Notes under the pieces: generated by a model
What the model was told of the DNA's origin: nothing
The model's input: the letters and a program-made list of their open reading frames with translations, nothing else
Databases searched by the model: none
In this document: positions 1 to 64,000 of the stretch, in pieces
Layout of the letters: every line of letters begins with the position of its first letter
Position numbering within the stretch: position 1 is the first letter of the stretch
Program-made: the position numbers and the translations under genes
Origin: a bacterium
GTDB taxonomy: Bacteria > UBP6 > UBA1177
DNA: 64,000 nt
Assembly: GCA_017961325.1 (NCBI GenBank)
Contig: JAGCXM010000014.1
Location: forward strand, 1-64,000
Direction of reading: 5' to 3'

Positions 1-105
1 AATCCTTTTCTCATTTCTCAAAGGTCTTTTTAAAGACCCAATTATTCGCTGTGTGTCTCTTTTCTGCTGCTCAGTTTTCAATGACCTCTCAAAAAAGCGT
101 CGTGT

Positions 106-133
106 ATCTTAGCGATTCATTTCCAATTGTCAA
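106..133 (-). promoter_or_regulatory. Sigma-70-type promoter, leftward
   Basis: On the minus strand the -35 box is TTGACA (133-128) and the -10 box is TAAGAT (111-106), with 16 bases between. It would drive a gene whose start lies left of the window. No leftward reading frame starts inside the window after it. Confidence 0.5.
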
Positions 134-136
134 ATT

Positions 137-205
137 ATTTTTTTCACTTTTTTCGTTTTTTTTAACAACTACCAGATTTTATTGACAGATTTTTTTCACT
201 TTTTT
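137..205. repeat. 17-base direct repeat pair
   Basis: The sequence A-T7-CAC-T6 occurs at 137-153 and again at 189-205, a start-to-start distance of 52. The first copy lies directly upstream of the leftward -35 box, so it could be an UP-like A/T tract. It could equally be chance in T-rich DNA. Confidence 0.35.
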
Positions 206-368
206 TGAAACAGAAAACGTTTTTCTTCAATAGGACGCTATTCCGGCATCTCGAAACCCCCAACGGAGACACCTAAAGAGCGGTGATAAAAGAACGGAAT
301 CCCGAAACAACATAACCGGAATCCTAATGCATGATCAACTCAAAACGGAACGGCAGCACAACAAATCC

Positions 369-396
369 TTGATTTTTCGGCAATTATCCGTATAAA
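369..396 (+). promoter_or_regulatory. Promoter of the TPR gene
   Basis: -35 box TTGATT (369-374), a 16-base spacer and -10 box TATAAA (391-396). Transcription would begin near 403, just ahead of the AGGAGGT ribosome binding site at 414-420, leaving a leader of about 20 bases. Confidence 0.5.
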
Positions 397-424
397 AACG
401 GCGCGTTGTTTGCAGGAGGTTTTT

Positions 425-2863
425 ATGAGCAGAAAACTTGATACTTTGGAAGAACAGTACAATTCAAATCCCTCTTTGCCGAATCTCATCGAGCTTTTGG
501 AAGAGTGCAAAAGAGCTGCACAGTGGGAAAAAATAATTAAAGTTACTTCGATAAGAAGCGGTTCGGAAACGCCCGAAATCCACTTCTACCGCGGACTTGC
601 GCTTATAAACCTCGACAAAAAGAAAGAAGGCGTCAAGGAGCTTCGCGCCGTCATCGCTGCGAATCCGAATCACTTTGCGGCAAAAAAAGAACTTGAAAAG
701 TATGCCGAAGACGATGAAACCCGAACCTCCGACGAAAGCGCCAACAAAAAAGTGCGCGACATCGTCATCGTCAAGCCGACACTCGAAACCAACGAGCATT
801 ACAACAGGCTTAAACTTCGGAATTTTTTCATCGTCGTCGTTTTCATAACCGGAATCATAACAGCCCTATACTTTATCTTTAAGGAAAATCCGGCGAAACA
901 GTACGAAGAAATGCTCGAAAATCCGCTCGAAAGTTTCACTTCACTCTCTTTTCAGGATTATTCTGCGGCTGTACGCAACTTCAAGCTTGCAGACATCCGC
1001 GAAGGGATGGGTGACAACATCAAAAAAGCGATTTTATGGACCTACGCGCTCGGAATTCTCGATTTCCACATAACTACGGACTTTGAAGAGAGCGACGTTC
1101 CGCAGTTCAGGATCTATTCGACCCTCGTTTCGGACAAGGGAAAGGAACTCTCTCAGCTCGTCGATTCGATCGAAAACAGGACGAATCCCGTCGGTACGGA
1201 ATTTTTCCACAAGCTTGACCTTGAATACCCGGCAACAAAAAAGAAAATCGACTCTCTTGAATTCGACATTCCCAAAAAAGTGGAAAAAAAGAACCTCAGA
1301 ACAGCTTTCTACACCGCCCTCATGCTTTTCAGGCAGGACAAATTCCAGGCTGCGGAAGAACTCAACAGCAAAATCCTCGAAGTCTTTCCGCACTACGAAC
1401 TTTCACAGAAACTAAAGGTCATGATAAGTTCGAAAGCGGCTGTTATGGCTGAAAAAGAGTATGAAACGGGTTCCTTCGATATTGCGGTTCTTGACAACTG
1501 GAAAAATCTAAGCCCCGAAAGATACCTTTTCGGCGAAGCGAAAATCCTTCTGGGACAAGCGATGAAAAATGAAAAAACCGTAGTCGAAGGTTTCTATTCA
1601 GTTTGCCCCGGAAGAACATTCTGCCGTGATATTGCACGTGATTTTATTAAGAAAAACCCGAACGAAGCATACAGAATGGCCCTTTACATGAAGGAAAAGA
1701 AAGATACTGCGCGCGACGGAGAAGATATAAAATTAGTTCTCGAAGCAAGCCTCGCGAACAGCGATTACAGCAACTGCTATTTCGCATATCACGAGCTCCA
1801 GCAGTTCTTTCCGGAGAGCGTCGACAGCGGAATTTTTGCCGCAGGTGCACTCTGCAGCGAGAAAAACGGTTATTTTGAAGAGGCCGTAGCAGCTTACGAA
1901 GAGATCAACGAAAAGGACAAAAACGACAATATAACCGCAAAAATCCTCAGCATGAAGTACCGTCTTACGAACGAGGAGCTTTATCTCAACCAGCTCAAAG
2001 GGCTTGTCGGGAAAAATCCTGAAAATCTTGAGATGCTTTACGCGTTTTTCGACGTTCTCGCCCACAAGAACGACATTCCCGAAGTTATAAAACTGCTTGA
2101 AAGAATCTACGCTCTTGAAACTCCGGAAAACAAGATGAACGTGATAAACGAATTCCTCAAATTCGGTGCGGTCTATCAGGCTGTAAAAACTCTGGAGCAG
2201 CTCAACACGAAGGAATCCCGTGCAAAACTCAACGAAATCTATAACAGGTACATGCTTTTCGACAAGGCCGATTCCTATCTCGAACTCGGAAAGAACAACG
2301 ATCCGCTCTGGATCGCCCTGCGCGAACAGATAAAAATGAAGGAGGCGGGCGAACTCGAAATAGTGTCGAAAGAGACCGACAAAATCATGGGTACGCTGAA
2401 TCACTGCGAACCGGCACTGCTCTATCTCAAGGCCGAAATCTACAGAAGCCAGGGCGACAAACAGCGCACTTTCGCGACAATCGACGCTATGATAGAATGC
2501 AACAGATTCTACCTTCCGGCACTCGCGTTCGCTTCGGAAATCACCTACTATCAGGGCGATCTGACCAAGGCTAAAAACGGGCTCAGCTATATCCTTGAAA
2601 ACGAAAAATTCCTCTCCCCGGGAACGCTTATCATGCATAACTACCTGATTTTATTGAATGCTGAAATCATGGTCAACGAAGGGCAGGAAAACAAAATAGT
2701 TTCATATCTGAAGAAAAATTTAGACAAAAAGCAGCCCTTCGGACAGCGCGAAGTAGAAATCATCACCGACATAACGGAAAAACTCAAAGATTCCAAACAG
2801 CAGTCTTTAAGAAAATTCCTTTTGAAAAATTATAAATTTTCAGTTCCTTTCAACGAAAGGTGA
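425..2863 (+). CDS. Membrane-anchored TPR-like repeat protein
   Basis: An 812-residue protein of unknown exact role. I chose ATG 425 because AGGAGGT sits four bases upstream; an earlier in-frame TTG at 410 overlaps that site. Residues 1-95 are helical and TPR-like. One hydrophobic segment at about 133-153 follows basic residues (RLKLR), so the N-terminus is probably cytoplasmic and the rest periplasmic. The remaining 650 residues are strongly helical with degenerate TPR-like units. No catalytic motif is seen. Such proteins usually act as protein-protein scaffolds. leuS starts 12 bases downstream, so the two are probably co-transcribed. The repeat class is inferred from the pattern of helices and small/aromatic residues, not from a profile search. 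Confidence 0.7.
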   Translation: MSRKLDTLEEQYNSNPSLPNLIELLEECKRAAQWEKIIKVTSIRSGSETPEIHFYRGLALINLDKKKEGVKELRAVIAANPNHFAAKKELEKYAEDDETRTSDESANKKVRDIVIVKPTLETNEHYNRLKLRNFFIVVVFITGIITALYFIFKENPAKQYEEMLENPLESFTSLSFQDYSAAVRNFKLADIREGMGDNIKKAILWTYALGILDFHITTDFEESDVPQFRIYSTLVSDKGKELSQLVDSIENRTNPVGTEFFHKLDLEYPATKKKIDSLEFDIPKKVEKKNLRTAFYTALMLFRQDKFQAAEELNSKILEVFPHYELSQKLKVMISSKAAVMAEKEYETGSFDIAVLDNWKNLSPERYLFGEAKILLGQAMKNEKTVVEGFYSVCPGRTFCRDIARDFIKKNPNEAYRMALYMKEKKDTARDGEDIKLVLEASLANSDYSNCYFAYHELQQFFPESVDSGIFAAGALCSEKNGYFEEAVAAYEEINEKDKNDNITAKILSMKYRLTNEELYLNQLKGLVGKNPENLEMLYAFFDVLAHKNDIPEVIKLLERIYALETPENKMNVINEFLKFGAVYQAVKTLEQLNTKESRAKLNEIYNRYMLFDKADSYLELGKNNDPLWIALREQIKMKEAGELEIVSKETDKIMGTLNHCEPALLYLKAEIYRSQGDKQRTFATIDAMIECNRFYLPALAFASEITYYQGDLTKAKNGLSYILENEKFLSPGTLIMHNYLILLNAEIMVNEGQENKIVSYLKKNLDKKQPFGQREVEIITDITEKLKDSKQQSLRKFLLKNYKFSVPFNER

Positions 2864-2875
2864 TTTGGAGGTATC

Positions 2876-5422
2876 ATGCTTTACGAACACAAGAAAATAG
2901 AGCCGAAATGGCAGAAAAAGTGGAGAGAATCGGGCGTTTTCGAATACAAAGGCTCGAGCGATCCGCGTCCGAAATACTACATGCTCGAAATGTTCCCCTA
3001 CCCGTCGGGCAGACTTCACATGGGGCACGTCAGAAACTATTCGATAGGCGATGTAGTCGCGAGATATCACTTCCGCAAAGGGTTCAACGTCCTTCATCCC
3101 ATAGGCTGGGATTCGTTCGGACTTCCCGCTGAAAATGCAGCTATCGAAAACAAGATTCCGCCGGCAAAGTGGACTTACGCGAACATCGACAACATGCGCG
3201 AACGCTTTCACCAGCTCGGTTTCAGCTACGACTGGAGCCGCGAAGTCGCAACCTGCAAGGCTGACTACTACCGCTGGGAACAGAGGTTTTTCATCGAAAT
3301 GTTCAACCGCGGCTTAGTCTACAAAAAGAACAACGAGGTCAACTGGTGCCCTAAATGCAACACCGTCCTTGCAAACGAGCAGGTCGAAAACGGCGTCTGC
3401 TGGCGTCACGGCTGCCAGGTTGAAAAACGGAAAATAGAACAGTGGTACTTCAAAATCACCAACTATGCCCAGGAACTTCTCGACTGCCTTGACGAACTCA
3501 AAGGCTGGCCCGACAACGTAAAAGAGATGCAGCGCAACTGGATCGGCAGAAGCGTCGGAACCTACGTTGATTTCAAATTTGCCGACAGCGGCGAAACGGC
3601 AACTGTCTTTACGACCCGTCCCGACACGCTCATGGGTGTAACCTTCGTAAGCATGGCGGTCGAACACGAATTTACGGCGAAATTTCTGGAGAATGCTCCC
3701 AACCGCGCCGAGATGCAGGCATTTATCGACGAAGTCAAGCGTCTGCACCTTGAGACACGAGATGAAAATTACGAAAAGAAGGGATTCTTCACCGGAAAAT
3801 ATCTGATCCATCCGCTCACCGGCGAGAAAGTTCCGCTCTACTTCGCAAATTTCGTTCTTGCCGGCTACGGAACCGGAATCGTAATGGCGGTTCCGGCACA
3901 CGACCAGCGCGATTTTGACTTCGCCCAAAAGTACGGTCTTCCCGTCAAAGTCGTCATCAAACCGAAGGACAGAGACCTTGAACTGCCGCTTACCGAGGCC
4001 TACACCGAACCCGGCGTCCTCATCAACAGCGGTATGTTCGACGGAATCGATTCGATAGAAGCGAAAAAAGTCATCAGCGATCACGTCATCAAGGCGGGAT
4101 GCGGCAGGATCGGCATCAACTACCGTCTCCGTGACTGGGGCATCAGCCGCCAGAGATACTGGGGAACGCCGATCCCGATGATAAACTGCCCGAAATGCGG
4201 TACGGTTCCCGAAAAACTCGAAAATCTTCCGGTAAAACTCCCGGAAAACGTCGAATTTACAGGCGTTACGAGTCCGCTCAAGGATATGCCGGAATTTTAC
4301 GAGACGACCTGTCCCTGCTGCGGCGGCAAGGCGACACGCGAGACAGACACGATGGACACTTTCGTCGAAAGTTCGTGGTATCACATGAGATACTGTGATC
4401 CTAAGAGCTCTGACGTCCCCTTCTCTCGCAAGGAAGTCGACCACGCGATGCCGGTCGACCAGTATATCGGCGGAGTAGAACACGCCGTAATGCACCTGCT
4501 TTACACCAGATTTTTCACCAAAATCCTGGCAGATTTAGGTTATGTCGGATTCCGCGAACCCGTCAAAAACCTTCTTACTCAGGGAATGGTCTGCATGGAG
4601 TCTTATTCCAATGATTCCGGCTACTTATATCCTGATGAAGTTTACAAGAAAGACGGAAAATATTACACCATTTCCGATGATTCTCCCGTCAATGTCGGCA
4701 GAGTCGAAAAGATGAGCAAATCGAAGAAAAACGTCGTCGATCCGCTCGTTCTCATCGACAAATACGGTGCCGACACGGCAAGACTTTTCGTCCTCTTCGC
4801 GGCTCCGCCCGAGAAAGACCTCGAATGGTCGGAAGAAGGCGTCGAAGGCTGCAGCAGATTCCTCACCAGGATCTGGAACATAGTCACCGCAAACGAAGAG
4901 ATCATCAGGAACTTCAAAGATCCCGAAAACGTTGAGGGTGCCGGCAGGGAACTCTGGTCGAAGACCCACGAGACGATCAAAAAAGTCGGAGACGAGATCG
5001 AAAGATTCCACTTCAACACCGCTATCAGCGCGATCATGGAGCTCGTCAACGCGGCATACAAACTTAAACCTGAAACCGACATCGAAAAAGCGGTCCTCGC
5101 ACAGGCACTCCGCTCGATAATCCTCCTTCTCAACCCGTTCGCGCCGCACATCACCGAAGAACTCGCCGAGATCTGCGGAATGAAAGCGGTCACCGAAACC
5201 CCGTTCCCGACAGTCGATGAAAACGCTCTCGTCAAAGACGAAATCCTCGTTGTCGTTCAGGTAAACGGCAAACTCCGCGACAAAATGAACTTCCCCGCAA
5301 ACGTCACCGCAGCTGAAGTCGAAGCGGCAGTCAGAGCGAAAGACTACTCCAAGTTCCTCAAATCGGGCGAGATCAAAAAAGTGGTCTACATCCCGGGAAA
5401 ACTCGTCAACGTGGTCGGCTAG
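2876..5422 (+). CDS. leuS: Leucyl-tRNA synthetase
   Basis: Class I aminoacyl-tRNA synthetase that charges tRNA-Leu in the cytoplasm. The 848-residue length is normal for bacterial LeuRS. The ATP-binding signature appears as HMGH at residues 48-51 and the second signature as KMSKS near residue 611. Between them lies the CP1 editing domain, and several CxxC pairs (CPKC, CPCC) suggest zinc ribbons. The start at 2876 is set by GGAGGT just upstream. The stop TAG lies in a CTAG palindrome (5419-5422) that also supplies the stop of the opposing aminotransferase gene, so the two genes converge with no spacer. Confidence 0.98.
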   Translation: MLYEHKKIEPKWQKKWRESGVFEYKGSSDPRPKYYMLEMFPYPSGRLHMGHVRNYSIGDVVARYHFRKGFNVLHPIGWDSFGLPAENAAIENKIPPAKWTYANIDNMRERFHQLGFSYDWSREVATCKADYYRWEQRFFIEMFNRGLVYKKNNEVNWCPKCNTVLANEQVENGVCWRHGCQVEKRKIEQWYFKITNYAQELLDCLDELKGWPDNVKEMQRNWIGRSVGTYVDFKFADSGETATVFTTRPDTLMGVTFVSMAVEHEFTAKFLENAPNRAEMQAFIDEVKRLHLETRDENYEKKGFFTGKYLIHPLTGEKVPLYFANFVLAGYGTGIVMAVPAHDQRDFDFAQKYGLPVKVVIKPKDRDLELPLTEAYTEPGVLINSGMFDGIDSIEAKKVISDHVIKAGCGRIGINYRLRDWGISRQRYWGTPIPMINCPKCGTVPEKLENLPVKLPENVEFTGVTSPLKDMPEFYETTCPCCGGKATRETDTMDTFVESSWYHMRYCDPKSSDVPFSRKEVDHAMPVDQYIGGVEHAVMHLLYTRFFTKILADLGYVGFREPVKNLLTQGMVCMESYSNDSGYLYPDEVYKKDGKYYTISDDSPVNVGRVEKMSKSKKNVVDPLVLIDKYGADTARLFVLFAAPPEKDLEWSEEGVEGCSRFLTRIWNIVTANEEIIRNFKDPENVEGAGRELWSKTHETIKKVGDEIERFHFNTAISAIMELVNAAYKLKPETDIEKAVLAQALRSIILLLNPFAPHITEELAEICGMKAVTETPFPTVDENALVKDEILVVVQVNGKLRDKMNFPANVTAAEVEAAVRAKDYSKFLKSGEIKKVVYIPGKLVNVVG

Positions 5423-6573
5423 ACTGTCAAAAACACCTTCAACCGCTGCAAGCCGTCTTCGAGAGTTGTTTTCGGGCAGGCGATATTCATTCTTAGAAAA
5501 TATTTTCCTGCTTCTCCGTAAACGCTTCCGGCGGTAAGAAACAGCCCTGTTTTTTCTCTCATTTTCGCCGCGAATTCTGTGCTTTCGAGCCCTGTTTTTG
5601 AGATGTCAAGCCACAAAAGATAGGTCGCTTCACTCTTAACGACCGAAATTCCGGGGATCTCGCTTTTCACGAACTCATAAACCCGTTTTCTGTTTTCGGA
5701 GATGTATTTCCGCATCGCATCGAGCCACGCTGCACCTTCATTGAAAGCGGACACAGCGGCAATGCATGCAAAAGAATTGGGTTCCGCGATCTCGTCCGTG
5801 TTGAGGGCGCGCCATACCTTGTGACGGAGAAAAGAATTTTCGGCATAAACCGCCGCACTCTTCATTCCTGCCATGTTGAAAGCCTTTGTCGGAGCTATGC
5901 AGGTCACCGAAATTTCACGGCAAGCCTCTGAGACCGATGCGAAAGGAACATACTCTCTGCCGGGCTCAGTGATATCGCAGTGGATCTCGTCCGAGATCAC
6001 CGTGACGCAGTATTTTTTCGCAAGCCCGCCGACTTTTCCGAGGTCTTCATTCCCCCAGATCTTTCCTGCAGGATTCTGCGGATTGCAGAGGATCATCAAC
6101 GATGTCTGAGGGTCTGAAAGTTTCGCCTCAAGATCTTCGAAATCCATGCGGTATGCACCGTTTTCATAGATCAGAGGGCTTTCCAGGACGCGGCAGCCGT
6201 TGTTTATGATACTGTTGAAGAACACATTGTAGACCGGAGTCTGGATCACGACATTTTCATTCGGAGTCGTAAGTTTTCTCACAATCGATGAAATCGCGGG
6301 AACTACTCCTGTGCAGAAGACAAGCCCTTCTTTTTTCATCTTGAAATTATGGCGCGTCTTCCACCAGCCGATGTAGGCGTCATACCATTCGTCCGGTATC
6401 ACTGAGTATCCGAAAACACCGTGTTCCATCCTTTGTTTTATTGCTCTTTCGATCTCCGGAGCGAGCCTGAAATCCATGTCGGCGACCCACATCGGAAGTT
6501 CGTTTTCCTTCACGTCCCATTTGACGGAATCTGTCCCGCGCCTGTTTATGACGGTATCGAAATCGTACTTCAT
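5419..6573 (-). CDS. patB: PLP-dependent C-S lyase / aminotransferase, MalY-PatB type
   Basis: A fold-type I PLP enzyme of 384 residues. The MalY/PatB family cleaves cystathionine or cysteine conjugates (beta-lyase), giving a thiol, pyruvate and ammonia. Visible motifs are an N-terminal MWVADMDF, CNPQNPAG at 163-170, SDEIH with Asp195, and the PLP lysine in APTKAFNMAG, predicted Lys230. I chose ATG 6573 because GAGGTAG precedes it; the longer frame to 6588 overlaps the upstream gene. It lies two bases after the DUF3737 gene and forms an operon with it. Its exact substrate cannot be told from sequence. Confidence 0.9.
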   Translation of the reverse strand: MKYDFDTVINRRGTDSVKWDVKENELPMWVADMDFRLAPEIERAIKQRMEHGVFGYSVIPDEWYDAYIGWWKTRHNFKMKKEGLVFCTGVVPAISSIVRKLTTPNENVVIQTPVYNVFFNSIINNGCRVLESPLIYENGAYRMDFEDLEAKLSDPQTSLMILCNPQNPAGKIWGNEDLGKVGGLAKKYCVTVISDEIHCDITEPGREYVPFASVSEACREISVTCIAPTKAFNMAGMKSAAVYAENSFLRHKVWRALNTDEIAEPNSFACIAAVSAFNEGAAWLDAMRKYISENRKRVYEFVKSEIPGISVVKSEATYLLWLDISKTGLESTEFAAKMREKTGLFLTAGSVYGEAGKYFLRMNIACPKTTLEDGLQRLKVFLTV

Positions 6574-6575
6574 AG

Positions 6576-7451
6576 CTACCTCATCCACTCAGGTTTATCA
6601 GAATTCCTGCCAATATTTTTGCAGATAATTTTTGTCTTTGAGGGATCGGTTTTATCCGGTTCGATTATAAGTTCTCCGATTTCTTCCGCCTTTATCATCC
6701 CGCTTGACGGATTGAGAATGCTTTTTACTTTCGAAGCGATTTCGGCTTCCACCGAGGAATATTCGAAAGCAAGCGTCGTATTCAGAAGTCCGCAGTTTCT
6801 CATAACGAGGTTTTCGATATAGCACATCCCCTGGAGACTTTCAATCGTACAGTTCTCAAAAACGAGATTTCTGGAATTCCAGCCCAGATATTCTCCTGCG
6901 ATGAAGGAATCGCGGACCGTGACATTCTCGCTGTTCCAGAAGGCGTCCTTAGAAAGCAGCCTGGAATCACTGACAGTCAAGTTTTTCGCGCCGTCAAAAG
7001 AGTAGTTGCCGTCGAGGACGAGGCGGCTCACTTCGGTGTTTTCGCAGTTCATCGCGAAGTAGTCGCCTTTCGCCGAAACATTTTTCATCTTCACGCCGCG
7101 GCAGTTCCAGAGAGTCTCCGCCGCATTGGTGAAAACGACATTTTCAAGCGTCAGTCTTTCGCATCTCCTGAAATTTTTCGGAGCCTGGATCACAGCGTCA
7201 GCAACCGAAACATTTTTCGAATACCACACACCTGCACGAGCCGTATCTAACCATTTGCAGTCATTCGCCTTGATGTTCTCGCAGTACCATAGCGGATATT
7301 TCCAGCGGAACATAGAGCCTGAGAGTTCGATACAGCAGCTCTCTTTGAGCGGAGACTCTCCCTCTTCAAAGATCGAATCTACTATCCTGAGATCCGTACT
7401 TCCGAAAAGGCTTCTTTCGCCTTTGAAGATTTTTTCTTTCAATTCTCTCAT
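6576..7451 (-). CDS. DUF3737 right-handed beta-helix protein
   Basis: 291 residues made of short repeating units of the form 'N-x-x-hydrophobic-x-x-S/N-x-hydrophobic', with phrases such as WNSENVTV, WNSRNLVF and YIENLVMRNC. This is typical of the parallel beta-helix family DUF3737. No pectate lyase or hydrolase catalytic residues stand out, and the function is unknown. I start it at ATG 7451, preceded by GGTGAA; the longer frame to 7469 has no better site. It is the first gene of a two-gene operon with the PatB-like lyase and has its own promoter candidate at 7483-7510. Confidence 0.8.
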   Translation of the reverse strand: MRELKEKIFKGERSLFGSTDLRIVDSIFEEGESPLKESCCIELSGSMFRWKYPLWYCENIKANDCKWLDTARAGVWYSKNVSVADAVIQAPKNFRRCERLTLENVVFTNAAETLWNCRGVKMKNVSAKGDYFAMNCENTEVSRLVLDGNYSFDGAKNLTVSDSRLLSKDAFWNSENVTVRDSFIAGEYLGWNSRNLVFENCTIESLQGMCYIENLVMRNCGLLNTTLAFEYSSVEAEIASKVKSILNPSSGMIKAEEIGELIIEPDKTDPSKTKIICKNIGRNSDKPEWMR

Positions 7452-7482
7452 AAATTCACCTATAATCAACAGTTTGCGGCAA

Positions 7483-7510
7483 ATATTACATTTTTGGCAG
7501 CTTTTTTCAA
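7483..7510 (-). promoter_or_regulatory. Promoter of the DUF3737-patB operon
   Basis: On the minus strand: -35 TTGAAA (7510-7505), a 16-base spacer, -10 TAATAT (7488-7483). The start codon at 7451 lies about 25 bases beyond the expected transcription start. Confidence 0.5.
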
Positions 7511-7551
7511 GAGTTCGCAGCGGAAAGAAGAAACGGACATGACCTGAAAAT

Positions 7552-7579
7552 TTGCCTTTTCTGCGGGGTTTCCTAAAAT
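7552..7579 (+). promoter_or_regulatory. Promoter of the exported barrel gene
   Basis: -35 TTGCCT (7552-7557), a 16-base spacer and -10 TAAAAT (7574-7579), 41 bases before the start codon at 7621. Confidence 0.5.
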
Positions 7580-7620
7580 CTGATCGTTTTTTGATAATTC
7601 ACTGATTCTGGAGGAGACAT

Positions 7621-8514
7621 ATGAGAAAACTTACGATGTTTTTTGCAATCTTGGCATTTTTCGGCATTTTAGCGGCACAGGAAGCGCAAAACGAGCCCGC
7701 TGCTGCTCAGGAAACAAAAGAAAGTACGGAAACGGTGAAATCGGAAGAACCCGAGTCTGCTGAAAACCAGGCTCCGGCGGCACAAAATGAATCACCGACA
7801 GCCGGGACAGCCGCTGAAACGGCTCAGGAAGCTCCGGTACAGGAAGAAAATGCAGTTGAAACCGAACCGGTGAAGGAGGAAGAAAAGGAGTCTTCCGGAC
7901 AATCTGTTGCGGCCCAGCCGGCAGCGGCCAGCCAGGAACCTGTTCCGGCAGAAACAAAGGACCAGACTGAGGAACCTGCAAAAAAGCCCGAAGAAACTGT
8001 AAAACAGGAAAGTGAGCCTGTTAAAGAAGAACAACCTTCAAAAGTTTTCTATCAGCTCTCGGCAGGTATAGGCCTGGGCGCTTCGCTATTCAGCATGAGA
8101 CTCAACAACGACATCGATTTTCTGCTGAAACACACGAAAAACGGCACAAATTTTTACATGGGTTTGGAAATCGATTTCAGATACAGTCCGTATATTGGTG
8201 AAAATTCAATTTATGAAATTCCGATTCAGGCGAACATTATGTTCGATTTTCCGCTGAATCACCGCAATCTCAGCCGAATAGCTCTCTGGTTTTCAGCCGG
8301 AGTCGACATGGCTTTCGGTTATCCGTCCTATTATTATGATTATGACGATGACGTTGATGAAAAAGACTGCGGCACAATATTCAAAGCTATGGCTGCCTGG
8401 GGTTTCGGAGTAAACATGCTCTTTAAAAACGACGTAACCCTGAAACTCGGCTTCGACAGCTTTTACGGCAAATATCCCGACATAATCTGTGCGGTAGGCT
8501 ACCGTTTCTACTAA
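7621..8514 (+). CDS. Exported outer-membrane beta-barrel with Glu/Ala/Pro-rich linker
   Basis: 297 residues. A signal peptide (about residues 1-20, ending in LAAQ) is followed by a low-complexity Glu/Ala/Pro/Gln segment to about residue 140. The C-terminal 155 residues have alternating polar and hydrophobic strands and end in GYRFY, the aromatic C-terminus expected of an outer-membrane barrel. Function is unknown. The acidic linker probably lies in the periplasm. The start is fixed by GGAGGA ten bases upstream. It appears to be a single-gene unit. Confidence 0.7.
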   Translation: MRKLTMFFAILAFFGILAAQEAQNEPAAAQETKESTETVKSEEPESAENQAPAAQNESPTAGTAAETAQEAPVQEENAVETEPVKEEEKESSGQSVAAQPAAASQEPVPAETKDQTEEPAKKPEETVKQESEPVKEEQPSKVFYQLSAGIGLGASLFSMRLNNDIDFLLKHTKNGTNFYMGLEIDFRYSPYIGENSIYEIPIQANIMFDFPLNHRNLSRIALWFSAGVDMAFGYPSYYYDYDDDVDEKDCGTIFKAMAAWGFGVNMLFKNDVTLKLGFDSFYGKYPDIICAVGYRFY

Positions 8515-8545
8515 GACGATATCGCTGCCGTAAAATTCTTATTCC

Positions 8546-8573
8546 TTGACATTTAAAAGCTAAGAACTATCTT
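8546..8573 (+). promoter_or_regulatory. Promoter of the FAD/iron-sulfur oxidoreductase operon
   Basis: -35 TTGACA (8546-8551), a 16-base spacer and -10 TATCTT (8568-8573), about 40 bases before the start codon at 8616. Confidence 0.55.
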
Positions 8574-8615
8574 CCCGCATTGATTTTGTTTCTTTAATTA
8601 TTGAATGGTGAGATC

Positions 8616-10685
8616 ATGACAAGAATTGAAAAACATCCTGTCCTTGAAGTTCCTCAGGGTCAGAAAGAAGTTGAATTCACTTTCGACGGTCAGAAGATGA
8701 CCGGTTACGAAGGCGAAGCCGTCAGCTCGGCTCTTTTTGCAAACGGCATCAGAAGGTTTTCGCTCCACAGAAACGGCAAGGCTCCGCAGGGTATCTTCTG
8801 CGCGAACGGCCAGTGCAGCCAGTGCACGGTAATCATTGACGGACTGCCTCAGAAATCGTGCATCACCCCTCTCAAAGCGGGAATGAAGATCGAAACCCTT
8901 AACGGCGTTCCGAAGCTTGCTGAAGACGACAGACCGGTAGAACACACCGAAAGACGCAACGAAAGCTGCGACGTTCTCGTTGTCGGCGGCGGCCCGAGCG
9001 GTCTCAATGCGACGATCGAACTTGCACAGCTCGGTTTCAACGTAATTTTAGTTGATGACAAGGCGAAACTCGGCGGCAAACTGCTGCTTCAGACCCACAA
9101 ATTCTTCGGAAGCGAGGAAGACTGCTTTGCAGGAACGCGCGGCGTTGACATCGCACACATCCTCGAAGAAAAAGTCAGAAGCTTCAAAAACGTAAAAATA
9201 TACACCGAAACGAGCGTTATCGGCGTTTTCAAAGACAAAAAGGCTGGTCTTTTCGTCAAAAATAAAAACTATGTCGTAGTCGATTTCAAAGGCCTCATCC
9301 TTTCGAGCGGCGCAAGAGAAAAGTCGGTCCTTTTCAAAGGCAACGACCTTCCCGGCGTTTACGGCGCAGGCGCTTTCCAGACTCTGGTAAACCGCGACCT
9401 CGTCAAAGCAGCTAAGAAAATACTCATCATCGGAAGCGGAAACGTAGGTCTCATCGGCGCATATCACGCTCTTCAGGCAGGTATCGAAGTTGCTGCCATC
9501 GTCGAGATCGCTCCGAAGATCAACGGATATAAAGTCCATGCCGACAAAATCAGAAGAATGGGCGTTCCGATATACCTCAGCACGACGGTCATTTCGGCTG
9601 AAGGCGACGGCAAAGTCGAAAGAGTCACGGTTGCCGAAGTTGACGAAAAGTGGAACCCGATCCTTGAAACGGCAAGAACCTACGAAGTCGACACGCTTCT
9701 TGTCGCTGTAGGTCTGAGCTCAGCGGACGAGCTTTTCACGCTTGCCGACCAGTATAAATTCAACGTCATGAAGACCGGAGACTGCGACGAGATCGCTGAG
9801 GCTTCATCGGCTATGTTCGGCGGCAAGATCACCGGCAGAAAAATGGCTGCGGCTCTCGGAAAGAGCGATGCGGCGATCGATGAAAGCTGGCTCAAAAAGG
9901 CAACTGTCCTCAAGTCGAGACCGGGAAACACGAAAGAGCCGGAAAAACCGGTCATCACGGCGAAATTCCAGCCGAAATTCTCCTGCCTTCAGGAGATCCC
10001 GTGCAACCCGTGCACCACGGTCTGCGCTAAAAAGGCGATCAAACTCAAAGGCGGGACCGGCACGATCATGGATACTCCTTATTTCGACGGCGAATGCATC
10101 GGCTGCGGAATGTGCGTAGCTGCATGCCCGGGCCTTGCTATCGCCCTTGCAAAGAAAGTCGACGATACTAAGGCTGAGATCGTTCTTCCGTATGAATTCA
10201 ACTGCGATTTCAAAGAGGGCGACAAGCTTCCGCTCACCGATATCGACGGAATTTTCCTTGAAGAAGGAACAGTCATCAAGACCGCTTACAACAAAAAGTA
10301 CAAAACGACTCTCGTCACCCTCAGCGTAACGGCTGCGAATGTCGCTGATATCGCCGGGATCAGATACCAGAGCGAAGAAATCACGAAACCGTGTCCGTTG
10401 CCTGATTTCACCTACGCTCCCGAAAACAGCATAGTCTGCCGCTGCGAGCATGTTAATGTTAAACAAATAGTTGATTTTATTAAGGAAAACAAGGTAAGGG
10501 ATGTCAATCAGCTCAAGCAGATCAGGGTCGGGATGGGCGCTTGCGGCAGCAAGACATGCAGCGTCCTCATGCCGATGATCTTCAGGATGGCGGGCGTAGA
10601 CTGGGCGGAAGTAACTCCCGGAAGGAAGAGACCTCTCACCGTCGAAACTCCGATGTACGCAATTGTAAACGAGGAGGAAAATTAA
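8616..10685 (+). CDS. Fused iron-sulfur/FAD amine or amino-acid dehydrogenase subunit
   Basis: A 689-residue multidomain oxidoreductase. An N-terminal 2Fe-2S ferredoxin-like domain has Cys62, 67, 70 and 82. A two-dinucleotide-binding flavoprotein core begins with GGGPSG at 124-129. Two 4Fe-4S motifs follow (Cys457/463/466/470 and Cys494/497/500/504), then a C-terminal BFD-like 2Fe-2S site (Cys608/610 and Cys643/648). This resembles fusions of the small and alpha subunits of HcnAB, sarcosine-oxidase or hydroxyproline-dehydrogenase type complexes. I start it at ATG 8616 (GGTGAG upstream). The next gene abuts it (TAA-ATG) and encodes the expected DAO-type catalytic partner. The substrate is unknown; an imino or amino acid is likely by analogy. 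Confidence 0.88.
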   Translation: MTRIEKHPVLEVPQGQKEVEFTFDGQKMTGYEGEAVSSALFANGIRRFSLHRNGKAPQGIFCANGQCSQCTVIIDGLPQKSCITPLKAGMKIETLNGVPKLAEDDRPVEHTERRNESCDVLVVGGGPSGLNATIELAQLGFNVILVDDKAKLGGKLLLQTHKFFGSEEDCFAGTRGVDIAHILEEKVRSFKNVKIYTETSVIGVFKDKKAGLFVKNKNYVVVDFKGLILSSGAREKSVLFKGNDLPGVYGAGAFQTLVNRDLVKAAKKILIIGSGNVGLIGAYHALQAGIEVAAIVEIAPKINGYKVHADKIRRMGVPIYLSTTVISAEGDGKVERVTVAEVDEKWNPILETARTYEVDTLLVAVGLSSADELFTLADQYKFNVMKTGDCDEIAEASSAMFGGKITGRKMAAALGKSDAAIDESWLKKATVLKSRPGNTKEPEKPVITAKFQPKFSCLQEIPCNPCTTVCAKKAIKLKGGTGTIMDTPYFDGECIGCGMCVAACPGLAIALAKKVDDTKAEIVLPYEFNCDFKEGDKLPLTDIDGIFLEEGTVIKTAYNKKYKTTLVTLSVTAANVADIAGIRYQSEEITKPCPLPDFTYAPENSIVCRCEHVNVKQIVDFIKENKVRDVNQLKQIRVGMGACGSKTCSVLMPMIFRMAGVDWAEVTPGRKRPLTVETPMYAIVNEEEN

Positions 10686-11834
10686 ATGAAAAGCTATGAT
10701 ATTCTCATAATCGGCGCAGGCAGCATCGGAACTCCGCTTGCATACAACCTTGCCAAGAAAGGTAAAAAAGTTTGCGTCATCGAAATGAACGCATCCACCG
10801 GAAGAGGCCAGAACAGAGCTGCTATCGGCGGACTCAGAGCGACATTCAGCGATCCGGCTAAGATCAAGATCTGCGCCGTTTCGATCAACGAGATCAGCCA
10901 CATGAAAGAAAACCACGGAATCGACGTCGACTGGGTCGAAGGCGGATACATCTACCCGATCTTCGAAGAACAGACCGAGAAAAATTTGAAAGAACTCCTC
11001 AAGCTCCAGAAGAGCATGGGGCTCAATATCGACTGGGTCCCGGCTGACGAGATCAAGGAAAGAGTTCCGGGAATACGCCCCGAAGGGCTTAGAGGCGGAA
11101 CGTTCTCGCCCAACGACGGAAGCGCTTCCCCGCTCAAGACGACAGGTGCTTTCTACAAGCTCGCAAGAGAATGCGGAGCAGAGTTCAACTTCCACGAAAA
11201 AGTCGTTTCGATGGAAGTCAAAGGCGGAAAGATCGTTTCAGTCAAAACCGACAAAGATACCTACTGCGCCGACCTCATCATCAACGCCGCAGGTCCTTTC
11301 AGCCGCGAGATCGGTGCAATGTGCGGAGTTGACATCCCTGTTTATCCGGACTGTCACGAAGGCGGAATCACCGAGCCGGTCGAATACTTTCTCCGCCCGA
11401 TGGTCGTTGACATCAGACCTGACGCGATTTCCCTCAACTACTACTTCTACCAGAACTACGAAGGCCAGTTCGTTTTCTGCATCACCCCGAAACCTTCGAT
11501 CAAAGGAACAGATATCGACAATACGAGCAATTTCATGCCGCAGGTAGTCGGAAGAATGCTTTCGCTCTATCCGAGACTCCGCAACATCCGCATCAGAAGA
11601 ACATGGAGAGGCCTTTACCCGATGACTCCTGACGGTTTCCCGATCGTCGGGAAAACAAAAGAAGTCGAAAATATGTTCCTTGCAACCGGTATGTGCGGAC
11701 AGGGCTACATGATCGGCAGCGGTCTCGGAAAGATTTTGTCCGAAATCATCGTTGACAATTCGCACGAATACGACTTCATCCTTGACCAGCTCACGCTTTA
11801 CCGCGATTTCTCGGGCGACGAGATGTTGAAATAG
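10686..11834 (+). CDS. DAO-family FAD oxidoreductase, catalytic partner
   Basis: 382 residues of the D-amino-acid-oxidase-like (DAO) flavoprotein family, close in layout to sarcosine oxidase beta, HcnC and glycine oxidase. The FAD-binding GAGSIG is at residues 10-15, and a C-terminal LATGMCGQGYMIGSG matches the family's second FAD contact. Its ribosome binding site (GAGGAGG) lies inside the last codons of the upstream gene, and the start codon directly follows that gene's stop, so translation is probably coupled. Electrons from substrate oxidation here would pass to the multi-cluster partner. Substrate identity is not visible. Confidence 0.88.
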   Translation: MKSYDILIIGAGSIGTPLAYNLAKKGKKVCVIEMNASTGRGQNRAAIGGLRATFSDPAKIKICAVSINEISHMKENHGIDVDWVEGGYIYPIFEEQTEKNLKELLKLQKSMGLNIDWVPADEIKERVPGIRPEGLRGGTFSPNDGSASPLKTTGAFYKLARECGAEFNFHEKVVSMEVKGGKIVSVKTDKDTYCADLIINAAGPFSREIGAMCGVDIPVYPDCHEGGITEPVEYFLRPMVVDIRPDAISLNYYFYQNYEGQFVFCITPKPSIKGTDIDNTSNFMPQVVGRMLSLYPRLRNIRIRRTWRGLYPMTPDGFPIVGKTKEVENMFLATGMCGQGYMIGSGLGKILSEIIVDNSHEYDFILDQLTLYRDFSGDEMLK

Positions 11835-11843
11835 GAGGTTTAA

Positions 11844-12053
11844 ATGTCACCAAAAAGCCGTCTTGCAGCCACGCTTCTCTGTATTTTTTTCGGTGAATTC
11901 GGTTTCCACAGATTTTATGTCGGCAAAATCGGCACGGGGCTCATCTGGCTCTGCACGGCCGGACTTTTCGGCATCGGCTGGGTTGTAGACCTCATCTTCA
12001 TAATCTGCGGCGAATTCAAAGACAAACACGGCGCAAAGCTCATTAACTGGTAA
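11844..12053 (+). CDS. TM2 domain protein
   Basis: 69 residues consisting of a TM2 domain: two hydrophobic hairpin helices with the family pattern GxxGxHRFYxGK between them (FGEFGFHRFYVGK) and GIGWVVDL in the second helix. Function of the family is unknown. AGGAGGT precedes the ATG. It lies nine bases after the DAO gene and may be carried on the same transcript. Confidence 0.9.
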   Translation: MSPKSRLAATLLCIFFGEFGFHRFYVGKIGTGLIWLCTAGLFGIGWVVDLIFIICGEFKDKHGAKLINW

Positions 12054-12110
12054 TCGAGTTAAGAAATACTGTCTGAACAACGAGTTGTACGGAACAGAGC
12101 TTCAAGCTTC

Positions 12111-12138
12111 TTGCCTTTTTTCTCTTTTTCATTAACAT
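12111..12138 (+). promoter_or_regulatory. Promoter of the FHA-sigma54 ATPase gene
   Basis: -35 TTGCCT (12111-12116), a 16-base spacer, -10 TAACAT (12133-12138), 30 bases before ATG 12168. Confidence 0.45.
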
Positions 12139-12167
12139 TTTTTGTTTTGTTTTTTTTGAGGTTTGAT

Positions 12168-13586
12168 ATGTATTTGCTTATATATCGTGCTGCGAAACAT
12201 CTTTTTTCTTTCTATATTAACAGTGCCAGAAAAAAAATCGTTATCGGCGGAGACGAAGGCGATATTCTCTTTCCTCAGGAATTGCACGACTGTGAACTTG
12301 TAATGCGCAAGGAATTCAACTTCGGGAAAAAAGACTATTCCTGGTGCCTTTATCCGGTATCCGGCGAGTTCAAACTCAACGGTAAAAAAATATCAGGTGG
12401 CGAGATTTTTGAAAATTCCGATGTTTTTTCATTACAGGATTTCAGTTTTTCTTTTTCTCCGACCTCAAACCTTTCACTGCTTTCCGCAGCCGCAGACGAA
12501 GTTCCTTCCAAAGTCGGCAACACGCTGATAATTGAAGATGAACCGACCGAATTCAAGAATATCGAAACAACCTACGGCGGTCTGCACAAAACTTTTGTTT
12601 TCAGACCGGGACGCAAAATCGTCATCGGAAGAAAAAATGCCGATGTTTCAGTCGCTTTCGACGAGGTTTCAAGCGAACATGTCGTTCTCGAAATGCAGGA
12701 AAAAGGAATAAATTTCATCAACAAAGGCAAAAACGGCACGTGGGTAAACGGCGTCAGGATAAACACAGGCCTTCTTGAAGAAGGAAAATATCACCTCTCG
12801 ATTGCCAGCAGACACGATGTCACGATAAAAATCAACAAGGAAAAAACGAGCGAAACCTTCCTCGCAGGGACGCTTTCACCATATTTTGAGCAGATTGAGA
12901 ACTGGCTCAACCAGCCCGTCCTGTTCCGCAACCATCCGATAATCCTTCTTTCGGGTGAAAGCGGCTCGGGCAAAGAAGTTTTCGCTGAATTCATCCACAA
13001 AACGAGCGGCAGAAAAAGGGCGTTCATTACCTACAACGCGGCGAGCATCCCCGAAACACTGGCCGAAAGCGAGCTTTTCGGTACGGCGAAGGGCGGCTTC
13101 ACCGGCGCGGAAGAGCGTGACGGAGCCTTCATGCAGGCTGACGGCGGCACTCTGTTCCTTGATGAAATCGCTGAAATTCCGATCAACCTTCAATCGAAAC
13201 TTCTCAGAGTCCTTGAAGACTGGAAAGTGCGCAAAGTGGGTGAAAGCGGTGTCGGAAGGACGGTCGACGTCAATCTCGTTCTTGCAACGAACAAAAATCT
13301 TGAAGACGCGGTAGAAGCGCAGACTTTCAGAAAAGACCTTTTCTACAGAGTTTCGACGCTGCACATCCAGATTCCGCCTCTGCGCGCACACAAAGACGAC
13401 ATCATCCCGCTTGCAAAGCACCTTTACCGTGCTCTGAGCGGCAGAGAACTCGCTATTGAAGACGCTGCTGCGGAAAAACTCGTCTCCTACGACTGGCCCG
13501 GCAACGTGCGTGAACTCAAAAGCGTGATAACGCGTTTCGCATACTCGGGCAAAAGCGTTCTCGGAAGCGGCGATCTTCAGTTCTGA
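12168..13586 (+). CDS. FHA-domain sigma-54 activator ATPase without DNA-binding domain
   Basis: 472 residues. Residues 20-100 look like a degenerate FHA fold. Residues 143-220 form a clear FHA domain (GRKIVIGR, SSEH, then NGTWVNG) that would bind a phosphothreonine. The AAA+ sigma-54-interaction domain follows, with Walker A GESGSGKE at 263-270, a GGFTGA loop at 309-314 (usual form GAFTGA), Walker B GGTLFLDE at 326-333 and a PPLRAHKDD sensor region. The protein ends soon after the AAA+ lid with no Fis-type helix-turn-helix. I start it at ATG 12168 (TGAGGT upstream); the longer frame would add a hydrophobic T-rich artefact. It probably activates sigma-54 RNA polymerase in response to Ser/Thr kinase signalling. 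Confidence 0.88.
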   Translation: MYLLIYRAAKHLFSFYINSARKKIVIGGDEGDILFPQELHDCELVMRKEFNFGKKDYSWCLYPVSGEFKLNGKKISGGEIFENSDVFSLQDFSFSFSPTSNLSLLSAAADEVPSKVGNTLIIEDEPTEFKNIETTYGGLHKTFVFRPGRKIVIGRKNADVSVAFDEVSSEHVVLEMQEKGINFINKGKNGTWVNGVRINTGLLEEGKYHLSIASRHDVTIKINKEKTSETFLAGTLSPYFEQIENWLNQPVLFRNHPIILLSGESGSGKEVFAEFIHKTSGRKRAFITYNAASIPETLAESELFGTAKGGFTGAEERDGAFMQADGGTLFLDEIAEIPINLQSKLLRVLEDWKVRKVGESGVGRTVDVNLVLATNKNLEDAVEAQTFRKDLFYRVSTLHIQIPPLRAHKDDIIPLAKHLYRALSGRELAIEDAAAEKLVSYDWPGNVRELKSVITRFAYSGKSVLGSGDLQF

Positions 13587-13597
13587 CGCGGTGAAAC

Positions 13598-14329
13598 ATG
13601 ACAAGATGCGACACACTTTCCGGTGATTTCAAGATTTTTCAGCCTGAAAACGGGCAGCGCTACAGCACAGACGACCTTCTGACCGCCTGGCTTGCGATAA
13701 AATGCGTTTCCGGCAATCCTCCTGCGCGTTTTTTAGACCTCGGGAGCGGCCTTGCAAGCGTTCCGATGATAGTTTTATGGAAATTCCAGCAACTGAGCGG
13801 CATCGGCATAGAAATCAGGCCGAACCGGTACGAACTCGCCGAAAAATCGCTTGAGACCAACGGTCTGACCGGGAGATTTCACATAATCCACGGAGATCTG
13901 CGTGAACTTGCTCTTGACGAAAAATTTGATCTCATCACTTCGACACCGCCTTACTACCAGAGTGCTGAAGGGCCGATCAGCGAAAATGATGACAAAGCGG
14001 CAGCCCGTTTTGAACTCAACGGAAACATCGAAGACTACTTCAAAACAGCCGCAAGACATCTGAGCCGAAACGGCCTTTTCATCACCGTTTACCCTTTTTT
14101 GTACGCCTCAAGAGTAGAAAATGCCGCCAGAAACTGCGGAATGTTCATAAATTCCAGAGCCGACTTCATTCCGAAAGCGGGGAAGCCTCCGCTAATTTCA
14201 ATATTTTCGTCATCGTTTTCAGAAAAAGAACTTGTCACGGAAACCCTGACGATGCGCGACGAAGCAGGAAACCACACAGCAGAATACAACAACGCACGGA
14301 TCTTGTGCGGATTTAAACCGAAAAAGTGA
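13598..14329 (+). CDS. SAM-dependent methyltransferase, TrmN6-like
   Basis: 243 residues of a class I methyltransferase. The SAM-binding motif is FLDLGSGLASVP near residues 45-56, an acidic E/IRPNR strand end follows, and the catalytic tetrapeptide region reads STPPYYQ, a variant of the NPPY found in adenine/N6 methyltransferases. The overall plan resembles TrmN6 (YfiC), which methylates A37 of tRNA1-Val, but the Asn of NPPY is Thr here, so the activity is uncertain. It lies 11 bases after the sigma-54 ATPase gene and seven bases before the Nudix gene, so the three probably form an operon. Confidence 0.75.
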   Translation: MTRCDTLSGDFKIFQPENGQRYSTDDLLTAWLAIKCVSGNPPARFLDLGSGLASVPMIVLWKFQQLSGIGIEIRPNRYELAEKSLETNGLTGRFHIIHGDLRELALDEKFDLITSTPPYYQSAEGPISENDDKAAARFELNGNIEDYFKTAARHLSRNGLFITVYPFLYASRVENAARNCGMFINSRADFIPKAGKPPLISIFSSSFSEKELVTETLTMRDEAGNHTAEYNNARILCGFKPKK

Positions 14330-14336
14330 GGTAACA

Positions 14337-14876
14337 ATGGCAAAAAACACGATAATTTCAGAAAAACAGGTCGCTGACATGCGCGTTTTTACGGTTTCTG
14401 AAGTCGAGCTCGACAAGTCTGGAAGGCGCGTGAAACATTCGGTCATCAGGTTCTGCGGAACCGCATCGATTCTGGCTATAACTAAAGAAGGCAAAATTCT
14501 GCTCGAAAAGCAGTACCGCACGCCGATAGACCGCTGGATCTACGAGATTCCGGCAGGAAAAATCGACAAGGGCGAAGATCCGACGCACTGCATAATCAGA
14601 GAACTCGAAGAAGAGACGGGGTACCGCCCGATAAAGATCACAAAAACCTTCGAAGCCTACACCTCATGCGGGTGCAGCGACGAATACATGCATTATTTCA
14701 CAGCTTTAGTCGAAAAAATTCCCGAAGGAGAACGCAAACTCTTTCCGGAGATCGACGAAGACCTTGAAATTCTCGAAGTGACGCCAGAGGAAGCGTGGAA
14801 AATGATCGAGGAAAAAGAGATCGTTGATGCGAAGTCGATCATGCTGATAACCGCATTCAAAGCTGGTCTGGCATAA
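14337..14876 (+). CDS. Nudix hydrolase, ADP-ribose pyrophosphatase type
   Basis: 179 residues. The Nudix box is exact: G-x5-E-x7-REL-x-EETGY, running from GKIDKGE to the EETGY at about residues 79-100. The N-terminal beta-sheet region and the length match NudF/ADP-ribose pyrophosphatases, which cleave ADP-ribose to AMP and ribose-5-phosphate. Preceded by AGTGAGG. Probably the last gene of a three-gene operon. Substrate specificity within ADPRase-like Nudix enzymes cannot be fixed from sequence alone. Confidence 0.9.
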   Translation: MAKNTIISEKQVADMRVFTVSEVELDKSGRRVKHSVIRFCGTASILAITKEGKILLEKQYRTPIDRWIYEIPAGKIDKGEDPTHCIIRELEEETGYRPIKITKTFEAYTSCGCSDEYMHYFTALVEKIPEGERKLFPEIDEDLEILEVTPEEAWKMIEEKEIVDAKSIMLITAFKAGLA

Positions 14877-14887
14877 ACCGGCAAATA

Positions 14888-14915
14888 TTGTTTTTATTTC
14901 GATTCTTATTAGAAT
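14888..14915 (+). promoter_or_regulatory. Promoter candidate of the MORN gene
   Basis: -35 TTGTTT (14888-14893), a 16-base spacer, -10 TAGAAT (14910-14915). The start codon at 14963 would then have a leader of about 40 bases. Confidence 0.4.
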
Positions 14916-14962
14916 CGCGCGTTTTTTTGATATTTTCGACTGGAGAACGTTATAAAAGCCTG

Positions 14963-15772
14963 ATGAAAACAAATTTTCTGCTTCTTTTTGCACTGCTTGC
15001 AACTATCTTTCCCTTTTTATCGCATGCCGACGATGATCTTGACGATTTGTCAATCGAGGATCGTGAAATCGAACCTCTGCCGCAGACCGATGCGAGAATA
15101 AACGGATACCGTGAAGATTATAAAAAACCGAAAGGTGAACTTATCCAGATTCCGGAAAAATACAAAAAAAAGAAAAAGAAGAGCAACACTGAAAATTTGA
15201 AGATTACGCCGGAAACGGAACCGATTCAGAAAGTGCAACCTGCGCCGGCAACCGGTTCAGGTCCCGTTATCACGGAAAAACCTAAGCCGGCAGCAATAAA
15301 AAATCAGCCGCAGACTGAGAAAAGGTCTGAAACAAACCCGCAAAACAAGCTGAAGCCCGGATACTACGGCGAAACGGTCGACGGGGTCCGCGAAGGAAAA
15401 GGCAAACTCGTTACGGAAAACAACGATCTTTACGACGGCAACTGGAAAAACGGCAAAAAACACGGACAGGGAATTTACATTTATTCAAACGGCATCAAAT
15501 ACAACGGAACGTGGAAAAATGACAGAATGGACGGCTACGGCTCGCTGATTTTCCCAAACGGAAGCTCGTATTACGGCGAGTTCCGCGACGGTGAAATTAC
15601 GGGAACCGGAACTTTCAAATATGCCGACAAAACCGAATATTCCGGCGGTTGGAAAAACGGAAAATGGCATGGCCGGGGCTGTTTCAAGCTTGCCAACGGC
15701 AAGGAAATAAAAGCTGTTTTTAACAATCAGCAGATAGTTACTTTCATAAATGACGACGGAGATTCAGAATAA
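14963..15772 (+). CDS. Exported MORN-repeat protein
   Basis: 269 residues. A signal peptide ends near SHA (residue 22). It is followed by a charged, Lys/Pro-rich linker (to about 135) and then five MORN repeats of the form YxGxWKNGxxxGxGxY, for example YDGNWKNGKKHGQG and YSGGWKNGKWHGRG. MORN repeats fold into an extended beta hairpin array and often bind lipids or proteins. I chose ATG 14963 because it opens the signal peptide. The only Shine-Dalgarno-like GGAG (14942) is 17 bases away, which is unusually far. It converges with the outer-membrane gene, with six bases between the stops. Confidence 0.8.
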   Translation: MKTNFLLLFALLATIFPFLSHADDDLDDLSIEDREIEPLPQTDARINGYREDYKKPKGELIQIPEKYKKKKKKSNTENLKITPETEPIQKVQPAPATGSGPVITEKPKPAAIKNQPQTEKRSETNPQNKLKPGYYGETVDGVREGKGKLVTENNDLYDGNWKNGKKHGQGIYIYSNGIKYNGTWKNDRMDGYGSLIFPNGSSYYGEFRDGEITGTGTFKYADKTEYSGGWKNGKWHGRGCFKLANGKEIKAVFNNQQIVTFINDDGDSE

Positions 15773-15778
15773 TCTATT

Positions 15779-17668
15779 TTAGAATCTTCCTTCAACCAAG
15801 AACATAAGACCGTGGACATCCATGACTTCGATGACGTCAGCTTCGCTTTTGTAAGTGCCGTCTTCCTGTGCAACCATTCTCTGGCGGTTGTGGTCACGGG
15901 TGAATGAGTATTCAAGCATCGCTGTGAATGAATCGCTGAACTGGTATTTGATGTCGGCTTTGACGAAGAAGATGTCAAGTGCGGCTCTTCCGGTCGGAAG
16001 CATTTCACGCGTTCTGTCGAAAGCGGTGCTGACTGCGTCGGTCGAAAGTCTTTCGCGGATGACCATCGTGTTTTTGCGGCCGTTTTCATCTTTTACGGTG
16101 TAGGTCGCAGGAATTTTGTAGCCGAAGCTTGCGCCGAACCAGAAGTTCCAGACGAAGTAGTCGGCAGAAACGGTGAAAAGATGTTCCGGAGTCTGCTCAG
16201 CTTCGCTCGGAATCGTCGTCCACGGATTTACGCCGGGGGCATCGAAAGTCATGAATGAAAGGTCGCGGTAGCTATACAAAAACATAGCTCTGAGCCCTTT
16301 CCAGCGGAAACCGAGGTCAATCGCCGCACCGTGTGCAAAGTAGTCTTCCGTTATCGGCATTGATTCGTTTTTGGCAGATGAAAGGTAATCCGCATTCTGA
16401 AGACGTTCGTTCTGGAAGAGGTATTCACCGCGGATTCTCCACGAAAAATCGGTCGTGTAGTCGGGGCGGATCCATGTTCCGTCGGAATAGGAGTTGATGC
16501 CTATCGGATCACCGAAACGGGAACCGTTGTTGTATTCGAGATATGCATCAATGCCGTAAGATTTAATGGTGTCGTCTTTCGGATTTGCAAGCAGCACATC
16601 GGAAATGTTTACGTTATCACCCTTGTCAATGAAGGCACCCTGAAGGCTTGCCTTGAGACCGAGCGGTTTGTTGTTGTAAGTCAAGCCGCCGAAAAATCCG
16701 TAAACTGTCTCTTTCGGAACGATTTCGGTCGAGAGTTTGTCCGTTTTTGACTGAGCATGAGCCTTGAAACCGAAATATACCGAAAAATCGGAGTATCCGT
16801 AAAGAACCTGAAATCCCGGAACGGGCGAAGAGTCGCTCTGAGGCCATACGGAAGCGTTTCCGCCCCAGCGGAGTCCGCGCAGCGTTCCTATCGCGATGTT
16901 GTCAGCGTTATACGGATAAAGAGTAATGTTGAATCTGTGCGTCGTCGGATGACGGAAATCAATTTCAAGGAATGAACGGTCTTCCTTCAGAGATGTCGTG
17001 AGTTTGTCTGACATCGCATCGACTGCGTTGTACATCGCGAAAGAGAGCGACATTCTCGCCGTGAGGTAAGGCAGAAAACCCTTTTCTTCGTGGAAAAGCG
17101 AAAGTTTCGTCGAACTTTTAACGTTGTTGGAGTACCCGTAGACTCTGTCGGCGAAATCTTCATATTCATACCTTGAACCGATGTCCCATTTCGGAGAATA
17201 CTGCGAATTGTCGCGGAGGTTGTCGTCGCCCATGATGAATGCGATACTGCTTTTGGTGTAGCTTGTCTGGATGAGGCCGTTCGTGTCCTCAGTGCCGTAG
17301 ACTTCCTTCTTTTCAGCAGCCGCATCTTCCGTTTTTTCACCTTCTTCCGGCTTTGCTTCCGCCTGAGCCGTCACGGTTTCGTCACCTTCTTTAGCTCCGG
17401 CTTCTTTCTTTTCCGCCTCTTTTTCCGCCTCTTTTTTCGCCATTTCTTCGGCAACGGCTTCACGGACGAGTTTCGCAAGTTCTTCCTTCGAGACCGTTAC
17501 CGTGTCGTCGTCGTCCTTCGTCCCAACGGTTTCCTGAAGATACTTCTCATAATAGTTTTCAACACTTTCGTCTGCAGACACCTCGGATCCGCTTTCTTCA
17601 CCCTGTGCTTCCTGTGCAGACAGTGAAAAAACTAAAATAAGGGAAATTAAAAAAATGATTTTTTTCAT
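15779..17668 (-). CDS. Outer-membrane porin-like barrel with N-terminal coiled coil
   Basis: 629 residues. A signal peptide (cleavage near SLSAQ) is followed by an acidic, Glu/Lys/Ala-rich coiled-coil region (about residues 60-130). About 480 residues of alternating beta strands rich in Tyr, Trp and Gly then end in VEGRF. The C-terminal Phe and strand pattern indicate an outer-membrane barrel of porin type, and the coiled coil recalls the periplasmic trimerisation helix of OprP-like porins. What it transports is unknown. It lies 15 bases downstream of the lipoprotein gene, so the two form an operon. Confidence 0.72.
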   Translation of the reverse strand: MKKIIFLISLILVFSLSAQEAQGEESGSEVSADESVENYYEKYLQETVGTKDDDDTVTVSKEELAKLVREAVAEEMAKKEAEKEAEKKEAGAKEGDETVTAQAEAKPEEGEKTEDAAAEKKEVYGTEDTNGLIQTSYTKSSIAFIMGDDNLRDNSQYSPKWDIGSRYEYEDFADRVYGYSNNVKSSTKLSLFHEEKGFLPYLTARMSLSFAMYNAVDAMSDKLTTSLKEDRSFLEIDFRHPTTHRFNITLYPYNADNIAIGTLRGLRWGGNASVWPQSDSSPVPGFQVLYGYSDFSVYFGFKAHAQSKTDKLSTEIVPKETVYGFFGGLTYNNKPLGLKASLQGAFIDKGDNVNISDVLLANPKDDTIKSYGIDAYLEYNNGSRFGDPIGINSYSDGTWIRPDYTTDFSWRIRGEYLFQNERLQNADYLSSAKNESMPITEDYFAHGAAIDLGFRWKGLRAMFLYSYRDLSFMTFDAPGVNPWTTIPSEAEQTPEHLFTVSADYFVWNFWFGASFGYKIPATYTVKDENGRKNTMVIRERLSTDAVSTAFDRTREMLPTGRAALDIFFVKADIKYQFSDSFTAMLEYSFTRDHNRQRMVAQEDGTYKSEADVIEVMDVHGLMFLVEGRF

Positions 17669-17683
17669 GGCAATTCTCCGAAA

Positions 17684-18859
17684 TTATTTGTCGTCACAAT
17701 CCAAACATTTTATGTCATTCATGTCGCGCGGGACCAAAATCCAGGTTGAAGGTCTCGCACTCGTGTGCTGCTTTAAAATCCCGGTAAAATTATAGTGATG
17801 TGATACCTTTCCGTCTTCCTCCGGCTTTTCGGCGACGGCGTTGAAAAGCGGCGCAGTGTAAAGCGTCTGTGCCATGATTGTCTTTCCGCTGGAAGTTTCA
17901 AGCGGGAACTGCGAGTATTCGACATACGACGAATCCTCCTCGTTGAACCATGCAACAGTAACGTTTTCAACCGTAACAAGCGAAGCCTCACGTTTCTCCA
18001 TTTGATTGTCATCCGTAAGAATATCATTGATGTTTTTCGGTTCAGGGATAAGCGAAGTATCGATTTTCAGCTCTTTCCTGCCGTTTTTCTCGACATAAAC
18101 CGGATGGAAAGTGGGGAAACTCATTTCGGTGAATCCGAAAAACTCGAACACCGAACCGTTTGCGCTTTCAATCAGAGTGCCGACCGGCAGAAACATGTTT
18201 TCTTCAATATTGTCGTCAACGTAAGGAGTAGAATAAGTATACATGTAGATCGAAGAATAGTCTTCCGCGCCGACTTCATGCAGATAGAAACCGCCTTCAA
18301 TTACGGCGATGACGACCATCTCCCGGTCTTTCAATGTCAGATTGCGGTTGTTAAAGAAAGAAGGCATTCCCCTTGCCCCGCTTGCCATTCCCTGAATAGC
18401 CGAAATCGTTGCGACATTTGTATAAAAAACGGGGGAAACGCCGATTTTTCCTGTCGGTTCATAGCTCGAATCGCCTTCGTGTTTTTTGACTTCCTGCACT
18501 ACGACACGGTCGTTGTCAAGACAGTATTTCATCTTCACTTTGACATTCCCGGCATACCCGTTTTTCACCGTTATCCTCTCGACATCGGCATTTTTGCCGT
18601 AAAGCAGACCGACTTCGACTTCGCCGCTGTAATCAGTCTTGGGCTTTTTGTCGTAACCTAAAGCAGTGATGTTTATCGTCGTGATAATACCGCCTTCAGG
18701 ATTTTCGATTCTTTTTTCCGGAGTTCCCAAGTCAAAATCATCGGCAAATTCGACCTTAAATCCGGCAAGCCCTTTATTTTCAGGCTTTTCGCCGGTCGTT
18801 TCACCGCACGAAACAACAAAAAAAGCCAGTAATATCAATAACAAAAATTTTTTCTTCAT
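17684..18859 (-). CDS. Lipoprotein of unknown function
   Basis: 391 residues. It starts MKKKFLLLI and has a lipobox VVSC, so it is lipidated at the Cys near residue 18 and held in a membrane. I used ATG 18859, preceded by GAGGTG; a longer frame starts at 18868. The mature part is beta-rich with no recognised catalytic motif. A CLDCDDK motif lies at the very C-terminus. It is co-transcribed with the downstream porin-like gene, so the two may work as an outer-membrane pair. Confidence 0.65.
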   Translation of the reverse strand: MKKKFLLLILLAFFVVSCGETTGEKPENKGLAGFKVEFADDFDLGTPEKRIENPEGGIITTINITALGYDKKPKTDYSGEVEVGLLYGKNADVERITVKNGYAGNVKVKMKYCLDNDRVVVQEVKKHEGDSSYEPTGKIGVSPVFYTNVATISAIQGMASGARGMPSFFNNRNLTLKDREMVVIAVIEGGFYLHEVGAEDYSSIYMYTYSTPYVDDNIEENMFLPVGTLIESANGSVFEFFGFTEMSFPTFHPVYVEKNGRKELKIDTSLIPEPKNINDILTDDNQMEKREASLVTVENVTVAWFNEEDSSYVEYSQFPLETSSGKTIMAQTLYTAPLFNAVAEKPEEDGKVSHHYNFTGILKQHTSARPSTWILVPRDMNDIKCLDCDDK

Positions 18860-18894
18860 AACGAGCACCTCGATTTACAAACATAAGACGAGGC

Positions 18895-18922
18895 ATTTTA
18901 TTTATAATGAGAATTTTTTCAA
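18895..18922 (-). promoter_or_regulatory. Promoter of the lipoprotein-porin operon
   Basis: Minus strand: -35 TTGAAA (18922-18917), a 16-base spacer, -10 TAAAAT (18900-18895), about 36 bases before ATG 18859. Confidence 0.5.
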
Positions 18923-18956
18923 TTTTAGTCCTATTTTTTTTACGGATTTATTTGAC

Positions 18957-21545
18957 TTAAAGAGTCGTGACCGAACAGCCGTCAGAAGATTTGGAGTTAC
19001 CGGTAGCCATACCGTCGTCGGAAGCTGCCGTTTCCCCGTCTGAAATGTTCTCTTCATCTCCGTCGTCAGGAGTCTTATCATCTTCTGTATCCGTTTCATC
19101 AGGTTCATTGAGCGGAACGCATCTTGAGTCGGAGCATTTTGCGTTTTCGTCAACACAGTCGTGGTCTTCTTCGCACGGCATTCCGCAGATATTGGTCTTT
19201 TCGTTGTAAAGTTTGTGACATTTCATGCTGTAACCGTAGCCGAAATTTCTGCACTGGCTGTCGTCTTCGCAACCCGGAAGGCAGAGGTCAACCTTGTACC
19301 CCATGAAATTAACTTCTGCACATTTGTTCGGGCCGTCTTCATCGTCGTTGCAGCGGTCGTCATTGCTGCACATGATGAGACAGATTCCGTCAGGCATTTC
19401 TGTCATGCACATCGTTGCGCTGTATTTGCAGTCCTCCGTTGTTTCACACGGCCCCATCGGTTCTGACGGATTCATGCGGCAGAGTTTTGTCTTTTTGTCA
19501 CAGTATGCTTTGCTTTCATCGCAGTCGCTGTCATCTTTGCACTCAGGGAAGCACAGTCCGAGTTTTTCATCTGAGCAAACCAGACCTTCCGGACACGGAT
19601 TTTCCTTGCTGCATTCAAGAAGACATTCTGAGCCATAGTCGTCTGTCGGTGCCGTTCCGTCCGGACAGGTGTAAGTGTCGTTTTTTACTACACAGTAACC
19701 GTTTTTAACATTGTACTTGCCGAAATTGCCGGTAAGACATTGAACTTCTTCGCCTTTGAAATCGGCTGTTTCGCACTCTGTGTCCTTTTTGCAGTTTGCT
19801 GCAACTTTGGAAATGTCTTTGTTCAAACCTTCGTCGACTTTGCCGTCGCAGTTGTTGTCAAGGTTGTCTGCCGTTTCATCGCCGCTCTCTTCGCACATCT
19901 CCAGACCCATTGCGAGTCTTACAGCCTTGAGCAGGTTGAGTCTGCCGTATCCGTATTTTATGCTGTGACCGTTTTCGTCGTAGTAACCTGTTTCCGGATT
20001 TACCTTGTCGGCACTTTCGTGAAGGATTTCGACAGCTTCTTCCAGTGTGAGTTCAGGATTTACCGAGAAGATGACGCCGAATGCACCGGTGATTACAGGA
20101 GCTGCCGAAGAAGTTCCGCTGAACTGGTTCGTGTAGTCTTTGTCAAGATCACCGTAGCCTGTCAGGAAGCTCGTTGCGATGCCGATAAGCGGCTGCATTG
20201 AAAGCGAGGGAGCAACGATGTCGAGCATGTCGCCGTAGTTCGAATAAGTGACCCGGGTATCCCAAGCCGAGCTTGCGCCGACCGTTACAACACTGCTGTT
20301 AACAGTTTTTTCGCCGCGTTTCATTTCAAATTTGTAAGAGAGAATTCCGGTGTAGGCCGCATCAATGCCGTCGTTTCCGCTTGCATACACGATAACGCCG
20401 CCTTTGCCGTTTCTGCCTTCTTCCATGAATTTTTTGTGGCTTTTGATCTCGCCTTCCGAAGCCGGAATGTCACCCATGCCTGCTGCAGGTCCGAAAGAAC
20501 AGTTAATTGCGACAATTTCGGGATCTTCGGCATATTTCGTGTAGATTTCCATAAGTTTTTTATCGGATGAAGCCGACTCCGTGCCGATTCCGCCTTCCAT
20601 GTATGTTACAGGATAAATTCCGCACCACGGACAGATGCCGACCGTTCCTATCTCGTTGCCTTCAGCTGCAGCAACACCTGCGCAGTTCGTTCCGTGCGAA
20701 TAGTATGCCGGATCTGACATCGGGTCATTGGGATCCGGGGTATAGGTTCCGGGATTTCCCGTTTCGCCCGGATGAACCATGTTGAAGCCGTCTTCAAGCT
20801 TGTTTTTGAGGTCGGGATGCTCGAAATCGACGCCGCTGTCCATGATTGCGACTTTCGTCTTCTCGTCAAAACCTTCAAGATTTCCAGCTTCGATCCGGTC
20901 ATGGATGAACTTCATCGCCTCTTCGAATCTGATGTCGGCGTTTTTCAGCGTGTCAATTTCCGCAACGGTATAACTATATCCTGCACTTTTGTAACCGATT
21001 CCCTTTCCGGTGTTTTTAAGTGACCACTGATAGTTTTCAGTATAGTATTTGTCCTTGATCGGAAACTTCACCGGATTTACGGCTTTGAGCTCATATCTTC
21101 TGTAAAGGTTAGGGAACGCGAATCCGTCGCCGTTCTCGACGATCTGCTGAGCCGTTTTGACACTGTCGGCTGCGCCGCCGAACTCTATAAGATCATATCC
21201 GTTCAAGATTTCTGCAGCTTTAACTCCGTATTTTTTCTCAATAAATTCAACCGATTTCGAACCCTGATAGAAAAAAACGGAATCGGCAACAACAATGTTC
21301 ATTCCGACAAGGTAAACCGGAAGATTTCCCTTCTGATGCTTGTCAATAACGATAAATTCATTGCCTGAAACCCACTTCATCCTGTAGTTTTCAGGCGCTT
21401 TGAGCGAAGCTGCATCGATTTTCGCAGCAAAAACGTCACCGTTTCTCTTCATCTCGAAAAACGTTCCGTCACTCCTGTAAACTTTTTCGGCAAACAAAGT
21501 CATGCAGAAAAGCGCCATGAGCGTGAAAAGCATAAACTTTTTCAT
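18957..21545 (-). CDS. Exported subtilisin-like protease with cysteine-rich tail
   Basis: 862 residues. A signal peptide is followed by a propeptide-like region and an S8 peptidase domain whose catalytic triad reads Asp236 (VAIMDSGVD), His284 (YYSHGTNCAG) and Ser479 (SGTSSAAP), with an oxyanion Asn in ASGND. After the protease comes an EF-hand-like DNLDNNCDGKVDE motif as in MopE-type metal-binding regions. About 200 residues of cysteine-rich repeats of the form CxxDxDCxxxxxxC follow, then an acidic Asp/Glu/Ser linker and a final GCSVTTL. I chose ATG 21545 (GGAGGAAAC upstream). It is probably a surface or secreted protease stabilised by disulfides. No clear promoter was found. Confidence 0.88.
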   Translation of the reverse strand: MKKFMLFTLMALFCMTLFAEKVYRSDGTFFEMKRNGDVFAAKIDAASLKAPENYRMKWVSGNEFIVIDKHQKGNLPVYLVGMNIVVADSVFFYQGSKSVEFIEKKYGVKAAEILNGYDLIEFGGAADSVKTAQQIVENGDGFAFPNLYRRYELKAVNPVKFPIKDKYYTENYQWSLKNTGKGIGYKSAGYSYTVAEIDTLKNADIRFEEAMKFIHDRIEAGNLEGFDEKTKVAIMDSGVDFEHPDLKNKLEDGFNMVHPGETGNPGTYTPDPNDPMSDPAYYSHGTNCAGVAAAEGNEIGTVGICPWCGIYPVTYMEGGIGTESASSDKKLMEIYTKYAEDPEIVAINCSFGPAAGMGDIPASEGEIKSHKKFMEEGRNGKGGVIVYASGNDGIDAAYTGILSYKFEMKRGEKTVNSSVVTVGASSAWDTRVTYSNYGDMLDIVAPSLSMQPLIGIATSFLTGYGDLDKDYTNQFSGTSSAAPVITGAFGVIFSVNPELTLEEAVEILHESADKVNPETGYYDENGHSIKYGYGRLNLLKAVRLAMGLEMCEESGDETADNLDNNCDGKVDEGLNKDISKVAANCKKDTECETADFKGEEVQCLTGNFGKYNVKNGYCVVKNDTYTCPDGTAPTDDYGSECLLECSKENPCPEGLVCSDEKLGLCFPECKDDSDCDESKAYCDKKTKLCRMNPSEPMGPCETTEDCKYSATMCMTEMPDGICLIMCSNDDRCNDDEDGPNKCAEVNFMGYKVDLCLPGCEDDSQCRNFGYGYSMKCHKLYNEKTNICGMPCEEDHDCVDENAKCSDSRCVPLNEPDETDTEDDKTPDDGDEENISDGETAASDDGMATGNSKSSDGCSVTTL

Positions 21546-21629
21546 AGTTTCCTCCAAATTAAAAAACAAAAAGGCACAATATTTAAGCAAACTTCAAACT
21601 TGAATTTTTTATTCAACGATATCAATCAG

Positions 21630-22124
21630 TTAAGCATCCCTGCCGCAGCACTTTTTATATTTTTTGCCGCTTCCGCACGGACACGGATCGTTACGGCCGA
21701 CTTTCGGGGTTTCACGTCTTACCTGTTCCGGCATTATCTGCGTTCCGTCCTCGAAAAACCATTTTCCGTCGATTTTTTTGAACATTGCATGCTCGTGATG
21801 GCACTGCATAACGCCGTCAAGCATCGAAAACGCCTTGAAATCGACGCAACCGGTTTCGTCATCCTTTCCGCCGGCCTCGGTTCCCGTAATTTCGAGTTTT
21901 CTCCAATCTGTCTTTCTTGACCATCTTTCGACGGCTTCGCGCGACATGTTTCCGGTCTGATCAGGAACGACGGTGTCCATGATGAAATCTATCTCGTGAG
22001 CGGCAAAAGCAGAATACCTCGCACGCATAAGTTCTTCGGCGGTCTCGGCGGTTTTCATCCCTTTTATTACGGGTTCGCAGCAGTTTTCGTAGTTTTTTCC
22101 GCTTCCGCAGTAACATTCAGTCAT
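21630..22124 (-). CDS. YchJ-family protein with two SEC-C motifs
   Basis: 164 residues. It carries SEC-C zinc-binding motifs at both ends: [13 protein letters not shown] at residues 4-16 and [13 protein letters not shown] near the C-terminus. Between them lies an NTF2-like core with [15 protein letters not shown], the signature of the YchJ/UPF0225 family. The molecular function of YchJ is not established. GGAGGA precedes the ATG, and the gene begins nine bases after the lipoprotein gene, so the two are co-transcribed. Confidence 0.9.
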
Positions 22125-22133
22125 TTTTTCCTC

Positions 22134-22664
22134 CTATTTCAAGAACCATTTTTTATCTTCTTTCGAGAACTCGAACTCCGACTTCTCATTCGTTGTTTCG
22201 GGTTTTATGTACTGTTTGTCGGCGAGCGGCTTGAAAATTTCGTAAAGTTCGCCGGCACACTCTGTTTTCACCTGATATTCAGCCGATGCGTATTTTCCGG
22301 TGTTCACAATCCCGCTGAAACGGTCGAAAACCGTAGTGCAGACTTCAACGGTGCAGCGGTTTTTGTCGCATTTGAAGATTTTTTTACCCTCTTCCGTCGC
22401 CTCGAACATCGGCATCTTCCTGCCTGCCGCCTCGACATAGACGTCGTCTTTGAAAGTGAGATATTTTCCCGTCGCTATCGCCTTGTAAACCGGCACATAA
22501 CTCGGATCGGTCATTGCTCCGAGATAGAAAGAGACGCTTCGGCCGGGCATTTTTGCAAGTCTTTCCTTAATAAGAATTTCCGCAGTTTCCGGCTTGAGCG
22601 AGTTATCTTCGCATGAAACAAGCAGAAACAGCACGAAAAGAAGCGGCAAGAATATTTTCTTCAT
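22134..22664 (-). CDS. Small lipoprotein, function unknown
   Basis: 176 residues. The lipobox LLVSC shows lipidation at Cys18. The mature protein contains a pair of cysteines in CDKNRCTVEVC and a likely mixed alpha/beta fold. No family was recognised. The ribosome binding site AGGTGA lies upstream. It sits between the acyl carrier protein gene (42 bases upstream) and the YchJ gene (nine bases downstream). Confidence 0.6.
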   Translation of the reverse strand: MKKIFLPLLFVLFLLVSCEDNSLKPETAEILIKERLAKMPGRSVSFYLGAMTDPSYVPVYKAIATGKYLTFKDDVYVEAAGRKMPMFEATEEGKKIFKCDKNRCTVEVCTTVFDRFSGIVNTGKYASAEYQVKTECAGELYEIFKPLADKQYIKPETTNEKSEFEFSKEDKKWFLK

Positions 22665-22706
22665 GATTCACCTGCTCATTTTCAAAGATATAACAACTTG
22701 ATTTTT

Positions 22707-22952
22707 CTAAGATTTTTTAGAGTAAATAAGCTCCACCGCATCACGCACTGTTTTGATGTTCTCCATATCACCGTCAGAAATTTTTATCTCAAAAACATTT
22801 TCAAGTTCCATGACGAAATCGGTGATATCGATCGAATCGGCATTCAGATCATCCTGAAAAGATGTGTTTTCAGTTACTTCGATATTCTTTTTAACGACCA
22901 ATTTTTCTTTCGTCAGCTTTATAACCTTTTCCAAGACTTCGTTTCTTTCCAT
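22707..22952 (-). CDS. Acyl carrier protein
   Basis: 81 residues with the phosphopantetheine attachment site in LNADSIDITD, where the serine takes the 4'-phosphopantetheine arm. The second residue after Ser is Asp rather than the more usual Leu (DSL), so it may be a specialised ACP and not the housekeeping AcpP. No fatty acid synthesis genes are nearby. I start it at ATG 22952 with AGGA upstream; the longer frame begins with a TTG lacking a site. Confidence 0.85.
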   Translation of the reverse strand: MERNEVLEKVIKLTKEKLVVKKNIEVTENTSFQDDLNADSIDITDFVMELENVFEIKISDGDMENIKTVRDAVELIYSKKS

Positions 22953-22990
22953 TTTTTCCTCCAAATTTCATAACACCAAAAAACCTGCTT

Positions 22991-23018
22991 TTTTAATCAT
23001 TACTTGAAAAATTGTCAA
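22991..23018 (-). promoter_or_regulatory. Promoter of the ACP operon
   Basis: Minus strand: -35 TTGACA (23018-23013), a 16-base spacer, -10 TTAAAA (22996-22991), about 38 bases before ATG 22952. Confidence 0.45.
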
Positions 23019-23052
23019 TTTTCTGTACCTCACCGCGTACTACCGGACTGTT

Positions 23053-24270
23053 TTAATCATCGACACGCATGGTTGCAGTAACTCCGTAACGGTCCGAAAC
23101 GGAATATGTTTTTTTCGTGTGGTTTTCGTAATTCAAATCAACGAAATTGCCGTCGAAAACCCTGTGTGAAGAAAAGCTGTAACCTTTTTTGTAACGGAAA
23201 AAAATGTGGTTCGGAACCGATTCCTGCGTTTCTTCCGATACAAAAGGATTTTCCTGACAAACGGTGCATTCGGGCGTTTCTTTGTATCCCAGATCGAAAT
23301 AAGGATCATACCAGCCGTTTTCTTCAAAAACTGAAACAGGCGCAGGATTGCTTTCACCGAGATCCCAGAGTGCGGAATTTCCGTCGAAATCGCCCAGAAT
23401 GACCCTCTGGACGACATCGTCATCAACGGGAATCGCAAGAATCTGTTCGACCTGAGTCAGCTGTTCGTCTTCCCAGCTTTCACCGAAACCGTCGTATTCG
23501 GCATCGCTGAGCGGTGAAAGCCCTGTACATATAACCTGAATTTTGCCTATGCCGTCTTTCTCGACATTTGCGGCAACAGCAGTACGCATCCTGCCGTAAG
23601 ACCTTAATTTTACCGGCTGCTTGCCGGACATAGGAAGTTTTGACACCATAAGAACGCCGCTGTTTCCGTCAAATTCGTATTCAAGTCTTTTTGCCGGAAT
23701 TTTCGTCTCCTGCATGCATTTTTCGAGAATTTCGGTATAACTGCCGCCGGCAATCGCCTCAATTCCGTTGCTCAGCATGCAGTTCCTGCAGTCTCCCGGC
23801 AGTTCGAGAAAACTCTGCCAGCAGCTTTGAACTATACAGCCGGCGTTGTAATCCGGACAGTTCTGCATGACGCACGAAACGATAGGCATTACGTCTTCCG
23901 TCGAACATGAGGGCGGGATCGTCTGCGCTTCAACGGATTCAAGATCTGCGTCGCCGTTGGCCGTCTTTGCATAAAGCGCGTAACCGTAACCGTAATCGTT
24001 CTTGAGCATTTTTCTCACTTCATCGAGAATTTTATCTCCGTAAAGATCCTGAATGCAGAGAATATCGCTCGAGTTTTCGGCGAAAATGCTCCTCATTTTA
24101 TGAAATCTGGCAACCTTATAAGGCAGATCGTCAGTCATTTTCGCATTGAAAGTCGTCAAAGTCAGCATCTTGCCGCTTTCCTCCGGATCTTGGATATAAT
24201 TGCTGCAGGAAACAAGCGCCGACAGTGCAAAAAAAGCCGTAAGTATGCGGATCACAAGATTTTTTTTCAT
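23053..24270 (-). CDS. Endonuclease/exonuclease/phosphatase-like lipoprotein
   Basis: 405 residues. The lipobox LVSC makes it membrane-anchored. The mature protein follows the EEP fold: TTFNAKM at the start, then CIQDLYGDK in place of the usual LQEV, an ILGDFDGN motif (GDFN-like) and SDRYGVTATM near the end in place of SDHYPV. A cysteine-rich insert of about 60 residues (near residues 120-175) interrupts the domain. Several canonical catalytic residues are altered (Glu to Asp, His to Arg), so activity is uncertain. It lies 19 bases downstream of the GspE-like gene. Confidence 0.75.
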   Translation of the reverse strand: MKKNLVIRILTAFFALSALVSCSNYIQDPEESGKMLTLTTFNAKMTDDLPYKVARFHKMRSIFAENSSDILCIQDLYGDKILDEVRKMLKNDYGYGYALYAKTANGDADLESVEAQTIPPSCSTEDVMPIVSCVMQNCPDYNAGCIVQSCWQSFLELPGDCRNCMLSNGIEAIAGGSYTEILEKCMQETKIPAKRLEYEFDGNSGVLMVSKLPMSGKQPVKLRSYGRMRTAVAANVEKDGIGKIQVICTGLSPLSDAEYDGFGESWEDEQLTQVEQILAIPVDDDVVQRVILGDFDGNSALWDLGESNPAPVSVFEENGWYDPYFDLGYKETPECTVCQENPFVSEETQESVPNHIFFRYKKGYSFSSHRVFDGNFVDLNYENHTKKTYSVSDRYGVTATMRVDD

Positions 24271-24289
24271 TTTCCCCACCTTTTATTCA

Positions 24290-26032
24290 TCAGTCATAGT
24301 AAAGTGCCTTTACGATTTCGCTGAAAGTAGTGACACCGTCCGCCAGCTTGCGGATCGCCGCCTCCTTCAAAGTCATCATTCCGTCCATAACCGCGTTGTT
24401 GCGGAGTTCCTCGGTCGTCGCGCCGCCTGAAATGAGGGAACGCATTTTTGCCGTTACCGGCATATATTCGATAATCGCCGTCCTCCCTTTGTAACCGGTG
24501 AAACGGCATTTGACGCAGCCTTCCGAATCCCGGATTTTGTATGTATGTTCCAGCGGAAGATGAAGCGTGATCTTCTCCTCTTCGGTCATTTCACGGGTAA
24601 ATGCGCAGTGCGGACAAACTTTTCTGACGAGCCTCTGCGCAACTACGGCATTGAGAACGCTTGCGATAAGAAAAGGTTCTACTCCGAGATCGCCCAGCCT
24701 TTCGACCGCCGTCGCTGTATCATTGGTGTGAAGCGTCGAAAGCACCAAGTGTCCCGTAAGCGCTGCCTGAACGGCGTTTGCCGCAGTCTCCTTGTCCCTG
24801 ATCTCGCCTATCATTACGATGTCGGGGTCCTGCCTAAGAATGTGGCGCAAAGCGCTTGAAAAAGTGATTCCGGCCTTTACGTTCACTCCCATCTGGTTGA
24901 TTTCGTCGATAACGATTTCTATCGGGTCTTCGACCGAAATTATATTGACTTCGGGAGAGGCCATCGTTTTGAGAGTCGAATAGAGCGTCGTCGATTTTCC
25001 GCTTCCCGTAGGTCCGGTGACAAGCACCATTCCGTAAGATTTCCGCATTGCCTCTTCAAAGGATTTCTTCTGTTCGTCTGTAAAACCTATATTGCTGATA
25101 TCCTTAATAAAATTACCGGATTCCAAAATACGCAGAACCATTTTTTCACCGCTTACGACAGGAATGGTGCTGGCTCGGAGCTCAACCGTCTGTCCAGTTT
25201 CGGTGAGAACTTTGATTCGACCGTCCTGAGGACGCCTTTTTTCGGCGATATCCATCTTTGCGAGCATTTTGAGACGGCTCAGAAACGGAAGATGCGCCTC
25301 CGCCGGAAACGAATAAATCGTGTGGAGAATGCCGTCAAGCCTGAAACGGATGTGGGTTTCGTTCTGCTTCGGCTCGATGTGGATGTCGCTGGCCTCCTGC
25401 TCGATCGCATACTTCAACATATAGTCGACAGCGTTGATGATGTGCTTGTCGTCCATATTCTTCGCCTGACCGAGCCCTGTCAAGTTCTCCAGATTATTGA
25501 AGTTTTCCTTCGAGTTATCGTCAGCTGCCGCCTTTATCGACTTTTTAAAGCCGAAAAGATCGTCAAGAGTTTTTTCAATCTCGCCTGCCGAAGAGACAAC
25601 AGGGATTATTTCGCAGCCGCTACTTGTCGAAAGCTGGTCAATGACGTCCATTCTGAAAGGATCGGCCATTGCCACGACGATTGAATCGCCCTCCTTGTAA
25701 AGCGGGATCAGGTGATTCAGTCTGCCGTATTTCGCGCTTATCGTTTTGATCGTGAGCTGCGAATCTATTTTCAGCGGATCTATAACCATATATTCACAGC
25801 CGCTGCGCGCTGCAATCAGTTTCAGGATCTGCTCTTCGTCGCATTTCACACCTTCGTTTTCGCAGGCGAAAGAAACAAGTTCCGTCACAAAAGGCTCCCT
25901 GCGGAATTTACCCTGAAACATTGACTCGTAGTAGTCCCGTCTCGCTACGATCAGTTCTTTCAGATTCTTGTCAATTACCGAATATTCTTCAAGCATTTCA
26001 AGAAGAATCGGCACGGTAAGTTCTATTTTCAT
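24290..26032 (-). CDS. Type II secretion / type IV pilus assembly ATPase (GspE/PilB)
   Basis: 580 residues. An N-terminal GspE-N-like domain is followed by the secretion ATPase core: Walker A GPTGSGKSTT with Lys346, an Asp box, Walker B DPDIVMIGEIRD, and a C-terminal tetracysteine zinc site (CPHC and CVKC). It powers pseudopilus or pilus assembly at the inner membrane. No other gsp or pil gene is in the window, so this is an orphan whose partners must lie elsewhere. I start it at ATG 26032 with AGGAGA upstream. Confidence 0.92.
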   Translation of the reverse strand: MKIELTVPILLEMLEEYSVIDKNLKELIVARRDYYESMFQGKFRREPFVTELVSFACENEGVKCDEEQILKLIAARSGCEYMVIDPLKIDSQLTIKTISAKYGRLNHLIPLYKEGDSIVVAMADPFRMDVIDQLSTSSGCEIIPVVSSAGEIEKTLDDLFGFKKSIKAAADDNSKENFNNLENLTGLGQAKNMDDKHIINAVDYMLKYAIEQEASDIHIEPKQNETHIRFRLDGILHTIYSFPAEAHLPFLSRLKMLAKMDIAEKRRPQDGRIKVLTETGQTVELRASTIPVVSGEKMVLRILESGNFIKDISNIGFTDEQKKSFEEAMRKSYGMVLVTGPTGSGKSTTLYSTLKTMASPEVNIISVEDPIEIVIDEINQMGVNVKAGITFSSALRHILRQDPDIVMIGEIRDKETAANAVQAALTGHLVLSTLHTNDTATAVERLGDLGVEPFLIASVLNAVVAQRLVRKVCPHCAFTREMTEEEKITLHLPLEHTYKIRDSEGCVKCRFTGYKGRTAIIEYMPVTAKMRSLISGGATTEELRNNAVMDGMMTLKEAAIRKLADGVTTFSEIVKALYYD

Positions 26033-26060
26033 CGGGTCTCCTTTTTCAAAAAACAGCACT

Positions 26061-26088
26061 TTTTAACATGTAACAAAAAAAACTTCAA
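26061..26088 (-). promoter_or_regulatory. Promoter of the GspE-like gene
   Basis: Minus strand: -35 TTGAAG (26088-26083), a 16-base spacer, -10 TTAAAA (26066-26061), close ahead of ATG 26032. Confidence 0.45.
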
Positions 26089-26094
26089 TAAATT

Positions 26095-26514
26095 TCAAAG
26101 ACGGCGCATATTTTCGAGCCGTTTTTCCGCCCAATCCTTTTTTCTGGTTCCGGCCAGATAGGTGAGAAGTTCTTCCGCCGTGTTGAAAACCGTTCCTTCG
26201 AGTCTTCCTATGCTGTCGAAGTGGCAGCCTTCTTCTTCAGGCGGATATTCGCGGCATAAATCGGGGCGTGCTTCATAAATCGAACATCTGCCGGAATCAT
26301 TAAGGTTTTCGCACTTTCCCATGACAATTACCGACCAATCGCGGCCGTTTTTCAGAATTTTGATGTTCGGGTTGAAAAGCCACCATATTATTTCGTCGAA
26401 ACGCTCTTCGGAACGGGGCTCCTTTTCTATGTCGATCGTGACGTAGCGGCAGCACATTCCGTTGCAGAAACGACAGTCGTCGCCGTTGAAGTACATTTCC
26501 TGCTTTTTAGACAT
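26095..26514 (-). CDS. YkgJ-type cysteine-cluster protein
   Basis: 139 residues of the YkgJ family (putative zinc- or iron-chelating domain). The N-terminal CRFCNGMCCRYV and the later CENLNDSGRCSIYEARPDLCREYP form the family's Cx2Cx3CC...Cx7C...C arrangement. Function is not established for the family. It lies two bases after mraY and is probably the last gene of the murG-mraY operon. Confidence 0.88.
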   Translation of the reverse strand: MSKKQEMYFNGDDCRFCNGMCCRYVTIDIEKEPRSEERFDEIIWWLFNPNIKILKNGRDWSVIVMGKCENLNDSGRCSIYEARPDLCREYPPEEEGCHFDSIGRLEGTVFNTAEELLTYLAGTRKKDWAEKRLENMRRL

Positions 26515-26516
26515 AA

Positions 26517-27614
26517 CTACCTGAATTTAATGGTAATAAGAGCCAGAGCCGCCATGATTGCGCTCACTATCCAGAACCTTGTGACGATCTTCGCTTCGGC
26601 CATTCCCTGATGCTGGTAGTGATGATGCAGAGGCGCCCTGTAAAGAATCCGCCTGTACATTCTGAACCCGATGTTTTCCTGCACGAAAGTCGAAGTTATC
26701 TCGATCACGAAAATCGCTCCCGCGATTATGAAAATCACTTCCTGCCTGATTAAAACGGCGGCCGTTCCCATCGTTCCGCCTAAGAAAAGGCTTCCCATGT
26801 CGCCCATAAAAACTTCGGCCGGATGCGAATTGAACCACAGAAATCCTGCACCGGCACCGATTATCGCACCGCAGAAAACAGCGATTTCTCCGCTTTTCGG
26901 GATGTATTCGTAAAGCAGGTGCTGCGCCTGGATTTTGTTGCCGACGATGTATGCGAAAACACCGATTACAGCGAAGACGAAAACCGACGGAACTATCGTG
27001 AGACCGTCCATACCGTCTGCGAAATTGACTGCATTTGCAGAGTAGACGATTATGAAAACTATCCACAAAAAAGTGAGAACGGTCGAACTGAAGACAAATC
27101 CCTTGAAAAACGGAATCTGGAACGAGTTGGCAACATCTGCCGGAAGCGGCGAAACTGCCGGAGTAAGAACAAAAACGGCTAGCATAACGCCGAAAAGTAT
27201 CTGGACCGTGTATTTCGCAAAGCGTGAAAGTCCGGCGTCGGCATCACGGCCTTTGATTTTTTTGTAATCATCGATCGCTCCGAAAACTGCAAACCACACC
27301 GCACTTGCAAGAAGAGCGAGTATGAATCTGTTGGTAAGATCGCACCAGAGCAGCGCACTGCCGATTCCGGTAATAAAAATCAGAATTCCTCCCATTATCG
27401 GAGTTCCCGTTTTCTTCTGCGAATTTATTTCGCCGTAGCTTCTTTCGAAAGAGCGGAATCCGTGCCTGTAAAGCGCGTTGATAAGCGGTCTGCCGATAAT
27501 CAGTGAAAGGAAAAACGCCGTTACGAAGGCAATCAGGGTTCTCGAAGAAAGATATCTGAAAACTGCGAATCCGCCGCCGGCGCCGAAAACGGATTTGAAT
27601 ATCGCGTATATCAT
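26517..27614 (-). CDS. mraY: Phospho-N-acetylmuramoyl-pentapeptide transferase
   Basis: 365-residue integral membrane enzyme that moves phospho-MurNAc-pentapeptide from UDP to undecaprenyl phosphate, giving lipid I. Signature motifs are KKTGTPIMGG, NAVNFADGMDGL with the catalytic Asp residues, and the HHHYQHQG loop. About ten membrane helices are evident. Its ATG overlaps the murG stop in an ATGA, so translation is coupled. In the usual dcw order mraY comes several genes before murG; here murG comes first. Confidence 0.97.
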   Translation of the reverse strand: MIYAIFKSVFGAGGGFAVFRYLSSRTLIAFVTAFFLSLIIGRPLINALYRHGFRSFERSYGEINSQKKTGTPIMGGILIFITGIGSALLWCDLTNRFILALLASAVWFAVFGAIDDYKKIKGRDADAGLSRFAKYTVQILFGVMLAVFVLTPAVSPLPADVANSFQIPFFKGFVFSSTVLTFLWIVFIIVYSANAVNFADGMDGLTIVPSVFVFAVIGVFAYIVGNKIQAQHLLYEYIPKSGEIAVFCGAIIGAGAGFLWFNSHPAEVFMGDMGSLFLGGTMGTAAVLIRQEVIFIIAGAIFVIEITSTFVQENIGFRMYRRILYRAPLHHHYQHQGMAEAKIVTRFWIVSAIMAALALITIKFR

Positions 27615-29611
27615 GATTTTTTCTCCCGTGAAATAAGTTCCATGACCGAATTATACTCTTTCTTGAGCTCGTATTCGGTCGTGTATCCGTTGCTTGTGAT
27701 AAGAATCCTGTCAATTTCCGCCGCAGCAGTCTTTTTGTCGAGAGCCCCTCTTTTTATAAGGATTTCAAATGCCTGAAAAATTGCCATCCTCACTTTCCAG
27801 ACCGCATCGAAATAAAGTTTTGAAAAGTGGTTTAGCAGCGTTTCAGTGTCAGTTGAAATCTGTGCTGCGGAAAGAACCGCGTCCATTCTTACTTCAAAGC
27901 ACCTGTCGGACATGTTCTTAAAAAGCGTTTCCATGAATTTTCCGAGTTCAGCGTCGTTTGTTCCGAAATGCCCCGCAAACGCAGGAATACACCTTTCAGC
28001 CGAAAAACGGGTTTCGTAATACGGATTTCCAAGCCCAGAAACTATAGCATTGAAAAGATCAGTGCGCTTGTCGCTTCCGCAGAGTGGCGTCAGCTGCTTC
28101 AATGCCGAAAAGGCGTCCCTGCTCAGAAACGGTGCACTGTTTCTGTCTGCGGCGTATCTGATTATGAGCGGAATGACTTCGGCATAGCCCAGAATTCCGG
28201 ATGAGCGGCACGCTCGCGCTCTGATGACGGGATTGTGAGACGAAAAAAGCATGTCGATTTTGTTTTTTATGAGTTTCACCTCATCCGTTTCAAGCGGTTT
28301 TCCGGCCCCCGATTTGGTTTTCTGCAAAAACTTTTCGAGCGTTGTCGAATTGAGCCCCAGAACACGGTCGTTTACAAACTCCGTTCCCTTTATTTCGGCC
28401 GGTTTTCCGCCGAGACGGCAGAGATAAAGCAGATTTTTGACGATTATTTCTGCAGGATTCCCCGGGAAAATGCTTTTCGCCGCTTCCGACATTCCGGCAA
28501 GTTTCTGCCTGTCCCCTCTGAGTTTCGAAACTGTTTCGCAGAATTCGTCCGCATCGGCGAACGCAATATTGATCCCGTTCAGAGGATCGGTCCTTTCATA
28601 GATTACTGCTGCAGCTCCGGCCCGCTCGATGAATCTTGCGTTGCCTATCTGGTGGTCGTTTCCGATGTTGCTTATCGGGATTATAACCGAAGGCTTTCCC
28701 TGGCGGCACACTTCGACGATCGAACCTGCCCCTGCACGGATGACGAGAAGATCGGACGCAGCGTAGTAAAGCCCCATGTTGTCGATGAAATCGCGTAGAA
28801 TGTATCTCTTTTCCGCATCTCCCAGATTCTGTTTTTCAAGAATTCCGGAAACATCGTTGAAACCGTGGTATTCGTAGGTTTTCCCAAAAGGCCTTCCGGC
28901 TCCGTGTATTATGTAAGTATTTGAATCTTCAAGAAGTTTCTTTGCCGAATTCGCCAGAACGCGGTTTATCGTGCGCGATCCCTGCGAACCGCCGAAAGCG
29001 AAAATCACGAAAGCGTTCTCAGGAATTCCGAGTTCATTTCTCGCCTCCTGCCTATCCTGCATCGAAATCGAGCTCCTTACCGGATAACCGGAGAAAAATC
29101 CTTTGTTTTTCGGCAGATGTCTTATCGTTTCGGAGAAGGAGACCGCAACCTTGTCCGCAGCCTTCGCGGCCGCCCTGTTCATTTTTCCCAGATCGGTGTT
29201 CGATTCGTGGATCATGATTCTGGTCCTGAAGAGTCCGAACGTCGCCCTGCGGAGCATCCACGCGGCAAAAACGGTGGGCGCGCTTACGAATCCGCCCGTT
29301 GCGAAAACTGCCGCAGGCCTGATTTTAAGCAGAAGCAGAGCCGCCTTAGAAAGCCCGAAAAACATCGTCATCGCGAATTTCAGCAGAGAAACAGGCGATT
29401 TTCCCTGAGGAAGCGGAGTGCTTTTCACGAATTTAAGCGGAATACCGACTTTGGGAACCATCGTTCCTTCGGCTTTGTTTTTAACGCCTATGTAGGTGAT
29501 ATCGGCTTCAGGCAGAGCCTTTTTGAGTTCGGCCGCAACCGCAAGCGCGGGACTTACATGACCGCCGCTGCCGCCGCCCGTGAAGACGAATTTTATCTTT
29601 TTTTCAGTCAT
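27611..29611 (-). CDS. murG: MurG glycosyltransferase fused to HEAT-like repeats
   Basis: 666 residues against about 360 for a normal MurG. Residues 1-390 are MurG: GGGSGGHVSPALAV at the start, FGGSQGS, and the UDP-GlcNAc site region GNDHQIGNARF. It adds GlcNAc to lipid I to make lipid II. After a linker comes a C-terminal region (458-666) with four HEAT-like repeats recognisable from NPVIRARACRSSGILG, NPYYETRFSAERC, CFEVRMDAVLSA and AVWKVRMAIFQA. I start it at ATG 29611. The extension could dock other cell-wall or division proteins; that is inference. Confidence 0.92.
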   Translation of the reverse strand: MTEKKIKFVFTGGGSGGHVSPALAVAAELKKALPEADITYIGVKNKAEGTMVPKVGIPLKFVKSTPLPQGKSPVSLLKFAMTMFFGLSKAALLLLKIRPAAVFATGGFVSAPTVFAAWMLRRATFGLFRTRIMIHESNTDLGKMNRAAAKAADKVAVSFSETIRHLPKNKGFFSGYPVRSSISMQDRQEARNELGIPENAFVIFAFGGSQGSRTINRVLANSAKKLLEDSNTYIIHGAGRPFGKTYEYHGFNDVSGILEKQNLGDAEKRYILRDFIDNMGLYYAASDLLVIRAGAGSIVEVCRQGKPSVIIPISNIGNDHQIGNARFIERAGAAAVIYERTDPLNGINIAFADADEFCETVSKLRGDRQKLAGMSEAAKSIFPGNPAEIIVKNLLYLCRLGGKPAEIKGTEFVNDRVLGLNSTTLEKFLQKTKSGAGKPLETDEVKLIKNKIDMLFSSHNPVIRARACRSSGILGYAEVIPLIIRYAADRNSAPFLSRDAFSALKQLTPLCGSDKRTDLFNAIVSGLGNPYYETRFSAERCIPAFAGHFGTNDAELGKFMETLFKNMSDRCFEVRMDAVLSAAQISTDTETLLNHFSKLYFDAVWKVRMAIFQAFEILIKRGALDKKTAAAEIDRILITSNGYTTEYELKKEYNSVMELISREKKS

Positions 29612-29641
29612 AGAACCTCTTTTCATACAAAAAACCGGCGT

Positions 29642-29669
29642 TTTTTAGCAAAAATACGGAATATTACAA
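29642..29669 (-). promoter_or_regulatory. Promoter of the murG-mraY operon
   Basis: Minus strand: -35 TTGTAA (29669-29664), a 16-base spacer, -10 TAAAAA (29647-29642). A small A/T-rich palindrome (29629-29646) overlaps the -10 box. Confidence 0.35.
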
Positions 29670-29696
29670 GTTATTTCAAACCTCAAAAAATACATT

Positions 29697-32600
29697 TCAT
29701 TTCGATTTCACCTGATGTGCGAAAGCTTCGAGGCGGTTTCTGTTGTGTGTTGAATGCAGTCCTTCGTAGACCAGAGTGCAGATCGGAATGTCGCCCATCT
29801 CATGCCGCAGTGCCGGCGTGAGCGATTCGGTGACGGTTCTGAGCATGCAGTTGTGGCACATGACGTTCAGAATTCCGTCAGCTTTCGCCTCGTGAAGCTC
29901 GCCGATCCGGCTTAAATTCAGCGTTAAAGCACGGTCGATGGTAATGTCGATGCGTTTTCCTACAGTTTTTTTGATAAAGTTGAGGTCGCGCTCCTGCGGA
30001 GTTCTGACTGTGTCAGGGAAGTATCTGTCAATGAGATGACGGCACATTCTGACGGCCGGGAAAGCTCCCTTCGCGAGAAAACTTCTGAATTTCTTCCCCT
30101 CTTTCAGAAAATCGTCCGATTTCAGTTCGAGCGCCATGAACGTGAGGTCTATCATCGAACACGACGGCCAGACTTCAAATCCCATGTTTTTTAAATTTTC
30201 AAAGAGTCTGCCGTTCGAATGAGTGTTGATTCTTGTGTAAACGTCCCCGACGACGCCGATTTTCGGTCTCGTTCCCGCTTTGGGAGTGAGCCTGACCGCT
30301 TTCAGAGCCCTGACTCCGCGTTTTACCGCCTTGAAAAAGCGGCCTTTTTCAAGCCCGGTTTCAATGTCCGAGAGAATTCCGCGGTAAACCCTGTCAACCG
30401 AGCCCGGCTCCTCTTCATAAGGCTCGATTTCGGTTTTCCATTTGAAAAAGCGGTCGATTGCGTATATTCCTAGCGCCATCCTTGCAAGGTACGAAGGACC
30501 TAGCTCCTTCATATTGGTTTCATCGGTAATGTTCATTATCGTGACTTCGCCGAGTCCGATTCTTTTCAAAATCAGGTGCATGGCTATGATATACTGAGGA
30601 AGAAGGCACGCACCGAAGTACGACGGTCCGAAATAACACGCCTTTTCAGGTACGAAATCGGGGCGTTTCGCCGCTTTGAGCAGGTCTCCGACAAATGAAA
30701 TGAACGGATGGCACTCTCTGCCGTAGGCGTATTTGAGCCCGAGTTCCCAGCTTTCGTCATCGGTCGGCGGAAGCAGAACGACCTTGCAGCCGCTTGCCTT
30801 GAGTGCACCGCTTATGGCCAAGGCGTGATCCATGAAACTCGGAATGTAATAAGTGTATTCGCGGAGAGGAATTTTCGGTTTTCCCGGGTCATCTCCGTCA
30901 ACTTCGCATCTCAATTCGTCCGTAACTGCAAAGTTGCGTGAAAATGCTTCAAGCCGCGTCACAAGACCTGCTTCGGCACGGTGGTCGTCAAATTCCACAA
31001 GAAGATGCGGCGTGTCTGAAAGTTCGTATTCAAGATACTGGTCGATAAAAGCATCCGGACCGCAGCCGAAATTCGTTACGATGACCCCGCCCAAATTCTT
31101 ATGCTTTTTAAGAATTCGCGCTGCCTTCACGAGTTTTCTGCCATACCCCCAGCGTACCCGGTCCCAAAGATGCGGAAGTTCCTCGGAATCAAGCGGCAGG
31201 AAATCGGTCGGAATCACCGATATTCCCAATTTGCAGAGCCGTTCCGCGATATTCAGGTTTATGTGACGGTCGCTCGTGTTGTAAGGTCTGCCCAGAAGCA
31301 CGACTCCGCGTCCGTTTTCCCGCTCGACTTTCTCAATGATTTCCTTTCCCTTTTCAATGCACTTTTCAACGAATTCCCTCTGAGCTTCCAATGCCTTCGA
31401 AAGTGCATCTTCTATTGATTCCACCGGCATGTGAAGCGTTTTTGACGCATTTTCGACCCAGAATTTTTCTTCTCCCCTGACCGGATAGCGGATAGTCAGG
31501 ATTTCGGCGTCGGTTTCAAGATTTTCCCTGATGACGTAAGGAGCAGCCTGAGTGTAAGGACAGGCGTACTGCAGATGTTTTCCCTTCGGCGGCGCGAAAA
31601 ACTGCATGTGCGGAATGAAAATGCGTTTAAACCCTTTATCCAGAAGGGTTCGGACATGTCCGAAGAGCACTTTCATAGGATAGCAGAACTCGGCCGGAAC
31701 GTGAATAAGCCCCGATTGAACGATTTCTGCGTCGGTTTCCGGCGACAGAACTATTTTATAGTTCAATTCTCCGAAAAATGTTGCCCAAAAAGGGAGAAAT
31801 TCCGTCAGATTCAAGGCGAACGGCATCGCTAAAACCTTTTCCGGTAAAGGGTTTGGCGAAGTTTCATCGTATTTTTCGAGATACGAAAGAAGAAGTTTTT
31901 CCCGAATTTCAAAAGCGTTTACCGCTTCAGCTTCGTTTTTTGCCGATTTCGGTGAAAAATACTCCTCCGCGGCAAAGATTGCAGCCCCTATCGCACCCGA
32001 AATTTCAGGATAGGGATGGATTCTGATCTTTGTTTTCAGAAGTTTTTCAAAAACGGCGCCTACCGCCGTGTTTTTTGCGACTCCGCCCTGAAAAACGATA
32101 TTTTCACCGAATTTTGAAGAGCCTACGACTTTTTCAATGTAGTTTTCGCATGTCGCATAGGCCAATCCGGCGCACAGGTCTTCTGTTTTCGCACCGCGCT
32201 GCAGGTGGTGGACAAGATCGGAATCCATGAAAACGGTGCACCTGCTTCCCAGTTTCACCGGATGAAACGATGCAAACGCAAGCTTTGAAAAATCGTCTTT
32301 TATGCTGATTTTAAGACGGTTCGACTGCTCTTCCAGAAACGATCCCGTTCCGGCGGCACAAGCTCTGTTCATCTTGAAATTGTTGATTTTCCCCTCTTTC
32401 ATTCTGATGAATTTCGAGTCCTGACCGCCGATTTCTATGATAGTGTCGCAATCCGGAAAGAAATACCCGCAGGATATCGACTGAGCCGAGATTTCATCAA
32501 GAGCAAGAGGCGTATTCAAATGTCTGGCAGCCAGAATCCTTCCTGAACCTGTTGCCGCAACTGCCGTGAAAGGTGCATGGTCGGGAGCTTCCGCGCGAAT

Positions 32601-33677
32601 TTCAGCAACAACTTTTTCAACCGCTTCAAGCGGTTTTCCCGCTGTCGAAATGTAGGCGCTTGCAACAAGATTTCTGTTTTTATCGATCAATGCCCCCTTC
32701 GTGCTGACCGAACCGACGTCGATTCCCAGGAAAAGTGACGAAAAATCCTCAGAGTGTCCCATAATTTCTATACTCTGCGGGATTTCTTCCGCTTTCAGCG
32801 GATAGAGATCGCTTTCTTCCGCGAAATCGAAAGCCTGTGAAAAATTTCTGACGATGTCGTCAAGCAAAAATTCTTTTTCAGAGCCTCCAGTTGCGACAAG
32901 CGCCGCTCCTATCGCCCCCATCACACCGAAGTGTTCAGGAATTCTGAGCTCTTCTTCATTCAGCCCCAGAATTTCTCGGAAAGCCCTAACCACACCCTTG
33001 TTTGCGGCGACTCCGCCCTGAAAAAGTATCGGCGGTTGAGGCAGTTTTCCGCGGCACAAAGCCGAAAGATAGTTCCTTGCAAGAGAAAAGCAGAGCCCTG
33101 CGGCGATTTCATCCTTGGGAACCCCCTTCTGCTGGAGGTGAATCATGTCGGATTTCGCAAAAACGGAGCATCTTCCGGCGACGCTCGGCACGTTTTCAGC
33201 CGAAGACGCGATGTTTCCCAGTTCTTCAGTTGTCATGCCCAGTCTCTGCGCCTGCTGATCCAGAAATGCGCCGGTTCCGGCAGCGCAGAGTTCGTTGAAA
33301 GCGTGGTTTTTTAGATAGAATCTGCCGTTTTTGTCGCGGCCGACGGTTATGAACTTTGAATCCTGACCGCCGATTTCGATTATATATTTCGTTTCGGGAT
33401 AAAGCGTCCATGCGGCGGTAGCGTGGGCGACGATTTCATTCGTAACGTCAAAACCGAGCTGATCCGCTATGAGTTCCTTGCCCGAACCGGTAACGCAGAC
33501 GCCCGAAAAAACGGTTCCCTTGAAATTTTCAGCAATTTCTTCAAAAAGCGCTGCCGCAGCCTGCATGGGCCGGCCGTTCGTCCGTCGGTAATTTTCGTAA
33601 ACGATATTTTTGTTTTCATCAAGTATGACGCAGTCAAGACTGACCGAACCCAAATCAAGTCCTAAAAAGTGTTTCAT
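29697..33677 (-). CDS. Giant acyl-CoA dehydratase activase (two BcrA/BadF ATPase domains + DUF2229)
   Basis: 1326 residues. Two ASKHA ATPase domains of the BcrA/BadF/HgdC type lie in tandem (about 1-270 and 315-585), each with a DxGS phosphate loop, IIEIGGQDSKFI, and the Cys pair that holds the shared 4Fe-4S cluster in HgdC dimers (Cys131/170 and Cys440/480). The remaining 740 residues match the DUF2229 and HgdB-like region of large YjiL-type proteins. In known systems the activase injects an electron at ATP cost to reduce a radical dehydratase. The actual partner and substrate here are unknown. It lies downstream of its own promoter at 33752-33779. Its presence argues for an anaerobic lifestyle. 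Confidence 0.9.
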   Translation of the reverse strand: MKHFLGLDLGSVSLDCVILDENKNIVYENYRRTNGRPMQAAAALFEEIAENFKGTVFSGVCVTGSGKELIADQLGFDVTNEIVAHATAAWTLYPETKYIIEIGGQDSKFITVGRDKNGRFYLKNHAFNELCAAGTGAFLDQQAQRLGMTTEELGNIASSAENVPSVAGRCSVFAKSDMIHLQQKGVPKDEIAAGLCFSLARNYLSALCRGKLPQPPILFQGGVAANKGVVRAFREILGLNEEELRIPEHFGVMGAIGAALVATGGSEKEFLLDDIVRNFSQAFDFAEESDLYPLKAEEIPQSIEIMGHSEDFSSLFLGIDVGSVSTKGALIDKNRNLVASAYISTAGKPLEAVEKVVAEIRAEAPDHAPFTAVAATGSGRILAARHLNTPLALDEISAQSISCGYFFPDCDTIIEIGGQDSKFIRMKEGKINNFKMNRACAAGTGSFLEEQSNRLKISIKDDFSKLAFASFHPVKLGSRCTVFMDSDLVHHLQRGAKTEDLCAGLAYATCENYIEKVVGSSKFGENIVFQGGVAKNTAVGAVFEKLLKTKIRIHPYPEISGAIGAAIFAAEEYFSPKSAKNEAEAVNAFEIREKLLLSYLEKYDETSPNPLPEKVLAMPFALNLTEFLPFWATFFGELNYKIVLSPETDAEIVQSGLIHVPAEFCYPMKVLFGHVRTLLDKGFKRIFIPHMQFFAPPKGKHLQYACPYTQAAPYVIRENLETDAEILTIRYPVRGEEKFWVENASKTLHMPVESIEDALSKALEAQREFVEKCIEKGKEIIEKVERENGRGVVLLGRPYNTSDRHINLNIAERLCKLGISVIPTDFLPLDSEELPHLWDRVRWGYGRKLVKAARILKKHKNLGGVIVTNFGCGPDAFIDQYLEYELSDTPHLLVEFDDHRAEAGLVTRLEAFSRNFAVTDELRCEVDGDDPGKPKIPLREYTYYIPSFMDHALAISGALKASGCKVVLLPPTDDESWELGLKYAYGRECHPFISFVGDLLKAAKRPDFVPEKACYFGPSYFGACLLPQYIIAMHLILKRIGLGEVTIMNITDETNMKELGPSYLARMALGIYAIDRFFKWKTEIEPYEEEPGSVDRVYRGILSDIETGLEKGRFFKAVKRGVRALKAVRLTPKAGTRPKIGVVGDVYTRINTHSNGRLFENLKNMGFEVWPSCSMIDLTFMALELKSDDFLKEGKKFRSFLAKGAFPAVRMCRHLIDRYFPDTVRTPQERDLNFIKKTVGKRIDITIDRALTLNLSRIGELHEAKADGILNVMCHNCMLRTVTESLTPALRHEMGDIPICTLVYEGLHSTHNRNRLEAFAHQVKSK

Positions 33678-33751
33678 GTTTTACCTGCAAAACAATCCGT
33701 AAATCGACTCCCCGCATTCGGACGGGATTTTCCCGACTCCGCAAACGGCAG

Positions 33752-33779
33752 ATTATAATGCAACTTCAACTGATTTGAA
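33752..33779 (-). promoter_or_regulatory. Promoter of the activase gene
   Basis: Minus strand: -35 TTCAAA (33779-33774), a 16-base spacer, -10 TATAAT (33757-33752). The -10 box is perfect and the -35 box is weaker. Confidence 0.4.
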
Positions 33780-33838
33780 TGTTTTCACTTCTTCGGATTA
33801 TTCAAAGTCAAAAATTTTTCTTATCTTCAATAATTCCG

Positions 33839-34057
33839 ATGAATTGTTCCAAGATCTGCCGTAAAGACAAAATCATCCCCATAGAAGTTAAATCGTCAGG
33901 CTACAAAACCCATAAGTCATTGGATTTATTCTGCGAAAAATTCTCTTCAAGAATCGGTGAAAAATTCTGCTTTATACAAAAGATTATCAGAAAGACGGCG
34001 AAGTTCTTTGTATTCCCGCTTATTTTGCGTGGATATTGTGATTTTGTTATTTATTAG
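33839..34057 (+). pseudogene. C-terminal remnant of a DUF4143 AAA ATPase
   Basis: The frame reads a string typical of the end of DUF4143-type AAA ATPases: IPIEVKSSGYKTHKSLDLFC, followed by FSSRIGEKF, a basic KK/RK region and FPLILRG. Intact members are about 400 residues, and only the last 60-70 residues survive here. No start with a ribosome binding site, Walker motif or upstream remainder is found. It lies between the activase promoter and the AT-rich module and marks a past rearrangement. The rest of 33678-34067 holds only the activase promoter. Confidence 0.6.
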
Positions 34058-34067
34058 CGATGGGATG

Positions 34068-35606
34068 TTACCTATAATGTTTTATGCTTGACAAAGATAC
34101 TGTTATTTTCATTGATTTCTCTTCTATCAATTCTTCCAATTGAAGTTTGTTTGTTTCCTGATCAGGACATTTTGGACCAAGCATTATCTCTTCAAGTTTC
34201 AACGGAAATTTATCAAGACCAATATCCATGTAGGGATTTAATATATTTGTTCCGTTTGCAAGCAGCCATTCTTGGTCATATACCTGCCACTTACATTTAT
34301 CTACTATGTATAATAGCCTAATCTCAGACTCGACATTCCAGTCTTCAGATTTTATAAAATGGCACCATTTATGAAGTGTTCTAAAAACAAATTTATAATC
34401 CGTAAGACTATGGACATGCCGTACCAAATCTTTTAATTGCTTGATTATTGATTCATATTCCCCGTCAACATATTTTATTTTTTGAAGAAAAAATCCTGCC
34501 CCATTCAGTTTATTTTTATCCGGGGCAAATTTCAAACAGACTCCTTTTGCATCATCGCCATATAATCGCCACTGTGTCAAATCATCATTTTTGTTTACGC
34601 TGCAAGAAAGTATAAATATGTTATTTACTTCAGAATTTGCCCTTGCGCTTCCATACAGAATTTTTTCTATATAATCGGTTTCTGATTTATCATTCATCCC
34701 TGCAAGACCAGACATACGTATTTTACCGCATTTTAACATTTCAAATACAGACTTTAGTGAGGTATATCTGTAAACAGTTCCGTTAAAATCTTCAAATTTG
34801 AAAAGTTTTTGTATCCTATCGTATTCTTCATCCTGATTTTTTAGAAACACATTTCCATTTTCACCATCAATAGAGAAAGCACAGTTTTTAAAATAAGTGA
34901 AATCATGTTCAATATAGTCTTTGATTAGTTCCGTCTTGTCTACTTCTTTGACAGCTCGTATAAACTCATCATATGTTACATCATATTTATCACATGTTTC
35001 ATTACATTTGGATCTTTTATAAAAATTATAATTATTCCCGTCTGTTATTACGGCAAATTCCGCTTTCGCATTATTAACCTTATCATTGACTTTTTTTTCT
35101 ACAATAGCCCATTGATCATCATGAAGATTTTTTTCCACAACCTCTATAATGCAATGAGGATATCCTTTAGGGTTCATTATTGTAGCACTGGGATGATCAA
35201 TACTGACATAATTTCTTACCAATTTGCATTTAGACCCGGACAAAGACCTTTCAAACTTTGACAAGACATAATCTTCCAGCATTTTATATTCTTGTTCAAG
35301 TTCCCCTAGAATCTCTTTCATGATTTGCTCGTATTCTTTTTTTTTGAATCTTTTTTGACCAGATTTAAAAAACGAATAATCTGTAGCATTAGTTATTACG
35401 GTAAATCTTGCTTCGCTCTTGATATATGGTGGCTTAAGTTCTTTCACAACTTGTATAGCACATATGGTATCGTTCCCCATCTTTATTATTATTTTGTTCC
35501 TACTTTTCTTTATATACTGAAATCTTCTTTTAGTTCTGTAGTTAGCCGTTGACAAAGAAATCTCTAGCTTTTCTACAACTTTTTCTGTGTTTTTTGAAAG
35601 ACTCAT
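34068..35606 (-). CDS. DUF2971-like protein with two N-terminal repeat domains
   Basis: 512 residues. The C-terminal half (about 278-480) matches DUF2971: YRYTSLKS, then GMNDKSE (303-309), then LTQWRLYGDDAKGVCL (344-358). The N-terminal half contains a duplicated unit (about 47-100 and 150-222) with matching phrases ARFTVITNATDYSFFK and AEFAVITDGNNYNFYK, reminiscent of the 'TNG-x-W' strand in HsdR_N / PD-(D/E)xK-like domains but without a clear catalytic set. It is AT-rich (19 of 60 G/C in 35041-35100). It begins 18 bases after the upstream TIR/DUF4062-like gene with AGGGGAA as binding site. A conflict or defence role is inferred from context; no function is known. Confidence 0.7.
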   Translation of the reverse strand: MSLSKNTEKVVEKLEISLSTANYRTKRRFQYIKKSRNKIIIKMGNDTICAIQVVKELKPPYIKSEARFTVITNATDYSFFKSGQKRFKKKEYEQIMKEILGELEQEYKMLEDYVLSKFERSLSGSKCKLVRNYVSIDHPSATIMNPKGYPHCIIEVVEKNLHDDQWAIVEKKVNDKVNNAKAEFAVITDGNNYNFYKRSKCNETCDKYDVTYDEFIRAVKEVDKTELIKDYIEHDFTYFKNCAFSIDGENGNVFLKNQDEEYDRIQKLFKFEDFNGTVYRYTSLKSVFEMLKCGKIRMSGLAGMNDKSETDYIEKILYGSARANSEVNNIFILSCSVNKNDDLTQWRLYGDDAKGVCLKFAPDKNKLNGAGFFLQKIKYVDGEYESIIKQLKDLVRHVHSLTDYKFVFRTLHKWCHFIKSEDWNVESEIRLLYIVDKCKWQVYDQEWLLANGTNILNPYMDIGLDKFPLKLEEIMLGPKCPDQETNKLQLEELIEEKSMKITVSLSSIKHYR

Positions 35607-35624
35607 ATTTTTCAGTTCCCCTAA

Positions 35625-36599
35625 CTACTTGCTTCTGTTGTCCCATTCAAAAGCTATGCTGGATTCCGCAGAAATATTTTCAAACATCAATAAGATCGTG
35701 TCTTTGCCGAATTCAACTTTTTTTACAAAACCTTCTCTATCAGGCTTATATACCGGCTCACCTTTTCTGTATTTTTCAATGTCCTCAGTGTTAAAACCGT
35801 TAAAGCGTACAACACAAAGCAAATTTTCTGTAAAATAAGGAATATGATATCCTACACCACCTTTCTCTGGCGACAAAGTTTGAGAGACTTCCATTTCTGC
35901 CTCAAAAATAAATTCTTGTTTTTCAAATTCAGCTTCATATTCCAATATTCGTTTTCTACCTTCAAATTGATCTTTATTCAAAATTTTAATTCCGCGCTCT
36001 TCAATTTTATGGCTGGACGTTAGAATTTCCCCTGAGGTAGCCGATACACGATCTCTATAGTATCGATCAGGGGAAAAAACTTTTGAACACACATTGTATG
36101 TTAGTGTAACCTTGTCGTCATTTGTTTTTACTTTCTCCACATCAATTTTTACCAGAGTGCTTTTTATATTAGTTACAGGGTTAAAATCATCAAAAGCACA
36201 AATATCGCATGTCAGGTAAAACCCGAATTCTTCTTTGGAACATATTCTGTAATTATTTTGTTCTAATTTAATTTTCTTATTTTGATCAATAATGTAATAT
36301 AGGATATGTTTGTTTGCATTAATTCCATCAATTTTTGTTTCAATCTTTGACGGTTCTTCTTTCGAAAAACAAATCGCTATTGCCAAATCTGCATTTTCAA
36401 ATCTGCGTTTTGAATCCTCGTTGAGATCCTGTTGTGTCACAGTCACAGGAGATTCATCAAAAAACAAAAATTTCTTTCTGTCATTTGAGTATCTTTCATT
36501 CCACTTATTTAAAACATTCCTAACTGTTTCAATTTCATCTGAGATCTTTTCAGGCAATGAAGTAATCAAAACAATACTAAAACCTTTTCCAACAAACAT
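35625..36599 (-). CDS. Unknown protein with TIR/DUF4062-like N-terminal domain
   Basis: 324 residues. I chose the second ATG (36599) because GGAG lies six bases upstream; the first ATG (36611) has no site. Residues 7-105 resemble the Rossmann-like TIR/DUF4062 group: IVLITSLPEKISDEIETV, then LNKWNERY, then ENADLAIAIC and NKHILYYIID, matching the pattern 'S..sDl.eEr..v..vi..WN...aDl.Iai...gk.v.lY'. The usual GT-x-x-EI signature is weak, so catalysis is doubtful. The C-terminal 200 residues are beta-rich and unrecognised. Base composition is AT-rich like its partner. It is the first gene of a two-gene operon with the DUF2971 protein. Confidence 0.6.
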   Translation of the reverse strand: MFVGKGFSIVLITSLPEKISDEIETVRNVLNKWNERYSNDRKKFLFFDESPVTVTQQDLNEDSKRRFENADLAIAICFSKEEPSKIETKIDGINANKHILYYIIDQNKKIKLEQNNYRICSKEEFGFYLTCDICAFDDFNPVTNIKSTLVKIDVEKVKTNDDKVTLTYNVCSKVFSPDRYYRDRVSATSGEILTSSHKIEERGIKILNKDQFEGRKRILEYEAEFEKQEFIFEAEMEVSQTLSPEKGGVGYHIPYFTENLLCVVRFNGFNTEDIEKYRKGEPVYKPDREGFVKKVEFGKDTILLMFENISAESSIAFEWDNRSK

Positions 36600-36634
36600 A
36601 CCGGTCTCCATTTATAAAAAATCTATTGCGAGTT

Positions 36635-36662
36635 ACGATACGAAGATGAGAGAAAAAGTCAA
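36635..36662 (-). promoter_or_regulatory. Promoter of the two-gene module
   Basis: Minus strand: -35 TTGACT (36662-36657), a 16-base spacer, -10 TATCGT (36640-36635). The rest of the 222-base divergent gap to lpxA also holds a 6-bp inverted repeat (TCTCAT 36767-36772, ATGAGA 36782-36787) that could be an operator. Confidence 0.5.
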
Positions 36663-36833
36663 TAATTTTTCATCCTTGCATCGACATTTTATTAGAAATC
36701 TTGACCACTTGCATATATAGATTATTATCATGCTGCTGAAATTGTATGTTTTAAATTCAAACATCGTCTCATCTAATTATTATGAGATAATGTTTTATTT
36801 TAACAAAACGATATGTTATACGAGGTTTGATTT

Positions 36834-37781
36834 ATGCTAGTACATTCAACCGCAATAATTCACGAAGGTGCCGTTTTGGGTGCTGATTGTGAAATCGGTC
36901 CAAATTGCATTGTTGGTCCGAACGTCGTTTTGGGCGACAGAGTAAAATTAATTTCTAATGTTGTTGTTGATGGAAGAACAACAATTGGTGATGATTCAAT
37001 CGTATATCCGTTTGCCGTTCTTGGCTTGATAGGTCAGGATTTAAAATGGCAGGATGAAAACTCAATGACTGGTCTTACTATTGGTAAACGGTGCCGCATT
37101 CGTGAATATGTGACGATTCATTCCGGAACACCGGCGTCTGACGGAACAACAATCGGTGACGATTGCCAAATCATGGCTCAGGCACATGTTGCTCATGATT
37201 GCAACATCGGAAACAATGTAGTCTTGTCTAATTTGGTTCAAGTCGCCGGACATGTCAAAATTGAAGATTTCGCAACACTTTCTGCCGGTGTTATGGTATT
37301 GCAGTTCTCACATATCGGGAGAAACTCATTTATCACAGCTATGTCACGCGTAACCAATGACGTGCTGCCATATGCCATATATGAGGGTGATTCCCACGCC
37401 GAATATCGCACGATAAACCGTATCGGGTTGAGACGTCATGGATTCACGACAAAAGATATGCATGCGATTCACGCTGTTTATAATGCGGTATTTTCCTGCA
37501 CGGAAAGCGTGCTTTCCGAACGCTTGACCAAAATGCGTGAAGAGGTTAAAAATAAATACGCACTGGATGCAATAGACTTTATTGAAAATCGTTCTAATAA
37601 AGGCAACTTAATAATCCACACCATTAGCAGAAAAACATTTTTAAAATTATCAGCAGATTTTATTAGCTGTTTTTTCCATAATTCCGTCAAACCGCTCTTA
37701 CACCGTTTCATGAATGTTTTCAGCTATTTTCTTGGTAAAAGTCTATTCATTCCGAAAAAGCCGTCAAAAGGATCTATTTAG
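36834..37781 (+). CDS. lpxA: UDP-N-acetylglucosamine acyltransferase LpxA, C-terminally extended
   Basis: 315 residues; typical LpxA is about 260. It folds as a left-handed beta-helix of hexapeptide repeats (IGxNCxIGxNV and similar). The catalytic His is predicted as His121 in AHVAHDCNIG, and the family's HSGT appears at 96-99. It adds the first acyl chain in lipid A synthesis, so the organism should have LPS-type lipids. About 50 extra residues at the C-terminus are hydrophobic and basic (SADFISCFFHNSV, FSYFLGKSLFIPKK), perhaps a membrane-associating tail. No other lpx or fab gene is adjacent. The gene converges with recD, seven bases apart, and borders the AT-rich module. Confidence 0.9.
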   Translation: MLVHSTAIIHEGAVLGADCEIGPNCIVGPNVVLGDRVKLISNVVVDGRTTIGDDSIVYPFAVLGLIGQDLKWQDENSMTGLTIGKRCRIREYVTIHSGTPASDGTTIGDDCQIMAQAHVAHDCNIGNNVVLSNLVQVAGHVKIEDFATLSAGVMVLQFSHIGRNSFITAMSRVTNDVLPYAIYEGDSHAEYRTINRIGLRRHGFTTKDMHAIHAVYNAVFSCTESVLSERLTKMREEVKNKYALDAIDFIENRSNKGNLIIHTISRKTFLKLSADFISCFFHNSVKPLLHRFMNVFSYFLGKSLFIPKKPSKGSI

Positions 37782-37788
37782 ACGGTTT

Positions 37789-39546
37789 TCACGAATTCAA
37801 CGCCTCTTCAAAACCGCTGTTCCGTTCGGCATTTCTTCTCAAAGTGTAGTCCAGAACGCCGTCTTTTGCAGCGATTTTCACCTCTTTTTTCGCGCGGGTA
37901 ACGGCGGTGTAGAGAATTTCCTTCGTAAGAATCGGCATCTCCGTTTTAGGCAGAACGATCAGGACGGAATCGTATTCGCTCCCCTGACTTTTGTGAATCG
38001 TCATGGCATAGACCGTTTCAAAAGAAACAAGAGAAGAAATATTAAACGATTTCAGCGAGTTACCCACGATAAAATATGCCGATTTCCTGCCATTTCTCTC
38101 TAGAATCACGCCGCAGTCGCCGTTCATAAGGTTGTTCCTGTAATCGTTTTTCGTCACCATTATCGGCATTCCGTCGTACAAACCGTTTTCCGAATTTCTG
38201 CCCAGTTCCGACTCTATTTTTCTGTTCAATTCCGTTACGCCGAAACTGTCTTCTTTTGAAGGAACCAGCACTTTGTAATCATTAAGTCTTTCAAGAATTT
38301 CTTCCGGAGAAGAGTCTTTGTCGAAAAGGAATCCGTATCTTCCGGCGGCATCAAAAGCGATGTTTTCAAGAGCCTTTTCGTTCTCGATTCCAAACCATCC
38401 GCAGTCGCTTTCCGTTTTGCAGATTTCTATGATTTCCTTCGCGCTTTTCTGTTCGTTCACCGCTTTCGCAAGCTTTCCTATGCCCGAACTACTATTGAAC
38501 CTGTAACTTTTTTCGAGTTTGGCGACGATTTCAGGCGGAAGAAGATTCTTTTCCGCTGCACCGCATATATCGGAAAGGACATTGCCCGCACCGACACTCG
38601 CCAGCTGATCCTTGTCACCGAGCAGAATCAGCGAAGCATCATGCCCCAGAGCGTCAAGCAGCGAATTGAAAAGGGCGACATCGAGCATTCCGGCCTCGTC
38701 GATGATTACTACGTCTGCGGCAAGCGGGTTTTCCCTGTTCTGCGAAAATCTGCCAAATTTCCAGTCCAGCATTCTGTGAATCGTCATTCCCTCGAGTGCT
38801 CCGATTCCGTCAAGAATTTCACTCCGTGCGGCATCCGAAATCCTTCTGATCCCGGAAACGGCGTTTTTCAGCGCGTCGGTCATCCGCGCCGCAGCCTTTC
38901 CTGTGGGAGCCGCAAGCATCACCCGGTCTTGCGGAAAAAGCGTCGCGATTCCGATCAGGATTTTTGCGATAATCGTTGTTTTTCCCGTTCCCGGACCGCC
39001 CGTTATGACCGAAAAACGGTTTTTTACTGCGGTTTTCGCGGCCTCGTGCTGTTCGGAATTTTCTGCATCAAAAAGTTTGTTGAAAATTTTTTCCATTTCA
39101 TCCGAAGATCCGGAATACCGTCCGTTTTCCTTAGATATTTCCGCCATTTTCGCGGCGAGTGAACTTTCGTAAAGCCAGTATTTGTAAAAATAAATCCCGT
39201 TTTTCAAAGAAACCAGCGGTCTGAACTCCTCTTCAGGTTTTCCCGTGCAGCACGAACTTTTTCCGAAAATTTCCGCCACTTTTTCAAAGCTGAAACCGGG
39301 CAGATATTTCATCAGTTCCGCGTTTTTTTCGGCGAATTCCGAAATATCCTTTTCGACAAGGCATATCTTCCCGCCTGCGACACCGTTTGAAACAAGAGCC
39401 GTAACTGCCGCGAAAAACGTTTTTTCGTTTTCGGAAAGATTTCTTTCAAGCGAAACCAGAAACTCGGCAAGATGCACGTCGGTTGCAGAAACCAGCCCCT
39501 TTTCCGACATTTCGGCCAATATTCCGATACTTTTTCCGCAAATCAT
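37789..39546 (-). CDS. recD: RecBCD helicase subunit RecD
   Basis: 585 residues, a superfamily 1B 5'-to-3' helicase. Walker A GGPGTGKT is at 183-190, VVIIDEAGMLD is the Walker B region, and TIHKSQGSEYDSVLIVLP is motif V near the end. RecD is the fast motor of RecBCD in double-strand-break repair and foreign-DNA degradation. Its ATG overlaps the recB stop (ATGA at 39543-39546), so the two are translationally coupled. No recC is found in the window. Confidence 0.95.
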   Translation of the reverse strand: MICGKSIGILAEMSEKGLVSATDVHLAEFLVSLERNLSENEKTFFAAVTALVSNGVAGGKICLVEKDISEFAEKNAELMKYLPGFSFEKVAEIFGKSSCCTGKPEEEFRPLVSLKNGIYFYKYWLYESSLAAKMAEISKENGRYSGSSDEMEKIFNKLFDAENSEQHEAAKTAVKNRFSVITGGPGTGKTTIIAKILIGIATLFPQDRVMLAAPTGKAAARMTDALKNAVSGIRRISDAARSEILDGIGALEGMTIHRMLDWKFGRFSQNRENPLAADVVIIDEAGMLDVALFNSLLDALGHDASLILLGDKDQLASVGAGNVLSDICGAAEKNLLPPEIVAKLEKSYRFNSSSGIGKLAKAVNEQKSAKEIIEICKTESDCGWFGIENEKALENIAFDAAGRYGFLFDKDSSPEEILERLNDYKVLVPSKEDSFGVTELNRKIESELGRNSENGLYDGMPIMVTKNDYRNNLMNGDCGVILERNGRKSAYFIVGNSLKSFNISSLVSFETVYAMTIHKSQGSEYDSVLIVLPKTEMPILTKEILYTAVTRAKKEVKIAAKDGVLDYTLRRNAERNSGFEEALNS

Positions 39547-42500
39547 CTTTCACCTTCAAAAAGTTGCTGGAAACGCCGGAGAAGAGACTCATCGGGACGG
39601 TCGCTGAAAATGCCGCAATTCACGCTTCCAGCCCTGACTCCGCGCAGAAAGACATACCTTATTCCGCCGAAATTTTCTGAATACGAATAGTCCGGATCGA
39701 CTGACGAAACATATCTGTCAAAAGCGGCCAGATAGATCATATACTGCAGAAAATAGCAGTGTTTTTTCATATTCTCCCTGATTTTCTCTTCCGAATAATC
39801 TTCAGTAAAATCGCCCATATAGTTCGATTTCCAGTCTATAATGTAGTATTTTCCGTCAATTTTCAGCGCCAAATCGATGTAGCCGTGCATGAAACCTTTA
39901 GGGACGCTCTCTTCGTCAAAGCAGTCGCAGCAGAAATTTTCCTTAGTGATTTCCGATAATTGTCCTTTTCCGACATTTTCCTTTATTTTAAGATGGAATT
40001 CCGTTTCGGCGCTTCTATCCTCTTTTTTCACATCTTTCAGAGCCCTGCCGTCAAGCATCGGGCAGGTCAGGACGTTCCGAACGCACTCACTGACGGCTAT
40101 GACAGCATCTTCAAGTCCGTGCTCTTCAAAATTCATCTCCCTTTTCAGAATTTCGCGGATAATTTCAGAATTGTCGCCGGCCTGAAAATCGATTTTTTCA
40201 AAAATAGCGTGAAGTACCGTTCCCGAGTCGCTTCCTTTCGGAAAAACGGACATCGGCGAAGGTTCCTTACCCTGCGGATCGCCGGTAAAATCAGATGATA
40301 ACGCATTTTCTTCCGGGAACTCGTCGAATTTTTCATCAAAATATTCACCGCCGTTCCTGTTTGCCGAAACGATTCCGCTGTAACTAGAAACCGCCCATTC
40401 GGGTTTGACTGCGCGTTTGGGCTCTTCCGGCGGTATAATTGGAAGATTTTTGTAGTGCAGCAGCGGATCTTCAAACTGAAATGCCGGTTTTTCCGCAGTC
40501 GTATTGCATGAAACTCCGGTTTTCGGGATATATTTCACTGAGGCCACTCTGCTGTTTTCGAGCAGTTCCTTGAATTTTCTGTTGGCGGTTCCTTCAAAAG
40601 TCTCCTGCGGCAGATAGTAAACCGTGAGATATTTCGCCCGCGTTATTCCGACATAGAACTCCCGTATTTCCTCGGCTTCGTCGTCTCCTTTCGCGCTGTG
40701 GTCGCGGTTGTTGTATTTTATGAGGCGGAGTTCCTTTCTGTATTCCGGAGAGTGCCGCGCAATCCATTCCCGGCTTCCGCCTGAGTCGAAAATGAAAAAA
40801 ACTATGTTGAATTCAAGCCCTTTGCTTTTGTGAAGCGTAAGAATCCTGACGGTATCACCGGATTCGCTTCCGCCGCAGTAAAACTCCTCCTCCGAAGAAT
40901 TCCCGCCTCCGCCGTTCATTTCGGATTCGAACCATTCGCACGTATTCAGGACGGAAAAGCCGGAAACGGTTTCAAAATTGTTGATCAGTTCAGCCAAGTA
41001 TTTGATTTTTATGAAAGTTTCCACACCGCCAGCCGTCAGCTCGGAAATAACGGAATCCTTTTCGATAAACCTCGAAAAAAGAGTGAAAAAGCCTTTTTTG
41101 TCCCAATCCGCAAAAGAGTCGGTAAACTCTTCGTAAAGTTTCTGGATTTCGTTTTCGCAGCCGGCTATTTCGTCGACGGTTTTGTTGTAAAAACAGGTCG
41201 GAAGCAGTGCCTTGAACTCGGCGAAACCGCGTGTTTCCGCCGCTTTTATCAGTCTGAACATCGTTTTTGCCTCAAACGAACCGAATACCGAACCGCTTTT
41301 CTCCGATCTGGCCTCCAGAGAAACGGGAAAATTCTCCTCTTTCAGCGCATCGTAAATTGCAGCTGCCAAACGGTTCGTACTGGTGAGAACCGCTATGTCG
41401 GAAGGTTTGACGCGCCCGCCGTTCAAAGTGTAGCTCGAATCGTCCCGGAGCATGTTTCTGATTCTTTCCTTGATATTGGCTATTTTCTCCCCGTCAGATC
41501 CGACTTCGTATACCAGCATTCCCGGAGACGGCACGAAAGAGGAGTCAGTTCTTAGTTTAAGCGGGTTTTCACCTTCGTTTTCAGGTTTTATTTCCGGATA
41601 TCCGATCTCCCTTATGCCGAAATCCATTCTCCGGAAAATGTTGTTGACTGCATTCACCGCCGCCGCTGTCGAACGGAAATTCGTATCCATCACGTACTTT
41701 CTGCCGACCGATTCCGATGCTTTGAGATACGAAAAAATATCCGCGTTGCGGAAGGAGTAAATCGACTGTTTCGGATCTCCGATGAAAAAAACGACATGGT
41801 TCCCGCCGCAGAAAAGTTCTTTGAAAACATAGTACTGCAACGGATCGGTATCCTGAAATTCATCAATCATTACAAGGCTGTAACGGTCTTTCATACTCTC
41901 TTTCAGCTTTTGCGCCATCCTGTCGTTCCGCAGAATTTCGGAAATAACCGAAATAAGGTCGTCAAAACTCATCAGATCGCTTTTTCTGCGGTTTTCACGG
42001 GCTATTTCGGGAGCCTTTTTCAGAAAATCACTGTATATGGCGGCAAGTTTCTCCCTCGCAACGGGATCCGGAAACCTGTTTTCGTCAACCGTAACTTCGT
42101 CACAGCCGGAAGTTCCCGCCTTTTTGAGAAGATTCTCGAAATTCTTCACGGAAAGTTCCTTATTCGCGACGCTTAAAAAATCGCGGTCGCCGTTTTTCGA
42201 GACAACCCGCCTGAAAAATTCGAGTGCAGTGTCATGCGGAACATCCGGGTTTTCATTCAGATTCAGTGCGAAACCGCTGCCTATTTCGAATGCGTTTTCG
42301 AGAATAAGCCTGTGACAGAAACCGTGTATCGTGAATATCGACGCCGTATCGAAATTATTTACGGCTGACTTCAGATTTTTAACCGCAACGTCTCTTTTTT
42401 CAAGCGGAATTCTGCGGCATATTTCCCGAATCTGTTCATCCTTACACTCTTTCCCGTGAAAAAAGCCGAGAGCCTTTTCCAAAAACGCAAGGATCCTGTC

Positions 42501-42695
42501 CTTCAACTCGGCCGTCGCATATTTCGTGAACGTGACGACGACGACGGAATCGATTCTGCCGTTGTATCCATCACTCAGAATCCAGCGCAGAAAAAGAACG
42601 GCTATAGAATAGGTTTTGCCTGTTCCGGCGCTCGCTTCGACAAGATTTATTCCGTCAAGCGCGGCATTTAAAACTTCGAATCTGTTCTCTTCCAT
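39543..42695 (-). CDS. recB: RecBCD helicase-nuclease subunit RecB
   Basis: 1050 residues, shorter than E. coli RecB (1180). Walker A ASAGTGKT lies at 21-28 within the RecB-type N-terminus, DEFQDTDPLQY is the helicase motif II region, and the C-terminal nuclease shows GYIDLAL followed by IDWKSN with Asp954 and Lys956, the catalytic residues of the RecB nuclease. It forms a helicase-nuclease with RecC and RecD. It starts its own operon, with a promoter at 42721-42748. Confidence 0.95.
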   Translation of the reverse strand: MEENRFEVLNAALDGINLVEASAGTGKTYSIAVLFLRWILSDGYNGRIDSVVVVTFTKYATAELKDRILAFLEKALGFFHGKECKDEQIREICRRIPLEKRDVAVKNLKSAVNNFDTASIFTIHGFCHRLILENAFEIGSGFALNLNENPDVPHDTALEFFRRVVSKNGDRDFLSVANKELSVKNFENLLKKAGTSGCDEVTVDENRFPDPVAREKLAAIYSDFLKKAPEIARENRRKSDLMSFDDLISVISEILRNDRMAQKLKESMKDRYSLVMIDEFQDTDPLQYYVFKELFCGGNHVVFFIGDPKQSIYSFRNADIFSYLKASESVGRKYVMDTNFRSTAAAVNAVNNIFRRMDFGIREIGYPEIKPENEGENPLKLRTDSSFVPSPGMLVYEVGSDGEKIANIKERIRNMLRDDSSYTLNGGRVKPSDIAVLTSTNRLAAAIYDALKEENFPVSLEARSEKSGSVFGSFEAKTMFRLIKAAETRGFAEFKALLPTCFYNKTVDEIAGCENEIQKLYEEFTDSFADWDKKGFFTLFSRFIEKDSVISELTAGGVETFIKIKYLAELINNFETVSGFSVLNTCEWFESEMNGGGGNSSEEEFYCGGSESGDTVRILTLHKSKGLEFNIVFFIFDSGGSREWIARHSPEYRKELRLIKYNNRDHSAKGDDEAEEIREFYVGITRAKYLTVYYLPQETFEGTANRKFKELLENSRVASVKYIPKTGVSCNTTAEKPAFQFEDPLLHYKNLPIIPPEEPKRAVKPEWAVSSYSGIVSANRNGGEYFDEKFDEFPEENALSSDFTGDPQGKEPSPMSVFPKGSDSGTVLHAIFEKIDFQAGDNSEIIREILKREMNFEEHGLEDAVIAVSECVRNVLTCPMLDGRALKDVKKEDRSAETEFHLKIKENVGKGQLSEITKENFCCDCFDEESVPKGFMHGYIDLALKIDGKYYIIDWKSNYMGDFTEDYSEEKIRENMKKHCYFLQYMIYLAAFDRYVSSVDPDYSYSENFGGIRYVFLRGVRAGSVNCGIFSDRPDESLLRRFQQLFEGER

Positions 42696-42720
42696 TCTTC
42701 ACCGCAAAAAATCACACACC

Positions 42721-42748
42721 GTTATAAGGAAAAAAAGATTTTGTGCAA
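42721..42748 (-). promoter_or_regulatory. Promoter of recB-recD
   Basis: Minus strand: -35 TTGCAC (42748-42743), a 16-base spacer, -10 TATAAC (42726-42721), between panB and recB. Confidence 0.5.
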
Positions 42749-42776
42749 TCAATTTTCCGTTTTTTAAGGAATATGT

Positions 42777-43544
42777 TTACTTTCCCGAGACGACATCCTT
42801 TCTGTATTCTTTGAGCGCGCTGGTCACCAAAGAATCGAGATTGAGATATTTTTTGAGGAAAGAAGGGTTGAAATCGGCATTCATTCCCAAAAGGTCGTAA
42901 ATCACAAGCACCTGTCCGTCGGTTTCCGTGCCTGCGCCGATTCCGATCGTCGGAATTTTCACATTTCCGGTAATTTCAGCCGCCAGAGCTTCAGGAATTC
43001 CTTCGAGAACGATCATGTCCGCACCCGCTTTCTCGACTGCAATAGCCGAATCCATAATGAATCCGCGTTCTTCTTCGCTTTTGCCGCGTTTTGCGAATCC
43101 GCCGAACTTATTGACATACTGCGGAGTCAGCCCCACGTGCGCGACAACGGGAATTCCGAAAGAAACAAGTTTTGAAATCAAAGGGCACACTTCGCTTCCG
43201 CCTTCGATTTTGACGGCCTCCGCCCCCGCTTTTACGAGTTTGACGGCGTTTTTCACACCGTTTTCAACCGAATCCTGATAGCTTCCGAAAGGCATATCGG
43301 CGATTAAAAACGGATTCTGAGCACCTCTTTTTACCGCGCTTACGTGGTGAGCCACCTCCTCAATCGAGACGTTGAGGGTATTTTCCTCTCCTTTTATCAC
43401 CATGCCGAGACTGTCTCCGACCAGAATCGAATCGATTTCAGCCTTTTCGACAAGACGCGCGAACGTGGCGTCGTAGCAGGTTACCATCGATATTTTTTCA
43501 GTTCCCTTCCTGCCTTTGAGTTTTGGAAGAGTGACTTTTATCAT
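42777..43544 (-). CDS. panB: 3-methyl-2-oxobutanoate hydroxymethyltransferase
   Basis: 255 residues. PanB transfers a hydroxymethyl group from methylene-tetrahydrofolate to 2-oxoisovalerate, the first step of pantothenate and CoA synthesis. Family motifs are MVTCYDA, VGDSLGMV with a metal-binding Asp, GLTPQ and the catalytic Glu in LEGIP. Length is normal. Its ATG overlaps the rsmA stop as ATGA, so it is the second gene of an rsmA-panB pair. No panC or panD is nearby. Confidence 0.97.
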   Translation of the reverse strand: MIKVTLPKLKGRKGTEKISMVTCYDATFARLVEKAEIDSILVGDSLGMVIKGEENTLNVSIEEVAHHVSAVKRGAQNPFLIADMPFGSYQDSVENGVKNAVKLVKAGAEAVKIEGGSEVCPLISKLVSFGIPVVAHVGLTPQYVNKFGGFAKRGKSEEERGFIMDSAIAVEKAGADMIVLEGIPEALAAEITGNVKIPTIGIGAGTETDGQVLVIYDLLGMNADFNPSFLKKYLNLDSLVTSALKEYRKDVVSGK

Positions 43545-44353
43545 TTCCGTCTCCCTATTTTTTCATTGATTTCAAGAATAGTCTCCCAGTCGAGCTCTTC
43601 GGCGCGCTTCATTGTTATATCGCCGAAATCATTAAGTATCCCGGCATCAATGCAGTTTATTTTGAAGACATTCTGCAAAGTTTTGCGCCTGTTTGAAAAA
43701 AGCATCCGCACGGTGTCGGCAAAAGAAGAAAGCTCTTCTCTTGAAAAACCGTGATCGTTGAAAGTCACCTTCAGAACCGCGCTTTCGACTTTAGGCGCCG
43801 GATAAAAATCCTCCGCGTGAACAGTGAACACGCATTCAGCATGCCCGATCAGCCTGATTAAAGCGGCAATCGGTCCGAAATCCCGCGTCTGCGGTGCGGC
43901 TGCAAATTTCTGGGCGACTTCCTTCTGCAGAAGAAAGACCGCGCCGTCAAGATACCTGCTTTCGAAGCAGGTATTCATCATGATGAGAGAGCTTACCTGA
44001 TATGGCAGATTCCCGAAAACATAGCCTTTAGTACCTTGATAATATTGCGAAAAATCTATTTTGGCACCGTCTTGAAAAACGATATACGCCCTGTCTGAAA
44101 AACGGTTTCTCAGAACATTCAGCATATTTTCGTCAAGATCGGCGACCGTGAACGGAGCAAGTCCTCTCCGGACCGCTTTTTCAGTGAGCGAACCGAGCCC
44201 GCCGCCGATTTCGACATAAAAACCCTTGCCGGCAGGTACCAGATCGATAATTCTGTGCAGCACATCGTCATTAAAAAGAAAGTTCTGCGAAAATTTCTTA
44301 TTTGCCTGTACTCCAGCTTCCGCAAGATATTTTCTTATTTCCGCCAGATTCAA
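43541..44353 (-). CDS. rsmA: 16S rRNA dimethyladenosine transferase
   Basis: 270 residues from a TTG start. RsmA/KsgA dimethylates two adjacent adenines near the 3' end of 16S rRNA during small-subunit maturation. Motifs: KKFSQNFL near the N-terminus, the SAM loop EIGGGLGSLT, and the catalytic NLPYQVS. I chose the TTG at 44353 because GGAG lies seven bases upstream. The longer frame also begins with TTG (44368), but that codon overlaps this binding site. A strong terminator separates it from rplQ. Confidence 0.95.
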   Translation of the reverse strand: MNLAEIRKYLAEAGVQANKKFSQNFLFNDDVLHRIIDLVPAGKGFYVEIGGGLGSLTEKAVRRGLAPFTVADLDENMLNVLRNRFSDRAYIVFQDGAKIDFSQYYQGTKGYVFGNLPYQVSSLIMMNTCFESRYLDGAVFLLQKEVAQKFAAAPQTRDFGPIAALIRLIGHAECVFTVHAEDFYPAPKVESAVLKVTFNDHGFSREELSSFADTVRMLFSNRRKTLQNVFKINCIDAGILNDFGDITMKRAEELDWETILEINEKIGRRK

Positions 44354-44370
44354 AAAATTACTCCGCAAAC

Positions 44371-44396
44371 AAAAATGGCTGCCCGAAAGCAGCCAT
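44371..44396 (-). terminator. Rho-independent terminator of the ribosomal super-operon
   Basis: Minus strand: arms ATGGCTGC and GCAGCCAT (8 bp) around the loop TTTCGG, followed by a T-rich run (TTTTGTTT). It lies 25 bases after the rplQ stop and closes the transcript that begins near rpsL. Confidence 0.9.
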
Positions 44397-44420
44397 CAAA
44401 ATCAAAATAATAACCGCTGA

Positions 44421-44879
44421 TTAAGCTTGCGGCTCTTCCGCCTTTGCCTCTGCTGCAGGTGCTTCTGCAACCGGTTCAGCCTTCGGAGCTTTTTTAGCTT
44501 TTTTCTTCGCCGTTTCGTCTGCGCCCAAGTATTCGATAAGCGCGGTCGGAGCTGCATCGCCTCTGCGGAATCCGAGTTTGATTATTCTCGTGTAACCGCC
44601 TTCTCTGGTCGCGAATCTAGGTCCGAGTTCCTTCAACAGCTTCGTGATAACGATTTCTCTGTCTGATTTCACCAACTTTGAAAGCTGAGTAATGGAAGCG
44701 GTCGTATTCTTTTTTGCAAGCGTAATAGCTTTGTCAGCTATCTTCTGAAGCTCTTTCGCTCTGATCAAAGTCGTTTGAATGCGTTCGCTTTTTACGAGTG
44801 AATTCAGCAAGTTACAAAGCATAGCCTCACGATGTGAGCTATTTCTGTTCAATTTTCTTCCAGCTTTTTTATGTCTCAT
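44421..44879 (-). CDS. rplQ: Ribosomal protein L17
   Basis: 152 residues; E. coli L17 has 127. The core begins MRHKKAGRKLNRNSSHREAM, as in all bacterial L17. The final 35 or so residues form an Ala/Lys/Glu-rich tail that is not part of the conserved fold. Its ATG overlaps the rpoA stop (ATGA). It is the last gene of the super-operon, followed by the terminator at 44371-44396. Confidence 0.98.
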   Translation of the reverse strand: MRHKKAGRKLNRNSSHREAMLCNLLNSLVKSERIQTTLIRAKELQKIADKAITLAKKNTTASITQLSKLVKSDREIVITKLLKELGPRFATREGGYTRIIKLGFRRGDAAPTALIEYLGADETAKKKAKKAPKAEPVAEAPAAEAKAEEPQA

Positions 44880-45889
44880 TGTTTGCTCCCTGCTTTCTTT
44901 TCTATCTGTTCAATAATTCTTGGATCGGGGAAATTCTCGATTTCCATTCCGAAATGCAATCCCATCTTCATCAAAAGAACCTTTATCTCGTTGAGAGACT
45001 TTCTTCCGAAATTCTTTGTTTTAAGCATATCGGCTTCCGTTTTCGTAACAAGTTCACCGATATATTTGATTTCGGCGTTCTTCAGACAGTTGTTCGATCT
45101 TACGCTGAGCTCGAGATCGTCAATCGTCTTGTAAAGGTTCATATTTACATCGCCGATTATGTCTGAAGAATTCGGATCTTCGACTTCGTCAACTGCGAAA
45201 CTGATGAAGAACTTCGTGTGTTCGCGCAGAATCATCGCCGCATAAGCCAAAGCGTCGCGCGGTGAAAGCGAACCGTCCGTTTCAAGATCAAAAGTGAGCT
45301 TGTCGAAATCGAAACTGTTCTTTACCCTTGCGTTGGAAACTTTATAGTTTGCCCTTACGACAGGAGAAAAGAAAGAGTCTATCGGAATATAACCTTCGCT
45401 GAAAATATCCTGATTGTGCGATTCGGACGGAACATAGCCTCTTCCGATACCGACAAGAAGCTCCATTTCGAAATCGACGCCTTCGTCCATTTCAAAAAGC
45501 GGAAGATCCTTGTTGAGAATCGTAAGTCCTGCAGTTTCCTGAATATCTCCCGCAGTAACCGTTCCTTTGCCGCTTTTCTTGAGGACAAGATAGTGAAGCT
45601 TGTCTTCGTGTGCGATAAAACGGATCTGTTTGATGTTGAGAATAATGTCGACGACATCTTCTTTTATTCCGGGAATAGTTGCGAACTCATGCTCGACACC
45701 TTTTATTTTAACGCCGATAACGGCTGCTCCGCGAAGACTGGAAATAAGGATTCTGCGAAGCGCATTGCCCAAAGTTATGCCGTATCCTTTCATAAGCGGT
45801 TCGCAGATGAAACGGCAGTAGTTCTGCCCCTGCTCTCCGATTTTGACCTCTTTCGGCATAATCAATGTTTTCCAATTGGCTCGAAACAT
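44876..45889 (-). CDS. rpoA: RNA polymerase alpha subunit
   Basis: 337 residues. An N-terminal assembly domain (GYGITLGNALRRILISSL) is followed by a linker and a C-terminal domain (LELSVRSNNCLKNAEI, then KNFGRKSLNEIK) that contacts UP elements and activators. I chose ATG 45889 because GAGGGA precedes it; the longer frame extends into rpsD. Downstream of rpsD as in most alpha operons. Confidence 0.98.
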   Translation of the reverse strand: MFRANWKTLIMPKEVKIGEQGQNYCRFICEPLMKGYGITLGNALRRILISSLRGAAVIGVKIKGVEHEFATIPGIKEDVVDIILNIKQIRFIAHEDKLHYLVLKKSGKGTVTAGDIQETAGLTILNKDLPLFEMDEGVDFEMELLVGIGRGYVPSESHNQDIFSEGYIPIDSFFSPVVRANYKVSNARVKNSFDFDKLTFDLETDGSLSPRDALAYAAMILREHTKFFISFAVDEVEDPNSSDIIGDVNMNLYKTIDDLELSVRSNNCLKNAEIKYIGELVTKTEADMLKTKNFGRKSLNEIKVLLMKMGLHFGMEIENFPDPRIIEQIEKKAGSKQ

Positions 45890-45902
45890 CAGAATCCCTC
45901 CA

Positions 45903-46538
45903 TTACTTAGAGTAAAGCTCAACTATGAGATTTTCCTTAATATCCTGCGGTAAATCTTCTCTTTCGGGAAGGCGGATAACTTTTCCCTTCATTTCGTCCT
46001 TATTCAGTTCCAACCATGCCGGAGTCGCGATTCTTGCCGCGATGTTCTCGTCAGCCATGATTTCTTTGAATATCTTAGCGTCCCTGCTTCCTTCCTTGAC
46101 AGCGACGACGTCGCCTTCCTTAACTATGAAAGACGGAATATCGGTGCCTTTGCCGTTAACCGAAAAATGTCTGTGGTTGATGAGCTGTCTAGCCTGAGCT
46201 CTGCTGTTTGCAAAACCGAGACGGTAAACAACGTTGTCGAGTCTGCATTCAAGCATTCTGAGCAGATTTTCACCGGTCGCGCCTTTCTTCAGATCAGCCC
46301 TCTTGTAGAAAATGCTGAACTGTCTTTCAAGCATACCGTACATTGCTTTTGTTTTCTGCTTTTCACGAAGCTGAATTTTGTACTCGGTGACTCTTTTCTT
46401 TTCACGGCCGTGGAGACCGGGCGAATAAGGTTTTCTGTCGAACGAGCATTTGTCTGAATTGCAGCGTTCGCCTTTAAGAAAAAGTTTTACACCTTCTCTT
46501 CTGCAAATTTTACATTTTGCCTCTTTGTTCTTAGCCAA
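45903..46538 (-). CDS. rpsD: Ribosomal protein S4
   Basis: 211 residues from a TTG start with GGAGG upstream. The N-terminus carries a zinc-type cysteine set (Cys9, 12, 26, 31), so it is the C+ form. The S4 RNA-binding domain contains RLDNVVYRLGF and RQLINHRHFSVNG. S4 starts small-subunit assembly and in many bacteria represses the alpha operon. Confidence 0.98.
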   Translation of the reverse strand: MAKNKEAKCKICRREGVKLFLKGERCNSDKCSFDRKPYSPGLHGREKKRVTEYKIQLREKQKTKAMYGMLERQFSIFYKRADLKKGATGENLLRMLECRLDNVVYRLGFANSRAQARQLINHRHFSVNGKGTDIPSFIVKEGDVVAVKEGSRDAKIFKEIMADENIAARIATPAWLELNKDEMKGKVIRLPEREDLPQDIKENLIVELYSK

Positions 46539-46580
46539 AGCTTCCTCCTTTTGAGCTAAAAGTTTACACTAAACAACGAA

Positions 46581-46961
46581 CTAAACTCTTCTTTTCTTTT
46601 TGGGACGACAACCGTTGTGCGGTATCGGAGTGATATCTCTAAGAAGTGTTACGTTGTAACCGATATTTGCGAATCCTCTGATCGCAGCTTCTCTTCCGCT
46701 TCCCGGACCTTTTACGAAAACGCTCAAAGTCTTGAGACCGTAGTCCTGAGCCTTTTTACCGGCATCTTCGGCCGCCATCTGAGCAGCATACGGAGTGCTC
46801 TTCTTGCTGCCGCGGAAGCCTTTGAGACCTGCGCTGGACCATGACAGAACGTTGCCGCTGACATCAGTGATAGTAACAATCGTGTTGTTGAAACTGCACT
46901 GAATGTAAGCGAGTCCCGTCTGTATATTTTTCTTTACTCTTTTCTTCTTTTCAGGTGCCAT
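46581..46961 (-). CDS. rpsK: Ribosomal protein S11
   Basis: 126 residues. The conserved core reads [16 protein letters not shown] and ends [11 protein letters not shown], as in bacterial S11. It sits on the platform of the 30S subunit beside the E site. Normal order rpsM-rpsK-rpsD. Confidence 0.98.
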
Positions 46962-46980
46962 ATTATTTCTCCTTCAACTA

Positions 46981-47349
46981 TTATTTTTTCTTTTTCATAA
47001 GATTGCGTCTCGGACCTTTTCTCGTTCTTGCGTTGGTGCGGGTTCTCTGACCTCTGCACGGAAGACCTCTTCTGTGTCTGCGGCCTCTGTAGCTGCCGAG
47101 ATCCATCAATCTTTTGATGTTCATAATAGTTTCTTTTCTAAGATCACCTTCGACCGTGTATTTCTGATCGATAATGGCTCTGATCTTGATAGCCATCGGC
47201 TCATCGACGTCATCACTTTTGATGTTTCTGTCAATGCCTGCTTCATCAAGTATTTTCTGAGCGCTGGTTCTGCCTATACCGTATACGTAGGTCAAGGCAA
47301 TTTCCATTCTCTTCTTCCTCGGAAGATCAATTCCTGCAATACGAACCAA
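46981..47349 (-). CDS. rpsM: Ribosomal protein S13
   Basis: 122 residues from a TTG start (47349), preceded by AGGAGG at six bases. [14 protein letters not shown] and [14 protein letters not shown] are family hallmarks. S13 contacts the 50S subunit and P-site tRNA from the 30S head. Confidence 0.98.
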
Positions 47350-47381
47350 GTGTCACCTCCTCTTTTTTCGCGACAACTATA

Positions 47382-47495
47382 TTAACCTTGTTTTTGTTTA
47401 TGCTTAGGGTTCTCGCATATAACTCTGAGAATACCTTTTCTCTTAACGATCTTGCATTTTGAGCATATCTTTTTTACCGAAGCTCTTACTTTCAT
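47382..47495 (-). CDS. rpmJ: Ribosomal protein L36
   Basis: 37 residues: [17 protein letters not shown] at the start, then Cys and His in RVICENPKH complete a zinc site, so this is the zinc-binding (C+) form. GGAGAGAGAG precedes the ATG. It lies between infA and rpsM as in many spc/alpha operons. Confidence 0.97.
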
Positions 47496-47505
47496 CTCTC
47501 TCTCC

Positions 47506-47763
47506 TTAATTATTCGAATTAGTAGCGTTATTAGCAGTATTGTTGCTTTTCATTCTGTGAACGATCCTTCCTCTCGACAGATCGTAAGGCGAAAGCTCGA
47601 TCTGCACTTTGTCGCCCGGAAGTATGCGGATAAAATATTTGCGCATTTTCCCGGAAATGTGCGCCAGAACCGAATGGCCGTTTTCCAGAGCCACTCTGAA
47701 CATCGCGTTCGGCAGAGTGTCGACGATCGTTCCTTCTACGATGATGCCTTCTTCCTTACTCAT
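47506..47763 (-). CDS. infA: Translation initiation factor IF-1
   Basis: 85 residues; usual length is 72. The OB fold shows [16 protein letters not shown] and ending motif SRGRIVHR. The extra C-terminal tail is Asn/Thr/Ala-rich and probably disordered. IF-1 binds the 30S A site during initiation. Seven bases after secY. Confidence 0.97.
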
Positions 47764-47769
47764 CGGAAA

Positions 47770-49089
47770 CTATCCTCTTCTGCTCTTTATAAGAGAACCT
47801 TTGCCGCCGATAGCAAAACCTTCATAGTTGTTGCTGATGAGGTAGCTTTCTATCTGGGAAGCCATATCCATAGCAACGCCTACGACGATGAGTATCGAAG
47901 TTCCGCCCATATAAAACGGAAGTCCCATTTTGTTTCTGAGCAGATCAGGCAGCATACATACGGCGCAAAGATAAATCGCACCGCCGAACGTGATTCTCGA
48001 AAGAACCGTGTTGATGTATGCAACAGTCTCTTTTCCCGGTCTGATTCCAGGGATATATCCGCCCTGTTTGTTGATGTTCTCCGCAACGTCGTCAGTTTTG
48101 AACTGAATGAACGTATAGAAGAACGCAAAGAAAATTATGAGGGCGAGATAAAGAAGGTTGTAAAGCCATCCGCCCGGATTAAGCCAAGCCTGCAGCGACC
48201 CCATGCTGAAATTGAAAAAATTGGAAACCGTTGCGGGGAAAACCAGAAGCGCACTTGCAAAAATAGGCGGAATAACGCCCGATGTGTTGATTTTAAGCGG
48301 CAAATGCGAATTCTGGATCTGTCTTGCACCGCCGGATGCCCTTCTCGCATACTGAACGGGAATTCTTCTCTGCGAACTTTCGACGAATACGATAACGGCG
48401 AAAGCGACAACCATAACAAGAATCAATATAATGACCTGATGCGGCTGAATCATTCCTTCTTTCAGGTACTTGCCCATGTCAAAGAACATTCTCGGGAAAC
48501 GTGCGACGATCGATGCGAAAATGATGAGCGAAACGCCGTTTCCGATGCCTCTGTCGGTAATCTGTTCGCCGAGCCACATAAGGAACAGCGTCCCTGCAGT
48601 CAGGGTAATGACCGTCAAAATACGGAAAAACCATCCCGGATTGTTGACGACGACTTCGCCGCCGGCACCGGTAAGGTTTTCAAGGAACTTCGACATCATA
48701 AAGCCCTGAACCAGACACAGAATAACCGTGCCGTATCTCGTCCACTGGGTTATCTTTTTGTAACCCTGCTCGCCTTCCTTCTGCCATTCACCGATCTGCG
48801 GGACAATGACTGCAAGAAGCGACATGACGATCGAGGAACTGATGTAAGGCATAATTCCGAGTGCAAATATTGAAAGATTTTCCAAAGCACCGCCGCCGAA
48901 CATATTGAACATGCCGAGCAACGTGCCGTCAGCCTTCGTCGACATGATTTTTTCCATAACCGAACGGTTTACGCCGGGAGTCGTTACAAATATTCCAAGC
49001 CTGTAAACACCAAGCATCAACAGAGTAAAGATAACCTTATCTCTGAGATCCGGAATTCTGAAAATATTTTTTAATGCCTTACTTATCAA
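47770..49089 (-). CDS. secY: Protein translocase subunit SecY
   Basis: 439 residues and about ten membrane helices, forming the channel of the Sec translocon. The start is a TTG (49089) with GGAG seven bases upstream, and it overlaps the last 11 bases of rplO. Family phrases include LGIMPYISSSIVMSL and the cytoplasmic loop GGYIPGIRPGKET. adk and map, which often follow, are absent. Confidence 0.98.
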   Translation of the reverse strand: MISKALKNIFRIPDLRDKVIFTLLMLGVYRLGIFVTTPGVNRSVMEKIMSTKADGTLLGMFNMFGGGALENLSIFALGIMPYISSSIVMSLLAVIVPQIGEWQKEGEQGYKKITQWTRYGTVILCLVQGFMMSKFLENLTGAGGEVVVNNPGWFFRILTVITLTAGTLFLMWLGEQITDRGIGNGVSLIIFASIVARFPRMFFDMGKYLKEGMIQPHQVIILILVMVVAFAVIVFVESSQRRIPVQYARRASGGARQIQNSHLPLKINTSGVIPPIFASALLVFPATVSNFFNFSMGSLQAWLNPGGWLYNLLYLALIIFFAFFYTFIQFKTDDVAENINKQGGYIPGIRPGKETVAYINTVLSRITFGGAIYLCAVCMLPDLLRNKMGLPFYMGGTSILIVVGVAMDMASQIESYLISNNYEGFAIGGKGSLIKSRRG

Positions 49090-49531
49090 GCTCTATCTCC
49101 TCTGCTTTTCCACCGGATTTTTCAATAGATTCTTTAGCACCTTTTGTGAATTTGTGAGCTTTGACCGTCAAAGCCTTTCCGCCGAGATCAAACTGACCGA
49201 AGAATTTGACCATGTCGTCGTTTGCGTGACAGAGCCCAGCTGCAAGAAGTTTTTCGATTTCAACTACTTCGCCGTTTTCGAACTGATTAAGGTATCTTAC
49301 ATTGATTTCACAGACTTTCTTTGCGAATTTGTTGAAGAAACCTCTCTTCGGGATTCGTCTGTTATAAGGCATCGTTCCGCCTTCAAAACCTCTTCTTACG
49401 CCGCCGCCGGAACGAGCTTTCTGTCCTTTGTGACCTCTGCCGGCCGTACTTCCGGTACCGCTGCCGTTACCTCTACCAACTCTTTTTCTGTCTTTCAGGC
49501 CTTCAGGTCTTTTAAGTTCATGAAGCTGCAT
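49079..49531 (-). CDS. rplO: Ribosomal protein L15
   Basis: 150 residues. A glycine-rich N-terminus (RVGRGNGSGTGSTAGRGHKG) and GGVRRGFEGG are typical. It follows rpsE by only four bases; rpmD (L30), normally between them, is missing. Confidence 0.97.
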   Translation of the reverse strand: MQLHELKRPEGLKDRKRVGRGNGSGTGSTAGRGHKGQKARSGGGVRRGFEGGTMPYNRRIPKRGFFNKFAKKVCEINVRYLNQFENGEVVEIEKLLAAGLCHANDDMVKFFGQFDLGGKALTVKAHKFTKGAKESIEKSGGKAEEIELDK

Positions 49532-49535
49532 TATG

Positions 49536-50060
49536 TTACTCCTCTTCTTTCAACTGATAATCTTTAACACCGACATTTCTCTTGGCTTCAACACTTTCGA
49601 TGCCTTCGACATTCAAAAGAGCGTTAAGAGTTGCCTTTGCCATGTTGTGCGGGTTGTTCGAACCGATACTCTTGGAAAGAATATCCGTAACGCCGGCTGC
49701 TTCGAGAACAGCTCTGACAGCAGAACCCGCGATAACGCCGGTACCAGCCGATGCTGGACGAAGGATGACCTTGCCAGCGCCGAATTCGCCGATAATCTCG
49801 TGCGGAACAGTTCCTCTGAGCAGTTTGACCTGTCTGATATTCTTCTTTGCCCTTGCAACACCCTTTCTGATCGCTTCCGGAACTTCTCTAGCCTTGCCGA
49901 GACCGATTCCGACGGAGCCGTTTCCGTCACCGACGACCATCAATGCTGCGAAGCTGAAATTTTTACCGCCCTTAACAACCTTTGCGACTCTGTTTACATA
50001 AACAAGCTTCTCATTGAGTTCAAGAGACTCCGGATTAACCGGTTTATTCATTTCTTTCAT
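49536..50060 (-). CDS. rpsE: Ribosomal protein S5
   Basis: 174 residues. The first part has the double-stranded RNA-binding fold ([20 protein letters not shown]) and the second has [16 protein letters not shown] start it at ATG 50060 with GGAG five bases upstream. S5 helps decoding accuracy on the 30S body. Confidence 0.97.
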
Positions 50061-50072
50061 AGCTACTCCCAC

Positions 50073-50432
50073 TTAGAATTTAAGTCCATTTTCCCTTGCA
50101 GCATCAGCAAGAGCTTTTACTCTGCCGTGGAAAGGATAACCGTTTCTGTCAAAAACAACAGCTTCGATGCCTTTTGCTTTGCATCTTTCAGCTATAAATT
50201 CGCCGATTTTCTTTGCAACAGCCTTCTTGTCACCTTCGGGCTTTACAAAATTTTTCTCATCGGACGAGGAAGCCGCAAGCGTCACGCCGGCAACATCGTC
50301 TATAACCTGAGCATAGATGTGTCTGTTGCTTTTGTAGACAGTAAGTCTCGGACATTCCGGAGTGCCGGAAATTTTCTTTCTGATAGCCGCTTTTCTTCTT
50401 ATTCTTCTATCTTTTTTAATATCAGGTCTCAT
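50073..50432 (-). CDS. rplR: Ribosomal protein L18
   Basis: 119 residues. [19 protein letters not shown] and the C-terminal [20 protein letters not shown] are diagnostic. L18 binds 5S rRNA in the central protuberance. Confidence 0.98.
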
Positions 50433-50441
50433 AAATTCCTC

Positions 50442-50984
50442 CTACTTACCAGCCGCCTTACCAGCTTTTCTTCTGATAACCTGGTCTTTGTAAAAAATAC
50501 CTTTTCCTTTGTAAGGCTCTACCGGACGGAGTCTTTTGATCGTCGCAGCAAAATTACCGAGAAGTTCTTTATCTGCGGACGTAAGGGTTACTTCATTGTT
50601 CGTCTTGTTGACTTCGGCAGAAATCCCCTTAGGTAATACCATCTCTACAGGATGAGAAAAACCTAAAGAAAATCCGAGTTTATCACCCTTAAGCTCAAAT
50701 TTGTATCCGGTTCCCTTTACTTCGAGAGTTTTTGAAAAACCGTTGACTACACCGTGAACCATGTTTGCAATGAGTACTCTGGAAAGGCCGTGAAGAGCTT
50801 TCGACTCAGCCGTTTCGTCGTTTCTCGTAACATGGATTTCAGATCCTTCAACCGCAACATTGATAGAAGGATGGATCGCTCTTTCCAATGTTGCCTTCGG
50901 TCCCTGAACTGTAACAACATTGTCTTTCACGGAGACTTTTACGTTACTGCCGAACTGGATCGGCATTTTTCCTATTCTTGACAC
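50442..50984 (-). CDS. rplF: Ribosomal protein L6
   Basis: 180 residues from a GTG start (50984), chosen because GGAGG lies upstream and the protein then begins MSRIGKMPI as in its family. The C-terminal PEPYKGKGI-like motif appears as VEPYKGKGIFYKDQVIRRK. It binds 23S rRNA near the factor-binding site. Confidence 0.98.
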   Translation of the reverse strand: MSRIGKMPIQFGSNVKVSVKDNVVTVQGPKATLERAIHPSINVAVEGSEIHVTRNDETAESKALHGLSRVLIANMVHGVVNGFSKTLEVKGTGYKFELKGDKLGFSLGFSHPVEMVLPKGISAEVNKTNNEVTLTSADKELLGNFAATIKRLRPVEPYKGKGIFYKDQVIRRKAGKAAGK

Positions 50985-50995
50985 TTTACCCTCCG

Positions 50996-51394
50996 TTACC
51001 AAACTCTACAAATAATTTCACCGCCGACGTTGAGTTCTCTCGCCTTCGCATCGGTCATAACGCCTTTGGAGGTCGTTACGATGGAAATTCCGAGACCTTC
51101 GCGAACGAATGGAATCTCCTTGGCCTGAGAGTAAACTCTTCTTCCCGTCGTACTAACTCTTTCAAGATTCGAAATAACGCTTTTGTTGCGGTAATATTTC
51201 AAATCGACAGAGATTGTTTTCTTACCGTCAAGTTCATTGACTCTGTAATCGTTGATGTAACCTTCTTCTTTGAGAACTCTCGAGATCTCCTCAAGGATTC
51301 TGGATGAAGGAATGCCCGAAACGGTTTCCTTGCCTGCAAGGATCGCGTTTCTGACTCTGGTAAGATAGTTGGAAACTAAATCATTCATTGTCAT
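50996..51394 (-). CDS. rpsH: Ribosomal protein S8
   Basis: 132 residues. MTMNDLVSNYLTRVRNA starts the fold and the C-terminal STSKGVMTDAKAR-type signature is seen as VTTSKGVMTDAKAREL. S8 binds the central domain of 16S rRNA and in E. coli represses the spc operon. Confidence 0.98.
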   Translation of the reverse strand: MTMNDLVSNYLTRVRNAILAGKETVSGIPSSRILEEISRVLKEEGYINDYRVNELDGKKTISVDLKYYRNKSVISNLERVSTTGRRVYSQAKEIPFVREGLGISIVTTSKGVMTDAKARELNVGGEIICRVW

Positions 51395-51409
51395 ATTTCA
51401 CCTCTTCAA

Positions 51410-51595
51410 CTACCAGCTCGACTTGGTAACACCGGGGATAAGCCCTTCGTTAGCAAGCTTTCTGAAGCACAATCTGCACATATTAAACTTTCTGAAAACA
51501 GCCTTCGGCCTTCCGCAAAGAGGGCAACGAGTATAGGCTCTGACTTTAAATTTCGGTTTTCTTTCCGCTTTCAAGCGAAGACTTTTCTTAGCCAA
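51410..51595 (-). CDS. rpsN: Ribosomal protein S14, zinc type
   Basis: 61 residues, the short type Z form with CPLC and CRLC zinc ligands. It begins at a TTG (51595) after GGAGGACAGT. Sits in the 30S head. Confidence 0.98.
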
Positions 51596-51611
51596 ACTGT
51601 CCTCCTACAAA

Positions 51612-52163
51612 TTAACTGTTAAAAGGCATGTTGAACTTCTTGAGAAGAAGTTTCGCATCTTTGTCGTTAGTTGCCGTAGTAACTATCGTGATGTTGAAGC
51701 CTTTTGATTTTTCAACTTTATTGAAGTCGATTTCCGGGAAAATGAAGAACTCTTTGATACCGAGAGTGTAATTTCCCCTGCCGTCGAAACCTTTTCCCGA
51801 AACACCTTTGAAGTCTTTAACACGCGGAAGCGCGATGTTGATGAGGTGATCAAGGAAATCGTACATGATGTCCTTACGCAAGGTTACCGATGTTCCGATC
51901 GGCATACCTTCTCTGAGCTTGAAGGTAGCGATCGACTTTCTCGCCTTGTTGACAACGGGTTTCTGACCGGTGATTGCCGTAAGCTCTTTTACGGCGTCCT
52001 CGAGGATCTTCTTGTTCGAAATAGCCTCGCCGATACCCATGTTGACAACGATTTTCTCAATTTTCGGAACAGCCATGATTCCGACATTAAGCTCGTTTTT
52101 CAAAGCCGGCTTGATCTCGTCTTCATACAAAGCTCTAAGTCTGCTTTTATACTTTTCGTTCAT
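51612..52163 (-). CDS. rplE: Ribosomal protein L5
   Basis: 183 residues. [14 protein letters not shown] and the central [15 protein letters not shown] are diagnostic. I start it at ATG 52163 with GGAG six bases upstream. L5 holds 5S rRNA and touches P-site tRNA. Confidence 0.98.
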
Positions 52164-52174
52164 TTTCTTCTCCA

Positions 52175-52486
52175 CTATTCAACGGTTTCGCCGGTTTTCT
52201 TGCTTACTCTTACGCGTTTGCCGTCTTCAAGAGTTTTCATTCTGAAAGAAGTAGGCTCGCCGGTCTTCGGATCGAGTGCAACGACGTTGGAAACGTGGAT
52301 CGGCATGCTTTTGTCAACGATACCGGCTTCCTTCGTAGCGGTCTGCTTCTGATGTTTCTTGTAAACGTTTACGCCTTCGACAATAACCTTATCCTCAGCA
52401 ACAAGGACTTCCAGAACTTTTCCGGTTTTGCCTTTGTCTTTTCCGGCAATAACTTTTACCATATCATTCTTTTTTATTTTAGCCAT
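52175..52486 (-). CDS. rplX: Ribosomal protein L24
   Basis: 103 residues. The KOW motif appears as [19 protein letters not shown]24 is one of the first proteins to bind 23S rRNA during assembly. Confidence 0.98.
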
Positions 52487-52496
52487 TGCGCACCTC

Positions 52497-52865
52497 TTAT
52501 AATACTTCCGGAGCGAGAGAAACTATCTTCATGAAGCCTTTCGCACGGAGTTCTCTGGCAACAGGGCCGAAAACACGCGTTCCGACAGGTTCGTAGCTCT
52601 CGTCAATCATAACGACGGCGTTGTCGTCAAAACGGATGTAGGAACCGTCTTCTCTGCGGACCTCCTTGTTCTGACGGACGATAACAGCCTTTTTAACATC
52701 GCCTTTTTTGATTTTGCCTTTGGGATCAGCGACTTTTACGGCAACGACGATAACATCGCCTACACCGGCATATCTTATCTTCGAACCGCCGTAAACCTTA
52801 ACGCACTGAACTTCTTTGGCACCGGAGTTGTCTGCCACGGCCAGTCTTGTCATTTCCTGTATCAT
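52497..52865 (-). CDS. rplN: Ribosomal protein L14
   Basis: 122 residues beginning [19 protein letters not shown] and ending with IVSLAPEVL, both family hallmarks. It forms part of the bridge between subunits. Confidence 0.98.
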
Positions 52866-52868
52866 GGT

Positions 52869-53123
52869 CTATCTCCTGCTTTCACCGATTTTTTCTTTTA
52901 CAAACCAAGTCTTTCTTTTGCTGATTGGCGCACATTCCTGAATTCTGACGATATCGCCTTCATGAAATGCGTTCTCTTCGTCGTGTGCAAGATATTTCTT
53001 GCGTGCGGTAACAACCTTCTTATAAAGAGGGTGTTTGAAACGGCGCGTTACGCGGACCGTTACCGTTTTGTCCATAGCATCGGAAACGACTGTGCCGACA
53101 AGTATTCTTTTTGCCTTAATCAT
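52869..53123 (-). CDS. rpsQ: Ribosomal protein S17
   Basis: 84 residues, an OB-fold protein with [17 protein letters not shown]. It shares one base with the rpmC stop (TAATG). Confidence 0.98.
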
Positions 53124-53326
53124 TATTTCACCTCAGTCCCGTTCTTTTTTTCAGTAATGATGGTTTTGATCTTAGCGATCTCTCTTCTCACGGTCATAAT
53201 GCGGGAAGGATTCTCAAGCTGTCCCATCGTCTTCTGCATTCTAAGATTGAACTGTTCTTCTTTGGCGGTAAGAAGCTGAGCTTCAAGCTCTGCCAAAGTT
53301 TTTGCTCTCAATTCAGAAACTTTCAT
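53123..53326 (-). CDS. rpmC: Ribosomal protein L29
   Basis: 67 residues, two helices, with [14 protein letters not shown] and [20 protein letters not shown]. It sits at the exit tunnel and helps form the SRP docking site. Its ATG overlaps the rplP stop. Confidence 0.98.
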
Positions 53327-53742
53327 TTCAGTTCATCTCCCTTTCCAATGATTTTTGTTCTAAGAGGAAGCTTGTGGGAAGCAAGACGGAAAGCTTCGTT
53401 TGCAGTTTCCATATCGACATCGCCAAGCTCGAAAAGGACGCGGCCGGGTTTGATAACGCAAACCCACTCTTCCGGGTTACCTTTTCCCTTACCCATTCTG
53501 ACTTCGAGAGGTTTCTTCGTGATCGGTTTATCCGGGAAAATGCGGATCCACATACGACCGCCTCTCTTTACCGCTCTCATGATTGCAACACGGGCTGCTT
53601 CGATCTGTCTGCTGTTGATCCAGCCGCATTCCGTAGCCTTAAGAGCGAATTCACCGTAATCGATACTGTTGCATGAAGTAGCAAGACCGGTTCTCTTGCC
53701 CTTCATCATTTTTCTGTGTTTAACCTTATTTGGCATTAACAT
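53323..53742 (-). CDS. rplP: Ribosomal protein L16
   Basis: 139 residues beginning [31 protein letters not shown] and [11 protein letters not shown] are typical. L16 lines the A-site region of the 50S subunit. Confidence 0.98.
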
Positions 53743-53755
53743 GGCAATTCACCCG

Positions 53756-54433
53756 CTATTTGTTTTTCTGTTGTCTTCTTCTCGGTTCAGCCTTTCTTTC
53801 AGCGAAATCGCCTTTGGAAAGCCAAACTTTTACGCCGATAACACCGTAGCTGGTGTTTGCCGTGGCAAAACCGTAGTCGATGTTGGCTCTGAGGGTGTGG
53901 AGCGGAGTTCTTCCTTCCTGATATCTTTCGGTTCTCGCGATTTCGGCACCGCCGAGTCTGCCCGATGTCTGGACTTTTATGCCTTCAGCACCGCTCTTCA
54001 TCGCCTGACCGATAGCTCTTTTCATAGCTTTTCTAAAATGAGCTCTTCTTTCGAGCTGTTCCGCAATGCTTTCGCATACGAGCTGAGCGTCGATTTCAGG
54101 CTTCTTGACCTCTTCGACCTGAACGGAGATTCCGTCCTTGTTTGCATCTTTCGCGATCTTCAAAACCAATTCCTTGATTTTGTCGAGACCGACAGCCTTT
54201 CTCCCCACTACTATTCCGGGCTTTGCGGCATGGATTATTATTTTAAGTTTTTCACCCGATCTTTCGATATCGATTCTTGCGATACCTGCGGAATAGAACT
54301 CTTTCTTTACCGCTTTTCTGACTTTAAGATCTTCGTGAAGCCACTTGCTATAATCTTTATCACTGTACCATACCGATTCCCAAGTTCGGGTTACCCCGAG
54401 TCTCAGCCCTATGGGATTAACCTTTTGTCCCAA
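53756..54433 (-). CDS. rpsC: Ribosomal protein S3
   Basis: 225 residues from a TTG start (54433) after GAGGTGAACT. MGQKVNPIGLRLG starts the protein, the KH domain contains IVVGRKAVGLDKI, and the end is basic (RRRQQKNK). S3 guards the mRNA entry channel. Confidence 0.98.
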   Translation of the reverse strand: MGQKVNPIGLRLGVTRTWESVWYSDKDYSKWLHEDLKVRKAVKKEFYSAGIARIDIERSGEKLKIIIHAAKPGIVVGRKAVGLDKIKELVLKIAKDANKDGISVQVEEVKKPEIDAQLVCESIAEQLERRAHFRKAMKRAIGQAMKSGAEGIKVQTSGRLGGAEIARTERYQEGRTPLHTLRANIDYGFATANTSYGVIGVKVWLSKGDFAERKAEPRRRQQKNK

Positions 54434-54448
54434 AGTTCACCTCCGTCA

Positions 54449-54799
54449 CTAATCTTTTGTGTTTTCAGCAAGCTCAATTGTAATATGGCTTGATCTCTTC
54501 AATATTTTAGCTGCTCTGCCCTGTGCTCTCGGCACGAATCTCTTCATAACCTGACCTTCGTCGACCATGATGGTTTTGATGAAAAGGTTATCGGGATCCA
54601 TATTAAAATTATTTTCTGCATTAGCTATTGCAGAATCAAGCAGCTTTTTAAGAGCCAACGCTGATTTTTTCGGCGTGAACTCTAAAATGTTTTTAGCATC
54701 GCCTGCTTTTTTTCCTCTCACGATGTCAGCAAGTTCTCTGACTTTCTGAGGGGACATCCTGAAATTTCTAAGCTTTGCCGTGACGATTTTCGTCTCCAT
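54449..54799 (-). CDS. rplV: Ribosomal protein L22
   Basis: 116 residues. KVRELADIVRGKKAGDAK and the loop FVPRAQGRAAKILKRSSHI are family signatures. It lines the peptide exit tunnel. A 72-base gap separates it from rpsS, and that gap carries an internal promoter. Confidence 0.98.
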   Translation of the reverse strand: METKIVTAKLRNFRMSPQKVRELADIVRGKKAGDAKNILEFTPKKSALALKKLLDSAIANAENNFNMDPDNLFIKTIMVDEGQVMKRFVPRAQGRAAKILKRSSHITIELAENTKD

Positions 54800-54839
54800 T
54801 TCGCATCTCCAACGATCGAAAAAAAATTAAGCGGTCGGC

Positions 54840-54867
54840 ATTATACGCAAAACCGCACAAAATGCAA
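54840..54867 (-). promoter_or_regulatory. Internal promoter ahead of rplV
   Basis: Minus strand: -35 TTGCAT (54867-54862), a 16-base spacer, perfect -10 TATAAT (54845-54840). It lies in the 72-base gap between rpsS and rplV, the largest gap in the super-operon. Overlapping it is a weak hairpin (GCGGT 54856-54852 and ACCGC 54835-54831) followed by a T-rich run, which could attenuate read-through. Confidence 0.55.
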
Positions 54868-54871
54868 GAAA

Positions 54872-55141
54872 TTATTTCTTGCTACCACCGGAATGTGCCC
54901 TGAAAGTTCTTGTCGGAGAAAACTCACCGAGTTTGAAACCGACCATATCTTCAGTAACAAAAACCGGAATAAACTTCTGTCCGTTGTAAACGGAAAAAGT
55001 CAAACCAACCATTTCGGGGATAATGGTTGAACGCCTTGACCAAGTTTTTATCGGTTTTTTATCTCCGCTGTCAATAGCCTTTACAACCTTGTTCCACACA
55101 TGGGAATCAACGAACGGACCTTTTTTAATTGAACGAGGCAC
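54872..55141 (-). CDS. rpsS: Ribosomal protein S19
   Basis: 89 residues from a GTG start (55141) after [18 protein letters not shown] and GHKLGEF-like [15 protein letters not shown] are diagnostic. It binds in the 30S head next to S13. Confidence 0.98.
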
Positions 55142-55165
55142 TGTAACCCTCCATAAAAATTACTA

Positions 55166-55996
55166 CTATTTTCCTCTTCTTCTGATTCTGAACTTTTCAG
55201 TTCTCTTATTGCTGCGGGTACGGAAACCTTTTGTCGGCTGTCCCCAAGGAGAAACAGGATGACGTCCGCCCGAAGTCTTTCCTTCACCGCCGCCGTGCGG
55301 GTGATCAACAGGGTTCATTACGACACCGCGGTTATGCGGTCTCTTTCCTGCCCATCTTTTCTTGCCGGCTTTACCTTCCTTAACGTTGGAAATTTCCTGG
55401 TTTCCGACCGTTCCGATGGTAGCTCTGCACTCAAGATGGATTATTCTGATTTCGCCCGAAGGCATTCTGACCGTAGCGTGATCGCCTTCCTTACCGAGAA
55501 CCTGAACACCGCTGGCAGCAGCTCTTGCGATCTGACCGCCTTTTCCGATCTTAAGTTCTACGTTGTGGATAAAGGTACCTACCGGAATGAAACGGATTTT
55601 CATCGAGTTTCCCGGTTTGATATCGGCTTCTTTTTCGCCTGCAGAAACGATAACGTCATTGACCATCAGCTTATCCGGCGCGATGATATATCTTTTTTCG
55701 CCGTCGTTGTAGAAAACAAGCGCGATTCTGGCGTTTCTGTTCGGATCGTATTCGATCGCAGCAACTTTTCCTGGAACGTCAAATTTGTTTCTTTTGAAAT
55801 CAATGATACGGTACATGTTTTTGTTACCGCCGCCTCTGAAACGGGATGTGATTCTTCCCGTATTGTTGCGGCCGCCGGATTTTCTGATCGGTTCGATCAG
55901 AGATTTCTCGGGTTTCGACTTCGTGATCTCAGCGAAATCGCTGCCGGTCATGTTTCTGCGACCGTTTGAAGTCGGTTTGAAAATTTTGATACCCAT
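55166..55996 (-). CDS. rplB: Ribosomal protein L2
   Basis: 276 residues. [18 protein letters not shown] and the C-terminal [14 protein letters not shown] are diagnostic; the His in HPHGGG is linked to peptidyl-transferase function. Normal length. Confidence 0.99.
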
Positions 55997-56025
55997 AATT
56001 TACTCCGAAACCTTAAAAATTGTTA

Positions 56026-56328
56026 TTAAACACCTTCGACGAGATTGATTTTATCGCCGTCTTTAAGTCTGATGTAAGCCTTTTTCCAAGTCGATCTTCT
56101 GCCGATGTTGCGTCCTACTCTTTTAACTTTTCCTGCCGTGATGACAGTATTTACACTGACAACCTTGACACCGAAAAGAGCTTCGACAGCTTCTTTGATC
56201 TCTTCTTTCGTCGAGTCGAACTTTACTTCGAAAGCATAGCCTTCTTTCGCGTCACCGCTGGTAAGAGCGGAAGATTTTTCGGTCAGAAGCGGACGTTTGA
56301 TAATGTCAAAATATTTTTCCTTTTTCAT
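56026..56328 (-). CDS. rplW: Ribosomal protein L23
   Basis: 100 residues. IIKRPLLTEKSS and KEAVEALFGVKVVSVNT are typical. It forms the trigger-factor and SRP docking site at the tunnel exit. Confidence 0.98.
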   Translation of the reverse strand: MKKEKYFDIIKRPLLTEKSSALTSGDAKEGYAFEVKFDSTKEEIKEAVEALFGVKVVSVNTVITAGKVKRVGRNIGRRSTWKKAYIRLKDGDKINLVEGV

Positions 56329-56331
56329 CGT

Positions 56332-57015
56332 CTACTCTCCGTCTTTTGTTTCGCTGACTCTTTTTCTTCTCGGATTGAGCCTGTTCTGAAGAAGTTCGTC
56401 AACATATTTTACAGAATCTTCGGTGAAAACGACATTCTTATACGCGATAAGGTCGTAAAGATTGATGACATCCTGCGGCAGGAAGGAGAACTCCGGAAGA
56501 TTTCTCATGCTGAAGTAGAAATTTTCCTCGTTGTCGCCTGCGATGATGACAGCTTCCGAGAAATTCCATGTTCCTTTAAGAAGTGCAACGGCGTCTTTCG
56601 TCTTGATCTTGTCGAAATCGAAATTTTTGATTACGAAAAGATTGCCCGAACGAAGTCTGTCGGAAAGAACGGCTGCAACAGCTGCAGTTCTCTTTCTAAG
56701 CGGAACATTGTAGCCGTAGCTTCTCGGCTGCGGTCCGAAAGCGGGAGCACCGCCTCTGAGCGTGGATGAACGCATCGTTCCTCTTCTTGCTCTGCCCGTT
56801 CCTTTCTGTTTCCACGGTTTTGAGTTTCCGCCGGAAATCGTAGCGTATGTTTTTGTAGCATGTGTGCCCTGGCGGACAGCAGCAAGCTGCATTTTTACAA
56901 CTTCGGAAACGAGAACATTCTCTTTTCCGTTGGATTCTACGTTGAAAACTCTGTCGCTGAGTTCAACTTCACCGATTTTTGCTTTTGTCTTATCGAACAA
57001 ATCAACTTTAGGCAT
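56332..57015 (-). CDS. rplD: Ribosomal protein L4
   Basis: 227 residues; start ATG 57015 fixed by GGAGGC. KPWKQKGTGRARRG is the extended loop that reaches the exit tunnel. About 20 residues longer than E. coli L4, with a basic C-terminal tail (NPRRKRVSETKDGE). In E. coli L4 represses the S10 operon. Confidence 0.97.
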   Translation of the reverse strand: MPKVDLFDKTKAKIGEVELSDRVFNVESNGKENVLVSEVVKMQLAAVRQGTHATKTYATISGGNSKPWKQKGTGRARRGTMRSSTLRGGAPAFGPQPRSYGYNVPLRKRTAAVAAVLSDRLRSGNLFVIKNFDFDKIKTKDAVALLKGTWNFSEAVIIAGDNEENFYFSMRNLPEFSFLPQDVINLYDLIAYKNVVFTEDSVKYVDELLQNRLNPRRKRVSETKDGE

Positions 57016-57025
57016 CTCCGCCTCC

Positions 57026-57646
57026 CTACTTTTTAATGTAAACAATGCTGCCTACGGAACCGGGAACGGCACCCTTGACAACGATTGTATTGTCAGCCGG
57101 AACAACTCGGATAACTTCGAGATTTTTCACGGTGACCTGTTCATTACCGTAACGACCAGGCATGTGTTTGCCTTTCCAGATCTTTCCAGGATTTACGTTC
57201 TGACCGACAGAACCTGTTCTTCTGTGAAATTTCGATCCGTGAGTCGTTCTTCCGCCGCCGAAGCTCCATCTCTTGACGACGCCTGCGAATCCTCTACCTT
57301 TCGTAAAACCGGTAACTCTGATTTTTTCACCGGCTTTGAACATCGTTACATTGAGTTCCGAGCCGAGTTCATAGTTGCCGAGTTCAGAATCGGTGACTCT
57401 GAATTCCTTGAGCTTTCCGAAAACGCCGCAGCCAGCCTTTTTGAAGTGACCTGCAGCAGGTCTTTTAACGTTCTTTTCTTTCTTTTCAAAACCGACCTGA
57501 ATAGCGGTATAACCGTCTTTTCCGGTCTCTTTCTTTTGAATTACAAAGCAAGGACCAGCTTCAATTACGGTTACGGGAACAACCACACCGTCTTCCTTGA
57601 AGATCTGAGTCATGCCGATTTTTCTTCCTATGAGTCCAGCAGTCAT
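57026..57646 (-). CDS. rplC: Ribosomal protein L3
   Basis: 206 residues. GLIGRKIGMTQIFKEDG at the start and GKHMPGRYGNEQVTVKN near the end are diagnostic. Helps shape the peptidyl transferase centre. Confidence 0.98.
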   Translation of the reverse strand: MTAGLIGRKIGMTQIFKEDGVVVPVTVIEAGPCFVIQKKETGKDGYTAIQVGFEKKEKNVKRPAAGHFKKAGCGVFGKLKEFRVTDSELGNYELGSELNVTMFKAGEKIRVTGFTKGRGFAGVVKRWSFGGGRTTHGSKFHRRTGSVGQNVNPGKIWKGKHMPGRYGNEQVTVKNLEVIRVVPADNTIVVKGAVPGSVGSIVYIKK

Positions 57647-57687
57647 AGTTACCCTCTCTGCTTCATGACAAAGTTAAAAAAACACCC

Positions 57688-57996
57688 TTAATAAGTTTTA
57701 ATTTCAATTTCCACACCAGCGGACAGATCGGTCTTCATAAGTTCGTCCATCGTCTGGTTTGTAGGATTGAGTATGTCGAGTATCCTTCTGTGGATTCTCA
57801 TCTCAAACTGCTCGCGCGACTTCTTGTCTACGTGCGGAGAACGAAGCACGCAGTATTTGTGGATTTTTGTCGGAAGCGGTATAGGACCGGCGATTCTCGC
57901 ACCGCTGCGAGATACGGTCTCTATGATTTCCCCAACGGATTGATCAAGTATCTTGTGATCAAATGCCTTTAATTTGATTCTGATCTTGTCACTCAC
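57688..57996 (-). CDS. rpsJ: Ribosomal protein S10
   Basis: 102 residues from a GTG start (57996) after [24 protein letters not shown] and [15 protein letters not shown] are diagnostic. Also a transcription antitermination factor (NusE) in bacteria. Confidence 0.98.
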
Positions 57997-58008
57997 TTCA
58001 ACACCTCT

Positions 58009-58107
58009 TTAAAAATTATTCATCAATATTTCACCGGCATCAACCGTTTTGCCGCCATCTTTGATTAAGACTTTGGCCATCTCTTTATTAAATCTAGCTT
58101 CTGCCAT
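58009..58107 (-). CDS. Small 32-codon frame in the tuf position
   Basis: A short frame encoding 32 residues (starts MAEARFNKEMAKV, ends ILMNNF). It has a strong ribosome binding site (GGGAGGG five bases upstream) and lies 14 bases after fusA, with its stop 12 bases before rpsJ. The peptide has no EF-Tu GHVDHGK motif, so it is not the start of a broken tuf. It is rich in Lys, Ala and Asp/Glu and not hydrophobic. It may be a real small protein or a coupling leader for rpsJ. No homolog recognised. Confidence 0.5.
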   Translation of the reverse strand: MAEARFNKEMAKVLIKDGGKTVDAGEILMNNF

Positions 58108-58121
58108 TTTTCCCTCCCTTG

Positions 58122-60206
58122 TCAGAAAGTTATACCGAATTTCTGTTTCTTAACATTATCCGGAATCTCTCTGTAGTGGGAAAATTCCATAGTAAACGTT
58201 CCTCTCCCCTGCGTCTGTGATCTGAGGCTCGTCATGTAACCGAACATTTCGGCAAGCGGAACTTCGACGTTGATTATTCTGATTCCGCCCGCAGCATCTT
58301 CAAAGCCGATGATTTCGGATCTCTTCGCCTGAAGGTTGCCCATGACATCACCTAAATACTGTTCCGGAACATTGATTTCGACTTTCATGACAGGTTCAAG
58401 GATCTTCGGACTCGATTTTTCCTCAGCATCTCTAAAACAGTTGAGCGCCGCGACCTTGAATGCCATTTCAGAAGAATCGACTTCGTGAAAGGAGCCGTCA
58501 ACCAAAGCCACATGGACATCAACCACCGGAAAACCGTATCTTCCTCCGAAAGATGCAGTCTGGACGCCTTTTTCTATCGCGCCGACGAACAGCTTCGGAA
58601 TGATCCCGCCCTTTGTCCGATCTTCGAAAACAATGCCTGAACCAGCTTCAAGCGGCTCGAACTCCATGACAACGTGTGCATACTGCCCTTTGCCGCCTGT
58701 CTGCTTTACAAGCCTGTGTTCCATTCTGACAGGTTTCGAGAAAGTTTCTCTGTAACTTACCATCGGATTTCCGACATGAGCGTCAACCTTGAATTCCCTG
58801 CGGAGTCTTTCGACCAGGACTTCAAGGTGAAGTTCACCCATTCCGGAAATGATAATCTGACCAGTTTCGGTATCTGCATTAACTCTGAAACTAGGATCTT
58901 CTTTGGCAAGCTTCTCAAGCGAGAGAGCAAGCCTCTCTTCGTCGGCTTTGGTCTTCGGTTCGATAGCGATGCTGATGACAGGCTCCGGGAAAGTTATCTT
59001 CTCGAAAAGGAACGCATCGTGCTTTGAGCAGAGCGTCGAACCCGTCGTAGCATACTTGAGACCGACTATCGCACCGATGTTGCCGGCGGAAATGGAATCA
59101 ACGTCCTCTCTCTTGTTGGCATGCATTCTCAGAAGTCTGCCAATACGCTCGACTTTGTCGGAAAGAGGATTGTAGTACTGCTGGCCTACCTGAAGTTCGC
59201 CGCAGTAAACGCGGACGAAACTGAGCTCGCCGACGTAAGGATCGGACATTATCTTGAAAATCAAAGCACCCGGGAAAGAGTCCGTCGGTTTGACGAACTT
59301 TTCCGACTCGTCTTTGACGGAAGTGACTTTTATCGGAGGAACATCGATCGGAGATGGCAGGTAGTCGACAACGGCGTCAAGCAGAAGCTGAACGCCTTTG
59401 TTTTTAAAGGAACTGCCGCAAAGAACAGGGAAAATCGAATTGCTGATGACGGCCTTGCGAAGAGCGGCACGGACTTTCGCAGGCTCTATCGGCGCACCTT
59501 CGAGGAAGAGAGCCATAATCTCTTCATCATAGTCCGAAAGAGCTTCAAAAAGTTTTTCGCGGCACTTTTCAACCGTCTCGCGGTATTCTTCGGGAACCGA
59601 CTGCTCTTCTCTGAAAACCGCTCCCAGAACATCGCTGTCGTAGTAGCGCGTCGTCATGCTGATGATGTCGATGATCCCGCAGAACGAATCTTCTTTTCCG
59701 ACCGGAACCTGCACAGCAACCGCATTTGCACCCAGTTTCGTCTTCATCATTTCGATGACGTGGAAGAAATCGGCACCAGTGCGGTCCATTTTGTTTACGA
59801 ATGCAAGTCTCGGAACTTTGTATTTGTCTGCCTGTCTCCAGACCGTTTCGGATTGAGGCTCGACACCGCTTACCGCGCAGAAAACGGCAACAGCACCGTC
59901 GAGAACTCTGAGCGAACGTTCGACTTCGATAGTGAAATCGACGTGTCCCGGAGTATCGATGATGTTGATTCTCTTTTCACGCCAGTAACAGGTCGTCGCA
60001 GCAGACGTAATCGTGATGCCTCTTTCCTGCTCCTGATCCATCCAGTCCATAACCGCCGTTCCCTCGTGGACTTCGCCCATTTTGCGGGAAACGCCCGTAT
60101 AGAAAAGTATTCTCTCGGTGGTAGTCGTCTTACCGGCATCGATGTGCGCCATGATACCGATATTGCGGATATCTTCGAGAGCTATGTGCTTTTCAGCTGC
60201 GGACAT
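58122..60206 (-). CDS. fusA: Elongation factor G
   Basis: 694 residues, the normal length. The GTPase motifs are AHIDAGKTT (G1), DTPGH (G3) and NKMD (G4). It drives translocation of tRNA and mRNA on the ribosome. GGAGG lies 11 bases upstream. tuf, which normally follows in the str operon, is missing. Confidence 0.99.
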
Positions 60207-60224
60207 GGAACTGGAAACCTCCGA

Positions 60225-60695
60225 TTACCACTTGAAATGTGCGAAAGCCTTGTTGGCTTCTGCCATTTTGTGTGTATCTTCTTTTCTCTTGAAAGAGTTG
60301 CCTCTTTTGTTGAAAGCGTCGTCTATCTCGCCTGCAAGTTTGGCTGCCATGCCTTTCTCGCTTCTTTTGCGGGAGAACATGATCATCCACTTCATGCCGA
60401 TAGCCTGACTGTTTTCAAGAGAAATCTCGGTCGGAACCTGATAGGTTGCGCCGCCGATTCTTGTCGATTTAACCATAACCTGCGGTCTGATGTTGTCGAG
60501 AGCGGCCTTGAAAATGTCGACCGGATTCTCCTTCTTGTTCTGGGCAGCTGTTTCAATAGCGTCATAAACTATTGTTTCTGCTACACTTTTTTTACCGCGA
60601 AGCATGATTTTGTTGATGAATTTCTGAAGAAGGACATCTCCGTATTTCGGATCAGCCGATACTTCTCTTTTTGAAACGCATTTTCTTCTTGGCAT
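60225..60695 (-). CDS. rpsG: Ribosomal protein S7
   Basis: 156 residues. MPRRKCVSKREVSADPKY and RRIGGATYQVP-like TRIGGATYQVPTEI are diagnostic. Starts assembly of the 30S head. Confidence 0.99.
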   Translation of the reverse strand: MPRRKCVSKREVSADPKYGDVLLQKFINKIMLRGKKSVAETIVYDAIETAAQNKKENPVDIFKAALDNIRPQVMVKSTRIGGATYQVPTEISLENSQAIGMKWMIMFSRKRSEKGMAAKLAGEIDDAFNKRGNSFKRKEDTHKMAEANKAFAHFKW

Positions 60696-60711
60696 TACTC
60701 AACTCCCTTAA

Positions 60712-61083
<372 letters not shown>

Positions 61084-61127
61084 TTCTAAACTACTCCTAA
61101 TATTACCATTACCAAAAAACCGCAGGC

Positions 61128-61155
61128 ATTGTATGGAGGGATGCCCCGTTGTCAA
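61128..61155 (-). promoter_or_regulatory. Main promoter of the str-S10-spc-alpha super-operon
   Basis: Minus strand: perfect -35 TTGACA (61155-61150), a 16-base spacer, -10 TACAAT (61133-61128), with A/T-rich DNA upstream that may act as an UP element. Transcription would start about 37 bases before the rpsL ATG. Confidence 0.8.
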
Positions 61156-61269
61156 AAATTTGGCGTTTTTTTGCCTTAATATATTGATTTCACTCGTTTT
61201 TTATAAATAGCAAGTTTTTTTGATTTTTTCTTTTTTTGTATTTTTTGACATTTTGACAGCCGGCTGAAA

Positions 61270-61719
61270 CTAAAACACAACGGATACTTTTTTTGACATC
61301 AGAACGGCATTTTCGGAAGGATTTCTGTAGTAGTTCTTTCTAACGCCGTTTTCAACAAAACCGAACTTTCCATAACAATTAAGTGCGGGCAGATTCGATT
61401 CCCTCACTTCAAGAAAAATCTGCGCGATTCCGTTTTTTTCACACCAGCCGAAAACTTCGGTCATAAGCTCCGAACCGATTCCGTTTCTTCTCAGATTTTC
61501 AGAAACTGCGACTTCAAGTATCTCAGCTTCGTCCAAAACAGTTGAAAGGATCAGAAATCCGACGGCTTTTTCTTCATGAAAAGCAGCAAAAACTTTATGA
61601 TCCGCGTTCTTATTTATGATATCTTCTATAAATAAGGAAGTTTCCCCGTGGAAATCAGCATCTCCAAGAGCGGAAATCTCCGCCGCGAATTTTGAAAGCA
61701 AACCGAAATCGAGCAGCAT
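61270..61719 (-). CDS. rimI: Ribosomal-protein alanine N-acetyltransferase RimI-like
   Basis: 149 residues of the GNAT family. EAEILEVAVSENLRRNGIG is the acetyl-CoA-binding region and EVRESNLPALNCYGKFGF matches RimI closely. It acetylates the N-terminal Ala of S18 in known systems. Its ATG follows directly after the stop of the upstream unknown gene. RimI is often near tsaB, but no tsa gene is present. Confidence 0.92.
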   Translation of the reverse strand: MLLDFGLLSKFAAEISALGDADFHGETSLFIEDIINKNADHKVFAAFHEEKAVGFLILSTVLDEAEILEVAVSENLRRNGIGSELMTEVFGWCEKNGIAQIFLEVRESNLPALNCYGKFGFVENGVRKNYYRNPSENAVLMSKKVSVVF

Positions 61720-62664
61720 CTACTCAGCCGTTTTCCTTTTTCTGCCTCTTCTTTTAGGCTCTTCGCCGGCAGTTTCAGCAGAAGATGTTTTCTCCTCATC
61801 GAAAAGCGAACCCTGGGTATCTTCCGTCCGCACGGTTTTAGCACTTTCCCTTTTCGGCTCGGTTTCCGGGTCCGGTTTGATTCCGGGTTTCTCTTCCGGA
61901 ACGATTTCGGGTCCGGCGGCTTTTTCGATTCTGGCTTCGCCCGGTTCGACGACGTCCTTGATTTTTACGACTTTGTACGTTTTCTGCGGAACGAGAACTT
62001 TTTCGGGAATTATCGCGCTGTCGCCGTTCGAAGCGTTCTCGAACCACGACTCGAAATCGACGAGCCCGTCACCGGACACTACGCTGCCGCTGTATTTTTC
62101 CTTGAAAGCGGCAACGGTCTCCTCCAGTTTCTCCTTTTCTTCGCCGAGCGGAACAAGTTCAGACACGATTCTGACCTCGTAGTTTCCCGGATAAACGCGG
62201 TCGACTCTGTCGATATCGACTTCGCCCAGATCGTTTTTGCCGACGACTTCAGTCGTTCCGTCAAGATACATCACGAAATAAACCATCTCTTTCCTCCATC
62301 TCAAAGATTTTATGAAATTCTTTCCAGTTCTTTCACTGAAAACTCCGCAGATCACGTTGTATCTGCAGAAAGCCGAATGCGCGCTGCACTCTGACGACGC
62401 CTGTTTTTTCTTCGGGCAGTAGAGCTGTGCCAGTTTTCTTCTTTTCGCAAGCGACTTGTTGAGTTCGATGATTTTCATATTCAGCGGACTTCCCCGAAGT
62501 TCTATCCACTCCGGGAAAAACGCCGTAAAAAGCTGCGGCTTCACCGGACAGAATTCTCTCGCACATGAAATGCACTGCGAAAGGTGGACTTTCGTGCCGT
62601 TCATCAGACCGAGAGCTTCCGGCTCTTCGCATACCGTCCAGCTGTTATTCAGAAAATTCGCCAT
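61720..62664 (-). CDS. Unknown cysteine-rich protein with basic tail
   Basis: 314 residues, no family recognised. The first 110 residues hold several cysteines (CISCAREFC, YCPKKK, then CSAHSAFCRYNVIC) that could bind a metal or iron-sulfur cluster. The middle has an alpha/beta patch with a DYVxxVYPG-like DRVDRVYPGNYEVR. The final 90 residues are Pro/Glu/Lys-rich and probably disordered, ending RRGRKRKTAE. It is coupled to rimI (stop and start abut). Confidence 0.6.
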   Translation of the reverse strand: MANFLNNSWTVCEEPEALGLMNGTKVHLSQCISCAREFCPVKPQLFTAFFPEWIELRGSPLNMKIIELNKSLAKRRKLAQLYCPKKKQASSECSAHSAFCRYNVICGVFSERTGKNFIKSLRWRKEMVYFVMYLDGTTEVVGKNDLGEVDIDRVDRVYPGNYEVRIVSELVPLGEEKEKLEETVAAFKEKYSGSVVSGDGLVDFESWFENASNGDSAIIPEKVLVPQKTYKVVKIKDVVEPGEARIEKAAGPEIVPEEKPGIKPDPETEPKRESAKTVRTEDTQGSLFDEEKTSSAETAGEEPKRRGRKRKTAE

Positions 62665-62691
62665 TTCCGACTCAAAAAAAACAACCGCATG

Positions 62692-62719
62692 AGTTTAGCG
62701 CCGGCGATTTCAATTTCAA
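62692..62719 (-). promoter_or_regulatory. Promoter of the unknown gene-rimI operon
   Basis: Minus strand: -35 TTGAAA (62719-62714), a 16-base spacer, -10 TAAACT (62697-62692), about 28 bases before ATG 62664. Confidence 0.45.
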
Positions 62720-62745
62720 GAGATTTCGATTTTTTAAAATATCTT

Positions 62746-62773
62746 TTGACAAAAAATATCTACGAAGTAAAAT
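62746..62773 (+). promoter_or_regulatory. Promoter of the right-edge exported protein
   Basis: -35 TTGACA (62746-62751), a 16-base spacer, -10 TAAAAT (62768-62773), 54 bases before ATG 62827. It sits back to back with the leftward promoter at 62692-62719. Confidence 0.6.
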
Positions 62774-62826
62774 ATTCGGCATTTTTTGCGTGTTTTTTAA
62801 AAATTTTTTCAGTTTGAGGTGATTTA

Positions 62827-64000
62827 ATGAGAAAAAAACTGATTTTTATTGTTCTTCTCGCACTTCTTCTGCCGTTTGCCGTAGCGGCGAAGGAAATCGG
62901 TCCCAACGTATCGAAATACCGCGGTCAGGAATTGAAATGGGAAGACGGTGCTTACGGTTATCACGTAATGTTCAAATCGCTCCTTGACAACAAACAACCC
63001 GAACCGCAGGGCTACGAAAACAACCCGCAGGGCGACACCTGCAAATCTTCGAGCACATACACTCTCGACATGTCCCACATTCCGGGAGACGCCATCGTTG
63101 AAGACGCATTCCTTATCTGGACGGCAGCCCAGCCGATTGCAAAAAAAGACGACATAACGGATAAAGAGGTAACCCTATCTTTCGTTTCCAGCCTCAGCAA
63201 CAACAGCATTGCAAAAAACATCACTGGAAAAAAGGCCTACAAAATTTCTGAAGCAGGAACTGTCGATTTTGAATTCGATGCATTCATCGACACGGAAAAT
63301 CCTGACAAAAGATGGTATACATACCGCGTAAAAGTTACTGATTTTTTCAAAGAAATCCAGGAACAGGCGAGAGCTGCCGCCAATGCCGGCGAAGCGATTT
63401 ACGACGGTTATTCCCTTCTCGGAGACTATACGCTTGCAGGACTTGAATGCAGCGAAGATTCCGTATACAAAGATCGTACCGACATGGTTGCCGACTGGTC
63501 GATAGTTCTCATCTATTCGTCAGTTGAAATCAGCCCGAAGAAAATTTACATGTATGACGGCTTCAAATCATACTGGCACGAACGCAGTGAAATCAATGTA
63601 ACCGGATTCGTATTTCCCATAAAACCCGAAATCAGAGTAACCCTCGCAAGTCACGAAGGCGACCCCGGACTCTGGGATCTCACTCATGACCCCATCATTC
63701 CGGAAGGCATTGAAGTTCTGGGAGAACCGATTGTTCCGGATCAATGGCTGCTCCTCAGCAACGAATGCAACCCGGCTGCTTTCGGTACGAACGGATTTGT
63801 AAATCTCGATTACACGGAAATATTCAACTCCATCTCTTCGGTTTACGGTTATCAGGATTCCATACCGACCTGCATCGGTGGCACACCGCCAGTTTTCAAT
63901 ACCGAAGAAATAGAATACGGTATCGAGGTCGACACATTCCTCATGGATGCTTCCGCCGATGACAAATTCGCAGACCATTTCCACAAAGGCGGTCAGAAAA
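62827..64000 (+). CDS. Exported protein, partial at the right edge
   Basis: 391 codons are open from ATG 62827 to the window end with no stop, so the gene continues beyond it. GAGGTGA precedes the ATG. A signal peptide ends near FAVAA (residue 21). Phrases such as DAFLIWTAAQP, then ADWSIVLIYSS and IYMYDGFKSYW, recall the repeated beta-sandwich domains of DUF3344-like surface proteins, but the match is by eye. Probably a secreted or surface-exposed protein of diderm bacteria. Confidence 0.7.
   Translation, partial: MRKKLIFIVLLALLLPFAVAAKEIGPNVSKYRGQELKWEDGAYGYHVMFKSLLDNKQPEPQGYENNPQGDTCKSSSTYTLDMSHIPGDAIVEDAFLIWTAAQPIAKKDDITDKEVTLSFVSSLSNNSIAKNITGKKAYKISEAGTVDFEFDAFIDTENPDKRWYTYRVKVTDFFKEIQEQARAAANAGEAIYDGYSLLGDYTLAGLECSEDSVYKDRTDMVADWSIVLIYSSVEISPKKIYMYDGFKSYWHERSEINVTGFVFPIKPEIRVTLASHEGDPGLWDLTHDPIIPEGIEVLGEPIVPDQWLLLSNECNPAAFGTNGFVNLDYTEIFNSISSVYGYQDSIPTCIGGTPPVFNTEEIEYGIEVDTFLMDASADDKFADHFHKGGQK

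Follow-up and report, generated by a model that had tools for sequence, protein, structure and literature searches.

A putative two-gene conflict module, built of a degenerate DUF4062/TIR-like protein and a DUF2971 protein, within an AT-rich insert behind recD

Two adjacent genes in the 64,000-nucleotide stretch of bacterial DNA analysed here (the window) are far richer in A/T than their surroundings, and their neighbours, apart from lpxA, are housekeeping genes. The question is how this pair came to lie there and what its two products could do together. The elements on which the argument turns are the following.

33678-37788: AT-rich insert of 4.1 kb, GC 0.344, between recD and an activase gene
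36611-35625, minus strand: gene 1, 328 aa, with a degenerate DUF4062/TIR-like domain and a beta-rich C-terminal domain
35606-34068, minus strand: gene 2, 512 aa, with two HsdR_N-like units and DUF2971
36662-36635, minus strand: apparent promoter of the pair, TTGACT-16-TATCGT (site match plus a conserved 62-bp upstream stretch)
36834-37781, plus strand: orphan lpxA, divergent from the pair and inside the insert (NCBIfam PRK05289, 288 bits; TIGR01852, 276 bits; both above cut-off)

The two genes are co-directional, and our ORF calls agree with the spacing of 18 bp given by an earlier reading made from the letters of the DNA alone (the sequence-only reading). That reading had also described the pair as foreign in composition, and its counts of 19 G/C out of 60 in 35041-35100 and 31 out of 60 in 29041-29100 proved exact when recounted. 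The GC content of the pair is 0.323 (GC3 0.27-0.28), to be compared with a mean of 0.470 (sd 0.019, minimum 0.432) in 549 pair-sized windows taken outside the insert. The pair thus lies about 8 sd below the mean of windows of its own size, showing that its low GC is not a matter of chance. The extent first proposed, 34068-36611, is right for the pair, but the accessory insert is larger and includes lpxA.

The borders of this insert emerge from comparison with congeners. In four of them (G004, G006, G007 and G014) recD overlaps by 4 bp the gene for a 1326-aa CoA-dehydratase-activase-like protein, and in the window these two genes are parted by 33678-37788. Four genomes (G001, G002, G009 and G013) carry another gene, of ~320 aa, after recD, and the closest relative by RecD (G008, 67%) has different genes there. 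Overall, the genes that follow recD differ in G001, G002, G008, G009, G012 and G013 (loci L091-L103). Since these genes differ among congeners, the site is variable and the content of the window at this point is, on these comparisons, an accessory insert. This suggests that the post-recD site is an insertion-prone spot in the genus. The search for terminal repeats of the insert yielded just chance-level 12-mers, and an Rfam search of 33000-38500 gave zero RNA matches. We also tested the ORF at 33779-34057 as a remnant of a DUF4143 ATPase, which was unsupported.

The same pair is found, in the same order, in the congener G004, with 35% identity for gene 1 and 51% for gene 2 and with a 4-bp overlap between the genes. 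This second copy sits at a different, non-orthologous locus between lpxC and lpxA, and on the far side of lpxA come type I restriction genes; homologues are hence not confined to a fixed housekeeping context, the outcome that would have spoken against the sequence-only reading. No further copy of the pair was recovered from the 386 genomes, viral contigs, phages or plasmids searched, so that two complete copies are known and conservation rests on one comparison. Scans of viral contigs with either protein, and of phages and plasmids with gene 1, gave no match. A two-gene operon on accessory DNA, with overlapping genes in one of its copies, could also be a toxin-antitoxin or selfish addiction pair in which gene 2 is the toxin and gene 1 neutralises it. 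We hold this to be unlikely, since gene 1 exceeds typical antitoxins in size and complexity and its domains are of sensor/effector types.

The conservation between both copies extends upstream. Sites of the TTGACT-16-TATCGT type are at background frequency in the region (20, against 17±4.3 in shuffled sequence). The 62-bp stretch that adjoins gene 1 on its upstream side, however, has 76% identity with its counterpart in G004 (E 8e-6). Because of this conservation the pair appears to carry its own promoter, as had been proposed, although it is the upstream comparison and not the site match that backs the proposal. An imperfect 13-bp inverted repeat (AACATCGTCTCAT / ATGAGATAATGTT), a possible operator, lies at 36760-36794, in the gap from which lpxA and the pair are read in opposite directions.

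Gene 1 divides into two parts.

36240-36596, minus strand: gene 1 residues 6-124, DUF4062/TIR-like domain lacking the catalytic loop LGTPT..SGTVEE (hhalign 96.8%, E 2e-10, and alignment)
35628-36185, minus strand: gene 1 residues 143-328, beta-rich domain (alignment; 3 clear matches in 386 genomes)

Taken alone, gene 1 gives no significant single-sequence match in Pfam, NCBIfam or PADLOC, Pfam DUF4062 included. A profile of gene 1 and its relatives, on the other hand, finds the N-terminus of a 436-aa protein of G012 (E 7.7e-12), whose plasmid relatives include proteins annotated as DUF4062, one of them, from Synechococcus, at 47% identity. When a profile of the window and G004 copies of gene 1 was compared by hhalign with an alignment of seven DUF4062 members, the N-terminal 144 residues gave the match listed above, and two controls, the beta-rich domain and DUF2971, reached 0.5% and 0.2%. 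The TIR/DUF4062 likeness claimed by the sequence-only reading therefore stands, and the absence of any such relation, which would have undone it, is not what we observe. A profile search of solved structures with DUF4062 gave just a weak match to KpSwz.

What does not stand is the reading of the domain as an active enzyme by its family name. DUF4062 was recently reported as a family of TIR-like NADases that act against phages by depleting NAD+ and need a catalytic glutamate, E97; in Swarozyc the DUF4062 NADase is triggered by the phage portal (PMC13174449). In the DUF4062 relatives the loop LG[TS]xT..SG[TS]vEE has its S, G and E invariant in 7/7 sequences; in both copies of gene 1 the loop that holds the catalytic Glu is deleted. 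With this loop missing, gene 1 is predicted to be NADase-dead, and probably is so. It could be argued that gene 1, as a relative of a portal-activated NADase, is itself still the executioner, as in Swarozyc, and is regulated by gene 2; an acidic residue of non-canonical type, close to where the loop is missing, would then do the catalysis. The loop is however missing from both copies, and the Glu of the window protein nearest to the gap is a Lys in G004, which makes this alternative quite improbable. If the loss is read as we propose, gene 1 would illustrate that a TIR-like immune domain can be kept after loss of its NADase site.

The DUF4062 protein of G012 (L105 7677-13786), in which the SGSVEE motif is intact and which matches PADLOC PDC-S60 at 7.6e-22, adjoins a type ISP restriction enzyme, and a DUF4062 relative from Enterococcus is near Qat defence genes.

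The C-terminal 185 residues of gene 1 form a separate domain, predicted to be beta-rich from a low-confidence model. This domain occurs in only 3/386 genomes: that of the window, G004 and G014. In G014 it is a standalone protein of 225 aa, and the next two genes encode a single-TM protein of 61 aa and an LPO_1073/Vpar_1526 protein (NCBIfam 3e-27). Pairing with different partner genes indicates, as far as these three genomes go, that the domain is modular and exchangeable between partners, as expected of a sensor or adaptor. The three genes of G014 form a cassette (L011 9355-11273) that is as AT-rich as the pair and is inserted between lipoprotein paralogues. The single-sequence AlphaFold model of gene 1 (pLDDT 40.6) is too low in confidence for a fold search, and profile searches against solved structures turned up nothing usable as a fold for either the beta-rich domain or DUF2971. 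A pYEATS hint for the beta-rich domain (E 0.016-0.044) is below cut-off and was not relied on.

Gene 2 has three parts.

35295-35606, minus strand: gene 2 residues 1-104, first HsdR_N-like unit (0/1000 shuffles reach the self-alignment score)
34872-35294, minus strand: gene 2 residues 105-245, second HsdR_N-like unit (HSDR_N_2 E 0.0095 at residues 142-205; PD_DExK 0.005)
34071-34781, minus strand: gene 2 residues ~276-512, DUF2971 (Pfam 1.4e-6, PDC-S31 1.7e-9, phrog_1762 1.7e-20)

The DUF2971 assignment made from the letters alone is borne out by Pfam PF11185 (30 bits, above the cut-off of 22, and 35 bits in the genome search), by PADLOC PDC-S31 (model PDLC04990) and by phrog_1762; the G004 copy of gene 2 does not reach 0.01 against PDC-S31. 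All residues that are invariant in a six-sequence alignment of DUF2971 (ND..E, D....W..Y, K......E.E.R, P and G) are kept in gene 2, so that by alignment the domain looks intact. A structure model of DUF2971 from a four-row alignment had a pLDDT of 38.7, too low for a fold search. Its motifs recall those of ADP-ribosyltransferase-like folds, a resemblance from which we make no claim. In the open literature searched we found no described function for DUF2971, only one incidental mention.

The N-terminal duplication of gene 2 is clear (Smith-Waterman score of 61, against 29±5 in shuffles), as the sequence-only reading had it, and the G004 copy has a single HsdR_N-like unit. The likeness to HsdR_N itself is weak (16.5 bits for HSDR_N_2, whose cut-off is 25) and does not make the units active enzymes by their family name: the ExK motif is absent from both, and no helicase family was matched in gene 2 by scans of Pfam and NCBIfam. 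The units would serve for binding or as structural parts, and not as nucleases.

Relatives of the DUF2971 domain are found repeatedly among genes of biological conflict. On a Segatella copri plasmid the neighbours are a NACHT protein and a Gabija-like AAA-ATPase/UvrD pair; on a plasmid of Rhizobium etli they are a CBASS cyclase and its pore-forming effector; and on a viral contig the neighbour is what we read from the sequence as a KAP-like NTPase. A Streptococcus satellite phage carries another relative. An E. coli plasmid has its copy between conjugation genes, not defence genes. The genome of the window holds a second DUF2971 gene (on contig C14), which matches PDC-S31 at 1.7e-24. Together with the restriction and Qat neighbours of DUF4062 relatives, these contexts agree with the claim that both domain types recur in conflict loci. 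On the Segatella plasmid (L106 5233-11954) the DUF2971 protein has a different N-terminal half and lies directly upstream of the NACHT gene, and the same plasmid has a gene with a TIR-looking stretch and no Pfam match. The second DUF2971 gene of the window's own genome shares its locus, an island of defence type (L013, 110-8594 of G000:C14), with an HsdS fragment, two TIR-domain proteins and HsdR.

The remaining gene of the insert, lpxA, follows the pair in an unexpected way. A full-length lpxA homologue is present in 2/28 genomes of the phylum, precisely those with the pair, a coincidence with a chance of 1 in 378 if presence is random. Both LpxA proteins are 77% identical over residues 1-255, and the best outside relative found for the LpxA of the window, from a Rickettsiales MAG, is 59% identical to it. 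The pair and lpxA are adjacent in both genomes, which makes their linkage firm. Only one of the 28 genomes, G004, has lpxC, next to the pair and lpxA, and lpxB is above cut-off in 0/28. The last ~60 residues of the window LpxA match neither the G004 nor the Rickettsiales protein. The tail of lpxA and gene 2 of G004 share an AT-rich match of 24 bp, which we judged to be low-complexity chance.

This association could mean that the pair is no defence system but an accessory to a cassette for envelope or nucleotide-sugar metabolism that is linked to lpxA. Yet the relative orientation of the pair and lpxA differs between both genomes (head-to-head in the window, tail-to-tail in G004), their composition differs too (0.41 for lpxA, 0.32 for the pair), and the relatives of DUF2971 and DUF4062 found elsewhere lie among defence genes, not lpx genes, so that we give this explanation little credence. 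We treat lpxA as co-transferred cargo, as two cases cannot establish a function; its travelling with the pair in a lineage without a lipid A pathway is an odd but checkable lead. As for the pair being decaying accessory DNA without present function, the degenerate active sites of two domains and the few copies would fit, but this is very improbable: both ORFs are full-length, and the promoter region and the DUF2971 residues are conserved while protein identity is 35-51%. Such conservation between two species suggests instead that the pair is under purifying selection.

Our preferred reading, to which we give an even chance, is that the pair is a putative conflict module of two genes, gained by horizontal transfer and directed most likely against phages, with gene 1 as the sensor or scaffold that controls the DUF2971 effector of gene 2. 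Against it stand the housekeeping neighbours of the pair in the window and the linked lpxA, which is no defence gene. The domain types and contexts behind the defence role proposed in the sequence-only reading have held up, and the role itself we still infer from them, from the foreign composition and from the surroundings of relatives. In the mechanism that we envisage, the TIR-like (DUF4062) domain of gene 1, its NADase loop lost, probably serves assembly or partner binding, and the lineage-specific beta-rich domain probably recognises the trigger. The degenerate HsdR_N-like units of gene 2 probably contact nucleic acid or gene 1, and DUF2971, as the effector, probably carries a toxic or enzymatic activity. 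Infection would then release or activate this activity, and the cell would stop. Complex formation, trigger and DUF2971 activity are, like defence, what we infer from the domains. A bolder version, which we regard as doubtful, is that of a new immune system: an exchangeable sensor, joined to a catalytically dead TIR-like (DUF4062) scaffold, controls the DUF2971 effector, and LpxA is possibly a functional third component in a phylum without lipid A. The module is compact and testable, its two genes keeping a likely sensor/scaffold apart from a likely DUF2971 effector; if the bolder version is true, DUF2971 would gain its first defined role.

Comparison with known systems places the pair among, and apart from, several of them. 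It resembles the G014 cassette in its beta-rich domain and in being a small AT-rich accessory cassette, but that cassette has no TIR-like domain and no DUF2971, and has a 61-aa TM protein. With the N-terminus of type I restriction HsdR, the two repeated units of gene 2 share a weak sequence resemblance, but they are below the Pfam cut-off and come with neither ExK motif nor helicase motor. PADLOC PDC-S31 groups single-gene defence candidates with DUF2971 and is a phage-defence candidate only, without mechanism; gene 2 shares with it a DUF2971 with conserved polar residues, and differs in being fused to two HsdR_N-like units and paired with gene 1. No Thoeris or CBASS partner (a ThsA-like or cyclase gene) was found within the insert. 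As in Swarozyc, a DUF4062/TIR-like domain stands at the N-terminus with an auxiliary domain behind it, and the pair is accessory and horizontally spread. In contrast to Swarozyc, gene 1 lacks the catalytic Glu loop, its auxiliary domain has no family match above cut-off, and it is coupled to a second gene with DUF2971. As the catalytic Glu is absent, the pair is not a Swarozyc member. In its way of working it may nonetheless resemble other TIR-scaffold systems, and we file it among the two-gene TIR-related defence modules.
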